From: Protonemura montana
Taxonomy: Eukaryota; Arthropoda; Insecta; Plecoptera; Nemouridae
Direction: 5' to 3'
NCBI GenBank assembly: GCA_947568835.1
Contig: OX387607.1
Coordinates: forward strand, 2,232,001-2,296,000
DNA: 64,000 nt
Part shown: positions 1 through 64,000 of the stretch, piece by piece
How positions within the stretch are numbered: position 1 is the first letter of the stretch
Layout of the letters: every line of letters begins with the position of its first letter
The notes under the pieces: generated by a model
Databases searched by the model: none
Seen by the model: the letters and a program-made list of their open reading frames with translations, nothing else
Told to the model about the DNA's origin: nothing
Made by a program: the position numbers and the translations under genes

Positions 1-3000
1 CCGCTTCCGCTTCCGCTGCCGCTTCCGGTAGCAGCGGGCACTCCATAGCTGGAACCAATGCCAGCTCCCGATCCCGATCCAGATCCAACTCCGAATCCTG
101 ATCCCGATCCAACTCCGAATCCTGATCCCGATCCTGATCCCGATCCAACTCCGAATCCGGCACCACCTCCGAATCCAGCTCCACCAGCACCGCCAGCGCC
201 GCCAACCTCCTTCTGGGTCTTGTACTTGATGAAGTAAACCTCGGGCTTGCTCGGCTGGGTGGGAGAGACGGTGGGAATGTTGATTTCGGGAGCTTCTTCG
301 GGCTTCTTGACCAGAACGTAGATAAGAGTCTTCTGCTCGTCTTGGGCGTACGATGGGATGACAGGGGCGGTCGGGGCAGGCGCGGACGGGGCCTTGATGA
401 ACACGATCTTGTAGTGCTTCTGGGCTTGCTGTTGAGCGTAGACGCGCTGGGGCCTCTGTTCTTCGGGTTCTGGGGGCGCGACGTGGACGTAGATGTGCTT
501 GGTGACGGTCACTCCGCCTCCGCTGCCGCCTCCGAATCCACCGCCTCCGAATCCACCGCCGCCTCCGCCGCTTGAGAAGCCTCCGTCACCGCCTCCGAAT
601 CCACCGCCTCCACCGCTGCTGAATCCGCCGCCTCCGCCGCTGCTGAATCCACCGCCTCCGCCGCTGCTGAATCCACCGGATCCACCGCTGCTGAATCCAC
701 CGCCTCCACTGACGCCGAATCCACCGCCGACGCTACCACCTCCGAAACCGCCGCTACCGCCGCCGCCTCCATGGCCGCCACCGCCGCCGCCTCCATGGCC
801 TCCACCAGCGCCGCCGCCGGGAGCACCGTAGCCGCTGGCTGGCCGCTGGGCCGGAGCGTTATAAGAGTACCCGGCCTCGGGGCGGGCGCTGACGAGCACC
901 CCTAGGGATGCTACCAACTGAAAAACAAAGAGACGGGAGACGATTAGAACAGTTAAATTCAATTTATTTGGGGTAATGCTTTCTTAACAATGGAGATCTG
1001 TACATCTCTTTGGCCGCTTCTTTGGTCGATGCCAGCCAATTGCTTAGAGTTGCTAAGACCGAATGACCGAATGAATATGCAAAGCAACGCAGAAGTTAAA
1101 CGCTTGGGTCTCAAGATTTCTGAACGTAGTTACATCACAACGCTCTGAACTGAGTGGTTGATCTCATGTAACAAAACAATATATATTTTCTCGCTTCAGT
1201 ACACGATGCATTATTAATTGATCTTCACGCCATGAATACATGTTGGCAAAGATTTGAACAAAAGGCGACGATGCTCAACCCAGATGCAAGATCGCTTTAC
1301 TTTCATTTTTGGACGGGAAGTGAATGAATAACGACTTGATCGGTGAAAAAAAACCAAGACAAAATGGGTTTAATCTTTGCATAATAGGCTGTGACGTGTG
1401 AACGAAGAAGATCCTGGCGAGCTACGGTATGTCCCTAGCAAGTCGGTCATGCGCAGAACCGGAAAGTCAGAATGCACCCGGTCGCGTTTCTTGATCTTAA
1501 AGACTGGCATCGTTGACCTTTGTACGTTCGGGCTAGACGAGTCGGGATGGCGGAGAAAGTTCATTAGGAGGTGGTTTGTAAAAATGTCAAATCCCGTGAG
1601 ATTTATTAATGTGTCCGACGTCCAACGAACTAATCTAATCACGAGTTTGAATTTCTTTGCGTCTTCGAGTACACCAACCACTATACAACATAATTTCCAC
1701 TCACGATGCCGGATAATTGGTAGGTAAACCATACGTGTTTATAAAATTGCCGTGATAATCTAATGTAATTCAAAGCCGTTTTGCTTGGAGCTGTTCTTAA
1801 TCAATTTACGATGAGATAAAAAAATTAGTCCTTTTTAACGGATTTATGGTTAAGTGATTTTTACTATTTATTAAAATTTATGAGCCGTGGCTTTCATTGC
1901 GAACCGAATCGAATCGAATTGGTCGTTAAGCTGATCTGTGTAACGACCAATTTAGTAAAGTTGAAAATGTATGCGGTCGTATTGGCAAACTCTTCTTTAA
2001 GCGTTTATGAGTCCCACATGAAAGTTATCTCTGCTGTCCTATTGCCTCATGACTGATTCTATTCAGAAGCTCAACGCTGACCAGAGGATGTTTACCCAAG
2101 ATGTCTTCACTGGCAGACAAGTAGGCTGCAATCGCTTTAAGTATGCAAATAATGCACGCATGTGAAGACACGATCATTATCCTTCAGATTCAAAGTGAAA
2201 TTGGAGAGATTTCTCTCTGTCTAGGCATCTGCATGTGAAACACGTGAATAAAATGTAATAATAGTGGATTCGGGTTCACTTCCTGACTTCTCGAGCTGGC
2301 GGCGAGAAGAGAGTGAATTGTTCACATAGGTCAAGAGGTGCACGGGTAAGGAAGATCCGCTGCCGCCTACATCGCGGCAAGCGTGCTGGAGACCACTTTC
2401 TTTTTCACAATACCAGGATGGTCATGATCGGTGCTATTAAAAGATATCACACTGATGGGTGCCTGGGGGCGTTGCGACTGTACACGGCCTGCTTTAGAGG
2501 GAGTCTGGTCGAAGATTTTGATCTGCGGACTCGGATTTATTGGCTTCTTCGATACGCGTATTGTAAATGAGTTTTTTTTTTTGCGCTGAATTGTTGAAAC
2601 CGGCTGACTTTCCCGAGGAGTGCATTTTTTTTATATGTAATTACATTTAATCGTTCTTCTATCGGGGATTTTTTCTTATTCATTTGTAAGTGAAATTTTA
2701 CAAACACACGTTTTTTGTTCATTTTTGCCATTCTTGGTTGTTTTTTTTTTAGCTTTTTTTGTCTTAGTTGGGCTTCATTTACCTCTTGTGGCTGTTTTAC
2801 CGAAAATTTATAAAAATCCGCAATTTTGATAATTTTTCCGCGAGTGTGTTTTTGTCTTAATTTCCTTTTGCTTCAGACTGCCAACGTGCTCAACATGCTT
2901 TACCAATTTTTCCTAATGCAAGGATAGTCACACAGTATTATTATTTCCCATTTTTGAGTCAGGATCTCGCCTTGAAAGCCTGAGAGTCGTGGTTTTCTCT

Positions 3001-3861
3001 TGTGCCGCGCGTTGAACTCACCACGTCAATCCCTACGCTGCCACCGGCTGGCACTACTCAAACACCGAGACCTAGAGACCAACTTCCAACCAATGCATGA
3101 CATGCAATTGTGTGAATTTCGATCGCATTTTGTTTAACTTCATATCTTCACAAAAACTTCACATAAATACATCTGACATTTGTATTTATGGATGTGTATG
3201 GAAAGATTTGAAGTTAGATTTAGTCGCCAGTACATTGACAAAACTTTAAGCGCCGGTTAAGAACAAGACACATCTTCTGAATGGCTTTTGCCAAGCAGAT
3301 GAGAAATTAACGGACTGTTAGGTTCTTAACGGACCACTGAAAAACCGCAATGGCCACAGTAACTGTTAAAAATGATAATAGCAATATAAGTTATCCTTTT
3401 CTTTTAAATTTCTGTAGCTTCAAATTGAGAAATATCGATCTTGTCCCTAATCTGGTACCGTTGAATGATCCAAGCGTTTGCTAAGCCACTAACGAAATTG
3501 TATTTTTTAGCTTGTGAACCGATTTGTAAAACATTGTTAGAGTTAACAGTGAGTGTAACTATTTGCCAGGCCTTAATAGGTACAAATACAAATGTATTTA
3601 CGACGTTATAGAATCTTAGAGTTAGTTTTGAAAAAAAAAAATGTATTTTGACTTTAAATTTTATAGTTTTCGAAGCTGATGTTAACTTAATCTACAAGTT
3701 AAGTGAGAAGAGTCTTAGCCACCATCCCCCGCTTTGTAAAAAGAACACTTTTTGTTTGTAAAACTACTCGAGCAATTGACAACTTTGTAACCGAAGATGC
3801 AAAATCTTAACTAAAAACTAGGAATCGCAGCTGATAATATACTCACAATAGCGATCTTCAT
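1..3861 (-). CDS. Tweedle (DUF243) cuticular protein, 3' end outside window
   Basis: Secreted structural protein of the cuticle; Tweedle proteins are thought to bind chitin. Two coding exons are visible on the minus strand: 3861-3847 (MKIAI, then donor GTGAGT) and 917-1 (after acceptor TTTTTCAG), both phase 0. Joined, they give a signal peptide (MKIAILVASLGVLVSA), then a Gly/Ser-rich stretch to about residue 140, the DUF243 core at about 145-241, and a second Gly/Ser-rich tail running off the window after about 310 residues. The core has the family blocks KHIYVHV, HYKIVFIKAPS, KTLIYVLVKKPEE and EVYFIKYKTQKE. The short first exon ending inside the signal peptide is typical of arthropod cuticle genes. 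The proline-rich and alanine-rich frames of this stretch are shadows. The family call is sure; which Tweedle paralogue it is cannot be told. Confidence 0.93.
918..3846 (-). other. Intron 1 of the Tweedle gene
   Basis: A 2929-base intron between the mini-exon and the main exon, AT-rich with several poly-T runs (for example near 2571 and 2740). Short open frames on both strands here show no family motif. I see no gene or clear repeat in it. Confidence 0.8.
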
Positions 3862-3902
3862 GGTCGTGTCTTAGGTATTCCTTGTGCCGAAGAAGAACGG
3901 TG

Positions 3903-3939
3903 AGTGATGCTTTGGTGCCGTCGATTGTCCTTTTTAAAG
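3903..3939 (-). promoter_or_regulatory. Core promoter of the Tweedle gene (TATA-like plus initiator)
   Basis: On the minus strand a TATA-like CTTTAAAA lies at 3939-3932. About 33 bases downstream is TCACT (3907-3903), which fits the arthropod initiator. This predicts a 5' UTR of about 44 bases before the ATG at 3861, as is usual for cuticle genes. It rests on motif and spacing only. Confidence 0.5.
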
Positions 3940-3970
3940 CCGGGGAGAAACTGCGACCGACGACGTCGTC

Positions 3971-3999
3971 GGCGGCGGCGGCGGCGGCGGCGGCGGCGG
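3971..3999. repeat. GGC trinucleotide repeat
   Basis: About nine to ten perfect GGC triplets just upstream of the Tweedle promoter. The poly-Ala and poly-Arg frames across it are repeat artefacts. Confidence 0.85.
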
Positions 4000-6900
4000 A
4001 AGATGACCCGCCTGGTCAAACGGAGAGGAGGTCCCCACCCCTTTCACTTCGCATCACCACCGCAGCCACCTTTACTGACCCCGTCGAAGAGCAGCATGGC
4101 ATGAGCGCACCTCATACGCGAGACACTCTCTTTTCCAGCAAAACTTACATGGCATGTTCTCGCCATTCGCTGCATCGGAAGATTTATAACGCTGTGCTGA
4201 TCACCAGTTTTGCGATTTAAAAAATATGTGTTTGTGACGTATTTCTATCTGTCGGGCTGCAATAGTTTAACCTGATAATAAGCGGTGGTCAGCCGGTGAA
4301 ATTGTTGTAAACGCATATGACCACTCGTGAGCCTATAGATACGTAGCGAGGGAAACACTATTAGAGTTGTTTTATTAAACATATGTCAGAGAACAAATTA
4401 TATGATCATATTTTTTTATTGGATCTGATGTCCGCAGATAAATTAGCATTCGACACACTTTTTTCACTTCCAAGCGTCATCTCGCGCCCACGCACTCTAT
4501 TATCTGTCCAAAAGAGGGATACAAAATGTGTGTACGTGCTTTTTTTCTGTGGCAGGCGTGATGTATTCGTGGTGATAATTCGGATAATTTCCCTCTTGTT
4601 TCGTTCTGCTAACAAATGGGCATGCGCGTACAAAGTCCTTCGTTGGTGGCGACGAAGCTCGTGTTGAATGCGACTTAGACCCACTGACATGCAGTTTTCA
4701 AATCTCACAATCGTTTTGACAAGCTCTTAATTTCTAAGATATCAAATTGATGAATGACTAAATTAAATCAATATTGTAAAATATAGCGTGCTCATTTCTG
4801 GTAGACGAGACATTCGGCGCCTTTGAGAGAAGAATAATAAAAACCACCCGTTATTGTCTTCAGGAAAGGTTATATTTCTACGTGGATCGATAATGCAATG
4901 TTTCTTAAGTTGAAGTGTTTGTTCGCGATGATTTCATCAGAGTCCAAATTTTAAGATAAAGTCAAATAAAACTGCGAAATCGCGATGCACTCAGCACCTA
5001 ATGTGTCATGGTCGTTCATTGACGGCGAGCAGCCCACATTTAAATCACTCGACTCAAAAACCTTGGACTCAAATTTTTGACCGTTCCGTTAAATGTTAGG
5101 ATCACAAAAAATTGGTGTAGCAGTGCAGTGAAATAATTGAAATGTAATTGTGCGCGTTGCTTTCAGCGGTACGCTGTCAAACGCAATTACAGTTCATTCT
5201 TTTCGCATTCGAAGCCGCGAGGCAGGCTTTTGTGTCTGGAAGACTACTCTTGAAGTGTTGAAATCATTGTCTAGCTCCTCTCCCATCCGTGCGTGCGTGC
5301 GTGTGTGCGTTTGTAAGTGGGTGGGGAACTTGGGAAAATAGTTTTGTTAGATTTATTACCACGTTTCATTTCTGAACCATTGATAAGCAATCGGTAGTGA
5401 AAAGGAGAAATGGATCTGGCCGGTCCGGTCAGCAATCGTTTTGTATGAACTCCAAATCAGAGATGCTCTAACTGCAGAGATGAACAGAATTGCAAACACT
5501 ATTAGGTAATTCAATTACTGGTCATGGTAATTTCTATGTGCGCAATTTATTTGTGTTAACTCTAATTGCTCCTTAACAAATTGGCTCGCAAGTAGGCTAC
5601 GGTTAATCGGGCACACAATTGCATGAGAATGAGTGAAAGGCTCCTATGTCAGTCGCGATGAGACCAAGCGAGGTGCAGCGAGAGTAAAACTAAATTCATG
5701 AAGATTCATATCCACGTGCATGGGTTTCCAGATTTTGAACGCGAGGAGACAGATCACTGTCATGTCTGCGTTTTCACGGCAAATACTTTCAGTGCATCTT
5801 AAAAGCGGATCGAGATCGTCTTTTGGCGACACAGTTGCACAACCACACTGCATCATAGCACCCGGAAGTGACAATGATAAATGAAGACGCTTAGTGCTTT
5901 TACTAATGTCGACGCTGACGTTCCAATTAGCAACTCCCGTCCAGAAACGCCGAGTTTAATGGATAAAATGCTGGCTGTAATTGCACCGAGCTTTTGTGTT
6001 TCAAAAGGCGGAGAGAAATTTTCCCTCAGAATTCTGCGTATCTTCATGACCAAGAGGTCACGAATCGTGGGGCTCATGATTTCGTATTTTCCTCGGGTGT
6101 TTTCATCCTCGAGTGAAGTCAAACAGCCAAGTTTCAGTCACACTCTCGTGCCGTCCAAGACTCTTGCCCATCCTTAGTTGAGCCAATGTGATTGACCTCT
6201 CAACCTAGAATTATCTGTACGCAGATGTAACATAATGAACGTATAAGCCTTTCTTTTTCTAGCATTTAATCCTACTAATTTTGGTCCTGAATCGAACGGT
6301 GCGTTATCTGAAACCGTCGAAAAACTTTCCCTTCTTTTCTTTCGCAGCAATCTTGATCGCCGCTTCGCGCTACACGCACTCCTCCACCGCAGGTTCACGC
6401 ATCTGCACGCATAATCGCCCGTAAACTCGACGCATCGACGCAGGAATTTCTCCCGCACACGCACGCACACGTGACCTAATGCCGCACGAAACAATTTGAC
6501 CAGCTCATCTCAATTAATTCGTGTTTTATTGAACTTGCGTGACTTGTAAATTGAATCGGATTGGATAGAAATTTTGCGAGCCGTTTTAAGTGATAGAAAT
6601 GCTGTTAAGGTCGTGGCATCACAGTTAACAATGTTTTCAGTTGACTTGAACGTCGTTTGTTTCACTCGAAGAAGTGAGACGCATGAGCCATCGCCTAATT
6701 AAGCTCTGTGAACTGCTCATTATGTTAGTTAATTCATTTCCTGTTAAAATTGTCGTTTTATTCGGTGGCTGGAACCGAACCCCGGTCCTCCGGCTGTCGC
6801 AGCCAGTTAAGGGAATCTTATGCTGGAGATTCAAGTATTTGTTTCGGTTGAATGCCTTAGTAGCGATTGTTCCAGGATGCTGTCAGGAATAAAAGTGTGT

Positions 6901-9045
6901 TGAACAGTCAATGTTGGCTGTAATTACTCGTGCAGTCAGTTTCGATGTCGGATAACTCAGAGAAGCAGATTTGTGTTGGTGGCCGCTCACAAGCAGCAAT
7001 AAATTTGGCGTATGCGATCTCATTCTCGTCGACGCCATCGAGTAGATGCCGTGTTCATGCTGAGTTTATCCTAAACGCCAAGAGATCTGTGGTAACTAGA
7101 TTTTACTTTACTGAATGCGTCGTTAACGTCAGACTATTTCGACAGTGGACTATATTGTGGCCCTCGTTCAACCTCGAGGCTTGCTGAACCCAACCCTTAT
7201 CTAGATGGAGAGGTTCCAGGACCTACCCTAGAAGGGAGGTAGAAAACCTTGCGCCGGCCTTTGAAAGTCTAATGACCCGTTCTATTGTAACGAGTATGTG
7301 AACAATTGGTAAGTAAGCTTCACTAGAACTAACTTAAATCCATGCTACTTATTTCCCGAGCATGGAGTGGGTCACCGAAGTTGAACTGTTGCTTAACCTC
7401 GGTGAACTTGCTTGTACCAGTTGGCTTCACGGTCGGTAAAACCATAGCAACTATCCAGGAGTACGACAGACTGATCTTACAAATTCTGATCGTGTTCTTT
7501 GATTTGTTGTGTTTAACGACGCACCGGTCAGTTGTCCATGTGACAATGAGAAAGGTGATAGATATAGTTTAGACTATAAGGTGACGGTGACAATATGAAT
7601 ATTAATAAGATTACAATTTTCTTGTCTTAACATCTATAAATAGGTGCAGAAATTTTATATTAAGAACACCAATCGAAGTCGGCCAGTCACGCCTGACCTG
7701 CATCTTTCATGCTCTGTTGTCGTCTTCCTCCTCAAATTTCTCAATGACCATCTTCCACAACTTCTTCTCGTCCCGCAAATGATTTTCTTCTTCTTCCTTC
7801 CTGTCAATGTTTCTCTCCTCTAGATCGCCTTCAATCAATCCACTCCGTTTGGCTCTCCGTCTCCCCACCCTTCTTCGACTTCCCACCGATGCTTGAAATT
7901 CCTGTCTAGGAATTCAATAATAATAACCATAATTTTGATTCCACATAAAAACACAGTGTGCCACTTATAACGTCTTACAAATGCAATGAACAATAGTAAC
8001 GATTTATTAATCTATCAATTAGTTAATATCGAGGTAAATTAACTTTGATGCTGACGTGCAGAACCGGTGTCGGCGAATTTGGTCTACTTTTGTCGACGAG
8101 CATCCGAGAAGACCACCGGCTCTTCCGGAGGACGTTACAACTCGAACAACACGTCATCTTTACGTCAATTTCAACATAACAAAATACATGTAATAAAAAG
8201 CTGGTGTTATTAAGTACACGTACTCAACAGTGTATGTGAATGCACACATAACATTTTGCCACACCAGCGCAGCTAGCTCGTTGTTGACATGTCTAAAACT
8301 AGCCTTTGAGAACTTCGTGAAGCATCTCAACAATTAATTTCATGGCTTTTATGAATTTCTCTGTCTAAAAAATAAATCCACAGCCGCTCAGATGGTTGAA
8401 TGGTATGTTTGATCCAAGGTAAGGGTCGCGCAAGCTGAAATTCCTGACATGACACCCCGTTCAAATTTAGAAAAAATAATAGCTTTTCACGTATCAGACT
8501 CATTTAATCTCTAGAATCCAATTCTCTATTCGAGCGTGAGGAACCTTGTGCCTGGAGAATAACATATCAATAGCCACGATCGTTTTCATCTGAGACAGGG
8601 TTCCGAAAATCACACACAGGTGGCGCTGGAGTAGCGGAAACGATTTAACTCGAGGAGCTGTACTAGTAATCATAGTTCATAATCGCAAGCCTGGACTGAT
8701 GCATGATCTCCCCGCTGCTTCCCAGTTGCACCACGGGGCTCTCGTTTCTTGTCTTCATTTCTCTCGTACTTTGAATCTTGTGAACCATGTGTGCGGTGCG
8801 TTGGGGTGGCGTCGATGGCCGACTGCTGGGACTGCAATATTGCTTGCACTCTCGACTTCGTGAAGTCATGCTGGTAAGCCTCAACTAAAGCTACCCCCTG
8901 CCATACCCCTCTTTAATACCCTTCTACAAGGACCTAGGAACACTCTTAACTTTTAAGTGAGGGTAATGAAATTTGTCAGAATTCCTGTAACTAACTTTAT
9001 TGTTTACTTCTTCGGGTTATGGAATTAATAACTTCCTTTCATTGA
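4000..9045. other. Gene-poor intergenic stretch
   Basis: Five kilobases with no exon I can support. It holds degraded repeat pieces: a tRNA-like 3' half on the minus strand at about 6765-6815 (B-box-like GGTTCGGTTCC) and SINE remnants at 7190-7560 and about 8060-8150. Minus-strand open frames at 5644-5874, 5853-6122 and 8663-8884 match no family I recognise and have no convincing splice partners. Confidence 0.6.
7190..7560 (-). mobile_element. Degraded 5S-derived SINE remnants
   Basis: Pieces of the family described at 42690-43200: CCTAGAAGGGAGG near 7230, a 5S-like TGTTGCTTAACCTCGGTGA near 7386, and the 3' tail GTTTAACGACGCACC near 7510. Order and spacing are scrambled, so more than one insertion is likely. 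Confidence 0.4.
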
Positions 9046-9085
9046 CTCATTTTCTCATCTCATCTCATCTTATCATCTCATCCCA
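9046..9085. repeat. TCATC pentanucleotide repeat
   Basis: Several imperfect TCATC/TCATCT units in a row. Confidence 0.7.
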
Positions 9086-9154
9086 CGGCCCAGGAGCCAA
9101 CAAAGCACAACCTCTATCCCAGACAGGCTAAACTGTCTTGTGTCTTATCTTGAA

Positions 9155-9556
9155 ATCTGGAGGCTTCAGTGACTGATCGGACAGCTCATAGGTTCAAAGA
9201 TGTTTTGTATTTGAAGGTGGTAGACTTGTGATTTTAAAGCCAATTGAAAGCAGCTACCCCTTGTCTGTGGTATATGTGATAGCAAATTGACAATATTTTT
9301 TTTTTCTTCTTTTGATAAAACATTGCAATGACTTAAATAAGTCACAAATGTGGCTGGGAACAGCACATTTTTTTACCAAGATTTTGTGTAATTGCAGTTG
9401 TGTCATTTTTTATGATAATCGAAAAATATCAAACTTTCCTATAACTACTTGAAGATAGGTTTAGTGAAGCAGCTCGTTGTTCACTGTCCCTTTTTGTAAA
9501 CCGCAAAACAGATTTAAAAAAAAAACACGGCATAATTTACAATTCACAAAGCTGAG
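9155..9556 (+). pseudogene. Truncated genomic duplicate of the GT92 gene 3' end
   Basis: From ATCTGGAGGCTTCAGTGACT the sequence matches the last exon of the GT92 gene from 33019 almost base for base for about 75 bases. It then lacks the stretch holding the C-terminal codons, stop and early 3' UTR, and resumes in the 3' UTR (AGCAGCTACCCCTTGTCTGT, compare 33243 on). Homology continues past the parent's poly-A signal to about 33790, so this is a DNA-level copy and not a processed one. The parent carries a repeat insertion at 33406-33670 that this copy lacks. No translation is expected. Confidence 0.85.
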
Positions 9557-10317
9557 AACATTTGATAAGTTTCAGGTGACAAAAATTAATGAAAATATCG
9601 AAATTTAAATCATTTTAAATCAATTTAAATCAAATTTTAAACCATGTTTAAAATTCAAAGAAAATATTTCTAAAATGTGTCTAGTTATGTGAAGCTCTTC
9701 AGAAAAGTGCATCGCGTACCCCAACTAAACTCATCACCAGGGCGTATGAGGACCACACTTTGGGAAAAACTTCTCTAGAATCTAGACCCCCCACCTTTCC
9801 CAACAGAACAAGTTGGTACAGTAATAACGAACAATCAAATCACTGCACTCTGAACTCTCAACCACTACGTACCATCTTTTCTGTTGTCTCTCAAATGTGT
9901 AGCAAAATAAAATTTTCCACGGGTAAGAGATATTCAAAGACGCGCCCCATTTTTTCATTACTGTCAAATATTTTGCCCTTTATCCTGACGGTAAATCTCT
10001 GGGTAATAAGTTTAAAATCTCTAATCCCGTCCTTAGGTGAGTTCCATCCAATGTGGTTTTGTCGTCTAGACTTAAGCCCGGGACTAAAGTCACGTGGCAT
10101 TAACCCCAGCTCTTTGTACAAAGAATGCATGAGAGCGGCACTCTCATAGGAGTTAGAGGGATGCGACCCCCAAACTCACGGCTTTCTTAGAGTAAATCTA
10201 TTTGCATAGTTTCTGGATTTTCTGGTGATTAACCAAATTAACGATTGGGTGCTCTCTCCACCAACTATAAGCTATTTTAAATCTCTTTTTTTCAGCCCCT
10301 AAATTAACCGTCCTGGG
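9557..10317. other. Intergenic stretch with an unrecognised open frame
   Basis: An open frame on the plus strand (9760-10149, 129 codons) and overlapping minus-strand frames show no domain I recognise. I do not support any of them as a gene. Confidence 0.5.
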
Positions 10318-10319
10318 CC

Positions 10320-10457
10320 CAGTTGACCCGTGATTGACCCGTGCTTGACCCGTGATTGACCCGTGATTGACCCGTGATTGACCCGTGATTGACCCGTGAT
10401 TGACCCGTGATTGACCCGTGATTGACCCGTGATTGACCCGTGATTGACCCGTGATTG
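10320..10457. repeat. 12-bp minisatellite (ATTGACCCGTGA)
   Basis: About eleven units of a 12-base repeat, nearly perfect, with one GTGC variant near 10340. The period is divisible by three, so it leaves repetitive open frames that are not genes. Confidence 0.95.
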
Positions 10458-10459
10458 AA

Positions 10460-12870
10460 AGGCTTGACAAGACCAAGCTGTTATATAATAGCGTGAATTG
10501 ATAGATAAAAAAAAACGCGTCTCTCTGAATAACACTTACACGGCTGTAACGGTCTTTGGCTGTAACCGTGAAACCTTTTTAAGGCGTACTTTGGCGTTCG
10601 TTTGGTTGCCTAGCCAGCCGGGGATGTGAACACACTTTCTAAAACTTTCAAACTTCTTGCTTGTGGACCAATGGGCTAGACAAAATGTAATAGCACAATA
10701 GGTTATTATTTGTGTTTGTAAACAAAATACAAACGGGTAATTTCACATCAAATCGGTATACTGAGCAAATAAATGTTGACCTTTACATCTCAGATCATTT
10801 TAAAATTTTTACAGTTTGTTACCCAAGTCATCGAATGCACCGCAGGATTTTTTTTTTTTTTTTTTTAGGTCAACTCGTGTGTCAACCTTCCAAAGTAAGG
10901 CTCTTTTAGCGTGGACCGCTAATGGAGTCCTCCTATGCTATCCAATTATCTGTTATTTCTCTCAAGCTGTCGACTTATCTCGATAACTGGTATTTTTCCA
11001 GTCATAGTAATAGTTCATAGTCATAGTCATAGTTTCCATAGTAATACTAGTAATACTGGTAATAATGCTTGGTCGACGCACACAGGTCTACGTAGATCGG
11101 TTTTATGGTCGGAGTCTACGGTGCCGGTTGTCTGCAGTTCTCTTCCCGGCTCCTCGAACATTCGCGACCCAAAGTACTTCATCTGAAACGTGATTCTCGA
11201 AGTGTACTTTTGATTTTTTTTACTTGTAGGAAAGACCACTGTCATCAGGCTAAGAGGAAAAGGCTTGGAAGAAGGTTTAAAAACATGGACTCATTGGTGG
11301 ACAGATAATACAGCTGAATGGAATGGGCTGCCTCAGCCCATTAGACATTTAGAAATAGAGTGATAGAAATAAGTTAGTTTTCAGTTTTATTAATCACTGT
11401 AGGATATGGCAGCGAATTTGTAAAAATTCTAAGCATGTAATAAAGTTTCATTCATTTAAGTTATTTATAAAATATACTTACGATCTATACCTCTCCAGTT
11501 TCATGTTGGCTGCTTGACTCATTGGTAGCAAGCTGACTTGTCAGTAAATTCTAATCCAGAGTTCAAAAACTGGAATTTTTTTTTTGTGGACATGATCGTA
11601 TCGTTTTTTTGGTATAAAGATCTAAACAATGGCCGGGGTTTGTGTCAGAGTTGCAGTGCTTTGATCAAACCAAGCCAGAGTGATGACGAGCATCTTAAGG
11701 GACGGTGATAATCAGTGTCGGACTGGCTCCAAAAGGCCCCGGCGGCAATGAGACTTTTGGGGCCCCGAAAAGCCCATGCCTTGGGGGAGGGGGGTCCGCC
11801 AAGCAGGAAGGGAATGTATATGCAAGGTGGTGTATAGGTAAACTAAGGGTTGTATACACATAAAATGGTAGCAGCGCCCAAGTCCGGCGTTAGAGAATGG
11901 AGATTGTATAGATACAATGATCGATCAATGGCCAATTTGAAATTAATTAAACCAAAATTATCCACCTGTGACGTATCGACTTGAGATACGATTGCGTCGT
12001 GTACGCACAGTGTAGGGTTTGGACGCCCGAAGCAAAACCAAAATTTTGTGCCCCGAAAAAAACTCAGGCAGCACCTCACACGCCAAAATTAAATGAAAAA
12101 ATTTGTCGACAAGAGTCAACACGTCGACGATTCATAAAATTGAATAGACGATTTACAACCAGGCTACAGGACTCTACGAATTCGTAGAAACACGATACAC
12201 GATATTAACACGATATTACAACACAATTTTCATTGCCTTTAAAATTACTGAAAATAAAGCCTTTTTGAAATCGTCTATCTACTTCTCAGAAAAATGCTTG
12301 TGCTAGGGCAAAAACATACTGGTGCATTTCTTTGTCTGGAATACGATACATTTTCTGCCCACTGCAGAGGTTATTTTTGGCGTAAGCTCACGTTAGCCCC
12401 GCGTAGCCACTTTTTCTTGCGATAGTGTAAATCGATCATTAATTTCCGGAAAGGTTGCGGAAAAGGTTCGTATCCCGCTTGGTGCACTATTTTTAACTAA
12501 GAATCAATCACCTACGAAGATTGTTAAAGTATTGTCATGCAACTCTCGCCGGTCTTCGTAGCGTCCATTCGGCGGCGAGTGAAGATCGCTCTCGTGCTCA
12601 GCGCCAGGGTGCAGAGGGTCGCTGGTTCGAAGCAGGTAAGTCACATGTGTGTAAAACTGCTGGATATGTATTAACCTTACAGAGAAAACTAACATCTCTT
12701 CTCGATGGTGTACCGTGATCCCCGCCAGCTGCTATTCAAGTATATGTTATTTCCTCTGGTGTAGCAATACGTCTCAGTGGCCGTGAGGTACGGCCACTTC
12801 TTCATGGGGACATTGCTTAAATGTCTCGGCTTCGAATCCTGCCCAATCCTCATTTTGTTCTTCATCAAGT
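10460..12870. other. Intergenic stretch
   Basis: No exon seen. It contains a 17-base poly-T run near 10850, imperfect GTAATACTA-type repeats near 11040, a hAT-like terminus at 11711, and a tRNA-like GGTTCGAAGC near 12620. Confidence 0.6.
11711..11795 (+). mobile_element. hAT-like transposon terminus
   Basis: Begins CAGTGTCGGACTGGCTCC, followed by GGCCCCGGCGGCA and GGGGCCCC. A related end lies in the opposite orientation at 17655-17745. CAGTG-type ends are usual for hAT elements. No transposase frame is seen and the other end was not identified. Confidence 0.4.
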
Positions 12871-15426
12871 CAGCGCCACCTGTTGGCAGAATCTGGTACT
12901 ACCTTCTAGACGTTTAATAATTTTGATCTTTGTTCAATAGTTTGATACGTCATAGACTGGCGGTAGTTCCTGATTCTGCCAACAGGTGGCGCTGATTGAA
13001 GTTAACACTAAGTACCTACCGTTCTTATATACTTGATGCTAGACGTAGGAGCTGCACACGGGGTATAGGTGGGGTTTGGGGTCGTGGGAACGTCCCGCAA
13101 AATTGGCGGGTGCGACTGGCGCGAAGCGCCAGGAGCGCACGGCAATTTTGCTACTGTCTTAATCATTCGTCCAAAAAAAAATCCAAACCAAAAAGAGATC
13201 TGAACGTGCTTCGAACCTAGTACCTCCACGTTCTTTCGACGAGGTAATAAATTCAATCTATGACTTAAACCCCACGACCAGGCGGGCTTTTCTACCCAGT
13301 TGTATTTTTGAGATATTCAAACCTCTCTTGACTGCCATTACCTCTGGTGGTTGTTGTATATCGTATTCCAACCCATTTGGACCAGCCCGTTTGCTCGTGC
13401 GGATAAAGGCATGGAAACAAATGGTCACTTCGTCGATAGAAAGTGGAGGCACTAGGTTCGAATCACGTTCTAACCAAAACGCTGTGCGGATTTTTTTTTT
13501 TTTTTTTTTTGGGCGAATTGTTAAGACAGTAGCAAGATTGCCGTGCGCTCCTGGCGCTTCGCGCCAGTCGCACCCGCCAATTTTGCGGGACGTTCCCACG
13601 ACCCCAAACCCCACCTATACCCCGTGTGCAGCTCCTACGTCTAGCATCAAGTATATAAGAACGGTAGGTACTTAGTGTTAACTTCAATCAGCGCCACCTG
13701 TTGGCAGAATTAGGAACTACCGTCTAGACGTTTAAAAATTTTGATCTTTGTTCAATAGTTTGATACGTCATAGACTGGCGGTAGTTCCTGATTCTGCCAA
13801 CAGGTGGCGCTGATTGAAGTTAACACTAAGTACCTACCGTTCTTATATACTTGATGCTAGACGTAGGAGCTGCACACGGGGTATAGGTGGGGTTTGGGGT
13901 CGTGGGAACGTCCCGCAAAATTGGCGGGTGCGACTGGCGCGAAGCGCCAGGAGCGCACGGCAATTTTGCTACTGTCTTAATCATTCGTCCAAAAAAAAAT
14001 CCAAACCAAAAAGAGATCTGAACGTGCTTCGAACCTAGTACCTCCACGTTCTTTCGACGAGGTAATAAATTCAATCTATGACTTAAACCCCACGACCAGG
14101 CGGGCTTTTCTACCCAGTTGTATTTTTGAGATATTCAAACCTCTCTTGACTGCCATTACCTCTGGTGGTTGTTGTATATCGTATTCCAACCCATTTGGAC
14201 CAGCCCGTTTGCTCGTGCGGATAAAGGCATGGAAACAAATGGTCACTTCGTCGATAGAAAGTGGAGGCACTAGGTTCGAATCACGTTCTAACCAAAACGC
14301 TGTGCGGATTTTTTTTTTTTTTTTTTTTTTGGGCGAATTGTTAAGACAGTAGCAAGATTGCCGTGCGCTCCTGGCGCTTCGCGCCAGTCGCACCCGCCAA
14401 TTTTGCGGGACGTTCCCACGACCCCAAACCCCACCTATACCCCGTGTGCAGCTCCTACGTCTAGCATCAAGTATATAAGAACGGTAGGTACTTAGTGTTA
14501 ACTTCAATCAGCGCCACCTGTTGGCAGAATTAGGAACTACCGTCTAGACGTTTAAAAATTTTGATCTTTGTTCAATAGTTTGATACGTCATAGACTGGCG
14601 GTAGTTCCTGATTCTGCCAACAGGTGGCGCTGATTGAAGTTAACACTAAGTACCTACCGTTCTTATATACTTGATGCTAGACGTAGGAGCTGCACACGGG
14701 GTATAGGTGGGGTTTGGGGTCGTGGGAACGTCCCGCAAAATTGGCGGGTGCGACTGGCGCGAAGCGCCAGGAGCGCACGGCAATTTTGCTACTGTCTTAA
14801 TCATTCGTCCAAAAAAAAATCCAAACCAAAAAGAGGTCTGAACGTGCTTCAAACCTAGTACCTCCACGTTCTTTCGACGAGGTAATAAATTCAATCTATG
14901 ACTTAAACCCCACGACCAGGCGGGCTTTTCTGTCCAGTTGTATTTTTGAGATATTTTAACCTCTCTTGACTGCCACTACCTCTGGTGGTTGTTGTATATC
15001 GTATTCCAACCCATTTGGACCAGCCCGTTTGCTCGTGCGGATAAAGGCATGGAAGCAAATGGTCACTTCGTCGATAGAAAGTGGAGGCACTAGGTTCGAA
15101 TCACGTTCTAACCAAAACGCTGTGCGGATTTTTTTTTTTTTTTTTTTTGGGCGAATTGTTAAGACAGTAGCAAGATTGCCGTGCGCTCCTGGCGCTTCGC
15201 GCCAGTCGCACCCGCCAATTTTGCGGGACGTTCCCACGACCCCAAACCCCACCTATACCCCGTGTGCAGCTCCTACGTCTAGCATCAAGTATATAAGAAC
15301 GGTAGGTACTTAGTGTTAACTTCAATCAGCGCCACCTGTTGGCAGAATCCGGAACTACCGTCTAGACGTTTAAAAATTTTGATCTTTGTTCAATAGTTTG
15401 ATACGTCATAGACTGGCGGTAGTTCC
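12871..15426. repeat. Tandem array of an 818-820 bp palindromic unit (about 3.1 copies)
   Basis: CAGCGCCACCTGTTGGCAGA recurs at 12871, 13689, 14509 and 15327, giving three full units and a partial fourth. In each unit a left arm of about 210 bases (from about 12965 in unit 1) is repeated as a near-perfect reverse complement (13499-13710). The loop of about 320 bases holds a second, diverged inverted pair with a tRNA B-box-like GGTTCGAATC and a poly-T run. Each unit thus looks like two tRNA-derived elements head to head. Units 1 and 2 are nearly identical; unit 3 has a few substitutions. Open frames inside are repeat shadows. Confidence 0.93.
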
Positions 15427-15454
15427 TTACGCACCCGGGCGTGCCACCCGTATC

Positions 15455-15745
15455 CTGCGTTGTCTCCTACGTCTAGCACCAAGTATATAGGAACGATTAT
15501 AATGAGTGTTAAGCATCATAAGCACCACCTGTTGGCAGGATTTTGTACTATACTCTGGACTTTTAAAAATTGAAGACATTTGCCAAGTCTGATTTTTAAT
15601 CTAATTGATTAACTAATCGGAAAATAACTTGGAAATACAGCAGGAAAAAACATTTTTGTCTAAAGTGTAGTACAAAATCCTGTCAACAGGTGGCGCTGAT
15701 GATGCGTAACACTCATTATTATCGTTCCTTTACGCTTGATGCTAG
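15455..15745. mobile_element. Older foldback element related to the 818-bp unit
   Basis: Two inverted arms of about 85 bases: CTCCTACGTCTAGCACCAAG at the left and its diverged reverse complement ending near CTTGATGCTAGACC at the right. Both carry the CACCTGTTGGCAG motif of the tandem unit. The interior (about 15555-15655) is AT-rich and unrelated. Arm divergence makes this an older copy, probably a MITE. Confidence 0.75.
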
Positions 15746-16034
15746 ACCTAAGGGCCAGCGCCAGAGTATGGCACCGTCGTCCTGGGTGTCCAAGTTGTGT
15801 TATACGACAGTCTATTCATACATAGCGAAAGATCCAGGATGAGTAAACTGTACAAGACTTCGAACGTATTTTTTATTTCGTACGATGATGGGCAATACTG
15901 AAGCTGATATTTATTATGTTTCGTCGAAATATCTTTTATTGGAAATCATGGAGGCAGTGTTTAAGATATTTTTCGGATTTTTTGACGGAGTTGTCACAGT
16001 TAAACAGTTTTTGTATCCCAAAAAAACATATCTC

Positions 16035-16120
16035 GGAGAGCCGGTCTTGTGGTCGAGCGGTTTATGTGGGTGCATCAGGTATCAAACGTCCTGCGTTCGA
16101 ACCTCGTTGTCTATATCTTT
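16035..16120 (+). mobile_element. tRNA-Ser/Leu-like SINE head
   Basis: A-box-like GTGGTCGAGCGG and B-box GCGTTCGAACC at tRNA spacing, followed by a T-run. The acceptor stem does not pair, so this is a tRNA-derived SINE or relic and not a functional tRNA gene. Confidence 0.5.
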
Positions 16121-16535
16121 TTTTAATCACACCAATCATCCTCCAGGGCAAGAAAAAAATTCCAAATTATGCTTTAGTTCCTAGCCTGGCTACCAGAGGG
16201 TGATAGCATCGACGAAACAATATTGGCTATGGTGGGGAACGCTAAATGAAAAGATGGCTTCTGTTACTAAAAGAAAATGTTACTTAAGTACGAAAAATTA
16301 TGTACGATATTATTATTATAACGATCTTAAAATTATAACGATATTAATATATAGTATATTATAAATAAATAAAGTAAATACATAAGAAGAAGAAGGAAAA
16401 AGGGGGAAAAAGAATTATAATTATATAATCATGCGACATAGATACAGAAGGTAACAAACATCACCACAAACAATATAACGAAGATAACGTACACTAATAC
16501 CACCAACATTACCGACAGCAATACCAACATCAACA

Positions 16536-16605
16536 TTTTTGACGCCATTAGACCAGTGCCGCAGGGCCAGTTGTCAAAACAGTGCGTCGTTAAACACCAC
16601 AAATA
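16536..16605 (+). mobile_element. 3' tail of a 5S-derived SINE
   Basis: GCCATTAGACCAGTGCCGCA through CAGTGCGTCGTTAAACACCACAAATAATAATAA matches the 3' end of the family at 42690-43200, here on the plus strand. The 5' part is missing. Confidence 0.75.
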
Positions 16606-16611
16606 ATAATA

Positions 16612-16672
16612 ACCAACATCACCAACATCACCATCAGCACCATCACCACCACCACCACCACCACCACCACGA
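16612..16672. repeat. CAC/CAT-rich simple repeat
   Basis: A run of CACCAT and CAC triplets. The poly-His frame across it is an artefact. Confidence 0.85.
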
Positions 16673-17340
16673 TATCAACCATGCGCTAATAGAGAAAGAA
16701 GGTTTCGCTTCTACACAATGTGTAAATGCCGGACCGGACCCCAACACCAAGCAGTGCTGGGGCACTCAGCCACTCCAAAAATATGGGCTTTCACCAGTTG
16801 CCACGATCTGACGCGAAAATGCAAGCCTTGAAGCCCGACTGGAGGAACGCCAGTCGAACCCCGTTGTTCGAAGGCAGGTCTCCTGGTCAACCATACCAAA
16901 CAAGTATCACCGAAACAGCAGTCGAGTTAAAGCACATTGTGATCCCAAACGCAATCTGTTGGATATCAAATGTACTTGATCAATTAAAATGTCGATAAAT
17001 CACGGCCATCGGTCGGTAACCCGTGTACCCACCTTGCTGAGCTGCCAACCTTGAAGCTATAAAATAACGGAATCGTGCCCATAATAGCCCATCGTGTTCG
17101 GGGGTGCAAACTACTCCATAGACCACAGTATGGGCGAATCTGCAAAAATCAAGAATAAACGTAAGAAACGTAAAAAACGTCCATTGATTTTTCAATATTT
17201 TTTGAGTGGAAATTGAAGTGACTACACACCCAACGCCTGGACTGTAAACACGACGTCAGTGCACACGTGTACGATGAGTGGCCTACCCATCAGGATTCAC
17301 ACATAAATATTACTGCCAGAAGTGATTTCTTTACATCTTG

Positions 17341-17415
17341 TCCTCGTAGCGCAGTGGGATGGTCGTGAGTTCCATTGCGTGGGGTCCGCAGTTCGCTTCC
17401 CGGCATCTCCTACTT
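17341..17415 (+). mobile_element. tRNA-derived SINE head
   Basis: A-box TAGCGCAGTGGG and B-box-like CAGTTCGCTTCC about 40 bases apart. The ends do not form an acceptor stem. A related B-box piece occurs near 11140. Confidence 0.5.
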
Positions 17416-17654
17416 TTGTCTTTCAAAGCCCTTCACCTGGAACATGGATCAAGTGAAGGGATGGGGAGAGATGATCCGAAATATAACTATCATGATTTTT
17501 TTTACCAAGTCTAAAATCAAGTGTTTATATACGACTTCCACCAACCTGTTGCCATCAGGGCAGCGTGGCTCAATGATAACAAGTACTGGCTATTGCAACA
17601 TTGAGACAACATAATCAAATGACTATAACTTAAAAAATTTTTTTTTAAACTTCC

Positions 17655-17745
17655 TTATTGTAAATGGGGCCCCAGGGGCCCCGACCGGCTGGAGGCCCCG
17701 GCGGCATTTGCCGCCTGGCTGCCCTGGCCAGTCCGACACTGATGT
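17655..17745 (-). mobile_element. hAT-like terminus, opposite orientation to 11711
   Basis: On the minus strand it reads CAGTGTCGGACTGGCCAGGG, then GCCGCCGGGGCC and GGGGCCCC, matching the end at 11711. The two ends are 6 kb apart with no coding sequence between them, so they more likely belong to two separate non-autonomous copies. Confidence 0.4.
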
Positions 17746-18125
17746 TGGATGGATGTCGTATTCCAACGGTAAAATGGTTCCACCGTCGAGTGGATTCAAT
17801 CCAGGTAGCGCATGCATTTGACGTTCCCGACGCAGCGACTTTACCATTGAGCCAAGCAGACGACCATACACAGTGGGGAAAGATGCCTGTATTTGAATTT
17901 CATGTTTGAAAACCCGGCCTACTGGGAAGGTACATGACATCGAGCACACCTTCTGTTTAGTTCTGCAAAAGAAACAGTTAAAAAAAAAAGTATTTCGGAC
18001 TATGTTTTTCGCCATCCCATCAATGGTGTCCTCCAGGTCACAAAATTTAGTGGCGCAGGGAGTTGAACTGAATACCTCTCGTACCGTAGAACCAGATCAT
18101 CCAACAGCGAGCTACGATAGCTAAT
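17745..18125 (-). mobile_element. Two tRNA-derived relics
   Basis: On the minus strand, TTGGCTCAATGGTAAAGTCG with GGATTGAATCC (about 17760-17865), and TAGCTCGCTGTTGGATGATC with CAGTTCAACTCC (about 18045-18120). Both have A-box/B-box layout without a closed acceptor stem. Confidence 0.45.
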
Positions 18126-18129
18126 CTGT

Positions 18130-21100
18130 GTTTACGGATGTATTAGACAAGTGATGCAATTTCTCGACAGTAATATTCCAGTCACCCCTTTCTGAATAAA
18201 AAAACAGCAAACCGGTAGAGATTAGAACTAGAGATCAATGGATAACGTAGATGAAGAAGCGACCTTTCCAATCAGCCATCGAGACGAGTCATAGCGAAAG
18301 GGGAAATAACAGAAAGTTGAATAGCAAAAGAGAGGGCCTCAGAGTACGACAAATACAAGAAATTACTTAAAAGTATTCTCTGCAACGAACATTTCTGCAA
18401 GCATTTTACTCACACAAGAATTTGTTACATTTCACTTACCTTATCCTGTGCAGCAGAAAGCTGCGCGACCGGCCTGTGCATATTATTTGCATAAATACTG
18501 TTCATATTAATGCATTGGCTAACAGTGGATTTTTTTTCTCACAAACTTAAAAAGTGCCAAACATAAAAGTTTGCACCAGCCAAGATACTTTCAAGAAAAA
18601 CTTTTCCTGAAAGTTTCAGCTAGTTATTACTTATTAGAACGTATAGTATAGTTATGAACTTCTAAACTCTCGGTAGTGAGCACTTGCTTGCTTTTTGACG
18701 CTTGGATGAACGGTGGATTTTTTCTTCTCGTGAACCTGTACTATGCCAACAATATAATTTCGCAGCAGTCAATATACATCTATGAGAAACTTTTAGTAAA
18801 AATATGGATTGTTTTTGAAGAAACAGATTTTTGTTATAGTCGTTTTAAAAAACATGTATGAAGAGGGTGTATCCAACATTCTGTTGAGGGTTTTCCAAAA
18901 TTATGAAACTGTTTTGACTAGTTATAAGTTAAGTTATAAATGTTCTTTCTAGCGCTGAAAACTGCAAGTATTTAACTTGAACAGTTTTTTAGATATCGGC
19001 TAGAATATAAAACTGTGCACGCTTGGACTGCTAAAAGAGCCCAACTTTGAGTTACATAACATTTACACAATACATTTGTAAATTTGGTGACTTGTGTAAC
19101 AAATTCTGAAATTTTGATTAGAGTCAAATGACTCTATGACTCTAAATGTGGAATGACTCATAAGTGCAAAGTGACTTTACCGTAATCAGAAAGTGTACAG
19201 GAGTGACATGTCTAAATTAAACAAAACGTTGCTAGGTTCACCGTACTCTATCCGTACCGTATTGGTACAGAGACTTCGTGCTCTATCCAAGTACAGCACC
19301 ATCGGTAGACAGCGGCAAGACAAGACATGTACGAGAAGGATTGGGTGGAACAAGGGTTGTAGATGCAAACAGATAAAAGCGAGAAAAATTCGGGAACAGA
19401 GTTGACTGCGGCATCGTTACTCAAGGCAAGTTCCGGTAAATATGCCCTGCGTAAGCAGTGATTTTGATTGATTCAGCATCATTGGATTAGAAAAATTCTA
19501 GAAGTGGTGATTAGTACACTCGAATAACGTCAAGAAGAAAGAGTAGAGTTGTCTTAGAAGAGTAACCACCACGAAATTGGTGGGAATTAAAATGTTGTTG
19601 AAAAGAACTAAATTAACCACAAAGAATTAACTTACCTGCATTTTGTTATATTCCTGCTCGTAGACCTAGTGAAACAAAGTGACAATAATCAATTGGCAAA
19701 AAAACAACTAATTTTCCCAACATTTTGCAACTTATGCCTTTTACGGAGCACAAAGGTTATAAAGGTCAGCTTTCACCTTTGATGCAGCGACAGCCAAAGG
19801 TCACAGCATATCGGAAAAAATTTGTTGACTTCTACTTGCATTTCAGTAATATTTTTTCAAAATTAAATATGCTTCTTCTACCAAATAATATTTCACAAAT
19901 AATATTTCACTGGCTTTGTTTATTTGGATTTTAAACACAACGGGTAACATTTACATTTGACACCAAATTGTATTTCCTCTCTTTGACAGGAAATACTTAA
20001 AACATTATCATTATCAAATACTTTAACATGTTTTTTTTCAGTTTTTCTTCTATCAATTTTTGTTTCATTGTTTTGCCGTAGACATTTCCAAAGTTCCTCC
20101 CACTTGCAAATCCAAACAGCCCAAATGCTTTTGTAGATATTGAGAAGGTTCTGCTAAATTACAGAAAATATCTTCCACTGTCAACCATTCCACTCACAAC
20201 TTGATATGCAACATGTGACACATTAATAGTTTCACTACATTTTTAACATACCAATTGACAAACAATTATTTTTCAACTGCAATGTAACATGTTATGGCTT
20301 TCTTTACCACAAGCGAACGATTCCAAACGTTAAATTAATCACTCTAAATACTCATTGACCAAATTATTGAGATATTTTAGATGATTTTCTAATCGATTTC
20401 AAATGAAAAATCGCAGCCAATATTTGTTTGTCAATTTCATTACATAATATCACGTTTATTTTACATATTTAGACATTAACTGCATCTCGTTTTAGATGTT
20501 TGGTTCTTGCCTACTGCAGGTGTTGCTAATTATCAAATGCCTTGCTAATTTACACAGATGCTAAACATTGGCACAAATATTTCCGTACAAAACTTTCGCC
20601 AATATATTTCAAAATGTTCAATAATTGAATAATTTTGAATGAATCTGAAGCTTGTTAAAAAAAATAATGTGTATTATTTTTCGAAGATTCCAAATGAGCA
20701 GGTAAAAAAATGCATAAAGGATTTACAAATTTTATGCAAAGGTTTTTTTTCTTGGAGCACTATCCAGGGATTGCAGCTATTCCGTAACTTATATAACCGT
20801 GAGACGAGGGAAAAGTGGTAACGAAAATACCACATTCTCCAGCCGTCGATGAAGTATTTCAACAATCTCATCGTTGGAAAGAGAAATCACGGAACAACAT
20901 CACCTTGGCTGAGTTTCCCATCTATTTACTGTCAGCTTTACAAAATAAAGGCCCAAAGAATCCTCTGCTAGATCTGCTTTTCTACCCAGTCTTACGCTCT
21001 GCCCAATGGAATCAGTCCAAATCATGCCGACTGCTGATCGTGAGCTTTCCACTGATTACCGAGTTATCTGATAATCAACGTGTTCTTATGAATAACACAG

Positions 21101-23926
21101 ACACATTGCAGACAATTTACAAGTAAGTTATTACAGAATCTTAGTTGGCTAAACATTTAATATCAAGAAATTATTACAAGAAACTCGAGCGTTACCAGTT
21201 AAGTGTATGTTAGGTAAACAAAGAAGTGATACATGTTGCATTCTACAAATTTGCAGTAAAATACCAATGATGTTAAGTTGGATTTGCTCATGCAGTTGTA
21301 GCAAATACTCATAAATAAAGTCACGATGATGCAATCATTCAATTATGTGATTTTGTGTGAAATTTGCCTCCGGAGTATTTAAGTTAATACTGGTCTATCC
21401 CTAACCTGGATGTTAGTATCTGGTATTTGAAGTATGTCCTGGGTAGAGTAACATATTGAAAATATAGGTACAGGTCATTGTCGATATTTTGTGAAGATAC
21501 CACTTGATCGAATTATTCCTGAATCCAAATGTTCTGATTTCTACTGAAGCTACTTTTTGCAAATGTATTTTCAGATTTTTTTCTCCACAATTATTCGACG
21601 TTGAGAAGAATTCAGTTTCTCAAACTTTCTCGAGCGGGTTCTTTAATTGCAACAATGAGTGGTCTACATTCTATTTGCTTATTAACATTTGCATCTAATT
21701 GCTCAAGTACTTCGATTGATTTAGTAAGTTTACAAATATAATTATTACAGAAATCTTGTGGCTCGTAATTAAAATATCGACTGAGCATTCTTTATGGGTC
21801 GGATAACCACCTTCGGATTAAAATGAAATGCTTTTCATATTTGATTCCAAAATAGTTGAGCAAGTCAGTGCCAATAGTTATGCTTATGGTAGTATTGATG
21901 TTTTGAACGCTTAGCTGATTGTGCTGTCAATTTTTAAAAATATCAAACAAAACTTTGACTCATCAAAAATTTTAGCTCTAAAATAGCTATTCAAAATGCA
22001 CATAGCTGACGTACCTGTTATAAAGTATAAAACCGGGCAAGTGCCAAAAAGATGGTGAATGAATTCGGTAAACAAATAAGGAAACGCAACTTACCGATGC
22101 CGAAACGGATAATTGGGGAAAACAGAGAGAGGTACTTGAAGACATTGAGACGTTTATTATTATATAACGAAGGCAGAAGCCGAAATGCTATATTAATATT
22201 AATATTCTGCAATAGACATTCTCTACTACTGTCATGTTGCCTTTCCTATTTTCCTTTCCCCATTCGTGTTTTCAAAAAATTGCGTCCGAGTGATTTGAAT
22301 ACCAAAACAAAAACTAGCTGCAATAAGTTAGTCGAAAAATAACTTCCACCAATGAAAGTAAATAGACGGACCAATCGAAGAAATTTATCGTTGCTCGTCA
22401 ACAAAGTAGCAGTTGAGAAAAAAGAGAAGTCGTCAAGTTCTACGTAAGAATCGTGCAACCAGATTCCAAGTTAAAAAAAAAAGGAAAACTATGGTCTATA
22501 AGAAATAATTAGCTAAAAAAGTTCAGTAGGTAGCATAAAAATACAGGACCCTTGAAGTAATATACTAAGTTATGTAAGAAAAGTGCTACACTGAATTAAT
22601 AACAAATAGCTTGCTATTTAAGGAGCTAAAGAGAATTTACTCGAGAATTTTAAAACTGTTTATTCAGTTTGACGAATCTGCTAACCCAGATATTCCATAT
22701 TAATTTCTCTGGCGGTTAGTTTCGTATTATAAGTGATAACCATCAGCAAGAAAGCACGGTTTTACGAACAAAGCATTAACTAAGGGCCCTGCAAAGCAAT
22801 GAAACAGTTAATACCAATAACAGAACTTGAAAATCCACAAGACACAATTACTCGAATGGAAACTACTTTACATTAAAACGTTAGTTTGGCAACATATTTT
22901 GAAGCACAGCGATGACAAAACAGAAGTGCTGCCTATTAAATGTTAGGCAAGCATTGCTCTACAGACATTGAGCCAGTGGTACGATAACGAAGGGTGTGCT
23001 AGCCAGTTTACGCAGAGGTCGCTTAAAGCATCGCAGCGATGATTCGCAAAATGTGCACAGGGTTTAAGTAGTCAAAGAGACTGAGCTCCTCTTCACTGTA
23101 AAAGATTGAAATCCAATTAAAGGTTAGAGTTAAGCGTAGGATTAGCAGCTACGAACATTAGTTTCAAAGAAAGAAGGGAAATATTGCTAGTTGGATTACA
23201 TAGAAGATGAAAGTAATTAGGTGGACTTTTGAGTATCTATTTAAAATGTATCATAATATTTATCAAAAATTTTAACTCATGCAACAGTAGCATGCATTTG
23301 AAGGGATTTTATTTAAGTTTAGGTAACAGTTTAAAATTTCAAAAGATCTTTACAGCATGCAGCTTTTTGTACCATGCGTTTAATTGACATTGATATAGAT
23401 GTTGAAATCCACGAGTGGTAAGAAAAATGAGGATTTCACAATGTTACCTGATCGAGTTCTTATTTTTTAAGTCACTTCATTGCAATCTTAGAATTCCATG
23501 GGCAAACACAGGACAAAACGTAAACCTACTCGACTACCAACGTTGGAAATTAATTGAACCAGCGGCATGCACCTTATTTACGCCGAGAGTGGCACGCGGG
23601 ACAGAACAATACACCAAAGCAACATATGGCAACGAGCAAATTTTCTCAAACAATCTTACCAGAAAAAATTATTGTTATTTTTCAAATTTGAATAGCACTT
23701 TTAAAACCTAGCAAAAAATATAAATCTTAAGCAAGTAATAGTCAGCTCAATTGTCATCAATATTGAGTTCCAACAATTAATAACTAAAATTGTGACAATT
23801 TGCAAGTCTACATGTTTTTAATTCTGAAAAAAATCAGCAAGTCACGAGGCAAAACATCAACATTAACGTAGACTACTGATACATAGATACAGCACAGCGC
23901 GTGAGATAGATATTTTAGTTATCTTC
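18130..23926. other. AT-rich gene-poor stretch
   Basis: Nearly 6 kb without a supported gene. The only part with exon character is 20803-21123: an open frame on the plus strand, preceded by TGA at 20800-20802 and ending at a strong donor (AA|GTAAGTT). Its residues (for example FPIYLLSALQNKGPKNPLL) match no family I know, and no matching upstream acceptor or partner exon was found. Confidence 0.5.
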
Positions 23927-24894
23927 TTAATTAAGCTGGCCAGCAGTAATTATATCTCGTAATGCATCGAACCTTCCCTGGACCTGCTTCATTTGGTCGC
24001 GTAAAGACAGAGTCAACTCTTTCTGCAGCTCTTGCACTTGGCTGATCTCTCTCTTCAGGCTCTCATATTCTTCTTTCATGCTGTTTACGCCGTTCAGCAG
24101 TTTCAAAACAGAAACCTTGGAGAGAAGTACATTTTCATTGATGGCAAAGTTTTGTTTTGCAGGCAATTAAAAATAATGGCACAACCTAGGAAGGTAGATT
24201 TAAATAGCAGACATTAAGATATCAATTTAATCTTGCCAACGAAACTGGGAGAAATAAAGTTGGGCAGGGTAACTAGAAACACTGATGTAGGAGTTATTAC
24301 TAAAAATTAGAGAGTCTCAGTCATAATACTGACTCAAGGTAGCAATTTTAAGTTATGGATACAAGTTTTTGAGTCCTGTCATGTCTTGTCACATGATCAA
24401 AAGAACAGAAAAACTGCAAAATCATACACATTTATAAATTAAAGAAGCTCTAGAAATGCTATGGCAACAGGCTGAAACTAGCTAATTGCTACCTAAATAG
24501 TTAGGTAGATACCAAGCTGTGAGATGTAACATTATTGATTGGTTTAAGAATGGTACCATAGATGGTACCTAGATAATTCAGAGATGTGAAATCGACAGAA
24601 TAACGTACCTCCGTTGCTGGTTCGTCGGATTCGCTAAACTCTCTGCCGTACTGGTCCAATTTATAAGCAATCATATCGAGCCGTGAATCGGTTTTTTGGA
24701 CCTAAAATAGAAAAAAAAATATTGCGGTCTACTCATGCAAAACAAGTTGTTTTGAGGGGGCGGACATTGCCCTGAAATCCACTTTCCCACTAACAGTTGA
24801 AAAAGCATTATCTCTGAATAATCAAAAACAAGGCAGCATGACAACTACACTAAAATCTTACCGATTGCTCGAGATTAGTGAGTGCTGTCTCCAT
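23927..24894 (-). CDS. SKA2-like spindle and kinetochore-associated protein
   Basis: Small helical protein, 104 residues, from three minus-strand exons: 24894-24862, 24701-24609 and 24115-23927 (stop TAA), all joined at phase 0 with donors GTAAGA and GTACGT and acceptors TTTTAG and CCAAG. It reads METALTNLEQS, then VQKTDSRLDMIAYKLD, then VSVLKLLNGVNSMKEEYESL and a coiled-coil tail. The order LE..QK..S.LD.I.Y.L followed by LK.L..V.S...Y..L is that of SKA2, the partner of SKA1 and SKA3 in the complex that holds kinetochores on microtubule ends; human SKA2 is 121 residues. It lies head to head with the GT92 gene. Other short coiled-coil proteins cannot be fully excluded. Confidence 0.68.
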
Positions 24895-26090
24895 AGCTGG
24901 TTAGTTGAGTATTCACGTAGAATTTCGGTGATATGCGACTGAGATCGATCGACGACCAGCAGCGATAAAGGGCGCCAAGCGACTAGCGAGGTATCACCGG
25001 GGAGCCGAACTGAGGACAGTAGAAGGAGAGAGATGTCAAACCAGATGAGCATGCTCAGTTCGTACTGTCTGGATCCAGCTTGCCATTGCGCGCGCGCGCA
25101 GTTTCAACTGTGAGCATTTTACTCATTGAAAAAGTGCAAGGCGGAGACGGATTGAAATGAATATGAAAGCAAAATGTCGCCATAGACTTTGTTTAAAAAA
25201 TAATGTCACGATGGCCAAGGTACAGCGGGAATTGTGATTGTTTGGAGGGATTTGGGAGATCTGAACATGTTTTGAGGGTTCTTAAGTTTTGTTTCTAGTT
25301 TGTTTTGTTTATAATGATATATGCGAATGAATAAAAATTGATTTTATTTATTTGATTTGCGAGTGATAAGCACAGATAAAATTTAAATGCTGGTTTTGCT
25401 TATCTACTTTCCGCTCTTTTGGTTCAACCGTGGAAGCTGGGCTTAATCTCTAATTTTTTTTCAATAATGGTCGAAAGTTTTCTAAAATTCAAATTTAATT
25501 TCAAAGATCTCAGGTACATTGGCGAAACATCGCCCAGCACGGCACGGCCATTGAACGGACAGAGACAAATATTTAAAAAAATCGCACTTTCGCTAAGACC
25601 CGCTGTCAAATAAACATAATAATAACGGTTGTAAAACATGTCTTATCAGTTCACGAGCATTTGAATGCGAATACGCCTTTAAAACGGCTATGAAACCTAA
25701 ACGTGAAGGGTGTGGTGACTGCACAAGCATACAATCATTAGTATAACGTCGATTAGATAAGACATGCTTCTTGTGTAGTGTAGATAACGAGTGTTTGGTA
25801 TTTGTCGGAGGAGACGTAGTCCGATGCAAACATGCGTAGCGCACGCTTGTTTAGCCTTCCACTCGAAGTGTCAACCAGTTCTTAGCATCTCAACTTACCA
25901 GATGACCGCGGTCGACAACATGGGACGCCAGATTTCAACTCGAGTATCGTTTGTGCCATTTTATTCTTGATTATCATCAAACATCCTGGATAACCAATGT
26001 TGATGCTGAGAGTGAGAATTACCGGACGAAACATATGAGTGATTGCATGCGGTTATTGTGATCTCATTACCAAACGATCGGTTTTAAGCT
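24895..26090. promoter_or_regulatory. Shared 1.2 kb upstream region of the SKA2-like and GT92 genes
   Basis: The two starts face away from each other (24894 minus, 26091 plus). The stretch holds a GCGCGCGCGC run at about 25090 and no exon I can support. No clear TATA box was placed for either gene. Confidence 0.4.
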
Positions 26091-29000
26091 ATGTTGACAA
26101 AGTTTAGCAAACGAAGAAGCCAGCAGTTTTGTGCCGCGTTGTTGGTGGCCGGTCTTTTCTATGCGCTCACCTATGTGCTTGTCGACGACAAGATTCAACA
26201 TGTGAGTAAAACTAAAATGTATGAAATGTTTACTGGCGAACGCTCTACTATACATAGGGAGGTGATCTATGTTTTCATTATCTGTGTTAACATGACTTAA
26301 TGATATGACAGGTACTTATTAAAGGAGGTCATTCCAGATCGGCCAGGGGATAACGTCGATCTGCAAACACTCATTGCATGCGTCACTAAAATCTGATAAT
26401 TTTTTTCGATTTACAAGTGGAATGGATTTTTTTTAAGAGTTTTTCTATTTTTTCCAGAAAGTCCTAAAGGCTAATATGTGGGTTCGATTATATTGAGTTA
26501 CATTTTTGGTTACGATCAAATAAGTTTAATAAAAAAAGAATTATTATTATTATTCTAACTACAATTAAGTTACATCGACATCTCCTATGAAAAATAGTTA
26601 TTTCCTTGAACAGAAATGATTTCGTCCAAGGAATAAAAAAAATAGGTATTCTCTAATTTAAAATGATCCCTTTCTAAGCAGTTCAGTTTCTTTGGTAATG
26701 AATTACTCAGCCTTGATCCCACATCTAAAAGGGTTTTTAGACCCTTAGTTGAACATTCGGTTGATGTCCAGAATTTTAACACGACTGGAAGCCATGATTC
26801 AGATTCCGATTCATTACTCAGTTGATCGATTGATTTGTGTGTTATGTTTAACGACGCACTATTTTGACAACGGGTCGTAGGGCACTGGTCTCATGGCTTC
26901 GGTAAATGATGATCTAACCTAGCCAAGAAGGGAGGAGGTGAAACCCGGTGCCGGCACGTAGCCTACTCCTGTCCGAATAGCTGTCCGTTCCGAAGGACGG
27001 CACAACACGAACGATAGGATTCCTCCAATTTTGGGTCTACAGTATTCCAGAAATGATAAGAAATGCAACGTGCAATTAGCTAAGATTACAAAAAACACAC
27101 AGACTGTCTATCAGCATGACGAACGGTAATTAAAAGGAAGTTTGGTGGTTTTCGCCAGGATGAGAACCCGTTGCTCCTGACTTCCGGCCGAGACCGCGTC
27201 CTGGACGTTGCCGAGGTCCAGCTGCCGAAGCCAGAGAACTTGGAGGCGTGGGACGGCATCTGGCAGAACGTTTCAGGAGCTGAGTGAGTTGAGCAAGAGT
27301 TGAGTTGTGCGGTTGGTTGGTTTGTGGTTCTCATTCATTTGTGGTGTTTAAAGACACCAAGGTCTTAAAAACAGAACATTTGTGAGTTACCCCTACGGTC
27401 TAATGGTCTAATGGTCTGAGCGATGATTATGATGAAGAAAAGAGAGGTGGGGAAACCTGGTGCTGGTACGTAGCTGACTCCTGTCGAAGAGCACCAACGG
27501 GACCACTGGGTTAACGTCCCTTCCGAAGGACGGTACAACTCGAACAATGCAGGATTCCTCCACAAATCCATGCCGTCGAGAGGTTGATAAGCAAGGCGAG
27601 TGCTTAACTCTGATGAACTCATGAGAACCGGTGTTCGCCAAACGCCAAACCATTCGGTGATCACCCATCCAAAACCTGGCCCTGGGCAGTGATGCTTAAC
27701 TTTGGTGAAATCACGAGAACTACCGGTTCCTAAAAATTAAGCCGTTCCTATTTTTGTGTTTTTTAACGACGCACTTTACTGACAACGGGTATCTGATTCA
27801 AGGAACTCATGGGTGATCATGCCCGGGGTGATCATCTGAATGAGTGAAAATTGCTCTATACATGAGGAGGGTAACCCAGTACTGACATCCACTCTGAAAA
27901 ACGGTATCATATTTTAAGACGCTTAATTTCTTAGATCACATTACTTTGTATCTTTGTCTCGGTCACGATCAGAACCAATTGAACAAGACCAAGAGAGCGA
28001 GACTTACATTGACATACCTCCATACTTGCTCCGGCAGACACAAGCTGTTCGTCTTCTCGGCGTACCACGAGCGTCGCGACGCCCTACAACGTGGCGTCCG
28101 TGTTGTCGGCGTCACTCGCACGCACAGGTCGGCGCCGGTCTGGTGCCGCTTTTGGTACGACGACGCATCCCGGCAATCTGTGTCCGTCCTCGCTCACATT
28201 CAGGTGCGGTACAGGAACAGGAACAGGAAACGGAGCGCCAGAGTGTTCTGGATCTGGTCTTATTGGTAGATTTGTAGTGTTTAACGACGCTCTATTTGAT
28301 AGCGGGGACTGTGGTACTAGTCTGATGGCGTCGGCGAATGAGTGGGTGATGATTAGGATGATGATGAATCTAGCCTAGAATAGAAAAGAGAAGAGAAAAC
28401 CCGGTGCCGTCGTGTAGTCTACTCTTGTCGCAGAGGGGACAACCGGCTTAACATCTCTTCCAAAGGACGGTACAACGCGAACAACAGGATTCCTCTACAA
28501 ATCCATGCTGTCGAGAGGTTGATAAGCAAGGCGAGTGAAGTTGCTGTACTAACTTTCATCCCTCCAACCTCTCTCCCGAACAGAACTGGTCATGTGTATG
28601 ATGGTCACCCATCCAATACCTGACCCAGCGCAGTGTTGCTTAACTTTCATCCCTCCAACCTCTCTCCCAAACAGAACTGGTCATGTGTATGATGGTCACC
28701 CATCCAATACCCGACCCAGCGCAGTGTTGCTTAACTTTCATCCCTCCAACCTCTCTCCCGAACAGAACTGGTCATGTATATGATGATCACCCATCCAATA
28801 CCTGACCCAGCGCAGTGTTCCTTAACTTTCATCCCTCCAACCTCTCTCCCGAACAGAACTGGTCATGTGTATGATGGTCACCCATCCAATACCTGACCCA
28901 GCGCAGTCTTGCTTAACTTTCATCCCTCCAACCTCTCTCCCGAACAGAACTGGTCATGTGTATGACGGTCACCCATCCAATACCTGACTTGGCGCAGTGT

Positions 29001-32000
29001 TGCTTAACTTTCATCCCTCCAGCCTCTCTCCCGAACAGAACTGGTCATGTGTATGATGGTCACCCTGGTTATACCTGACCTTTTTTGCTAGCACGTCTTT
29101 ACCATTCGGTCTGGCTTTGGCAGTCTTTCTCTTCTGGCATCGTTTTCTGTCTTTGAGGTCCAAAGTATTTTTGGAATGTGTCTATTTATTTTTCAGTTTG
29201 TAGCAACAAACTTGCTTTTACCAACGGTTCTCATACCACCCTGTCAATAGTGTGTAAGGTAAATAAATTGAAAACAAATCTATCAAGCTTCTCATTTCGA
29301 TCTAACTGAAATAGTCCTTGTTTGGGGCATCGACTCTTGAGAGGTTATTAATGTTCCTAAAAAAAATACTGCTCAAAATATTGCTCATTGCTCATTGCTC
29401 ATTGTAGATAATCCGTGAGAACTGGGACCGCGAGTACAGCGCTAGTTTCTTCCTGTGTCCGCTGACTGAAGACATCACTGTACCGGACTCTGTCTCAGTT
29501 GTACGACGTCTGCAAGACGTGCCCACCAACCGGCTGCAGGTCATCGACAACTTCGACCGGCCCGTAGAGGGACCTGGAAAGCTTGCAGTGTGCGTCCAAC
29601 CTCTACACACTTTGCACGATGTAAGATTGTCTTATGAAAGAAAGAGAGGAATGGTCCCAAAAAAAAAAAAACTGTCTAAACACTAGGGTTTGAAATTTAA
29701 AAATCCCGACTTTTCGCAACTAGGACTAGTCTTTGTTTATAAAAGAAAAGAAAGGTGTAAATCTTTCACTTGCAGTTTAGATTTACATTTCGACTGTTTA
29801 GAATGTGTTTGCGATTTTTTCAACTCACACTAGGCATAATTGATTGATGTGAGGTGTTTAACGACGCACTGTTTGGTCAAGGGGATATGTTTTAATGTGC
29901 TAGTTTGTATAGCCTCAATGAACGGGAAAGGAATGGTTAATGGCTCTTGCAAGTTTCTTACACGTATGACCAAGGAAAGGTGAAAATTAGCGCCGTCGTG
30001 TACCCTAACTTTTGTCAAAGTGCACCAAGGGGACCGCCGACGAAACGTCCCTTCTGGAGGACGGTACAACGCAAACAACCTAGGATTTAATCCCATGCTG
30101 TCGCGAGCAGGAAGAACGTTTTTTTTTTACTTGCTACGCTTTAAGAGACAGAATTACGCAAAGGAAGATCAGGAGCCTGTACTGGCTAGCATAAGCCAAC
30201 TATTAACTTTCCAGCTAACTTCCCAACTGTTCATTATTAACGTTCACAACAACAACAACATCCCAATTAGCTCCATTTTGGAACGAATACCTGCCTAAAA
30301 GTCGGAGAACGGATTTCAAATTTAAACGGCCAGCTTTAAGACGATGGATCCAGCCGAACTGATGCATCACGTTACTCTTGTTTTATTAACGCCACGCGGC
30401 CACATTTTCAAAACACTGTACCGATAGCGAACATTTCGTGTCTTGGCAAATGTATTAGAAATAAGTGCTTTCCACCGAATCGATTTGCTAGAAAAGTTGA
30501 AAACCACCACATTTAACCGTTCTGTTGTAGGTCATGCACGTCAGGGGGGGGGGGGGGGGGGGGAGGGCTTCAAAAGAGAGTTACTTCTGTTGGTTCTCTC
30601 GAGCACTTGCGTGTCTCACAAATAAGAACACTAAATAATACATATCAGAAAACTATACACCTTCACTTTACACTTTGAAGAAGCAAAAGAAAAACAGACC
30701 ACTTGTCTCCAGTTCAAAAACAAATTGAGAGTTTAAAATGGCTCTTTTAGTACAAGCTGGCACACGCTTTACTATTCTTACAGGCAAGACTAGTTCCATC
30801 ATCATCCTCATCATCATCATCCATTCGTTCACTGAAATCATTTGGCTAAGGTTAAAAGTCAATAATTGCAGGCATCAATAATGACAAAAAGAAAGATCTT
30901 ATCTATTCTTCGTCAGAACAATAAAAATCATAGACACATTCTGGGGTCAGACCGGCAAAGGAGAGGTTAAGTTTAACCCCAGAGCTTACAGATGATCAGC
31001 CAATCACAGGCTGTGTTTACAGCTTGTCACGAGTTGTTACCATGGTGTTAACAACTTAAACTCTGTCGTAAAACTGTTGTTAAACTCTGCCATGTAGATC
31101 CGGCCACTGTGCGGAAACTCGTCGTCTCTGACCTACTTCCCTATGCTTGAGATGAATGTTCCCATCTAGACTTGCCTATAAAATACTAAATGCACCACCC
31201 TCTAAAACCTTCACCCATAAAATACCAACGTGCTTTGCTTCTGTACCAGACATTCCGTATCATCGAGTTCATCGAACTTTATACCCTTCTCGGCGTCGAG
31301 CATTTCACCCTCTACAATAACAACACCGACCCTGAAGTCGCCTGCGTGTTGGACTCGTACGTGCTTCAAGGCAAAGTGACGCTCCTCTCCTGGGACCTGC
31401 CTATGGACGGCAGTCTCTGGCTTGGCGACGACAACGCCGGCCCAGAGATATGGGTGCACGGGATTCATGCGGCGCTCAACGACTGTCTCTACAGGAACAT
31501 GTACCAATTCGCCAACGTGGCGATGGTGGACTTGGACGAGTTTATCTTGCCCAAGATGGCGGAGACGCTAGTCGAACTTTTAGAGTGAGTTGTGCTTTGT
31601 AAATATTGGTTGCTTGATTGTAAATGACTCGATTTAGCGACTTTAAACTTAGGGTCTGGAAATGTGACCAAAGAGACAAACATTGGTGATTCAACAGAAC
31701 AAACAAGATTGATGTCAGAAAATAGTAAGAGATACGGAACTTGAAAATCGACATTACAGCAAATATTTTTGTATGGATTTATCTCACGTGTTGCTGAGTC
31801 ACTAATGAAATACTCAATAAAGTATTCTTAGAGAAATTTGTTAGAAATTCAGAAAAAACAAACTTTTTGCTGTCGCTTTTGGTTTTTGGAGAAGTAATAG
31901 AGTTGAGTGATAGAGTTTTTAGACGTCTCACTTATCTAATTTCAATTATAATTATTGTTTTTAATAATGTTAAAATTAGTAAAAAACTCCGCCCCCGTTT

Positions 32001-33158
32001 CAACGCCGAAATTTCGCCAGGAAATACAATTTTGAAAGTGATAATTAGTTATTCTACACCCTAAAGCTCGACGATTCCAGAAATGTAAAACTCATCTCGA
32101 TCAGACAAAAGGTTTCAATTAAACCGAAGCCCGCGTAGGTCGGTGCGAGGTGCTTTATTAGGTACAGTAGCTACCGACGCGAGTCCAGGCGAGTCACTCG
32201 GTAGATCCTCCTAACATCGGGGTGGGGAGTCCCATGAATCGGCACTACTTGATTTATCCTTAGCACTAGTTTTAACAAAAACTGTTTGAACTGGGTTTTG
32301 AATTCTAAGTAAAGGACAACTAAATTTCCCAACGTTTCGTAACATATACTAGTTACTTCTTCAAGGGTTAGAGCAGTCCTGACAATTTTCCAATAACAAA
32401 AGAACCATATAAAATTATAACAATTACCTAGTTCAAGCATCCTAGATGCATCTAAATAAAATAATTAGGGTCAATAACTTAAAAACTAATATATTTTGTA
32501 TTTTCTAAAAAAAAAATCCCGAACATAAAATCTTGTCAGAGCTCCCAGACGTGAACCCTTTAGAGGTTCAGTGTTTTGCTTTCCAAATACCTGTTGCAAT
32601 ATCTGTTATCGATTTTTCAGCGACTTTAAGTTATATCACAGCAATAACCAGCTAGTCGCAGCGAGTAATTCAGTTTGAATATTTTCCAGCTACATGGACG
32701 ATCACAAGACCGGAAGCCTTCCAACTGGTTCCTACAACTTCCGCAACGCTTTCTTCTACCGCCAATGGCCGGACGACCCTACCATAACAGACGCCATCGA
32801 GAAGAAACTGCTGACTGCCACTAAGATCCATCGTACTGTCAACATAAACCCGTTCAAACAACGATCGAAATATATTTGCAAGCCGCCACTGGTGGTAGAG
32901 ACCGGAAACCACTTTATTTGGCAGTATGCCACCAGTTCTGTCAACACTGTCTACGTGGAACCGGATCTAGCAATGATTCACCACTACAGAGAATGTGAAG
33001 ATGGCTTTAATTGCTCCGATCTGGAGGCTTCAGTGACTGATCGGACAGCTCATAGGTTCAAAGATGTTTTGTATTTGAAGGTGGTAGACTTGTGGATGGA
33101 ACTTAAGGATCGGTGTAGGATCAATGATTTTAATGTCGTCTCGCTTTCTTACTATTAG
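26091..33158 (+). CDS. GT92 (DUF23) family glycosyltransferase, type II membrane protein
   Basis: Predicted Golgi glycosyltransferase; characterised GT92 members are beta-1,4-galactosyltransferases acting on glycans. Six exons: 26091-26201, 27159-27283, 28038-28203, 29408-29620, 31250-31584 and 32690-33158, total 472 codons plus stop, all at GT-AG borders with matching phases (0, 2, 0, 0, 2). Exon 1 gives a short basic cytosolic tail (KRR) and one TM helix (about 13-32), as in type II Golgi enzymes. Family blocks follow in order: HKLFVFSAYHERR, VRVVG, CPL, VPTN, KLAVCVQPLH, FRIIEFIELYTLLGVEHFTL, ALNDCLYRN and the metal-binding-type DLDEF at about 299-303, then NHFIWQY and IHHYREC. Introns are filled with SINEs. 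The donor specificity is not visible from sequence. A truncated duplicate of the 3' end lies at 9155-9556. Confidence 0.93.
26585..26782 (-). mobile_element. LINE ORF2 C-terminal remnant
   Basis: In GT92 intron 1, antisense. The frame includes SNSLPKKLNCLERDHFK and YSLDEI, the pattern (NxLPxxIxxxxxxxxFK...YSLxE) found at the end of many non-LTR retrotransposon ORF2 proteins. Short and decayed. Confidence 0.4.
26837..27035 (-). mobile_element. 5S-derived SINE, truncated copy (GT92 intron 1)
   Basis: Carries the 3' tail (GTTTAACGACGCACTATTTT), the CCGGTGCCGGCACGTAGCCT block and the TTCCGAAGGACGG block of the family; the 5S head is absent. Confidence 0.75.
27339..27735 (-). mobile_element. 5S-derived SINE (GT92 intron 2)
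   Basis: Contains the central block (TTAACGTCCCTTCCGAAGGA), then a 5S-like head: GATCACCCATCCAAAACCTG, TGATGCTTAACTTTGGTGAA and ATCACGAGAACTACCGG, which follow the reverse complement of 5S rRNA. More diverged than the copy at 42690. Another tail fragment (TTTAACGACGCACTTTACTG) follows at about 27768. Confidence 0.75.
28272..29076 (-). mobile_element. 5S-derived SINE with a tandemly amplified 91-bp head (GT92 intron 3)
   Basis: Body from the tail (TTAACGACGCTCTATTTGAT) to about 28552, then about 5.8 copies of a 91-base unit starting at 28553, 28644, 28735, 28826, 28917 and 29008. Each unit contains GGTCACCCATCCAATACCTG and GTGTTGCTTAACTT, the reverse complement of the internal promoter part of 5S rRNA, joined to a non-5S linker (CCTCCAACCTCTCTCCCGAA). 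Confidence 0.88.
29850..30110 (-). mobile_element. 5S-derived SINE, diverged copy (GT92 intron 4)
   Basis: Tail GTGTTTAACGACGCACTGTT at the left and ACGTCCCTTCTGGAGGACGG near the right. The 5S head is missing. A further TCATCATCATCC fragment of the same family lies at about 30795-30840. Confidence 0.6.
30544..30563. repeat. Run of 20 G
   Basis: Twenty G in a row followed by AGGG in GT92 intron 4. The length in the assembly may be unreliable. Confidence 0.8.
32245..32435 (-). mobile_element. Single-arm copy of the GAAACGTYGGG inverted-repeat element (GT92 intron 5)
   Basis: Shares TACTTGATTTATCCTTAGCA, AACTAAATTTCCCAACGTTT and GGGTTAGAGCAGTCCTGACA with the copies at 36045-36375, 39191-39413 and 47137-47456. 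Only one arm is present. Confidence 0.7.
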
Positions 33159-33378
33159 ATGCGAATGTGGGTTTGGTGCCATTTTTAAGCGCAGTCGTGG
33201 GGAGTTATTTATTGCAATGCAAGGAGCATTCTGTCGCTTGAAAGCAGCGACCCCTTGTCTCTGGTAGGTATATGTGATAGCAAATTGACAATAATCGTTT
33301 TTTACTTTTGATAAAACTTTGCAAATTTTTTTACCACTGTTTTGTGTTATTGAAATTGTGTCATTTTTTTGTGATAAT

Positions 33379-33384
33379 AATAAA
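33379..33384 (+). terminator. Poly-A signal of the GT92 gene
   Basis: AATAAA 221 bases after the stop codon, in an A-rich tract. It is not conserved in the duplicate at 9155-9556. Confidence 0.55.
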
Positions 33385-33405
33385 AAAAAATACTTTCCTA
33401 TAACT

Positions 33406-33670
33406 TAACAAAAACTATTTGAAATGGGTTTCGAATGCTAAGTAAGGACAAATAGTAAGGGAATTTTAGTTGTCCTTTACTTAGCATTCAAAACCCATTT
33501 CAGATAGCTTTTGTTAAAACTAGTGCTCAGGATAAATCAAGTAGACATGAGTCTAAAAACAATCATTTCCTATACATTTTTTATTATTAAGAACAATAAA
33601 AACTATAACTATAACTATAATTTAACTATAACTAACTATTACTATACCTATAATTTAACTTCCTGTAACT
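33406..33670. mobile_element. Insertion with compact inverted-repeat element in the GT92 3' flank
   Basis: Absent from the duplicate at 9155-9556, where TTTCCTATAACT runs straight into ACTTGAAGATAGG. Here TTCCTATAACT (33395-33405) and TTCCTGTAACT (33660-33670) flank the insert, a likely 11-base target-site duplication with one mismatch. The insert contains two inverted arms (ACTATTTGAAATGGGTTTCG and its complement) and a TATAAC simple repeat at about 33600-33650. Confidence 0.75.
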
Positions 33671-34128
33671 ATTTGAAGATATTGTTTGTGAAGCAGCATT
33701 ACCCGTTGTTGAAAACCGCCAACCAGATAGGAAGTAAAAACTTACAAAATAACCGCGACATGGTTTACAGTTCACAAATCAATCGAATATCTTGCAATCA
33801 GTTTCCAAGCAGGTGAAGTGAAATCGAGCTGCAACCCTAACATTCAGCACGATTAGATTTAGAAACCAGAATTTCTTGTTGCAACGTGACATTAAAACTT
33901 GGAATAAAAACCCTGGTTCTGAGCGCCACCCGTGTCCTTCAACATCGTAATCAGAGTGGACATGACAATGACTAGCGATAAATACAGCAGTTGTCTTTGT
34001 AAGGGCCTACAAGTTTTCAAACCACTGGCAGTAATCGGCACCGAAAATAGCATCGCAGTAATTTCACACGGTTTCCATTAAGATTGCAAAGCAAAGTGTC
34101 GTCTTCTGCAAGGAAGCTTTCGCTGAAG

Positions 34129-36606
34129 ATGTGTCCACTGAAGCAATGTTTTTGCTGCATTTCCTTGCGAGCTGGGACCCTGTTCATCGGACTGCTGTAT
34201 TTGGTAAGCTGTTTAATTAGTAGGCTATAGATGGGTGGAGCCCTTACCGTGGTCTCATATTTATATTGTAATTTAAAATTTAAATGCATTGTGTGTTTAA
34301 TTATGTTGTTTTGATTTGATGTCCAAGAGAATTTTTAAATTGTGTGTTCATAATCGACAGGAAAATAAACAATTAAACACGGAAATTCAACGTCAATGGT
34401 GTTAATACGAAGGTAGCCCAGCTTTTCAGAAATATTTGATATTTTAAAAAACGTACACTGAACTCCATCGCCATCGTGTCCAATATGGAGGGCTTGACAA
34501 CGACCTTGAGCTTCACGTCGATAATCATTCGGATACAGGAAAAGTCATCAAAGTCAGCAAAGCCCCTCCGTCGCTTAAACTGGAGCAACAACCTACTAAT
34601 TTGACAGTAAAATTATGATCCAACTCAAAAGAATGCACAAGGTCGCAAAGCATACTTTATACAACTGCTTATATCGCACTTAAATGTAATCTTTAGAATA
34701 AACTGACACGTTAGACTTGACTTTGCAGCTTGTACCAACAGATGTAACAAAAAATGCCTTATAGCTCTCACCATCGCCGGGGGTGCAATAACTAGCATTC
34801 GAACGATATCGAAGAAGCACCACAATCTGAAAAAACGCCCCCACTCTAATATTACCTCAGTAATTGTAAATGTCACCTTGCATCTCTGTCGATTCCAGGT
34901 CTGGGCTGGATTCTCTCTAGCGATCCTCTTTGCGGCGATCGTCTTCCGGTTTGATTCACCGGACATGAACTCGATGCCTTTTTTGGAAGTGTTCCCTGTC
35001 TACTACCTTCTTTCAGGTAGATTGATTGATTGCTACCACGATATGTCTTCTAGAATCAGACTTCTCTGTGATTTTTATCATTGTTATCTCACTGAGTAGG
35101 TGATGTCCACAATGCCACTTGTACTTTTCTTTAGACTACACTCGATGTAACAGATGTATTTACTTCTTGTTTGCAGCCATCGCCTTGTCGAAAAAAGTGA
35201 TTATCCTCTATTTATTGGCGTTCTGTTGTCTGCAAATCATCATCGACATCATTCTAATCATCGGAGCAGCTCAGGTATCATTTCTACGAGGTCCAGACTG
35301 TTTGGGAGTTTAAATAGGTCGAGGAAAATACATTCTGAACAAAACAGAGAAAATCCTTTAAGCATTACCAACCAAATTTAACAAAATCTATGTACTAAAG
35401 TTATTTATATGGAATTATTTCACATCGATGCGCTTAGGTAACCCTTCTTGGTCCAGTTACTTAATTCTCCTTTCGTACAATTGAAATTGTGTAGTATTTC
35501 CAGTCACTGTATAGTAGAGGTCCTACACCTGTTCTGCAAATTTTAGCCCATTTTGTACTAACTGACATCGCTGTTCCCGTTTGAAAAAAGAAAGAAACCT
35601 GAATATATGTTTAGTTCCAGCTGCATGTGTGTACGTTGCCACCGATCCACCGCCATGACCGCTGGTAATGTTGCTTAACCTCAGCGTTGACACGTTCTAG
35701 CGCAAGGCAGCGTTCGCAGTTCCCTGGCTGGTGCTGAACATCTTTTCACTTCTCTCCAACTTGCTCGGCATCGTAGCTTTCTGCACTGACGGCTTCGTCA
35801 ACCAGCCGAACTATATCAACGGCAGCCTCATCGGTCCAGTTCTGGTGGCGATTCTCTACCTCGGTACGCCACTTCTAGCGCACGCTTTATTTGTTTTGTT
35901 TGCTCAAATTATTTCACGGTGACTTTAAAAATTACTTTAAACGCTACTTACCACCGATGTGATTGGCTAAGATTCATCCCTTGTTTGTAAGATCCACAAA
36001 AATGGCACACACATTTAAATTCAAAGAGATTTGAGCGTTAAGAAAAACTATTTGAAATGGTTTTTGAATGCTAAGTAAAGGGCTACTAAATTTCCCGACG
36101 TTTCGTAACATGTACCTGTTACTTTATCAAGGGTTAGAGCAGTCCTGACAATTTTCCAATAACAAAAGAACCACATAAAATTATAACAATTCTTTTGTTA
36201 TTAGAAAATTGTCAGGACTGCTCTAAGCCTTGAAGAAGTAACTAGTATAAGTTACGAAACGTCGGGAAATTTTAGTTGTCCTTTACTTAGCATTCAAAAC
36301 CCATTTCAAATAGTTTTTGTTAAAACTAGTGCTAAGGATAAATCAAGTAGACATGAGTCTAAAAACCATCATAAAGATTTGAGCATTGCGCAGATTGCAA
36401 TCATTGCAACCAGATTGCAATCAGAGCTCGTACAATGCTAACAAACTAGCACCACAAGGACCCCATGCAAAGTGGTCCAGCTCATACTTTCAAGAATCAA
36501 TTATTTATTACTCTTGTCTCTTTCAGCGGTCGGTACGTACACGATGATGGTCGTCACCAGCTTCTACCAGTGGACCAAGAGACGCTATGAAGTACTTTAT
36601 GAGTGA
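34129..36606 (+). CDS. Four-TM membrane protein, LAPTM4/DUF4728-like, paralogue A
   Basis: First of three tandem paralogues. Five exons: 34129-34203, 34899-35016, 35177-35274, 35701-35863 and 36527-36606, 177 residues, phases 0/1/0/1. The N-terminus is cysteine-rich (CPLKQCFCCISLRAGTL), then TM1 (about 18-42), an outer loop, TM2 with CCLQIIIDIILIIGAAQ, a basic turn, TM3 beginning VPWLVLNI, and TM4 ending in VVTSFY with a KRR tail. The layout resembles lysosomal LAPTM4-type and insect DUF4728 proteins, whose function is mostly unknown. The 5' flank just before the ATG (TTTCGCTGAAG) is shared with paralogue B. The splice pattern is sure from three-way comparison; the family name is tentative. 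Confidence 0.85.
35632..35700 (+). promoter_or_regulatory. 5S rRNA-like intronic sequence at the exon 4 acceptor, paralogue A
   Basis: CCACCGATCCACC and AATGTTGCTTAACCTCAGCG lie directly before the acceptor (CTAG, exon 4 starts at 35701). It matches the intron of paralogue B and the reverse complement of 5S rRNA (GGTCACCCATCCA...TGTTGCTTAACTTCGG). It supplies TTGCTTAAC and GTTGAC as branch-site-like sequences. Confidence 0.6.
36045..36375. mobile_element. Inverted-repeat element with GAAACGTCGGG motif (paralogue A intron 4)
   Basis: Two long opposed arms: GAATGCTAAGTAAAGGGCTA through AATAACAAAAGAACC, then the reverse complement ending GCATTCAAAACCCATTTCAA and GGATAAATCAAGTAGACATG. A stem GTAACT...AGTTAC is followed by GAAACGTCGGG near 36241-36265. 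Confidence 0.85.
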
Positions 36607-36944
36607 ATTGTTCTGTCAAGTGGTAGTTAGTGATGTTTGGTACGAGTGCAGAGTGTAGGACGGTTGTTACTTGGTTGATGTCCAAGTTAAGATCTTATCT
36701 CTAATGTTTACAGTTTTAAGGAATTTTTGTTTTTTTTTGACCTTGTAAGAGAGTTTAATGTCAGCCTGACGGAGAGTTTCCTTGTGGTATGCCCATAATT
36801 TATTTTCGGAGGTTCATAGACAGACAAAACTGCAGACATAGCTGTTTGAAATATTATTTAAATTGCAAACGCTTGCAATGCGCGGGGTATTTTATTATTA
36901 ACAGCACTATAACCGTCTCAAAAATTGATGCCCAAACGGTGACA

Positions 36945-37020
36945 CAAACCCCGATCTCCACCTATCGCGGGTGTTGCTCTGAACCATTGAGCTATCTGGA
37001 CACTGGCTTTTTGAGACGAT
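36945..37020 (-). mobile_element. tRNA-derived SINE relic
   Basis: On the minus strand, A-box TAGCTCAATGGTTCAGAGC and B-box-like GGGTTTGTGTCACC, then CCGTTTGGGCATC. The GATGCCCAAACGG piece recurs at about 43658. No acceptor stem. Confidence 0.5.
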
Positions 37021-37804
37021 TTTAGTGTATTTGATGAGAATGACAGTTCTCCAAGGAGAAAAACCACGAGGCTGTTAATACTCACAGTCACTCTGATTCT
37101 AGTGACGCTATATCACGTCACAACCTGTCAATCTCGAGTGACTCAAATTTAACTCCCCGTTTGGGCATACACTTTTGCACACCTAGTTATTTTAATTTCC
37201 ACTCGTAGTTTTTACTATTAAAAGGTGTTTTGTGGCGAATGTCATTTTCAATCAATTGTTGATCGCATCTTCAGACAAGAGTTTAAGTTTATCAACTTGT
37301 ATTAAAAAGTCCAGTTAAGTTCGAGGCCAGAGTTTAAGATAAAAATAGAAAAATCTAATTGGCTGTCATTATGATTGACTGCAACTACGACTGATTGTAA
37401 CTATGTCGCCATTTCTATCTGGAATCTAAATAAATATTTATACCTAAAATGCTATTCATATTTATTGTGCCATGAAACGTATCAGTTTTTAACTTCAATT
37501 ATTCCCCATGCAATTGGCAGAGCGTATTCCATCCTTACCTTGCAGTTTTCACGGCTGAAATATCCCCTACTGACATTGGGAAATAAAAATTTGAATCCCA
37601 ATTTTAACCACCACTCGATATCACCACTTGGTCGCGGTGTCTTTCAGCATTCTTATCACAGTAACGATTGCCTTGACAGGCGATATGACAGCAATTATAT
37701 TCGTAGAAGTTCCCAAACCACTTCTAACACGTAAATAAAGTTCACAGTGTTCCTAGTAATATTACAAAGTAAAGTTGCGTCCTCCGCGGACGTTTTCGCT
37801 GAAG

Positions 37805-40800
37805 ATGGGTCAACTTACGCAATGCTGCTGTTGTATTTCCTTGAGGACTGGGACCCTGATCATTGGTCTGCTGTATTTGGTAAGCATTAGATTTAATGTC
37901 TGGATGACAATAACAAGTGTTGATATGAGTACTGATCGGTCATGACTCTCAAACGCACCTCCCTATTGTGCTGCGAGAAGATTTCAATTACATTCCAGTT
38001 GGACACGTTTATTTTGTTTCTGTTTCTATTTCTATAATATTCACAGCACATCGCTTTTCTACTGTTAATTCACCAAGGAGAATGCGCATTGCACAAATGT
38101 GCATTTCAAATAATGCACCCCATGCCTCCACCCCTACCATACACACTTAAATGTAATCTACACAAACACCACTTTTTCAATGAATTTCTGTTCAATTCCA
38201 TAAGGAAATACACGGGATCCCGTAAAGCAAATCAGGAAATGATGATACCTCCACAAATTTTACCAGTGGAAAATTTGGAAAGGTAGATAGACTGGAAAAA
38301 AATTGCGACCGAACCAGGATACGAACCCGAGACTATCCGATTGCCGCTCGGTTAGTCTAACAGCTGTGCTTTCCAGGCACAAAGATTCCAGCTTTCGCGG
38401 GATGGGATAAGAGATGAACTCAAGGGGGAAGATTGTAAACAATCGACCGAATTCTGAGAGGTGACCCGCACTCAACACCTTCGCTCGAGGACTGATACTG
38501 TCACCTGTCATTTCCAGATTGGGGCTTCGATCTCCTTCGCTGGCTTTGTGGTGGCGATCTGCAATCTTTTTGACCAATCTCCAGATTACACGAGCTCCTC
38601 CTCCGATTATTATTACTTTTTTAGAGGTAAAATCACTGGCTTTATAACACGATATGACGTAGGTTTTAGCCAGCTGGCTTAGGGCCGATTTTAAAATGTC
38701 GGCTATGCGGCTCAAATTGATTTTCCACGCTTAGCCGACGTATTGAAATATTTGGAAAAAGAAGGTTTAGATAAATACACAAAATAGATGGTAATTTGAA
38801 TTTGAATTTGGTGATGATTCAGGAATTTAATTTAGCAGCCGTCACTATTTTATCTATGCTCTGATCAGTAATATTTGAACCTGGAAGGATGGGGTTTAAC
38901 TTTTAAACTGTGATTCGGAAGCCAAAGTAAGAAGTCCCATTAATATTTTGTTTGTATTTGCAAGTCACCAAATATTCCATTGCGAATCAAAAAAATTGTA
39001 AAAAACTATTTCTCTTGTTATTCGTGTGTTGACCTAACTGTTTGGTTTGCAATTGTTAAAATATCATTGTTTTAATGCAAATTACTCGTAAAATCGGTCC
39101 TGAAACAATCAAAAGTACAGAGAACTAGATCTCTGTACTTTTTATCACTGCTAGTCGTGCCAAGGGCTGACAAGAAAGTCAAGTGATAGTTTTTAGACTC
39201 ATGTCTACTTGATCTAAACTTAGCACTAGTTTTAATAAAAACTATTTCAACTGAGTTTTGAATGCTAAGTAAAGAACAACTAAATTTCCCAACGTTTCGT
39301 AACTTATACCTGTTTATACCCTTGATAAAGTAACAGGTACAAGTTACGAAACGTTGGGAAATTTAGTTGTTCTTTACTTAGCATTCAAAACCCAGTTCAA
39401 ATAGTTTTTGTGATAAGTCACGTGTTCATATCGCTTTACACTAACACCACTTCTCGTCTGCAGGTATCGATTTACCTTTCAAAGTAATTACAATCTATCT
39501 TCTGGCCCTCTGCGTCCTACAAATCATCGTAGACGTCGTGCTCATCATCGGCGCTTCTCAGGTACCTATCACATCTGAGAGATCCAAACCGTTTTAGCAT
39601 TTAGATTGGTTGCGAATATGATTTGAAGAAGCCCTGTTTCCACACAAAATAGTCCTGGGACCGAATACACAAGCAAGATTTTAAGTTATCCCTTGGAGAT
39701 TGAAGATGATCCACTAATCCCAGACGGTTTTTTAGCAGTTGTTTGAATGGTGAAAACAACATAACCCACACATTTTTGAGGGTTTAGGTTCAATTCTGCT
39801 ACAGTGAGAATCCGACCCCGTAAGTTATTTAAATTAACTTAATTTGTCTGAAGAATCTTTTCTTTAAATGCGGCACTTTAAAAAATTTAAAAAAAAAAGT
39901 AAGAAACTCATAAACACGTTGAGCTCCAGTGCAAGGTAAAGTTGGCGGTCACCCATCCACCAGCCTGACCGCACCCTATGTTGCTTAACCTCGGCGTTGA
40001 CCTTAATATTGTCATGTGTGATCTTATCTGGATGATATATCTAAATCTATTCTATATTTTTTTCAGTTTACTAGATACATTTTGATTATCTTTTTTATCA
40101 TTATCATTATTGTTCATCTTTATCAAGATAAAACAAAGTAAAGGTGTTTTAACTCTGGTTGTTTGTTTCAGCGCAATGCTGCTTTTGTCGTTCCCTGGTT
40201 GGTGCTCAACATTGTGCTACTTGTCTTCAACATCCTCGGCCTCATTGCGCTCTCTATCGCCGGCTTCCTCTGCTTCCCAGGCTTCATCAACATCGTCTCC
40301 ATCACTCCTCTAGTAGGAGCGTTCCTCTATCTCGGTATACGACATGCTAACGCCCGCTTTCTTTACTCTGAAATTATCAAATTATTGTCTGGATACTTTC
40401 TTATTAGCTATATTACGGATTGCGGAAAATTTGTCCAATATGTTGAAAGGTTTTTTTTCAATCATTTATCTTGTCTGTAAGTGAATTCTCTCTCAAGTAT
40501 GTAAAGTCTCGTTCATGTTTTTGGTATGGCCAGCTACCTATCAAAAATAAAACATTTATTTTAAACTCTCCCTACTTTAAAGACATGCACTTCAAGGACC
40601 AGATCCACAAAGCAAAGCAAATCAAGGTAATAATCTTTGAAAATTTGGAAATCTATTTGTGGTGAGGTGGTCATTTTTAAAACTCTCATTCTTTGTGTAT
40701 CTGGTCCCTTACTACAGTTAGCACATTATAAAAATTCTGAAAATATCAGCCTTCTTGCAATTGATCTTTTGGTTTAATGAGGTGAGAAGATTGCACAACT

Positions 40801-41190
40801 TTTACTGATGGAGCCTGGAAATACTATGACAGCAATTCCCTCTTTGTGGGGATCCCTTATCCCATCCTGCGAGCCTTGATAGCTCCCGGATAGCTCATAT
40901 GGTAGACCAACCGCTCGACAATTGGAAGGTCCCGGTTTGGTATTCCGGTTCGGTCGCTAATTTTACCTGTCTAGCTTCCCTTCCATAACAGAGATTTTTA
41001 TGTTTTATTCCAAAACCATACAAAAAATAATTACAAAGTTTGGTAACCCTGTGAAACGTCGTCATGGAAAGTAATTATTGGTGAACATTCTTGAACGAAT
41101 CACTTATTAATCTTGTCTTTTTCAGCGGTCAGCACCTACGTGATGATGATTGTTGCCGGCTTCTACGAGAGCGCCAAGAAAAGTTTCTGA
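37805..41190 (+). CDS. Four-TM membrane protein, LAPTM4/DUF4728-like, paralogue B
   Basis: Second tandem paralogue. Five exons: 37805-37879, 38518-38626, 39464-39561, 40172-40334 and 41126-41190, 169 residues, phases 0/1/0/1. Exons 1, 3 and 4 have exactly the lengths of paralogue A (75, 98, 163), while exon 2, which encodes the outer loop, differs (109 against 118). It reads MGQLTQCCCCISLRTGTLII at the start, a Ser/Tyr-rich loop (SSSSDYYYFF), LCVLQIIVDVVLIIGASQ in TM2, VVPWLVLNIVLLVFNILGL in TM3 and MMIVAGFYESAKKSF at the end. AATAAA follows at 41219. Same function caveat as paralogue A. Confidence 0.86.
38305..38385 (-). mobile_element. tRNA-derived SINE (GGTTCGGTCG family), paralogue B intron 2
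   Basis: On the minus strand, CTCGGGTTCGTATCCTGGTT followed by CGGTCGCAATTTTTT. The same 3' half recurs at 40880, 44625 and 44885. Confidence 0.6.
39191..39413. mobile_element. Inverted-repeat element with GAAACGTTGGG motif (paralogue B intron 2)
   Basis: Near-perfect palindrome: TTTTGAATGCTAAGTAAAGA through CCAACGTTTCGTAACTTATA, then TACAAGTTACGAAACGTTGG through CTTAGCATTCAAAACCCAGT. It lies just upstream of exon 3. Confidence 0.88.
39943..40005 (+). promoter_or_regulatory. 5S rRNA-like intronic sequence upstream of exon 4, paralogue B
   Basis: GGCGGTCACCCATCCACCAG then ATGTTGCTTAACCTCGGCGT, the best preserved of the three intronic 5S-like pieces. About 165 AT-rich bases separate it from the exon 4 acceptor at 40171. 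Confidence 0.65.
40880..40975 (+). mobile_element. tRNA-derived SINE (GGTTCGGTCG family), paralogue B intron 4
   Basis: A-box GATAGCTCATATGGTAGACC, B-box-like GGTTTGGTATTCC, then GGTTCGGTCGCTAATTTTAC. A full tRNA-like head but no acceptor stem. Confidence 0.65.
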
Positions 41191-41218
41191 GTGTTCAGTT
41201 TTTCTGAGAAAATTGTTT

Positions 41219-41224
41219 AATAAA
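41219..41224 (+). terminator. Poly-A signal of paralogue B
   Basis: AATAAA 28 bases after the stop, followed by a GT-rich stretch (GTTGTGTTTCTGTGTT). Confidence 0.75.
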
Positions 41225-41419
41225 GTTGTGTTTCTGTGTTCTGCTATTTGAGTGTTGTGTTTACCAAACAAATTGTGAGGGATGTTGTTATTACCCATGT
41301 AAAACACTTTATCTTAACGTTGCTGCTTCAGATTGCCTGTAAATTATTTTTTATGTTGACTTTATGGCCAAGAAAATAATAAGCGTTAAATAGTGCATTT
41401 TTTTTTTATGTAGTTTCAC

Positions 41420-41640
41420 GACTCACGGCTTGGGATACGAGCCTTGTGGCTCTGGTTTATTGTGGAATGAGTGGGTGACGACGAAAATGTTGACAACTTT
41501 AACCTAGCTTTGAAGCGTACTCTTATCGAAGAGCACCAATTGGGGACCACCGGCTTAACGTCCCTTCCGAAGGACGGTACAATGCAAACAACAGGATTCC
41601 TCCACAAATCCATGCTGTCGAGAGGTTGATAAGCAATGTG
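41420..41640 (-). mobile_element. 5S-derived SINE, body only
   Basis: CCGGCTTAACGTCCCTTCCG, AACAGGATTCCTCCACAAAT and GTCGAGAGGTTGATAAGCAA are nearly identical to the copy at 42690. The 5S head is missing. Confidence 0.75.
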
Positions 41641-42184
41641 ATGATTTCTATTTTAAAATATACTTCAAGGAAGCTTGGATTTGAAGGACATTGTGGAAAA
41701 GCGGAAAGATTGGTGTGTCCTTTGAGCTTGCTTATTGTACAGCTTGATTTGATCATTTAACTTTGTCAAATAGTTTGTTCAATTTGAACGAGTTTTCTTG
41801 TGAATGTTGTTATTTTTTTAAATATTGATTTCGTTTACAGAAAAAAGGTCTTAGTTTCCGTTACTTCCACAAGACAGAAACCGGGCGCCTATCAGTTTTA
41901 TGTTTTCCCTCGTTTCATCTTATGGTTTTTCTTCTCTAATCTTGTTCAACATGGTTGTGTTGAGCAAATATATTTGAACAAACATGAAAATCATGGTAAA
42001 ATAAAAAGTAAAACCGCAAAAATGCGCGAACTGTATTGATATAAATTGCAGATGCTTGCAATTTGCAGATATATTTTTTCCATTCATAACCTTTCTGTCC
42101 TATTCCTTGGAGACCCATCATTCATGTCAAATACACTAAAATCCTCTTAAAAAGGCCATGTCAAATTAGCTCAAATTTTCAGAG

Positions 42185-42240
42185 AAACGCCCGCGCCAGG
42201 TGCGGTCGAGGTTCGAGTCCCCGTTTGCGCACCACATTTG
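42185..42240 (+). mobile_element. tRNA-like 3' half
   Basis: GAGGTTCGAGTCCCCGTTTG is a good B-box with flanking T-arm-like bases; no A-box half is visible upstream. Confidence 0.4.
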
Positions 42241-42513
42241 ACAGATTCTTAGTGTTCCTCATAAAATAGAATATCATCAATCTAAATATTTTGTACCTGT
42301 GAAAAAATTCGCCGATAGTTTTGTTGCCGTTGTTAACAAGTAGTTTAAAACGATCGAACCCGAATTCGTGTATTATTTTGTTTTCTTATGAACCTTCATA
42401 AGGTGAAAATAACATTTAATAATAATAATGAAAATAACGAATATTTCATTTCCAGATTGGTTGATATGTGTTAACATTGGGTTGGTCAAACATAATAGTA
42501 GTAATGTATACAT

Positions 42514-42675
42514 TTACAAATTAAAATATTCTTCTAGTGAGTACATACAGTTTGATGTTAAAAAGTTCATTAGCTTCCCAGAGAAGTCTTGGTTCGTCAG
42601 TCTAGCTTTAATATCAGCTGGCAATTTATTGAAAAATGCGTACCCCCATAGAGACAGGGCACTTGTCATTCATTA
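42514..42675 (-). mobile_element. LINE ORF2 C-terminal remnant
   Basis: The minus frame ends LWGYAFFNKLPADIKARLTN, then LMNFLTSNCMYSLEEYFNL and a stop. The NxLPxxIK and YSLEEY motifs are typical of the end of non-LTR retrotransposon ORF2. It adjoins the SINE tail at 42690, which may reflect shared 3' ends or a nested insertion. Confidence 0.55.
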
Positions 42676-42689
42676 TTATTATTTTTATT

Positions 42690-43200
42690 ATTTGTGGTGT
42701 TTTACGACGCACTGTTTTGACAACTGGCCCTGCGGCACTGGTCTAATGGCGTCGGTGAATGAGTGGATGATGATGAGGATGATGATGAACCTAACCTAGC
42801 CTAGAAGGGAGGAGGGGAAACCCGGTGCCGGCACGTAGCCTACTCCTGTCGAAAAGCACCAAGGGGACCACCGGCTTAACGTCCCTTCCGAAGGACGGTA
42901 CAACGCGAACAACAGGATTCCTCCACAAATCCATGCTGTCGAGAGGTTGATAAGCGATGCGAATGAAGTTGCTGTACTAACTTTCATCCCTCCAACCTCT
43001 CTCCCGAACAGAACTGGTCATGTGTATAATGGTCACCCATTCAATACCTGACTCAGCGCAGTGTTGCTTAACTTTCATTCCTCCAACCTCTCTCCCGAAC
43101 AGAACTGGTCATGTGTATAATGGTCACCCATCCAATACCTGACCCAGCGCAGTGTTGCTTAACTTCGGTGATCTAACGAGAACCGGTGTTTCCAACACGC
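42690..43200 (-). mobile_element. 5S rRNA-derived SINE (SINE3-like), most complete copy
   Basis: Read on the minus strand. The head is 5S-like: ACCGGTTCTCGTTAGATCAC, then CGAAGTTAAGCAACACTGCG and GGTATTGGATGGGTGACC, which follow 5S rRNA through its internal promoter boxes. Then come a linker (GGGAGAGAGGTTGGAGGGAT), a partial second 5S unit, and a body with GTACCGTCCTTCGGAAGGGA and CGTTAAGCCGGTGGTCCCC. The tail is TCATCATCATCC, then CAAAACAGTGCGTCGTAAAA and an AAATAATAAAA-type end. No open frame. The conserved central block resembles shared SINE domains of the Nin-DC kind, from memory only. Confidence 0.85.
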
Positions 43201-43827
43201 CAACACGACAGATAAGTTTGTTTCATTATTGCCTCTTAGCCTATGGTCATGAGTTTCTAAACTTCTTTCTACTTGCTTATTTTGTATGACATACATTATT
43301 ATACTGTAAATTATTTGTAGATGAAAATGCTTGTACGTGCCGAGAAGTTTTCTCAGCGGCTTTCCCGCGACCTGTGCTTTAACGGGTATTGATCGCACCT
43401 CTTTATACGCTGAGCAATACCAATAAATATCTTTGCGCTACTTGTGCGGGTAACTTGTTCACTTTTACAACCAATATGACCGTTATAAACATTCATCCAT
43501 TACATTCAACCTTAAAAAGTGCTGTTTGACAGTTGAACAATTCCCATTTTTTTGGGGGTGGTTCCGAATAGCATTGAAGTTGATGAGTATCATAAAATAC
43601 ATCGAAAAAGCGTCATATAATATTATTAGTAACACTAATAACCTTTCAAAAAATCGATGCCCAAACGGGAATACATTTTTGAAAAGTGTTCCTAATAATA
43701 AAATACCCTGCGCATTGCAAGCGTTTGCAATTGAAATCCGATTTCACAAAGCGAAATATAATTGAAAAATGTGTAAGGAAGTCCGTTTTTGAGCCGTGTT
43801 TCGAGATTTTTTACTTGAAATTACTTT
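43201..43827. other. Intergenic stretch between paralogues B and C
   Basis: No exon seen. It contains a GATGCCCAAACGGG piece (about 43658) shared with the relic at 36945. Confidence 0.5.
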
Positions 43828-43950
43828 AATGGCCTTCCACCACAGATTAAATGCATTGCAAGCAGGGATGCTTTCAAGAAAAAACTAAAGATCTTCCTTC
43901 TCCTAGGAGAATTTTATAGTTTAAGTGAATTTTATAAGAAGGAATATTAA
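43828..43950 (+). mobile_element. LINE ORF2 C-terminal remnant
   Basis: Frame of 40 codons plus stop: NGLPPQIKCIASRDAFKKKL then KIFLLLGEF. The NxLPxxIKxIxSxxxFKKxLK pattern is that of the end of non-LTR ORF2 proteins. Confidence 0.6.
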
Positions 43951-44320
43951 GTGAGTGATATTGGACAATGTATACACACTGAAAGATATAAGAATAAACA
44001 GCTAATTAAATACAAAATTCAAAATTCAAAATGATTATATAGTTTCAATTTTCAACGTTCGCCTTGGCTGGCGTTCTAAGCTGACACAGGATAAGACACG
44101 ACTCGAATACGAAATACAATCGCACCCATTTGTCGATAGTGGACAAACCAGTGTCATTACCGTACCCCTGTCCTTTAAAATATGTGCCTATCGTTTTATC
44201 AGCGATAAAACACCAATTTCATGTCTGCTTCCAAAACAGCCGACTCTACTCGACATAGGTAATACCTACGAAGGTTTCTAGCAGGATTCACGTTATTTAG
44301 AAACCCAGAACTCGTCCATT

Positions 44321-47300
44321 ATGACCGTTTCAGTGGCACGGCTCCAGATTACGCAATGTTGCGGGTGCGTTTCTTTACGCATGGGTACTTTGATCATCGG
44401 TCTGGTGAATTTGGTAAGCGTTTTTAAATATTTTACCAGAGAAGTGTGCGGGTTTATGTGGGTAGCACAAGGACTAGTTTTAAATCTTTCTGCATTTTTA
44501 TCCTTCTCCAGACTTGCTAATCAATTCGCATTGTTAAGCTTGTACTTTTGGAAATGTTATTTGGAAAACAATTCGCAACAAGTTTTGACAGTTCCCATGG
44601 GAGAGAGGCTGGAATATTGAACGATCGAACCGCGATACGAACCCGGGACTTTTAGCTTGTCGTTCGGGTCCTACCAACTTAGCTATCCGGTCAGCCACAA
44701 AGGGTAGAAGTAGAAGACACGAAGACGACTCTATTTAAGTGTCGTCTTGGCCTTGATTTAAAAGAACCGACACTTTTTACTAACAATTTAAATTTGAAAT
44801 GAAAAGCTACATCATATATCTTAGACTTGTAAAGGTGTTTACAGGCAAAGACTATCTACGGGAGTGTAAATATGAAATGTGTCTTTGGTATAAAGTGCTT
44901 CTCAGAGAAACGGATGGTGCACTTTCTCGGATAGCAAAAAGTCCCGGGTTCATATTCCGGTCCGGATGTGTTATTTTTCACTTGGCTTCTTTGCCATTCA
45001 TCGTTTCTAAAGCATTTTAGTTTCATCAATACCGTTGGTAGCTCTGGCTTTTCTTTGAAAGAGCGAGTCGCCTGTTCTGACGATAGCAGGCCGCCAACTG
45101 ATCCAGCAGCACTGAAATATTTTTCAGTAAAGTGGCAACTAAAGTGGTTAGAATTTGTTGAGATTCTGTCTGCAGCCAAGCTCTCGGCACAACCCGCATA
45201 CGGTAGTGCGCTCTCCTTTGTGGAGTTCGAAACAAAGAAGATGCTAGTATCCTTACTGACCAGTTCTGTCTATAAAACTACAAAGATATTCACACCTGGG
45301 TGCTTTCTTGGTACTTCAATTACAATCATGTTACAACCGAATCAAAAGTCCATAAATTAAAATTGTTTTGCTGACGTTTGAATTGAAAATAAATGTTACC
45401 ATAGATTTTTCCGTGGCAACTAGCACATGTCGCGCATGTGCAAGATAATAGTGAAGTTTGGTATAATTACCACATCGTGATATTTTGACACATCGTGACA
45501 TTGTAAAATGTCACCAAGTTTATCGAGTCAACTCGTCATACACAATTAGAGTAATTATCATTCTGGTCTACAGTGGCAATGGGTTTGAACAAACCCTGTG
45601 ACTGTTCCTAGATAACCTCAACTTTGGAGCTATTTTTAAGGTACAAGAAGAAGCGGTTCTATAAAGAACTGGTGTTAAGAAGGTGGAGAAAGAAGGCAAA
45701 GCATCTCAGTTTTGTGAATCCCTGAGCGTGTGAGCGCACGTAATGGATTCGTCCTTGTTCCACCCAGGTCGGGTCCATCATCTCCCTGGCTGGGCTTGTG
45801 TTGAGTCTCATCCATCTCTTCGGCCCAACGGACTTTTCCTTCGGAGGCATATCACTTTCCTTTGGAGGTGACATCAACAACAAAACGCAAGAAGTACCAC
45901 ATTATGAGAGGGAATACCTAATCAGGGTTATACGGGCTTTACCAGGTAATAGCTTGTCTCCTTATCACCCTCATTATAAAATTTCGCGAGCAAGGCGGAA
46001 CGTAGCGACAGGAGAATCATATTGAGATGAGTATAGAAAATGTACTGGAAAATTATTTTGATTTTTGCAGAGAACATTACTATTTCTCGTGATTTAACGA
46101 AAATTAGTAGAAAAAGCAATTGAAATCTTGTTCCAGCAGTGTTCAGGACGCGATAAGATTGTTTTTTGTTTTGTTGACAGGTGTCATTTTAACCAATAAG
46201 GTGATTTGCATCACAATGACCGCGCTCTGTTGCATGCAGATCATAATCGACATTCTGCTCATCGTCGCGGCAGCTAAGGTATCAGTCAAGATATTTCGGG
46301 GAATTTCGGGGAATTTTCGGTGAATTTTGGGTAGATTTTGGGAATTTTCAACAAAGTATGTTGATGTTTGAACATTTTCTGGAGAGTAAAAGATATTTTC
46401 CCAAATAGATAATGTCTGACTTGTGCTTACTTGTTGAACTTAAAAAAAAAACGATTTCATTGATTTACTGGGTTTTTGAGTTCTAATTCCTAAAAAAACG
46501 AGGTTCTCTCATTTAAATAATAATAATAATTATTAATAAAGTTGCAATTTCACAAGAGACATTTATTACCGGTAGAAATCGATAAAATTCCAAATGTATT
46601 CAAAACAGATCTTGTTTCTGTTCTCTGTTCTTTTGTTTCTGATCCAAACCCCCCTGTTCCAAATCTTACGTTCCTTCTCCAAGTCCCTGTTTGTATCCTT
46701 GCGGTCACCCATCCACCATTACAGTCCCACACACTGTTGCTTAACCCCCTGCGTTCTGACATTCCAGCGCATGGCAAGACTGGCCCTGCCTTGGTTGGTG
46801 CTCAACGTGGTATGCGTCATCTTCAACGTAGCAAGCTTCGGTGCAATGTCCATCATGGGGTTCCTTTACATGCCGACGACCGTCAGCATAGTGTCTATTG
46901 GACCCATAGTGTTATCCATCATCTACATCGGTCAGTTGACAAGATTGAAGAACCTCTTTTCAGTGGCATGGTCACCTATCCAAGAACAATGCATCCAGAC
47001 GCAATAATATCACATACAATTACAATTACACAATTACAATTACACTTACAATTATTATATCATTATATGTGACATTAGTGCGTAGGATGCATTGTTTTTA
47101 GATAGGTGACCATCACTAACACTGCAATTCCAGAATCTTTACGAAGGTTTTTAGACTCATGTCTACTTGATTTATCCTTAGCACTAGTTTTAACAAAAAC
47201 TATTTGAAGTGGGTTTTGAATGCTAATTAAAATACAACAAAATTTCCCGACGTTTCGAAACCTGTACTAGCTACTTCTTCAAGGGTTAGAGCAGTTGGTT

Positions 47301-48609
47301 AGAGGGTAGTAGTCAGAGGTAGTAGTCAGTAGTCAGAGGGTTAGTTGGACTGCTCTTACCCTTGAAGAAGTAACTAGTACATGTTACGAAACGCCGGGAA
47401 ATTTAGTAGCCCTTTACTTAGCATTAAAAACCCAGTTCAAATAGTTTTTCTTAATTCTAGAATCTGTTTGCCGATTTTGCTGACTACTTTTTAGTCTTTA
47501 CCTGCTTTTGTTGCCAATGGTTGCAGTGGAACAAATGCAGGTTTATTGGTCGACAACCATCTAGCAAAATCCTAGAATCTGCTCATTTATCACCAAAAGT
47601 ATTCTTTGTTATGGAAATTGACAGATTTTTAAGCCTCTTCAAGTTTGTTAGGAGAAAATGGAAACCGCCAGGGGTAGATTAGTTGCCCTATCATTGCCCG
47701 AAAGAAAGCACGGATAACTAAAACCAGAAAAGCCGGGCACCAGGATCACAGCTGGGAAAGCCAGACGGAAAATGGTAAAAGTTTTAGATGTTGGTTGTCC
47801 ACGGTTTAGTTCAGCTATGAAATGGATTTAGTGGCAACAATTTTCTGGGAATTGAAACTGCTTGCTGTTAAGTTTTTATACATTTTCTTATTAAACAGAC
47901 ACCATTCCCTCTCTTTGATGATTAATGCGTGGAGTTTAACGACGCATGGAGCACTGATATAATGTAGAAATAGGAAATATAAATTTGTGCTTTCCCCACT
48001 ACATCTTGGCTGGTGCATATATCGATAGAGAGGTCGTTCAAGCAGACATACAAACTTCAGCGTGTTAGTTGCATAAGGGTGAAATACTTCAAACATGTCC
48101 GGGGCTAACCGGGGAAAAGTTTTATTGGATGGGTGACCATTATACACATGACCATTTCTGTTCGGTAGAGAGGTTGGAGGGATGAAAGTTAGTACACCAA
48201 CTTCACTCGCCTCGCTTATCAACCTCTCGACAGCATGGATTTGTGAAGGAATCCTGTTGTTCGCGTTGTACCGTCCTTCGGAAGGGACGTTAAGCCGGTG
48301 GTCCCCTTGGTGCTCTTCGACAGTAGTAGGCTACGTGCCGGCACTGGGTTTCATCTCCTCCCTTCTAAGCTAGGTTAGGTTCATAATCATCCTCATCATC
48401 ATCCACTCATTCACCGACGCCATTAGACCAGTGCCGCATGGCCAGATGTCAAAACAGTGCGTCGTTAAACACCACAAATCAATCAATCAAAAGTTTGAAC
48501 AAGCGAACCAGCGCCAGATGGTTTATTAATCTTATAATTTTCAGCGGTAAACGCGTACTTCATGGTCGTCGTCAGCAACTTCTACGAGAACTTCAAGACA
48601 TTGTTCTGA
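44321..48609 (+). CDS. Four-TM membrane protein, LAPTM4/DUF4728-like, paralogue C
   Basis: Third tandem paralogue. Five exons: 44321-44413, 45768-45945, 46181-46278, 46768-46930 and 48545-48609, 198 residues, phases 0/1/0/1. Exons 3, 4 and 5 have the same lengths as in paralogue B (98, 163, 65). Exon 2 is much longer (178), giving an extended outer loop with FGPTDFSFGGISLSFGG and a possible N-glycosylation site (NKT). Exon 1 has six extra codons before the conserved TQCC motif, so the true start is less certain. TM2 reads MTALCCMQIIIDILLIVAAAK, TM3 LPWLVLNVVCVIFNVASF, and the end MVVVSNFYENFKTLF. Poly-A signal at 48663. Confidence 0.85.
44625..44700 (-). mobile_element. tRNA-derived SINE (GGTTCGGTCG family), paralogue C intron 1
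   Basis: On the minus strand, A-box GGATAGCTAAGTTGGTAGGA, B-box CCCGGGTTCGTATCGCGGTT, then CGATCGTTCAATATTCC. A good tRNA-like layout without acceptor pairing. Confidence 0.65.
44885..44970 (+). mobile_element. tRNA-derived SINE (same family), paralogue C intron 1
   Basis: GGATAGCAAAAAGTCCCGGG then TTCATATTCCGGTCCGGATG. It lies opposite to the copy at 44625, 200 bases away. Confidence 0.6.
46700..46767 (+). promoter_or_regulatory. 5S rRNA-like intronic sequence at the exon 4 acceptor, paralogue C
   Basis: GCGGTCACCCATCCACCATT then CACTGTTGCTTAACCCCCTG, followed by GTTCTGACATTCCAG and exon 4 at 46768. TTCTGAC is a good branch-site match 10-15 bases before the AG. Confidence 0.65.
46968..47113. 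mobile_element. Small MITE with 45-base inverted ends, just after exon 4 of paralogue C
   Basis: TGGTCACCTATCCAAGAACA at the left and its complement at the right (TTTTTAGATAGGTGACCA), with AATGCATCC/GGATGCATT inside both arms. The centre is an ATTACA-type simple repeat (about 47018-47060). It starts about 40 bases after the donor at 46931. Confidence 0.8.
47137..47456. mobile_element. Inverted-repeat element with GAAACGYCGGG motif (paralogue C intron 4)
   Basis: Left arm TTTTAGACTCATGTCTACTT through CCCGACGTTTCGAAACCTGT; right arm GTTACGAAACGCCGGGAAAT through AGCATTAAAAACCCAGTTCA. The centre carries a short GTAGTCAGAG repeat. Confidence 0.85.
48125..48490 (+). mobile_element. 5S-derived SINE (paralogue C intron 4)
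   Basis: Plus-strand copy starting inside the 5S head at TGGATGGGTGACC, with the full body (GTACCGTCCTTCGGAAGGGA, TCATCATCATCCACTCATTC) and tail CAGTGCGTCGTTAAACACCA followed by AATCAATCAATC. It ends about 55 bases before exon 5. A tail-like fragment (TTTAACGACGCATGG) lies at about 47936. Confidence 0.85.
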
Positions 48610-48662
48610 GTTTTTGATTTAATTGTCGTTGAGAGTGATATTTCTATTTTCTTTGTGGCGTG

Positions 48663-48668
48663 AATAAA
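48663..48668 (+). terminator. Poly-A signal of paralogue C
   Basis: AATAAA 53 bases after the stop codon. Confidence 0.65.
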
Positions 48669-48669
48669 T

Positions 48670-49283
48670 CAAAGTGCTTCGAGATATTAATGATACGTAT
48701 ATTGTGATATTTAATGAAGCAAAAGCGAAGATTTTTTAGTTATTTTTGTTTTTTTACAATTGGAAATGTGTTTTAAATTTCATAAAATTCATGTCACTTG
48801 CAAGACTGTTATTATATTCCTAGCGTGGCAATTGTCGTTGTCACTTTCAAATAATAAATAATAAAAAAATAATATTATTTACAAAAAATTAAAGAACTAT
48901 TTGCTACGGTTATATAAAGTAGACACGAGTCTGAAATCCAGTTCAGTCAACGAGTTTCTTTTGAAGCTTCGCTTGGAGACGAGTAAAATATTTAGCATAC
49001 GAAAATATTTAAAACCCTCACTCGTCGCAATATATGAACAAACTTTCCATAACCCATCCCACTTCCGCTGCCCATGTGAACGAGGACGGCTAAAGAGAAA
49101 GAAGGACTCCCAAGAAAACATGTCTGCAATTTGAATGACAAAAGAAAATCAGAAGACATCCCTTGATAATAAAGTTCTCTCGAAATGCATACCATTTTGA
49201 AGCTAGAAAGACCAAGCTAAGTCAGAAATATCTAAAAAAAAATTTCCTCTTGACTTTTTTCAAGTTCTAACTTGCATGGCTCG
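48670..49283. other. Intergenic stretch
   Basis: AT-rich, with no exon I can support. Open frames on both strands at 48897-49195 show no family motif. Confidence 0.5.
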
Positions 49284-49368
49284 AGTCAATGGAGGAAGGT
49301 GGGGAAGGTAGGGAAGTTAGGGAAGATAGGGAAGGTAGGGAAGGTAGGGAAGGTAGGGTAGGTGGGAT
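49284..49368. repeat. GGGAAGGTA-type short tandem repeat
   Basis: About nine units of GGGAAGGTA with small variations. Confidence 0.85.
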
Positions 49369-49429
49369 ATTTTTCACGGCATCCCTTTTCATGACTCTAC
49401 CTCATTGCTAGAATTGAAAGCATATATCA

Positions 49430-50672
49430 GTGGTCAGTGCACGCGGGTGTACGCAGTCCACCCAGTGATGTAGTGGTCAATGCACGCGGGTGTACGCAGT
49501 CCACCCAGTGATGTAGTGGTCAATGCACGCGGGTGTACGCAGTCCACCCAGTGATGTAGTGGTCAATGCACGCGGGTGTACGCAGTCCACCCAGTGATGT
49601 AGTGGTCAATGCACGCGGGTATTCGCAGTCCACCCAGTGATGTAGTGGTCAATGCACGCGGGTGTACGCAGTCCACCCAGTGATGTAGTGGTCAATGCAC
49701 GCGGGTGTACGATGTTCACCCAGTGATGTAGTGGTCAATGCACGTGGGTGTACGCAGTCCACCCAGTGATGTAGTGGTCAATGCACGCGGGTGTACGATG
49801 TTCACCCAGTGATGTAGTGGTCAATGCACGCGGGTGTACGCAGTCCACCCAGTGATGTAGTGGTCAATGCACGCGGGTGTACGCAGTCCACCCAGTGATG
49901 CAGTAGTCAATGTACGTGGGTGTACGCAGTCTACCCCTTGATGTAGTGGTCAATGCACGCGGGTGTGTGCAGTCCATCCAGTGATGTAGTAGTCAATGCA
50001 CGCGGGTGTACGATGTTCACCCAGTGATGTAGTGGTCACTGCACGCGGGTGTACGCAGTCCACCCAGTGATGTAGTGGTCAATGCACGTGGGTGTACGCA
50101 GTCCACCCAGTGATGTAGTGGTCAATGTACGTGGGTGTACGCAGTCTACCTCTTGATGTAGTGGTCAATGCACGCGGGTGTACGCAGTCCACCCAGTGAT
50201 GTAGTGGTCAATGCACGTGGGTGTACGCAGTCCACCCAGTGATGAAGTGGTCAATGCACGCTGGTGTACGCAGTCCACCCAGAGATGTAGTGGTCAATGT
50301 ACGTGGGTGTACGCAGTCCACCCAGTGATGCAGTGGTCAATGTACGCGGATGTACGCAGCCCACCCAGTGATGCAGTGGTCAACTCAATGCACGCGGGTG
50401 TACACAGTCCGCGCAGTGATGTAGTGATCACTGCACGCGGGTGTACGCAGTCCACCCAGTGATGTAGTGGTCAATGCATGCGGGTGTACGCAGTCCACCC
50501 AGTGATGTAGTGGTCAATGCATGCGGGTGTACGCAGTCCACCCAGTGATGTAGTGGTCAATGCACGCGGGTGTACGCAGTCCACCCAGTGATGTAGTGGT
50601 CACTGCACGTGGGTGTACGGAGATCATCCAGTGATGTAGTGGTCACTGCACGCGGGTGTACGGAGATCATCC
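49430..50672. repeat. 43-bp minisatellite, about 29 copies
   Basis: Unit GTGGTCAATGCACGCGGGTG followed by TACGCAGTCCACCCAGTGATGTA. Variants (TACGATGTTCACCCAG, TGTACGTGGG, CAGTCTACC) are interspersed. No spacers, no gene. Confidence 0.95.
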
Positions 50673-50679
50673 ACTCATT

Positions 50680-52315
50680 ACCTCTGATGGGAATGCAAAG
50701 CAACACTAGTAGTCTATGGCCTTCAACCAAATCAACCGATTTAACAAAAATCTGTTGATAAATCCCGAACAAGGAAATCACAGCACCCCGGGTAAAAAAG
50801 ATTCAATTACATTTTTACCTAGAATTGTTTTCAATGTTGCTAGAATTCAATATAGCTGTGAAATTCTATAAGATACTGACGAAAAATAACTGAATTCCCA
50901 CAAGCATCAGTAGTCAGAACCACACTACTGTTTGAAAGAGACCTGTAGTCTCATCCATGTTTCCTTCTCACCTCTGGGAGATTATTTGCTCCTTTCAAAG
51001 AAGACACGCGTGTGGTTGCGTGGTTGCCATGCCGACGGCACGCGCGCTAGGTAACAGGATCAGTGAAGTTCAACACGCACGAGCCACTGGTCTCTGAGTA
51101 AAGAGGATAGCAGTGACAGTTGGAAAAATCGAAGCCACCTGCAGAATACCAACTGTTCTACGTGAGCTGGACAAACAATTTGATAGCGCAACAATCAGAT
51201 TGGTCGAAGGCTTTACTGCGTGTTGCATTCAGTATCTTGGCTAGTTTGGTAAAAACCAGAATTTCTTAAACGCAATATGAACTGCTTTGTAGGTAAGCGT
51301 ATTTTGTTTTGTTTATATTTTTTTCATAAAGTACACCGTCGTGCTTCTTTCGGTAATTTCTGTACACCAAAGGTTCTTTCAAATTTGTGCTGTAAACATA
51401 TTTCCACGAAAACTATATCTGCGAAATTCTTTTTTGAGGGAAATTGTGTTAAATATTTAGTAAATATTGATTTAAAATAAAACCATCAAGCCGATCGATT
51501 TGAAAATTTTTCCGAATCTTTGTTCATAGATTACAAAGGTAATCTGCAAATTTTATTTAAATCAGTTTAACCGTTTGACTAGAAGCAAGCAAACAAAACA
51601 AATTAAAAAATATATATATAATATATTTTTTTTCCCCTAGAAGTTAGATTAAGTCTTAGTTTCGCTCGCTACGCAATGACATAGAAGTCTTGTTACGCTA
51701 AATGTACAAAGTAAAATAGTAAATGTTGATATTTGGGTGGATTGCACTTGATCTCAGCATGGTTTGGCTCTCCCGAACCTCTGCGTTCCATGTCCCAAGG
51801 CAGTGAACGATGTGTCATATTAACAGGATTAATGGCGTACAAAGTGTTAGATTTGTAGGGAGGCGCAGGCGAGGACATTCCTTGAGGGGATTTGAAAACG
51901 ATGACAAATGTTTCTTGTTTGTGTTTTGAGAAAATACTTCGTGTGTTCAATGAAAATGTAGCGACCCATGAAAAGTCTTCTAGTCTAACCTAACCTCTTC
52001 ACCGCGATAAACAGGGTTCGCGACGCCCTGGCCTACTAGAGGATACGAAGTCTTCGGAACGCTCGTTGTAATTATAGTGTTAAGTATGATATCAAACATT
52101 TCTTCAGTTAAAAACTCAGTTTTATAACTATTCAATATTATGTAGTTTAATGCGATCAATTATTTGCCATATTTCATTGATTTTTGTTAAGTTTTTTGGG
52201 ATTTATTAAGTTTTCAAATTTTGCAAAGAATCGAAAACTTTGTAAAAATCGCATAAAAAGACAAATGCTTCTTGCTAACTGTTTTGAAAATCGTATGATG
52301 ATTGGTTAGATCTCC
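50680..52315. other. Intergenic stretch between two satellites
   Basis: No exon I can support. A short start codon plus strong donor (ATGAACTGCTTTGTAG|GTAAGC, 51277-51292) could be a mini first exon but has no visible partner. The minus frame at 51693-51950 is unrecognised. Confidence 0.45.
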
Positions 52316-52321
52316 TAAAAC

Positions 52322-53284
52322 TGCCAAGCCAAGCCATGCCATACCATACCATACCATGCTATACCATACCATACCATGCCATACCATGCCATGCCATGCC
52401 ATGCCATGCCATACCATACCATACCATACCATGCCATGCCATGCCATACCATGCCATACCATGCCATACCATACCATGCCATACCATACCATACCATGCC
52501 ATGCCATGCCATGCCATGCCATGCCATGCCATGCCATTCCATGCCATGCTATGCCATGCCATGCCATGCCATGCCATATCATACCATACCATGCCATGCC
52601 ATGCCATGCCATGCCATGCCATGCCATGCCATACCATGCCATGCCAAGCCAAGCCAAGCCATGCCACGCCATTCCATGCCATACCATGCCATGCCATGCC
52701 ATGTCATGCCATGCCATGCCAAGCCAAGCCATGCCATGCCATGCCATGCCACGCCACGTCGTGCCATGCCATGCCATGCCAAGCCAAGCCATGCCATGCC
52801 ATGCCATGCCACGCCACGTCGTGCCATGCCATGCCATGCCATGCCACGCCACGTCGTGCCATGCCATGCCATGCCAAGCCAAGCCATGCCATGCCATGCC
52901 ATGCCACGCCACGTCGTGCCATGCCATGCCATGCCAAGCCAAGCCATGCCATGCCATGCCAAGCCAAGCCATGCCATGCCATGCCATGCCATGCCATGCC
53001 ATGCCATGCCAAGCCAAGCCATGCCATGCCATGCCATGTCATGCCATGCCAAGCCAAGCCAAGTCATGCCAAGCCAAGCCATGCCATGCCTTGCCATGCC
53101 ATGCCATGTCATGCCATGCCAAGCCAAGCCATGCCATGCCATACCAAGCCAAGCCATGCCATGCCATGCCAAGCCTTGCCATGCCATGCCATGCCATGTC
53201 ATGCCATGCCATGTCATGCCTTGCCATACCAAGCCAAGCCATGCCATGCCATGCCATGCCATGCCATGCCATGCCATGCCATGT
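52322..53284. repeat. Pentanucleotide satellite (CCATG)n with CCATA, CCAAG and CCACG variants
   Basis: About 190 five-base units. Because the period is five and stop codons are rare in it, all frames on both strands stay open (MAWHG and CHAMP type repeats); these are not genes. ACGCCACGTCGTGCC recurs at about 52751, 52811, 52846 and 52906, so longer blocks have been copied within the array. Confidence 0.97.
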
Positions 53285-53469
53285 CCCTGACCACGTGTAA
53301 TCTTTACCATGTCGATGCTTCATTCGTGTAAAAAAGTACTTCTATAAAAGATTCATATGGAAACGCGCCCATTGAATTCAGAGCCAGCTGTCGGGAGCGA
53401 GGGTTACAATCAAAGAGCATCACCAATGAGGGTCGTGATCAGCAGATAGGAAGCGTCACGTGATCATAT

Positions 53470-53680
53470 GCCGTGTCTAGGGCTCGAACTCGGTGTCGCT
53501 AGAGAAGCCTGAATAACCGCTTATTTCGCTCTACAAAATAAAATAAACCCTTGGGACTCCGATTTTGGGCAAGAATTTTGTGGAAAATTTGATTTTCTTT
53601 GCGATTTTTAACGACGCACTGCTTTGGCAACAGGCTGTGTGGCACTGGTATAATGGCGTCAATAAATAAGTGTACGATGC
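53470..53680 (-). mobile_element. tRNA-like relic and 5S-SINE tail fragment
   Basis: Minus-strand GAGTTCGAGCCC (about 53484-53495) is B-box-like. At 53608-53680, TTTTTAACGACGCACTGCTT and GGTATAATGGCGTCAATAAA match the SINE 3' tail. Confidence 0.5.
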
Positions 53681-53689
53681 TCAAAATTT

Positions 53690-54848
53690 CTCAAAAATTT
53701 TTAAAAATTGTCAAATATGCACTGGTAATTTTGTCAGGTCAGGCTTTGATATGGCTTCAAAATACCAACATTTTTGGCTTATTGACTGTCACCACATCAA
53801 GCCTGCCATGGTGGAGAAGACACAAGTGGATGGTGTAGGCTCCTTAGCCGACAAGAAGTTGTAAGACGCCCACACAACGTCGCAAAAGATCGTCTTCTCC
53901 AGACACGTGCTGGTGCTGATCAAACGCTTGATCTGGTGCTTCCGGAGAAACGCGACAGAAGCGTCTCACAAATTGGCGACTTTCTTTTGTCGCCGTTTTC
54001 CTTGGAACCGAAACGTTCTTTATACGTTGCTTCTACTCACTTTTTAATTGGAAAGAAAAGAAGAACGTAACGTCGAATTGCGTTTAAAGAAGAGAGCGTT
54101 AGTTCTCTCTTTGAAATCAGATACGCGTGACAAGAATGGAATCTCTTTGCCTGACACGAGGCAAGCAGAAACTGGGTTCACCCAACTAAAGAATGTTAGC
54201 ATGAACATGGAGACATCACAACTTTTCATCGATAAAATAGGTTTTAATTTATTTTCTGTTACTAAGTACTTCTTCGAGTGCGTGAACACTGTAATTTGGT
54301 AATGTTTTTTAGGCGTAATCTGTACGCCATGCTACTATACTAACTGTCAAGTTAGTCGTGGTAATATCAGTGACAGGTCGCATTCTTATGTCCAGTATTT
54401 AAATTTTTCTTAACTCCTAGATATAGTGGGAGTTAAATCAATTGCCATGGCAACAACTAATCACTTGCAATGAAAGTCAGCTGTTCTAACAAAAATATCG
54501 TAATACTGGGCCCAAGGTTTCTGGGGACCTGAGGTTTCAGGCTGACATCTGTATTGACCAACAGAGATAGAAAAGCCACACGAAATACCTGCTAGCTGGA
54601 AATTATTGTCTGCAAAACCATGAAACAGTAATACAATGACAGCTGTTTATTGCACCTGTTCATCTAGATAACAAACCTTGCCATCAGAGGCGCCACCGGT
54701 CGTTTTGGGATGCCATGTGGGCTAACTGTCGTGTTTAAAATCTCTACAAATCTTCTCCGCTGATGTCCGCTATTTTGTTTTCGCTGTAAAGCTTTTGTCT
54801 TGCCAAGATATTTTGATTTTTTTGCTATCAATCCTGGGAATTTTCCCG
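53690..54848. other. Intergenic stretch
   Basis: No supported exon. Overlapping opposite-strand open frames at 54044-54302 are unrecognised. Confidence 0.5.
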
Positions 54849-55400
54849 CAATAGGATCCAGGATCTCAAATTTCCTGGATAGAGCATAGAATCCAGCCAG
54901 CTGATCTCAAATAACCTGGATAGAGCATAGGATCCAGCCAGCTGATCTCAAATAACCTGGATAGAGCATAGGATCCAGCCAGCTGATCTCAAATAACCTA
55001 GATAGAGCATAGGATCCAGCCAGCTGATCTCAAATAACCTGGATAGAGCATAGGATCCAGTCAGCTGATCTCAAATAACCTGGATAGAGCATAGGATCCA
55101 GCCAGCTGATCTCAAATAACCTGGATAGAGCATAGGATCCAGCCAGCTGATCTCAAATAACCTGGATAGAGCATAGGATCCAGCCAGCTGATCTCAAATA
55201 ACCTGGATAGAGCATAGGATCCAGCCAGCTGATCTCAAATAACCTGGATAAAACATAGGATCCAGCCAGCTGATCTCAAATAACCTGGATAGAGCATAGG
55301 ATCCAGCCATCTGATCTCAAATAACTTGGATAGAGCATAGGATCCAGCCAGCTGATCTCAAATAACCTGGATAGAGCATAGGATTCAGTCAGCTGATCAA
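54849..55400. repeat. 41-bp minisatellite, about 13 copies
   Basis: Unit ATAGGATCCAGCCAGCTGAT followed by CTCAAATAACCTGGATAGAGC, nearly perfect apart from the first and last units. A single inverted piece (ATCCAGGTTATTTGAGATCA) stands apart at 55608-55627. Confidence 0.95.
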
Positions 55401-55645
55401 AATTGAATTCCGGCAATTCATTGCTGGCAACGTAAAGGACTCCCTAAATCCGAGATGTCCTTAAGATTTCAATGCTAATTGAAGAGGTTTTGAAACACTT
55501 TTTTTCACCAGTTTGACCTTGAAAACTACAAGTTTTTTGGCAGTACTCAAAATTAGGCACTCTCAAGATGGTGGCCTTGGCTTCAAAGTATCTCTATGGC
55601 AGCCGCTATCCAGGTTATTTGAGATCAATGGGCTTAAGAAACGAT

Positions 55646-58600
55646 TCACCAACAGGATTCAATTGTTGTGGTGTTGGTAACAATGCGGCGGTCGACAGAG
55701 CTGCCATTCAACTGAAGTAACACTATTTCATACGTCACAATGGATCCAGCAAGCTGTGTTTAAAAAAGTTGAAGCGATTTTCAATTAGTGTCACAACAGA
55801 GCTAGCTTTTATTTCAATATAAAAATAGTAATTACAGATGATCTTACCGTGAGTAGCAGTTTCCTGGTGACGAAGAAAAAGTTGAGACCCGACAACGCTA
55901 TTTCGTCGGTCAGAACTTGGTTGAGAAGTCGTTGGACCTGGATCAAAAAAAATAGAAATAATTTATTAAACACATTAAGCCATGAATGTTTTAAACGTTG
56001 GTAACCATGTTCGCATGCACGTCCCCCACATCCGGTTGTTTCACGTCCGCACATCCGGAAGCAGCAGTTTCCCAGGGGATACTTTAATATTTAAAATTGT
56101 CTGCCATTCTTCGGGGCCACAGGCGCCTTCGAGGCTCGGCTCGATTGTGTTAAGAATTAATAAAACAGCTGATAGTTAGAAACAAGCAAATATAAATTGT
56201 AATAAAGTAAAAAAAGGGAGATGAAATAGTAGAAAGAGTCAGTAAAAATATTGAGTTAAAGCGAGTTGGAGGAACAGAAACAACGAATAGTTTCCATGAC
56301 ATGAGTTGGGAATACAAAATGGCCAATAGTTTAAATGAAGTTGGCTTGAACTGAATAGTGATGAGGTGGAATATGTCACAGAATCCAACAAACAATCCAT
56401 CTGATAACAGAGTGTTGCGTGTAAGACGGGTAGGTACGAGTTGAGCGCCCCAGCACTCGAGCTATGGGTGCACGAGGCCAAAAGTATTAAAAACACAGGA
56501 CTGCCACTTCAGTGTCGTCTCAAGAACTGTGCTGTTGCTAAGGTCAACTCACTCTGTTAGATTCAACTTAAGTCTTTTGGTGCTGGACTCGTGGTAAAAT
56601 TTACTAATTATGATGTAAATCCACTTGAAGATGTCCCGAAAGAAGTGCGGTATCAACTTAATGATAGTATCCGAGCCCTGTGCTTAAAATTATTAGATCT
56701 TTTAATTAAAAAAGAAACATGGCAAGACGTGTGGACTAGATTTAAGGACAAAAAGCAACTCCCCGAGCGTTCAAGCGTCAGATTTAGTCGCTCCCAATCC
56801 AATAGAGAAGATGTTGGCAAGGATCAAAAGGAAAAAAAAAACAAGTTACCTGTACCACAATGTTTAAGTAAATGGTGGGTGAAACAAGGATTACAATAGA
56901 ATCCTAAAAATAAACTTATCTCGTTAGATAATCTGGTTCAGACCGCAGTTTGTTGGGGTGTTTTTTTATTTATGTTCTTTTACACTATACAGTGAAAATA
57001 TGGAACTAGTCGTACTTGATTAATGTACATGACAAAATATGTAGTTATGACATAGTATCGATGGCATATACATTGGTGGTAGAATACTGCTAGGTATAAT
57101 ATCGGATAAGTTAACTATGTATGCTATTATTCTATGATTAAACAGCACAACGGGGGAAAGTTAGTCACCTCGATGTTGTAGCTCTCAGCGCGTACCGTGA
57201 AGAGGATTCCCTTTGGTTTTTTGCTCTCCTCGTGGATTCCGGCCGCGGTGAGCGACACGGCCACAGTGCGCAGTAGCAGGAAACCAAACGACAGGTAGAA
57301 GTAGACGGCCGTGTCGACGGTTAGCGTGTCACTGGGAAGAATAGGGTAAAAATATGGTGTAGAATAGGTTCAAAATAGGGTTGAATTCGTGCAAAGTGAG
57401 TGGAAGACAAATCGGACCCAAAATAAGCAACAAAATAAAAATTGTGTGAGGTTGGTCTGAATGGAATACAAAAATTGATGAAAAATTGATTCAAAATGCA
57501 GACAAAATTGGTTGAAAAATTAAAACATTTTAAGGTAGATGTATACCAAATCGCTCTGAGGCTTTTAAAAAAATTAAATATTTAAAAATTCTAGAAGCGA
57601 CACCCAGTTTCTGGAGACCAAGCTGAAGATCTTGGTTTCATTCTCCGAATGGGAAAGTAAAACTGAGGGCAATGCAGTTACTTTAATAATACATTTTGTC
57701 TTGCTTATTAGAATCATTAGGAATTAAAGACACTTTTTCCTTCCTAAAATGTCTTACCCATTTATCAACCCAGGAGACCGGGGTTCGAAGCAATGTGAAA
57801 AATATCTTCTAAAATATCCACACCAGCTCCCTGCCCAAGAACACGGTACTCAAGGTCAGAGGGCAACAAAAACCTAGTCTAAGATGGCAGAACCTACCAA
57901 CCTTGATAGTGCGTTTTTAACTAGTGTTTTTAGAAAACGCACTAACGAGGGACGTAGATTTTTAGCCGATAGTCTGCAAGATTTATGAAGATGAGTGCGA
58001 GCTTTGTGGTTGTTCAGTCTGATCAACATGCGTTCGTGTAAAAAATTTCAAATACATTGCTAAGCCACGCCCTTTCTACGACAATAGGTTACAATAGACC
58101 AACTGTTAGATACTCACGAGGTGCTGTTGAGGAGCTGCAGACAAATGAAGTAGAGGTTGCTGCCGAAGGAGAGGAACAGGATGCGGTTGACGTGAATGTC
58201 GACCAACTTGACGAGGCACGAGAGACAGTTGTATGTTTCACGCATCTCCTGCCAAAAAGACTGGTGCGTTTTCTGCGGACAAAGTTTTTAAATTGTGAAC
58301 CTAACCTAGCCTAGAAGGGAGGAGGGATAACCCGGTGCCGGCACTTAGCTCACTCCTGTCAAAGACCAAGGGGACCACCGGCTTAACGTCTCTTCCGAAG
58401 GACGGTACAACGCGAACAACAGGATTCCTCCACAAATCCATGCTGTCGAGAGGTTGATAAGCAAGGCGAGTGAAGTTGCTGTACTAACTTTCATCCCTCC
58501 AACCTCTCTCCCGAACAGAACTGGTCATGTGTTTGATGGTCACCCATCCAATACCTGACCCAGCGTAGTGTTGCTTAACTTTCATCCCTCCAACCTCTCT

Positions 58601-59948
58601 CCCGAACAGAACTGGTCATGTGTATGATGGTCACCCATCCAATACCTGACACAGCGCAGTGTTGCTTAACTTTCATCCCTCCAACCTCTCTCCCGAACAG
58701 AACTAACTTAATGTGGTAATGTTACTGTTTATTACTACCTGTTACTATGTGATCAATTATGGGCGCAATTTCCTGTCAACATTTTGTTAACATTTTTTGT
58801 GGTAACCAATAAATAAATAATAAATATAGGAAGCTTTCAATACCGAGATGTATAGTGAGATATTGACTCTTGAAATGTAACTTTGCAGACCTCAACAGTA
58901 TTTACCTTGTCTCTGACGGCCTCCAACCGTCTGTTGATCTGAGCGAACCTCTGCGTGATGATGCTGCTGACCATCATGAGGAAGATGTCGATGTAGCTCC
59001 ACGAGAAGGTGGCGAGGAAGTCGAAGAGGGTGGCGATCACGGCGAGTGTCCGGGTGTAGAAGATTGCTTGGAAGATGTACGGATAGTAGTGGATGAAGAA
59101 CGCCTCCCCCCATGCGTCCGGTTCGCAGCGTAGTGCCATTCGGAACGTGGCCAGCTTGGCGAGGAGATGCTCGACTGTTCGCATGAATCAAGGGTTTTCA
59201 AAGAAAGGATGTCTTAGGGTTTTCCCAAAATAGTATGAGATTTTTGTGGGCTGAGGCAGTGAACTTTCCTGGTTTATTTTATGCTACTCGTCACCTTTGC
59301 AAATTAGTTCCAGCTTTTTCACGAATTTATGACCGCCGGCCACGGTTTTAATCAGTGAAAAGTTCAGTGAAAAAAGGTCCATTTTTTATATTGAAAATAA
59401 ACACAAAATACCCTTAGGTGTACTCTTAGGACCTCATTAAATAATTTTAGTTCTTGCTAGAGGTTCGATTCATTTAGTAATTGTCGGGGTTTTATTTCCA
59501 TTTTTACCTAAAATACTAGTCTAATAAGATGATACCATTAGAATATTAAAATAAAAAATATCAGAAAACTTGATAATATGGTCAAAAAAGGGTGAAATCA
59601 CTTAAACGGTCCAATTTAATAATTACTATAATAAATAAATAATAAAAAATGACATATAATGACAAATAGGATGCAAATTCTGGATTGTCTCCTCGTTTCA
59701 TCTTTTCAAGAACTGAAAGCAGAAAATATTGGTCACCATGGCGATGAAAGTGAACTTACCTAGAGCTAAGATCAGGAAAGCCGTGGCCAGCAATTTGATC
59801 TTGAGCGCCCCGAACGGCGGGTACCCGTAACTCTTGGCCATGGCGACCTCGACCAGGTGGATTCTTAGGGCGAGAGCCGGCCACTTGGCTGCCAGCTGGA
59901 GGAATAACGCCAGACGCAAGGCGAAGGTACCGTAGAATACGGGGATAG
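55646..59948 (-). CDS. Gustatory receptor (sugar-receptor-like), 5' end outside window
   Basis: Seven-TM ligand-gated ion-channel-type chemoreceptor of arthropod taste neurons. Six minus-strand exons: 59948-59760, 59174-58906, 58248-58118, 57331-57169, 55937-55848 and 55753-55646, about 316 residues, with matching phases. Motifs in order: LALVEHLLAKL, LATFSWSYIDIFLMMVSSII with TQRFAQINRRLE, RETYNCLSCLVKLVD, NLYFICLQLLNS, HEESKKP, ALSGLNFFFVTRKLLLT and the family signature TYEIVLLQ in the short last exon, then an unusual tail to the stop. The HEESKKP, FFxVTR and TYExVLLQ set is closest to insect sugar receptors (Gr5a/Gr64 type), but the ligand is not provable. The first visible exon starts at the edge of the 63-bp array; upstream exons lie beyond 64000. 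Confidence 0.9.
56561..56899 (+). CDS. Unrecognised open frame in a receptor intron, opposite strand
   Basis: I do not recognise it. The frame is open from after TAG (56558-56560) for 112 codons to TAG at 56897-56899. It lies antisense in the receptor intron between 55937 and 57169. The composition is protein-like (Lys, Asp and Glu rich), with SIRALCLKLLDLLIKKETWQ then DVWTRFKDKK, and WWVKQGLQ at the end. A possible acceptor (CTCTGTTAG) precedes it and AATAAA follows at about 56908, so it could be a terminal exon or an old retrocopy. No partner exon was found. Confidence 0.3.
   Translation: MQLKSFGAGLVVKFTNYDVNPLEDVPKEVRYQLNDSIRALCLKLLDLLIKKETWQDVWTRFKDKKQLPERSSVRFSRSQSNREDVGKDQKEKKNKLPVPQCLSKWWVKQGLQ
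58290..58705 (-). mobile_element. 5S-derived SINE (receptor intron)
   Basis: Same orientation as the receptor. It has the body (CGGCTTAACGTCTCTTCCGA, AACAGGATTCCTCCACAAAT) and about 2.5 tandem 91-base head units with GGTCACCCATCCAATACCTG and AGTGTTGCTTAACTTTCATC. The distal tail is missing. Confidence 0.85.
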
Positions 59949-62900
59949 CTGCAGCGGAAAGTTAACAAGGAAGCGGTGATTGAGCGAATGTACCGTAGAA
60001 TACGTAGATAGCTGCAGCGGAAAGTTAACAAGGAAGCGGTGATTGAGCGAATGTACCGTAGAATACGGGGATAGCTGCAGCGGAAAGTTAACAAGGAAGC
60101 GGTGATTGAGCGAATGTACCGTAGAATACGGGGATAGCTGCAGCGGAAAGTTAACAAGGAAGCGGTGATTGAGCGAATGTACCGTAGAATACGGGGATAG
60201 CTGCAGCGGAAAGTTAACAAGGAAGCGGTGATTGAGCGAATGTACCGTAGAATACGGGGATAGCTGCAGCGGAAAGTTAACAAGGAAGCGGTGATTGAGC
60301 GAATGTACCGTAGAATACGGGGATAGCTGCAGCGGAAAGTTAACAAGGAAGCGGTGATTGAGCGAATGTAACGTAGAATACGGGGATAGCTGCAGCGGAA
60401 AGTTAACAAGGAAGCGGTGATTGAGCGAATGTACCGTAGAATACGGGGATAGCTGCAGCGGAAAGTTAACAAGGAAGCGGTGATTGAGCGAATGTACCGT
60501 AGAATACGGGGATAGCTGCAGCGGAACGTTAACAAGGAAGCGGTGATTGAGCGAATGTACCGTAGAATACGGGGATAGCTGCAGCGGAAAGTTAACAAGG
60601 AAGCGGTGATTGAGCGAATGTACCGTAGAATACGGGGATAGCTGCAGCGGAAAGTTAACAAGGAAGCGGTGATTGAGCGAATGTACCGTAGAATACGGAG
60701 ATAGCTGCAGCGGAAAGTTAACAAGGAAGCGGTGATTGAGCGAATGTACCGTAGAATACGGGGATAGCTGCAGCGGAAAGTTAACAAGGAAGCGGTGATT
60801 GAGCGAATGTACCGTAGAATACGGGGATAGCTGCAGCGGAAAGTTAACAAGGAAGCGGTGATTGAGCGAATGTAACGTAGAATACGGGGATAGCTGCAGC
60901 GGAAAGTTAACAAGGAAGCGGTGATTGAGCGAATGTACCGTAGAATACGGGGATAGCTGCAGCGGAAAGTTAACAAGGAAGCGGTGATTGAGCGAATGTA
61001 CCGTAGAATACGGAGATAGCTGCAGCGGAAAGTTAACAAGGAAGCGGTGATTGAGCGAATGTACCGTAGAATACGGGGATAGCTGCAGCGGAAAGTTAAC
61101 AAGGAAGCGGTGATTGAGCGAATGTACCGTAGAATACGGGGATAGCTGCAGCGGAAAGTTAACAAGGAAGCGGTGATTGAGCGAATGTACCGTAGAATAC
61201 GGGGATAGCTGCAGCGGAAAGTTAACAAGGAAGCGGTGATTGAGCGAATGTACCGTAGAATACGGGGATAGCTGCAGCGGAAAGTTAACAAGGAAGCGGT
61301 GATTGAGCGAATGTACCGTAGAATACGGGGATAGCTGCAGCGGAAAGTTAACAAGGAAGCGGTGATTGAGCGAATGTACCGTAGAATACGGGGATAGCTG
61401 CAGCGGAAAGTTAACAAGGAAGCGGTGATTGAGCGAATGTACCGTAGAATACGGGGATAGCTGCAGCGGAAAGTTAACAAGGAAGCGGTGATTGAGCGAA
61501 TGTACCGTAGAATACGGGGATAGCTGCAGCGGAAAGTTAACAAGGAAGCGGTGATTGAGCGAATGTACCGTAGAATACGGAGATAGCTGCAGCGGAAAGT
61601 TAACAAGGAAGCGGTGATTGAGCAAATGTACCGTAGAATACGGGGATAGCTGCAGCGGAAAGTTAACAAGGAAGCGGTGATTGAGCGAATGTACCGTAGA
61701 ATACGGGGATAGCTGCAGCGGAAAGTTAACAAGGAAGCGGTGATTGAGCGAATGTAACGTAGAATACGGGGATAGCTGCAGCGGAAAGTTAACAAGGAAG
61801 CGGTGATTGAGCGAATGTACCGTAGAATACGGGGATAGCTGCAGCGGAAAGTTAACAAGGAAGCGGTGATTGAGCGAATGTACCGTAGAATACGGAGATA
61901 GCTGCAGCGGAAAGTTAACAAGGAAGCGGTGATTGAGCGAATGTACCGTAGAATAAGGGGATAGCTGCAGCGGAAAGTTAACAAGGAAGCGGTGATTGAG
62001 CGAATGTACCGTAGAATACGGGGATAGCTGCAGCGGAAAGTTAACAAGGAAGCGGTGATTGAGCGAATGTATCGTAGAATACGGGGATAGCTGCAGCGGA
62101 AAGTTAACAAGGAAGCGGTGATTGAGCGAATGTACCGTAGAATACGGGGATAGCTGCAGCGGAAAGTTAACAAGGAAGCGGTGATTGAGCGAATGTACCG
62201 TAGAATACGGGGATAGCTGCAGCGGAAAGTTAACAAGGAAGCGGTGATTGAGCGAATGTACCGTAGAATACGGGGATAGCTGCAGCGGAAAGTTAACAAG
62301 GAAGCGGTGATTGAGCGAATGTACCGTAGAATACGGGGATAGCTGCAGCGGAAAGTTAACAAGGAAGCGGTGATTGAGCGAATGTACCGTAGAATACGGG
62401 GATAGCTGCAGCGGAAAGTTAACAAGGAAGCGGTGATTGAGCGAATGTAACGTAGAATACGGGGATAGCTGCAGCGGAAAGTTAACAAGGAAGCGGTGAT
62501 TGAGCGAATGTACCGTAGAATACGGGGATAGCTGCAGCGGAAAGTTAACAAGGAAGCGGTGATTGAGCGAATGTACCGTAGAATACGGGGATAGCTGCAG
62601 CGGAACGTTAACAAGGAAGCGGTGATTGAGCGAATGTACCGTAGAATACGGGGATAGCTGCAGCGGAAAGTTAACAAGGAAGCGGTGATTGAGCGAATGT
62701 ACCGTAGAATACGGGGATAGCTGCAGCGGAAAGTTAACAAGGAAGCGGTGATTGAGCGAATGTACCGTAGAATACGGAGATAGCTGCAGCGGAAAGTTAA
62801 CAAGGAAGCGGTGATTGAGCGAATGTACCGTAGAATACGGGGATAGCTGCAGCGGAAAGTTAACAAGGAAGCGGTGATTGAGCGAATGTACCGTAGAATA

Positions 62901-63014
62901 CGGGGATAGCTGCAGCGGAAAGTTAACAAGGAAGCGGTGATTGAGCGAATGTAACGTAGAATACGGGGATAGCTGCAGCGGAAAGTTAACAAGGAAGCGG
63001 TGATTGAGCGAATG
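59927..63014. repeat. 63-bp tandem array, about 49 copies, containing the receptor splice acceptor
   Basis: The unit on the minus strand is about 42 intron bases ending in TTAACTTTCCGCTGCAG plus CTATCCCCGTATTCTACGGTA, the first 21 bases of the receptor exon that starts at 59948. Units are nearly identical, with marked variants (AACG for ACCG, GGAG for GGGG, GGAACG for GGAAAG). The unit is 21 codons, so two minus frames stay open for over 1000 codons (repeats such as LTFRCSYPRILRYIRSITAS); neither is the receptor frame and neither is a gene. Confidence 0.97.
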
Positions 63015-64000
63015 CAATCTGTTTGTTGAGTTGAGGAGGAGCTACGCTTCTTATTGGTGAAAGTGGAAGAAAAATGACGTGAGGATCGGAATTCTAAAAC
63101 ATTTAGCTTTGGAATTGAAACTGATTCGAAGGTATTTCTAGCGAATTAAGAGTTTAATATCTGAATTGTATTAAAATTAGATGCAAAATGATAAAATTCA
63201 CAGAGCTCAAACACTTCTGACACTTCGTTAGATGCAGAAAACCTTTTCGATGGGAACATATTTACAATTAGAGCTTCTAGAATTGAAAAAGTGTTAATTT
63301 ATAAAAAAAATTGCAAATTTTGTTTGATTGAAAGAATATATATGAAAAACGTTCATCAATATCTAAGTTTGCAATAATTTGTATTGTCAAGTACTCACAA
63401 TAAGGGGACTTTTTTGGGTTTGTAAAATTGTTAGTTTCGCTCTCCAAGCTTGTAAAAAAAGGAGAAAAAACTACGTCTTTGTAATTTTTTAATTACTATT
63501 TAAAACAACCGAATGAGAAGATTTTTTTCTACCAACAATGGTTGCGTTTGTTTCAATTTTAAAACACGGCACACAACTTCGGTCCCGTTGCTAAAAACAA
63601 GGGTAGCAGTGAAACAAAATAATTTCGCCTCCGCCATTTTCATAGCACGCGCAACATTTTGTGAATAACAGCATTACGCATGAGCAGAGATGAGCGCACA
63701 ATCGTAGCGAGACTCCAGAGAAAAGAATCATCGAGGCACAGCATTCAACTTTCATAAAACTTCGTCCGACTCTTGTTATTTAAAAACATTTCTTTTATGA
63801 AAACCATCGTTAAATTTTTATGCTTCGAGCATAGGAATGGTTGAGACCTGCTAAGTAATAATATCTTTGTATGCACGACGAAGTACCTCGTTTTTCCCCC
63901 AAATTGGACATAATCCTATCAGTGAATCATTTAAAAAAAACCCAATATGGCCGCAAAACTGGCTAATGGAGTCCAAGATATTTTTGCTGACTCTTCGTAT
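63015..64000. other. AT-rich flank, probably receptor intron
   Basis: No coding block with receptor motifs is visible on the minus strand, so the upstream receptor exons must lie beyond the window, provided the gene is intact. Confidence 0.5.

Follow-up and report, generated by a model that had tools for sequence, protein, structure and literature searches.

An intronic minisatellite spanning a predicted 3' splice junction in an apparently intact sugar receptor gene of Protonemura montana

Introduction

A minisatellite with multiple splice donors was reportedly described in the gene IFI6 by Turri et al. in 1995. In one account of human IFI6 (6-16, G1P3), two downstream repeat units of its minisatellite are used as donors, giving rise to three mRNAs (PMC4526556). 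The repeat units of the variable number tandem repeat (VNTR) of SVA retrotransposons are likewise described as supplying splice donors, as seen with a reporter cassette (PMC7353768). A duplication at the other end of an intron has been reported for a potato RdRp gene, in which the tandem duplication of a segment containing a 3' splice site gave rise to a new intron, with a cryptic exonic donor (PMC4974935). For the intronic VNTR of ABCA7, repeat length is stated to go with splicing and expression (PMC5954066). Our literature search, in a library outside which most subscription papers lie, found no tandem array of 3' splice sites.

Here we describe a 63-bp minisatellite that repeats a candidate 3' splice site in intron 2 of a sugar receptor gene of Protonemura montana (Plecoptera; Nemouridae). 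The stretch of DNA analysed, hereafter the window, comprises 64,000 nucleotides (assembly GCA_947568835.1, contig OX387607.1, positions 2,232,001 to 2,296,000 of the forward strand).

Results

The receptor gene

The gene lies on the minus strand, and its model, made from sequence alone, was obtained by placing exons via open frames, homology and GT-AG ends. It comprises eight exons (1281 nt, 426 aa) with GT-AG ends, consistent phases and a sole stop codon at the end. Exon 1 (121173-120962, donor CAG/GTACAC) and exon 2 (64162-64044, donor A/GTAAGA, phase 1) lie outside the window and are given in extended coordinates. They are followed by exon 3 (189 nt, 59760..59948, donor G/GTAAGT), exon 4 (58906..59174), exon 5 (58118..58248), exon 6 (57169..57331), exon 7 (55848..55937) and exon 8 (55646..55753), which ends with the stop codon.

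The predicted 426-aa receptor matched the Pfam family Trehalose_recp (E = 1.4e-90, 304.4 bits against a cut-off of 21) over positions 14-404 of the 410 in the profile, and also matched 7tm_7 (E = 5.3e-12). With a 197-aa part as the query, a solved relative was found in the PDB, the sugar receptor Gr64a (E = 1.5e-20). Judged by its sequence, the gene is an intact insect sugar gustatory receptor. Its intron 1 spans 56,799 nt and is 98% tandem repeat, and intron 2 (4,095 nt, phase 1; window part 59949..64000, minus strand, with the donor at 64043, 44 bases past the window) contains the 63-bp array.

Anatomy of the array

The array (59921..63014, minus strand) was reported by TRF as 49.1 copies of a 63-bp unit with 98% matches and 0% indels, and its score of 6062 is, for a repeat, far beyond chance. 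When split in register it yielded 49 units, with all 48 spacings exactly 63 and CTGCAG counted 49 times. Consisting of head-to-tail copies of a unit of tens of bases, it is a minisatellite. In gene direction, TCAATCACCGCTTCC and TTGTTAAC are followed by a pyrimidine tract, by CTGCAG and finally by CTATCCCCGTATTCTACGGTACATTCGC, which differs from the start of exon 3 at one base. Both TTAAC and exactly one AG were found in 49 of 49 units; TTAAC is branch-point-like, its A lying about 13 nt upstream of the AG. Each unit is split into a 35-nt intron part and a 28-nt exon part, the latter identical to the real exon 3 at 27 of 28 bases. A splice signal is thus contained within each unit, as in IFI6, except that it is an acceptor here and not a donor. 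The intronic part of the exon-proximal unit 49 is at 59949..59983, and the 48 upstream units occupy 59984..63007 (both minus strand).

The candidate acceptors were compared with those of the rest of the gene by their pyrimidine fraction, which was 0.71 in the units and 0.57-0.86 in the seven acceptors of the gene; the same crude measure was matched by 170 of the 3,343 AGs outside the array on the minus strand of the window. By this measure the repeated sites appear to be of ordinary quality for the gene.

Reading frame past each acceptor

From the phase 1 donor of exon 2, all of the 48 upstream copies read IPVFYGTFAQSPLPC and terminate at codon 17; the receptor frame stays open in copy 49 alone. 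In 20,000 base shuffles of the unit, a stop arose in the given frame in 45%, and the dead-ending of the copies therefore needs no design.

Most of what the preliminary description had said about the sequence agrees with these results. Its assignment of the exon to a gustatory receptor is borne out by the near full-length Trehalose_recp match and the 426-aa open frame, its exon start at 59948 is also that of the gene model, and its count of about 49 tandem 63-base copies in front of this exon was recovered both by TRF and in register. The frame that it used is confirmed because intron 2 is in phase 1, and so is its statement that splicing to any but the final copy leads into TAA, which held for all 48 upstream copies, with copy 49 open. 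The pyrimidine tract, CTGCAG acceptor and exon start that it placed in each unit are there, with the correction that the exon portion is 28 bases long and not 21. It had also spoken of a working 3' splice site; an acceptor-like site is present in every unit, and that it works is something we infer.

Two open frames run through the array on the minus strand (1129 and 1058 codons). A coding repeat array was nevertheless rejected, as such frames are expected often in shuffles: exactly two open same-strand frames were found in 46% of base-shuffled 63-mers, and three in 12%. Pfam searches with the open frames through the array gave matches that were all below every curated cut-off.

Origin and age

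The intron flank of unit 1 ends with TGCATTCGC, the exon continues with TACCTTCGC, and the junctions between units read TACATTCGC. In the last of these, exon-side sequence runs into intron-side sequence, as would be left by tandem duplication between direct repeats. The sequence indicates that the array began with the tandem duplication of a 63-bp stretch lying between short imperfect direct repeats (TGCATTCGC in the intron, TACCTTCGC in the exon), and that this founding unit straddled the junction of intron 2 and exon 3. The direct repeat that bounds the founding duplication is CATTCGC on the intron side (63008..63014, minus strand) and CCTTCGC on the exon side (59921-59927).

The consensus is matched exactly by 32 of the 48 upstream units; 17 differences, of seven types, are spread over the remaining 16. 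Units 1-14 are matched by units 34-47, and a repeated block with this number of variant letters or more did not arise in 5,000 shuffles. This block-like order of the variant units points to growth by multi-unit block duplication, by which the array reached 49 copies. The divergence of the upstream units amounts to about 0.6% of 3,024 bases, at which level the array is either young or well homogenised.

A DNA search of the 258-Mb genome, in which very common words may be missed, placed the unit at this locus only, with 11 of 11 matches inside the array. A dispersed satellite was rejected for the 63-bp unit on the basis of these matches.

Paralogues and repeat setting

The family search (PF06151) returned 54 matches, which by our own grouping represent seven further sugar receptor loci plus other receptor-like matches. 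The comparison covered six of these seven loci, those with the homologous exon start to hand. All six paralogues have a same-phase AG 5-29 nt before a conserved V(I)F(Y/F)G-type stretch, and TRF detected no array at the homologous exon start in any of the six examined, indicating a derived origin of the array in this gene.

Arrays near splice sites were found in two paralogues. The one at C12:15.6M has a 68-bp array 25 nt before an acceptor and again about 33 nt after a donor, and the one at C4:22.85M has a 36-bp array 14 nt after a donor. The presence of such arrays makes one that includes the junction less surprising, and we consider the latter the extreme of a common repeat habit. Minisatellites (period 10-200, at least 5 copies) made up 9.3% of the window versus 0.1% of 13 sampled 4-kb stretches, the latter being a low figure since two sampled arrays (4.1 and 4.8 copies) fell just under the 5-copy cut. 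A second acceptor-spanning array was also considered among the paralogues and rejected, as the arrays at C12:15.6M and C4:22.85M end 14-35 nt short of the splice sites.

Discussion

A tolerated passenger

Most likely, the array is a recent repeat expansion whose effect is at most the loss of some transcripts. The reading that we favour, and to which we give a fairly good probability, is that of a splice-junction-spanning intronic minisatellite that an intact sugar receptor gene tolerates as a passenger, at the price of some unproductive splicing. The functional mRNA would be made from the exon-proximal acceptor, because exon definition favours the copy nearest to the exon body and its strong donor. 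Some transcripts probably join upstream copies, meet the TAA and be removed by nonsense-mediated decay, and the array would persist mainly through its small cost and not by selection as a regulator. With regard to function, nothing tested points to regulation by the array. As for the cost, the upstream copies are transcribed first and could win often, so that it might not be small.

Alternative explanations

The preliminary description had interpreted the array as a bank of decoy acceptors that sets receptor output. In the selected form of this idea, competition of the 48 upstream acceptors for the donor of intron 2 would commit a set share of transcripts to nonsense-mediated decay, and so tune receptor output or make it vary with copy number. 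The upstream copies are indeed acceptor-like and dead-ended without exception (48 of 48), and growth by blocks makes a variable copy number likely. Moreover, of the seven variant types, one lies in the 35-nt intron part and six in the 28-nt exon part (p = 0.033 in a post hoc one-sided binomial test), a weak hint of kept splice signals that also speaks against a passenger. However, seven variant types are too few to secure selection on the acceptors, and the absence of all seven from CTGCAG has a chance of 0.50. Shuffled units have a stop in the given frame in 45% of cases, the array is absent from six of six paralogues examined, and further arrays in the gene point to a general tendency to form repeats. 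With stops so common in shuffles and the gene full of other arrays, the claim that decoys set receptor output is unsupported, and we consider a selected decoy bank rather unlikely. A different effect on output would come from mutual masking, in which acceptors pair between copies and splicing is lowered at all of them, the real one included. The acceptor lies within the palindrome GCUGCAGC (a GCTGCAGC palindrome), so that neighbouring units can pair in RNA. For the AG, a pairing of about 0.6-0.8 is predicted when one unit is folded with exon 3, and of about 1.0 for two, four or eight units; the dimer folds better than all but one of 200 shuffles (z = -2.94), and the energy of the real tetramer was reached by 5 of 200 shuffled-unit tetramers. 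A single unit, on the other hand, folds no better than shuffles (z = 0.80), odd numbers of units leave one copy partly open (lowest pairing 0.20 for three, 0.45 for five and 0.71 for nine units), and the AG was still 0.72-0.98 paired when one palindrome base was changed in silico. Of 200 AGs in tandem arrays of shuffled units, 13 reached a pairing of 0.99, and as such units often do likewise, masking is ranked low, and we hold it to be unlikely; the fold predictions on both sides ignore proteins and co-transcriptional folding. In the minimum-energy fold of the whole array, 48 of the 49 acceptors were paired with another acceptor, which we take to be unrealistic.

The units also contain a possible exit for the spliceosome. 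If a unit were entered at its acceptor and left via ACG/GTACAT, an in-frame 18-nt exon adding AIPVFY would result, giving a ladder of microexons or new introns. The sequence ACGGTACAT is present in 42 of the 48 upstream units, and this exonic GT was not considered in the earlier decoy interpretation. One or two 18-nt pieces placed between exons 2 and 3 keep the frame open to the end, and the donor of the gene's own exon 1 is similar (CAG/GTACAC). The idea is not idle, given the potato precedent, in which a duplicated 3' junction with a cryptic exonic donor yielded an intron (PMC4974935). Against it, the candidate donor is weak, with a matrix score of 66 compared with 69.5-95.6 for the donors of the gene, and 17.9% of GTs on the minus strand of the window score as well. 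Neighbouring units would leave introns of 45 nt, which is short for most insects, and by chance one GT in three keeps the phase. Microexons from the units are consequently very unlikely in our estimate. The same low expectation holds for a splicing ladder built on them, in which a graded mix of dead transcripts and AIPVFY-lengthened receptors would be set by the length of the block-growing array, and sugar sensitivity between individuals with it. Two further alternatives would remove the question of splicing outcome or of copy number. The gene or this allele could be dead or unexpressed, leaving the array without effect, and an intron 1 of 56.8 kb with 98% tandem repeats is heavy for a working gene; the eight open exons, GT-AG ends, consistent phases and match to nearly the whole family profile make this quite unlikely. 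Long near-identical arrays are also prone to mis-assembly, but 17 differences in blockwise order over 48 units and clean unique flanks render it highly improbable that the array or its copy number is an assembly artefact, the exact number being uncertain.

Comparison with known systems

Studies of splice-site competition usually work with two engineered sites. The array would provide a natural test, with 49 near-identical acceptors, a single one of which is productive, in a gene whose output is measurable via taste behaviour, and the copies used would separate first-transcribed-first-served choice from exon-proximal choice. If copy number varies, a minisatellite would be linked to receptor dose; if it does not, the array would show what size of splice-site expansion is tolerable to a gene.

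The closest known systems resemble the array in part. The ABCA7 VNTR is, like the sugar receptor array, an intronic tandem repeat, but it differs in going with exon 19 skipping, and repeated splice acceptors are not described in its abstract. The SVA VNTR resembles the array in having tandem units as splice sites, and differs in belonging to a mobile element and in supplying donors. In the potato RdRp gene, as here, an intron end and an exon start were duplicated together with branch site, tract and acceptor; there are two copies there, with the new intron shown by RNA-Seq, whereas the array has 49 copies and is known from its sequence. IFI6 is similar in that minisatellite units carry splice sites, yet its repeats contain a donor, and the 49 units of 63 bp in the sugar receptor array contain, as candidate sites, a branch-point-like site, tract and acceptor. 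The IFI6 unit is presumably shorter than 63 bp. The donor-repeating minisatellite (IFI6) and the duplicated 3' junction (potato) are thus kinds already known, and what is new here is an array that repeats a candidate acceptor in a sugar receptor gene.

Additional repeats around the receptor gene

Two tandem arrays lie downstream of the sugar gustatory receptor gene in the window, a 43-bp unit in 28.6 copies (49429-50662) and TGCCA in 192 copies (52322-53283). A further 41-bp unit is repeated 13 times at 54862-55398, approximately 250-780 nt past the receptor stop codon, and a piece related to it, inverted relative to this array, was detected near 55606-55627. A 91-bp tandem unit is dispersed in the window (28550-29065, 42978-43165 and 58485-58704). 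Since Rfam called a 5S rRNA at 43102-43213 (minus strand, 56.5 bits), this unit has the appearance of a SINE or a repeat derived from 5S.

On the strand opposite the receptor, an open frame of 112 aa (56561-56899, plus strand) overlaps receptor intron 6; it had no Pfam match in a search up to E 0.1.

At one sugar receptor paralogue locus (C12:15.606-15.610M; stretches L019, L020 and L022), a 1.9-kb segment with sugar receptor exons lies between 68-bp arrays of opposite orientation, and the same 68-bp unit is also carried at C12:12.0M (L048).

Receptor intron 1 (64163-120961 in window numbering carried past 64000; L009, L010 and L012-L015) spans 56.8 kb, 98% of it tandem repeats. The repeat units include 11-mers such as ACCTGAACACC and the 5-mers ACCCG and ACCTA, the latter of which is the arthropod telomere motif TTAGG.
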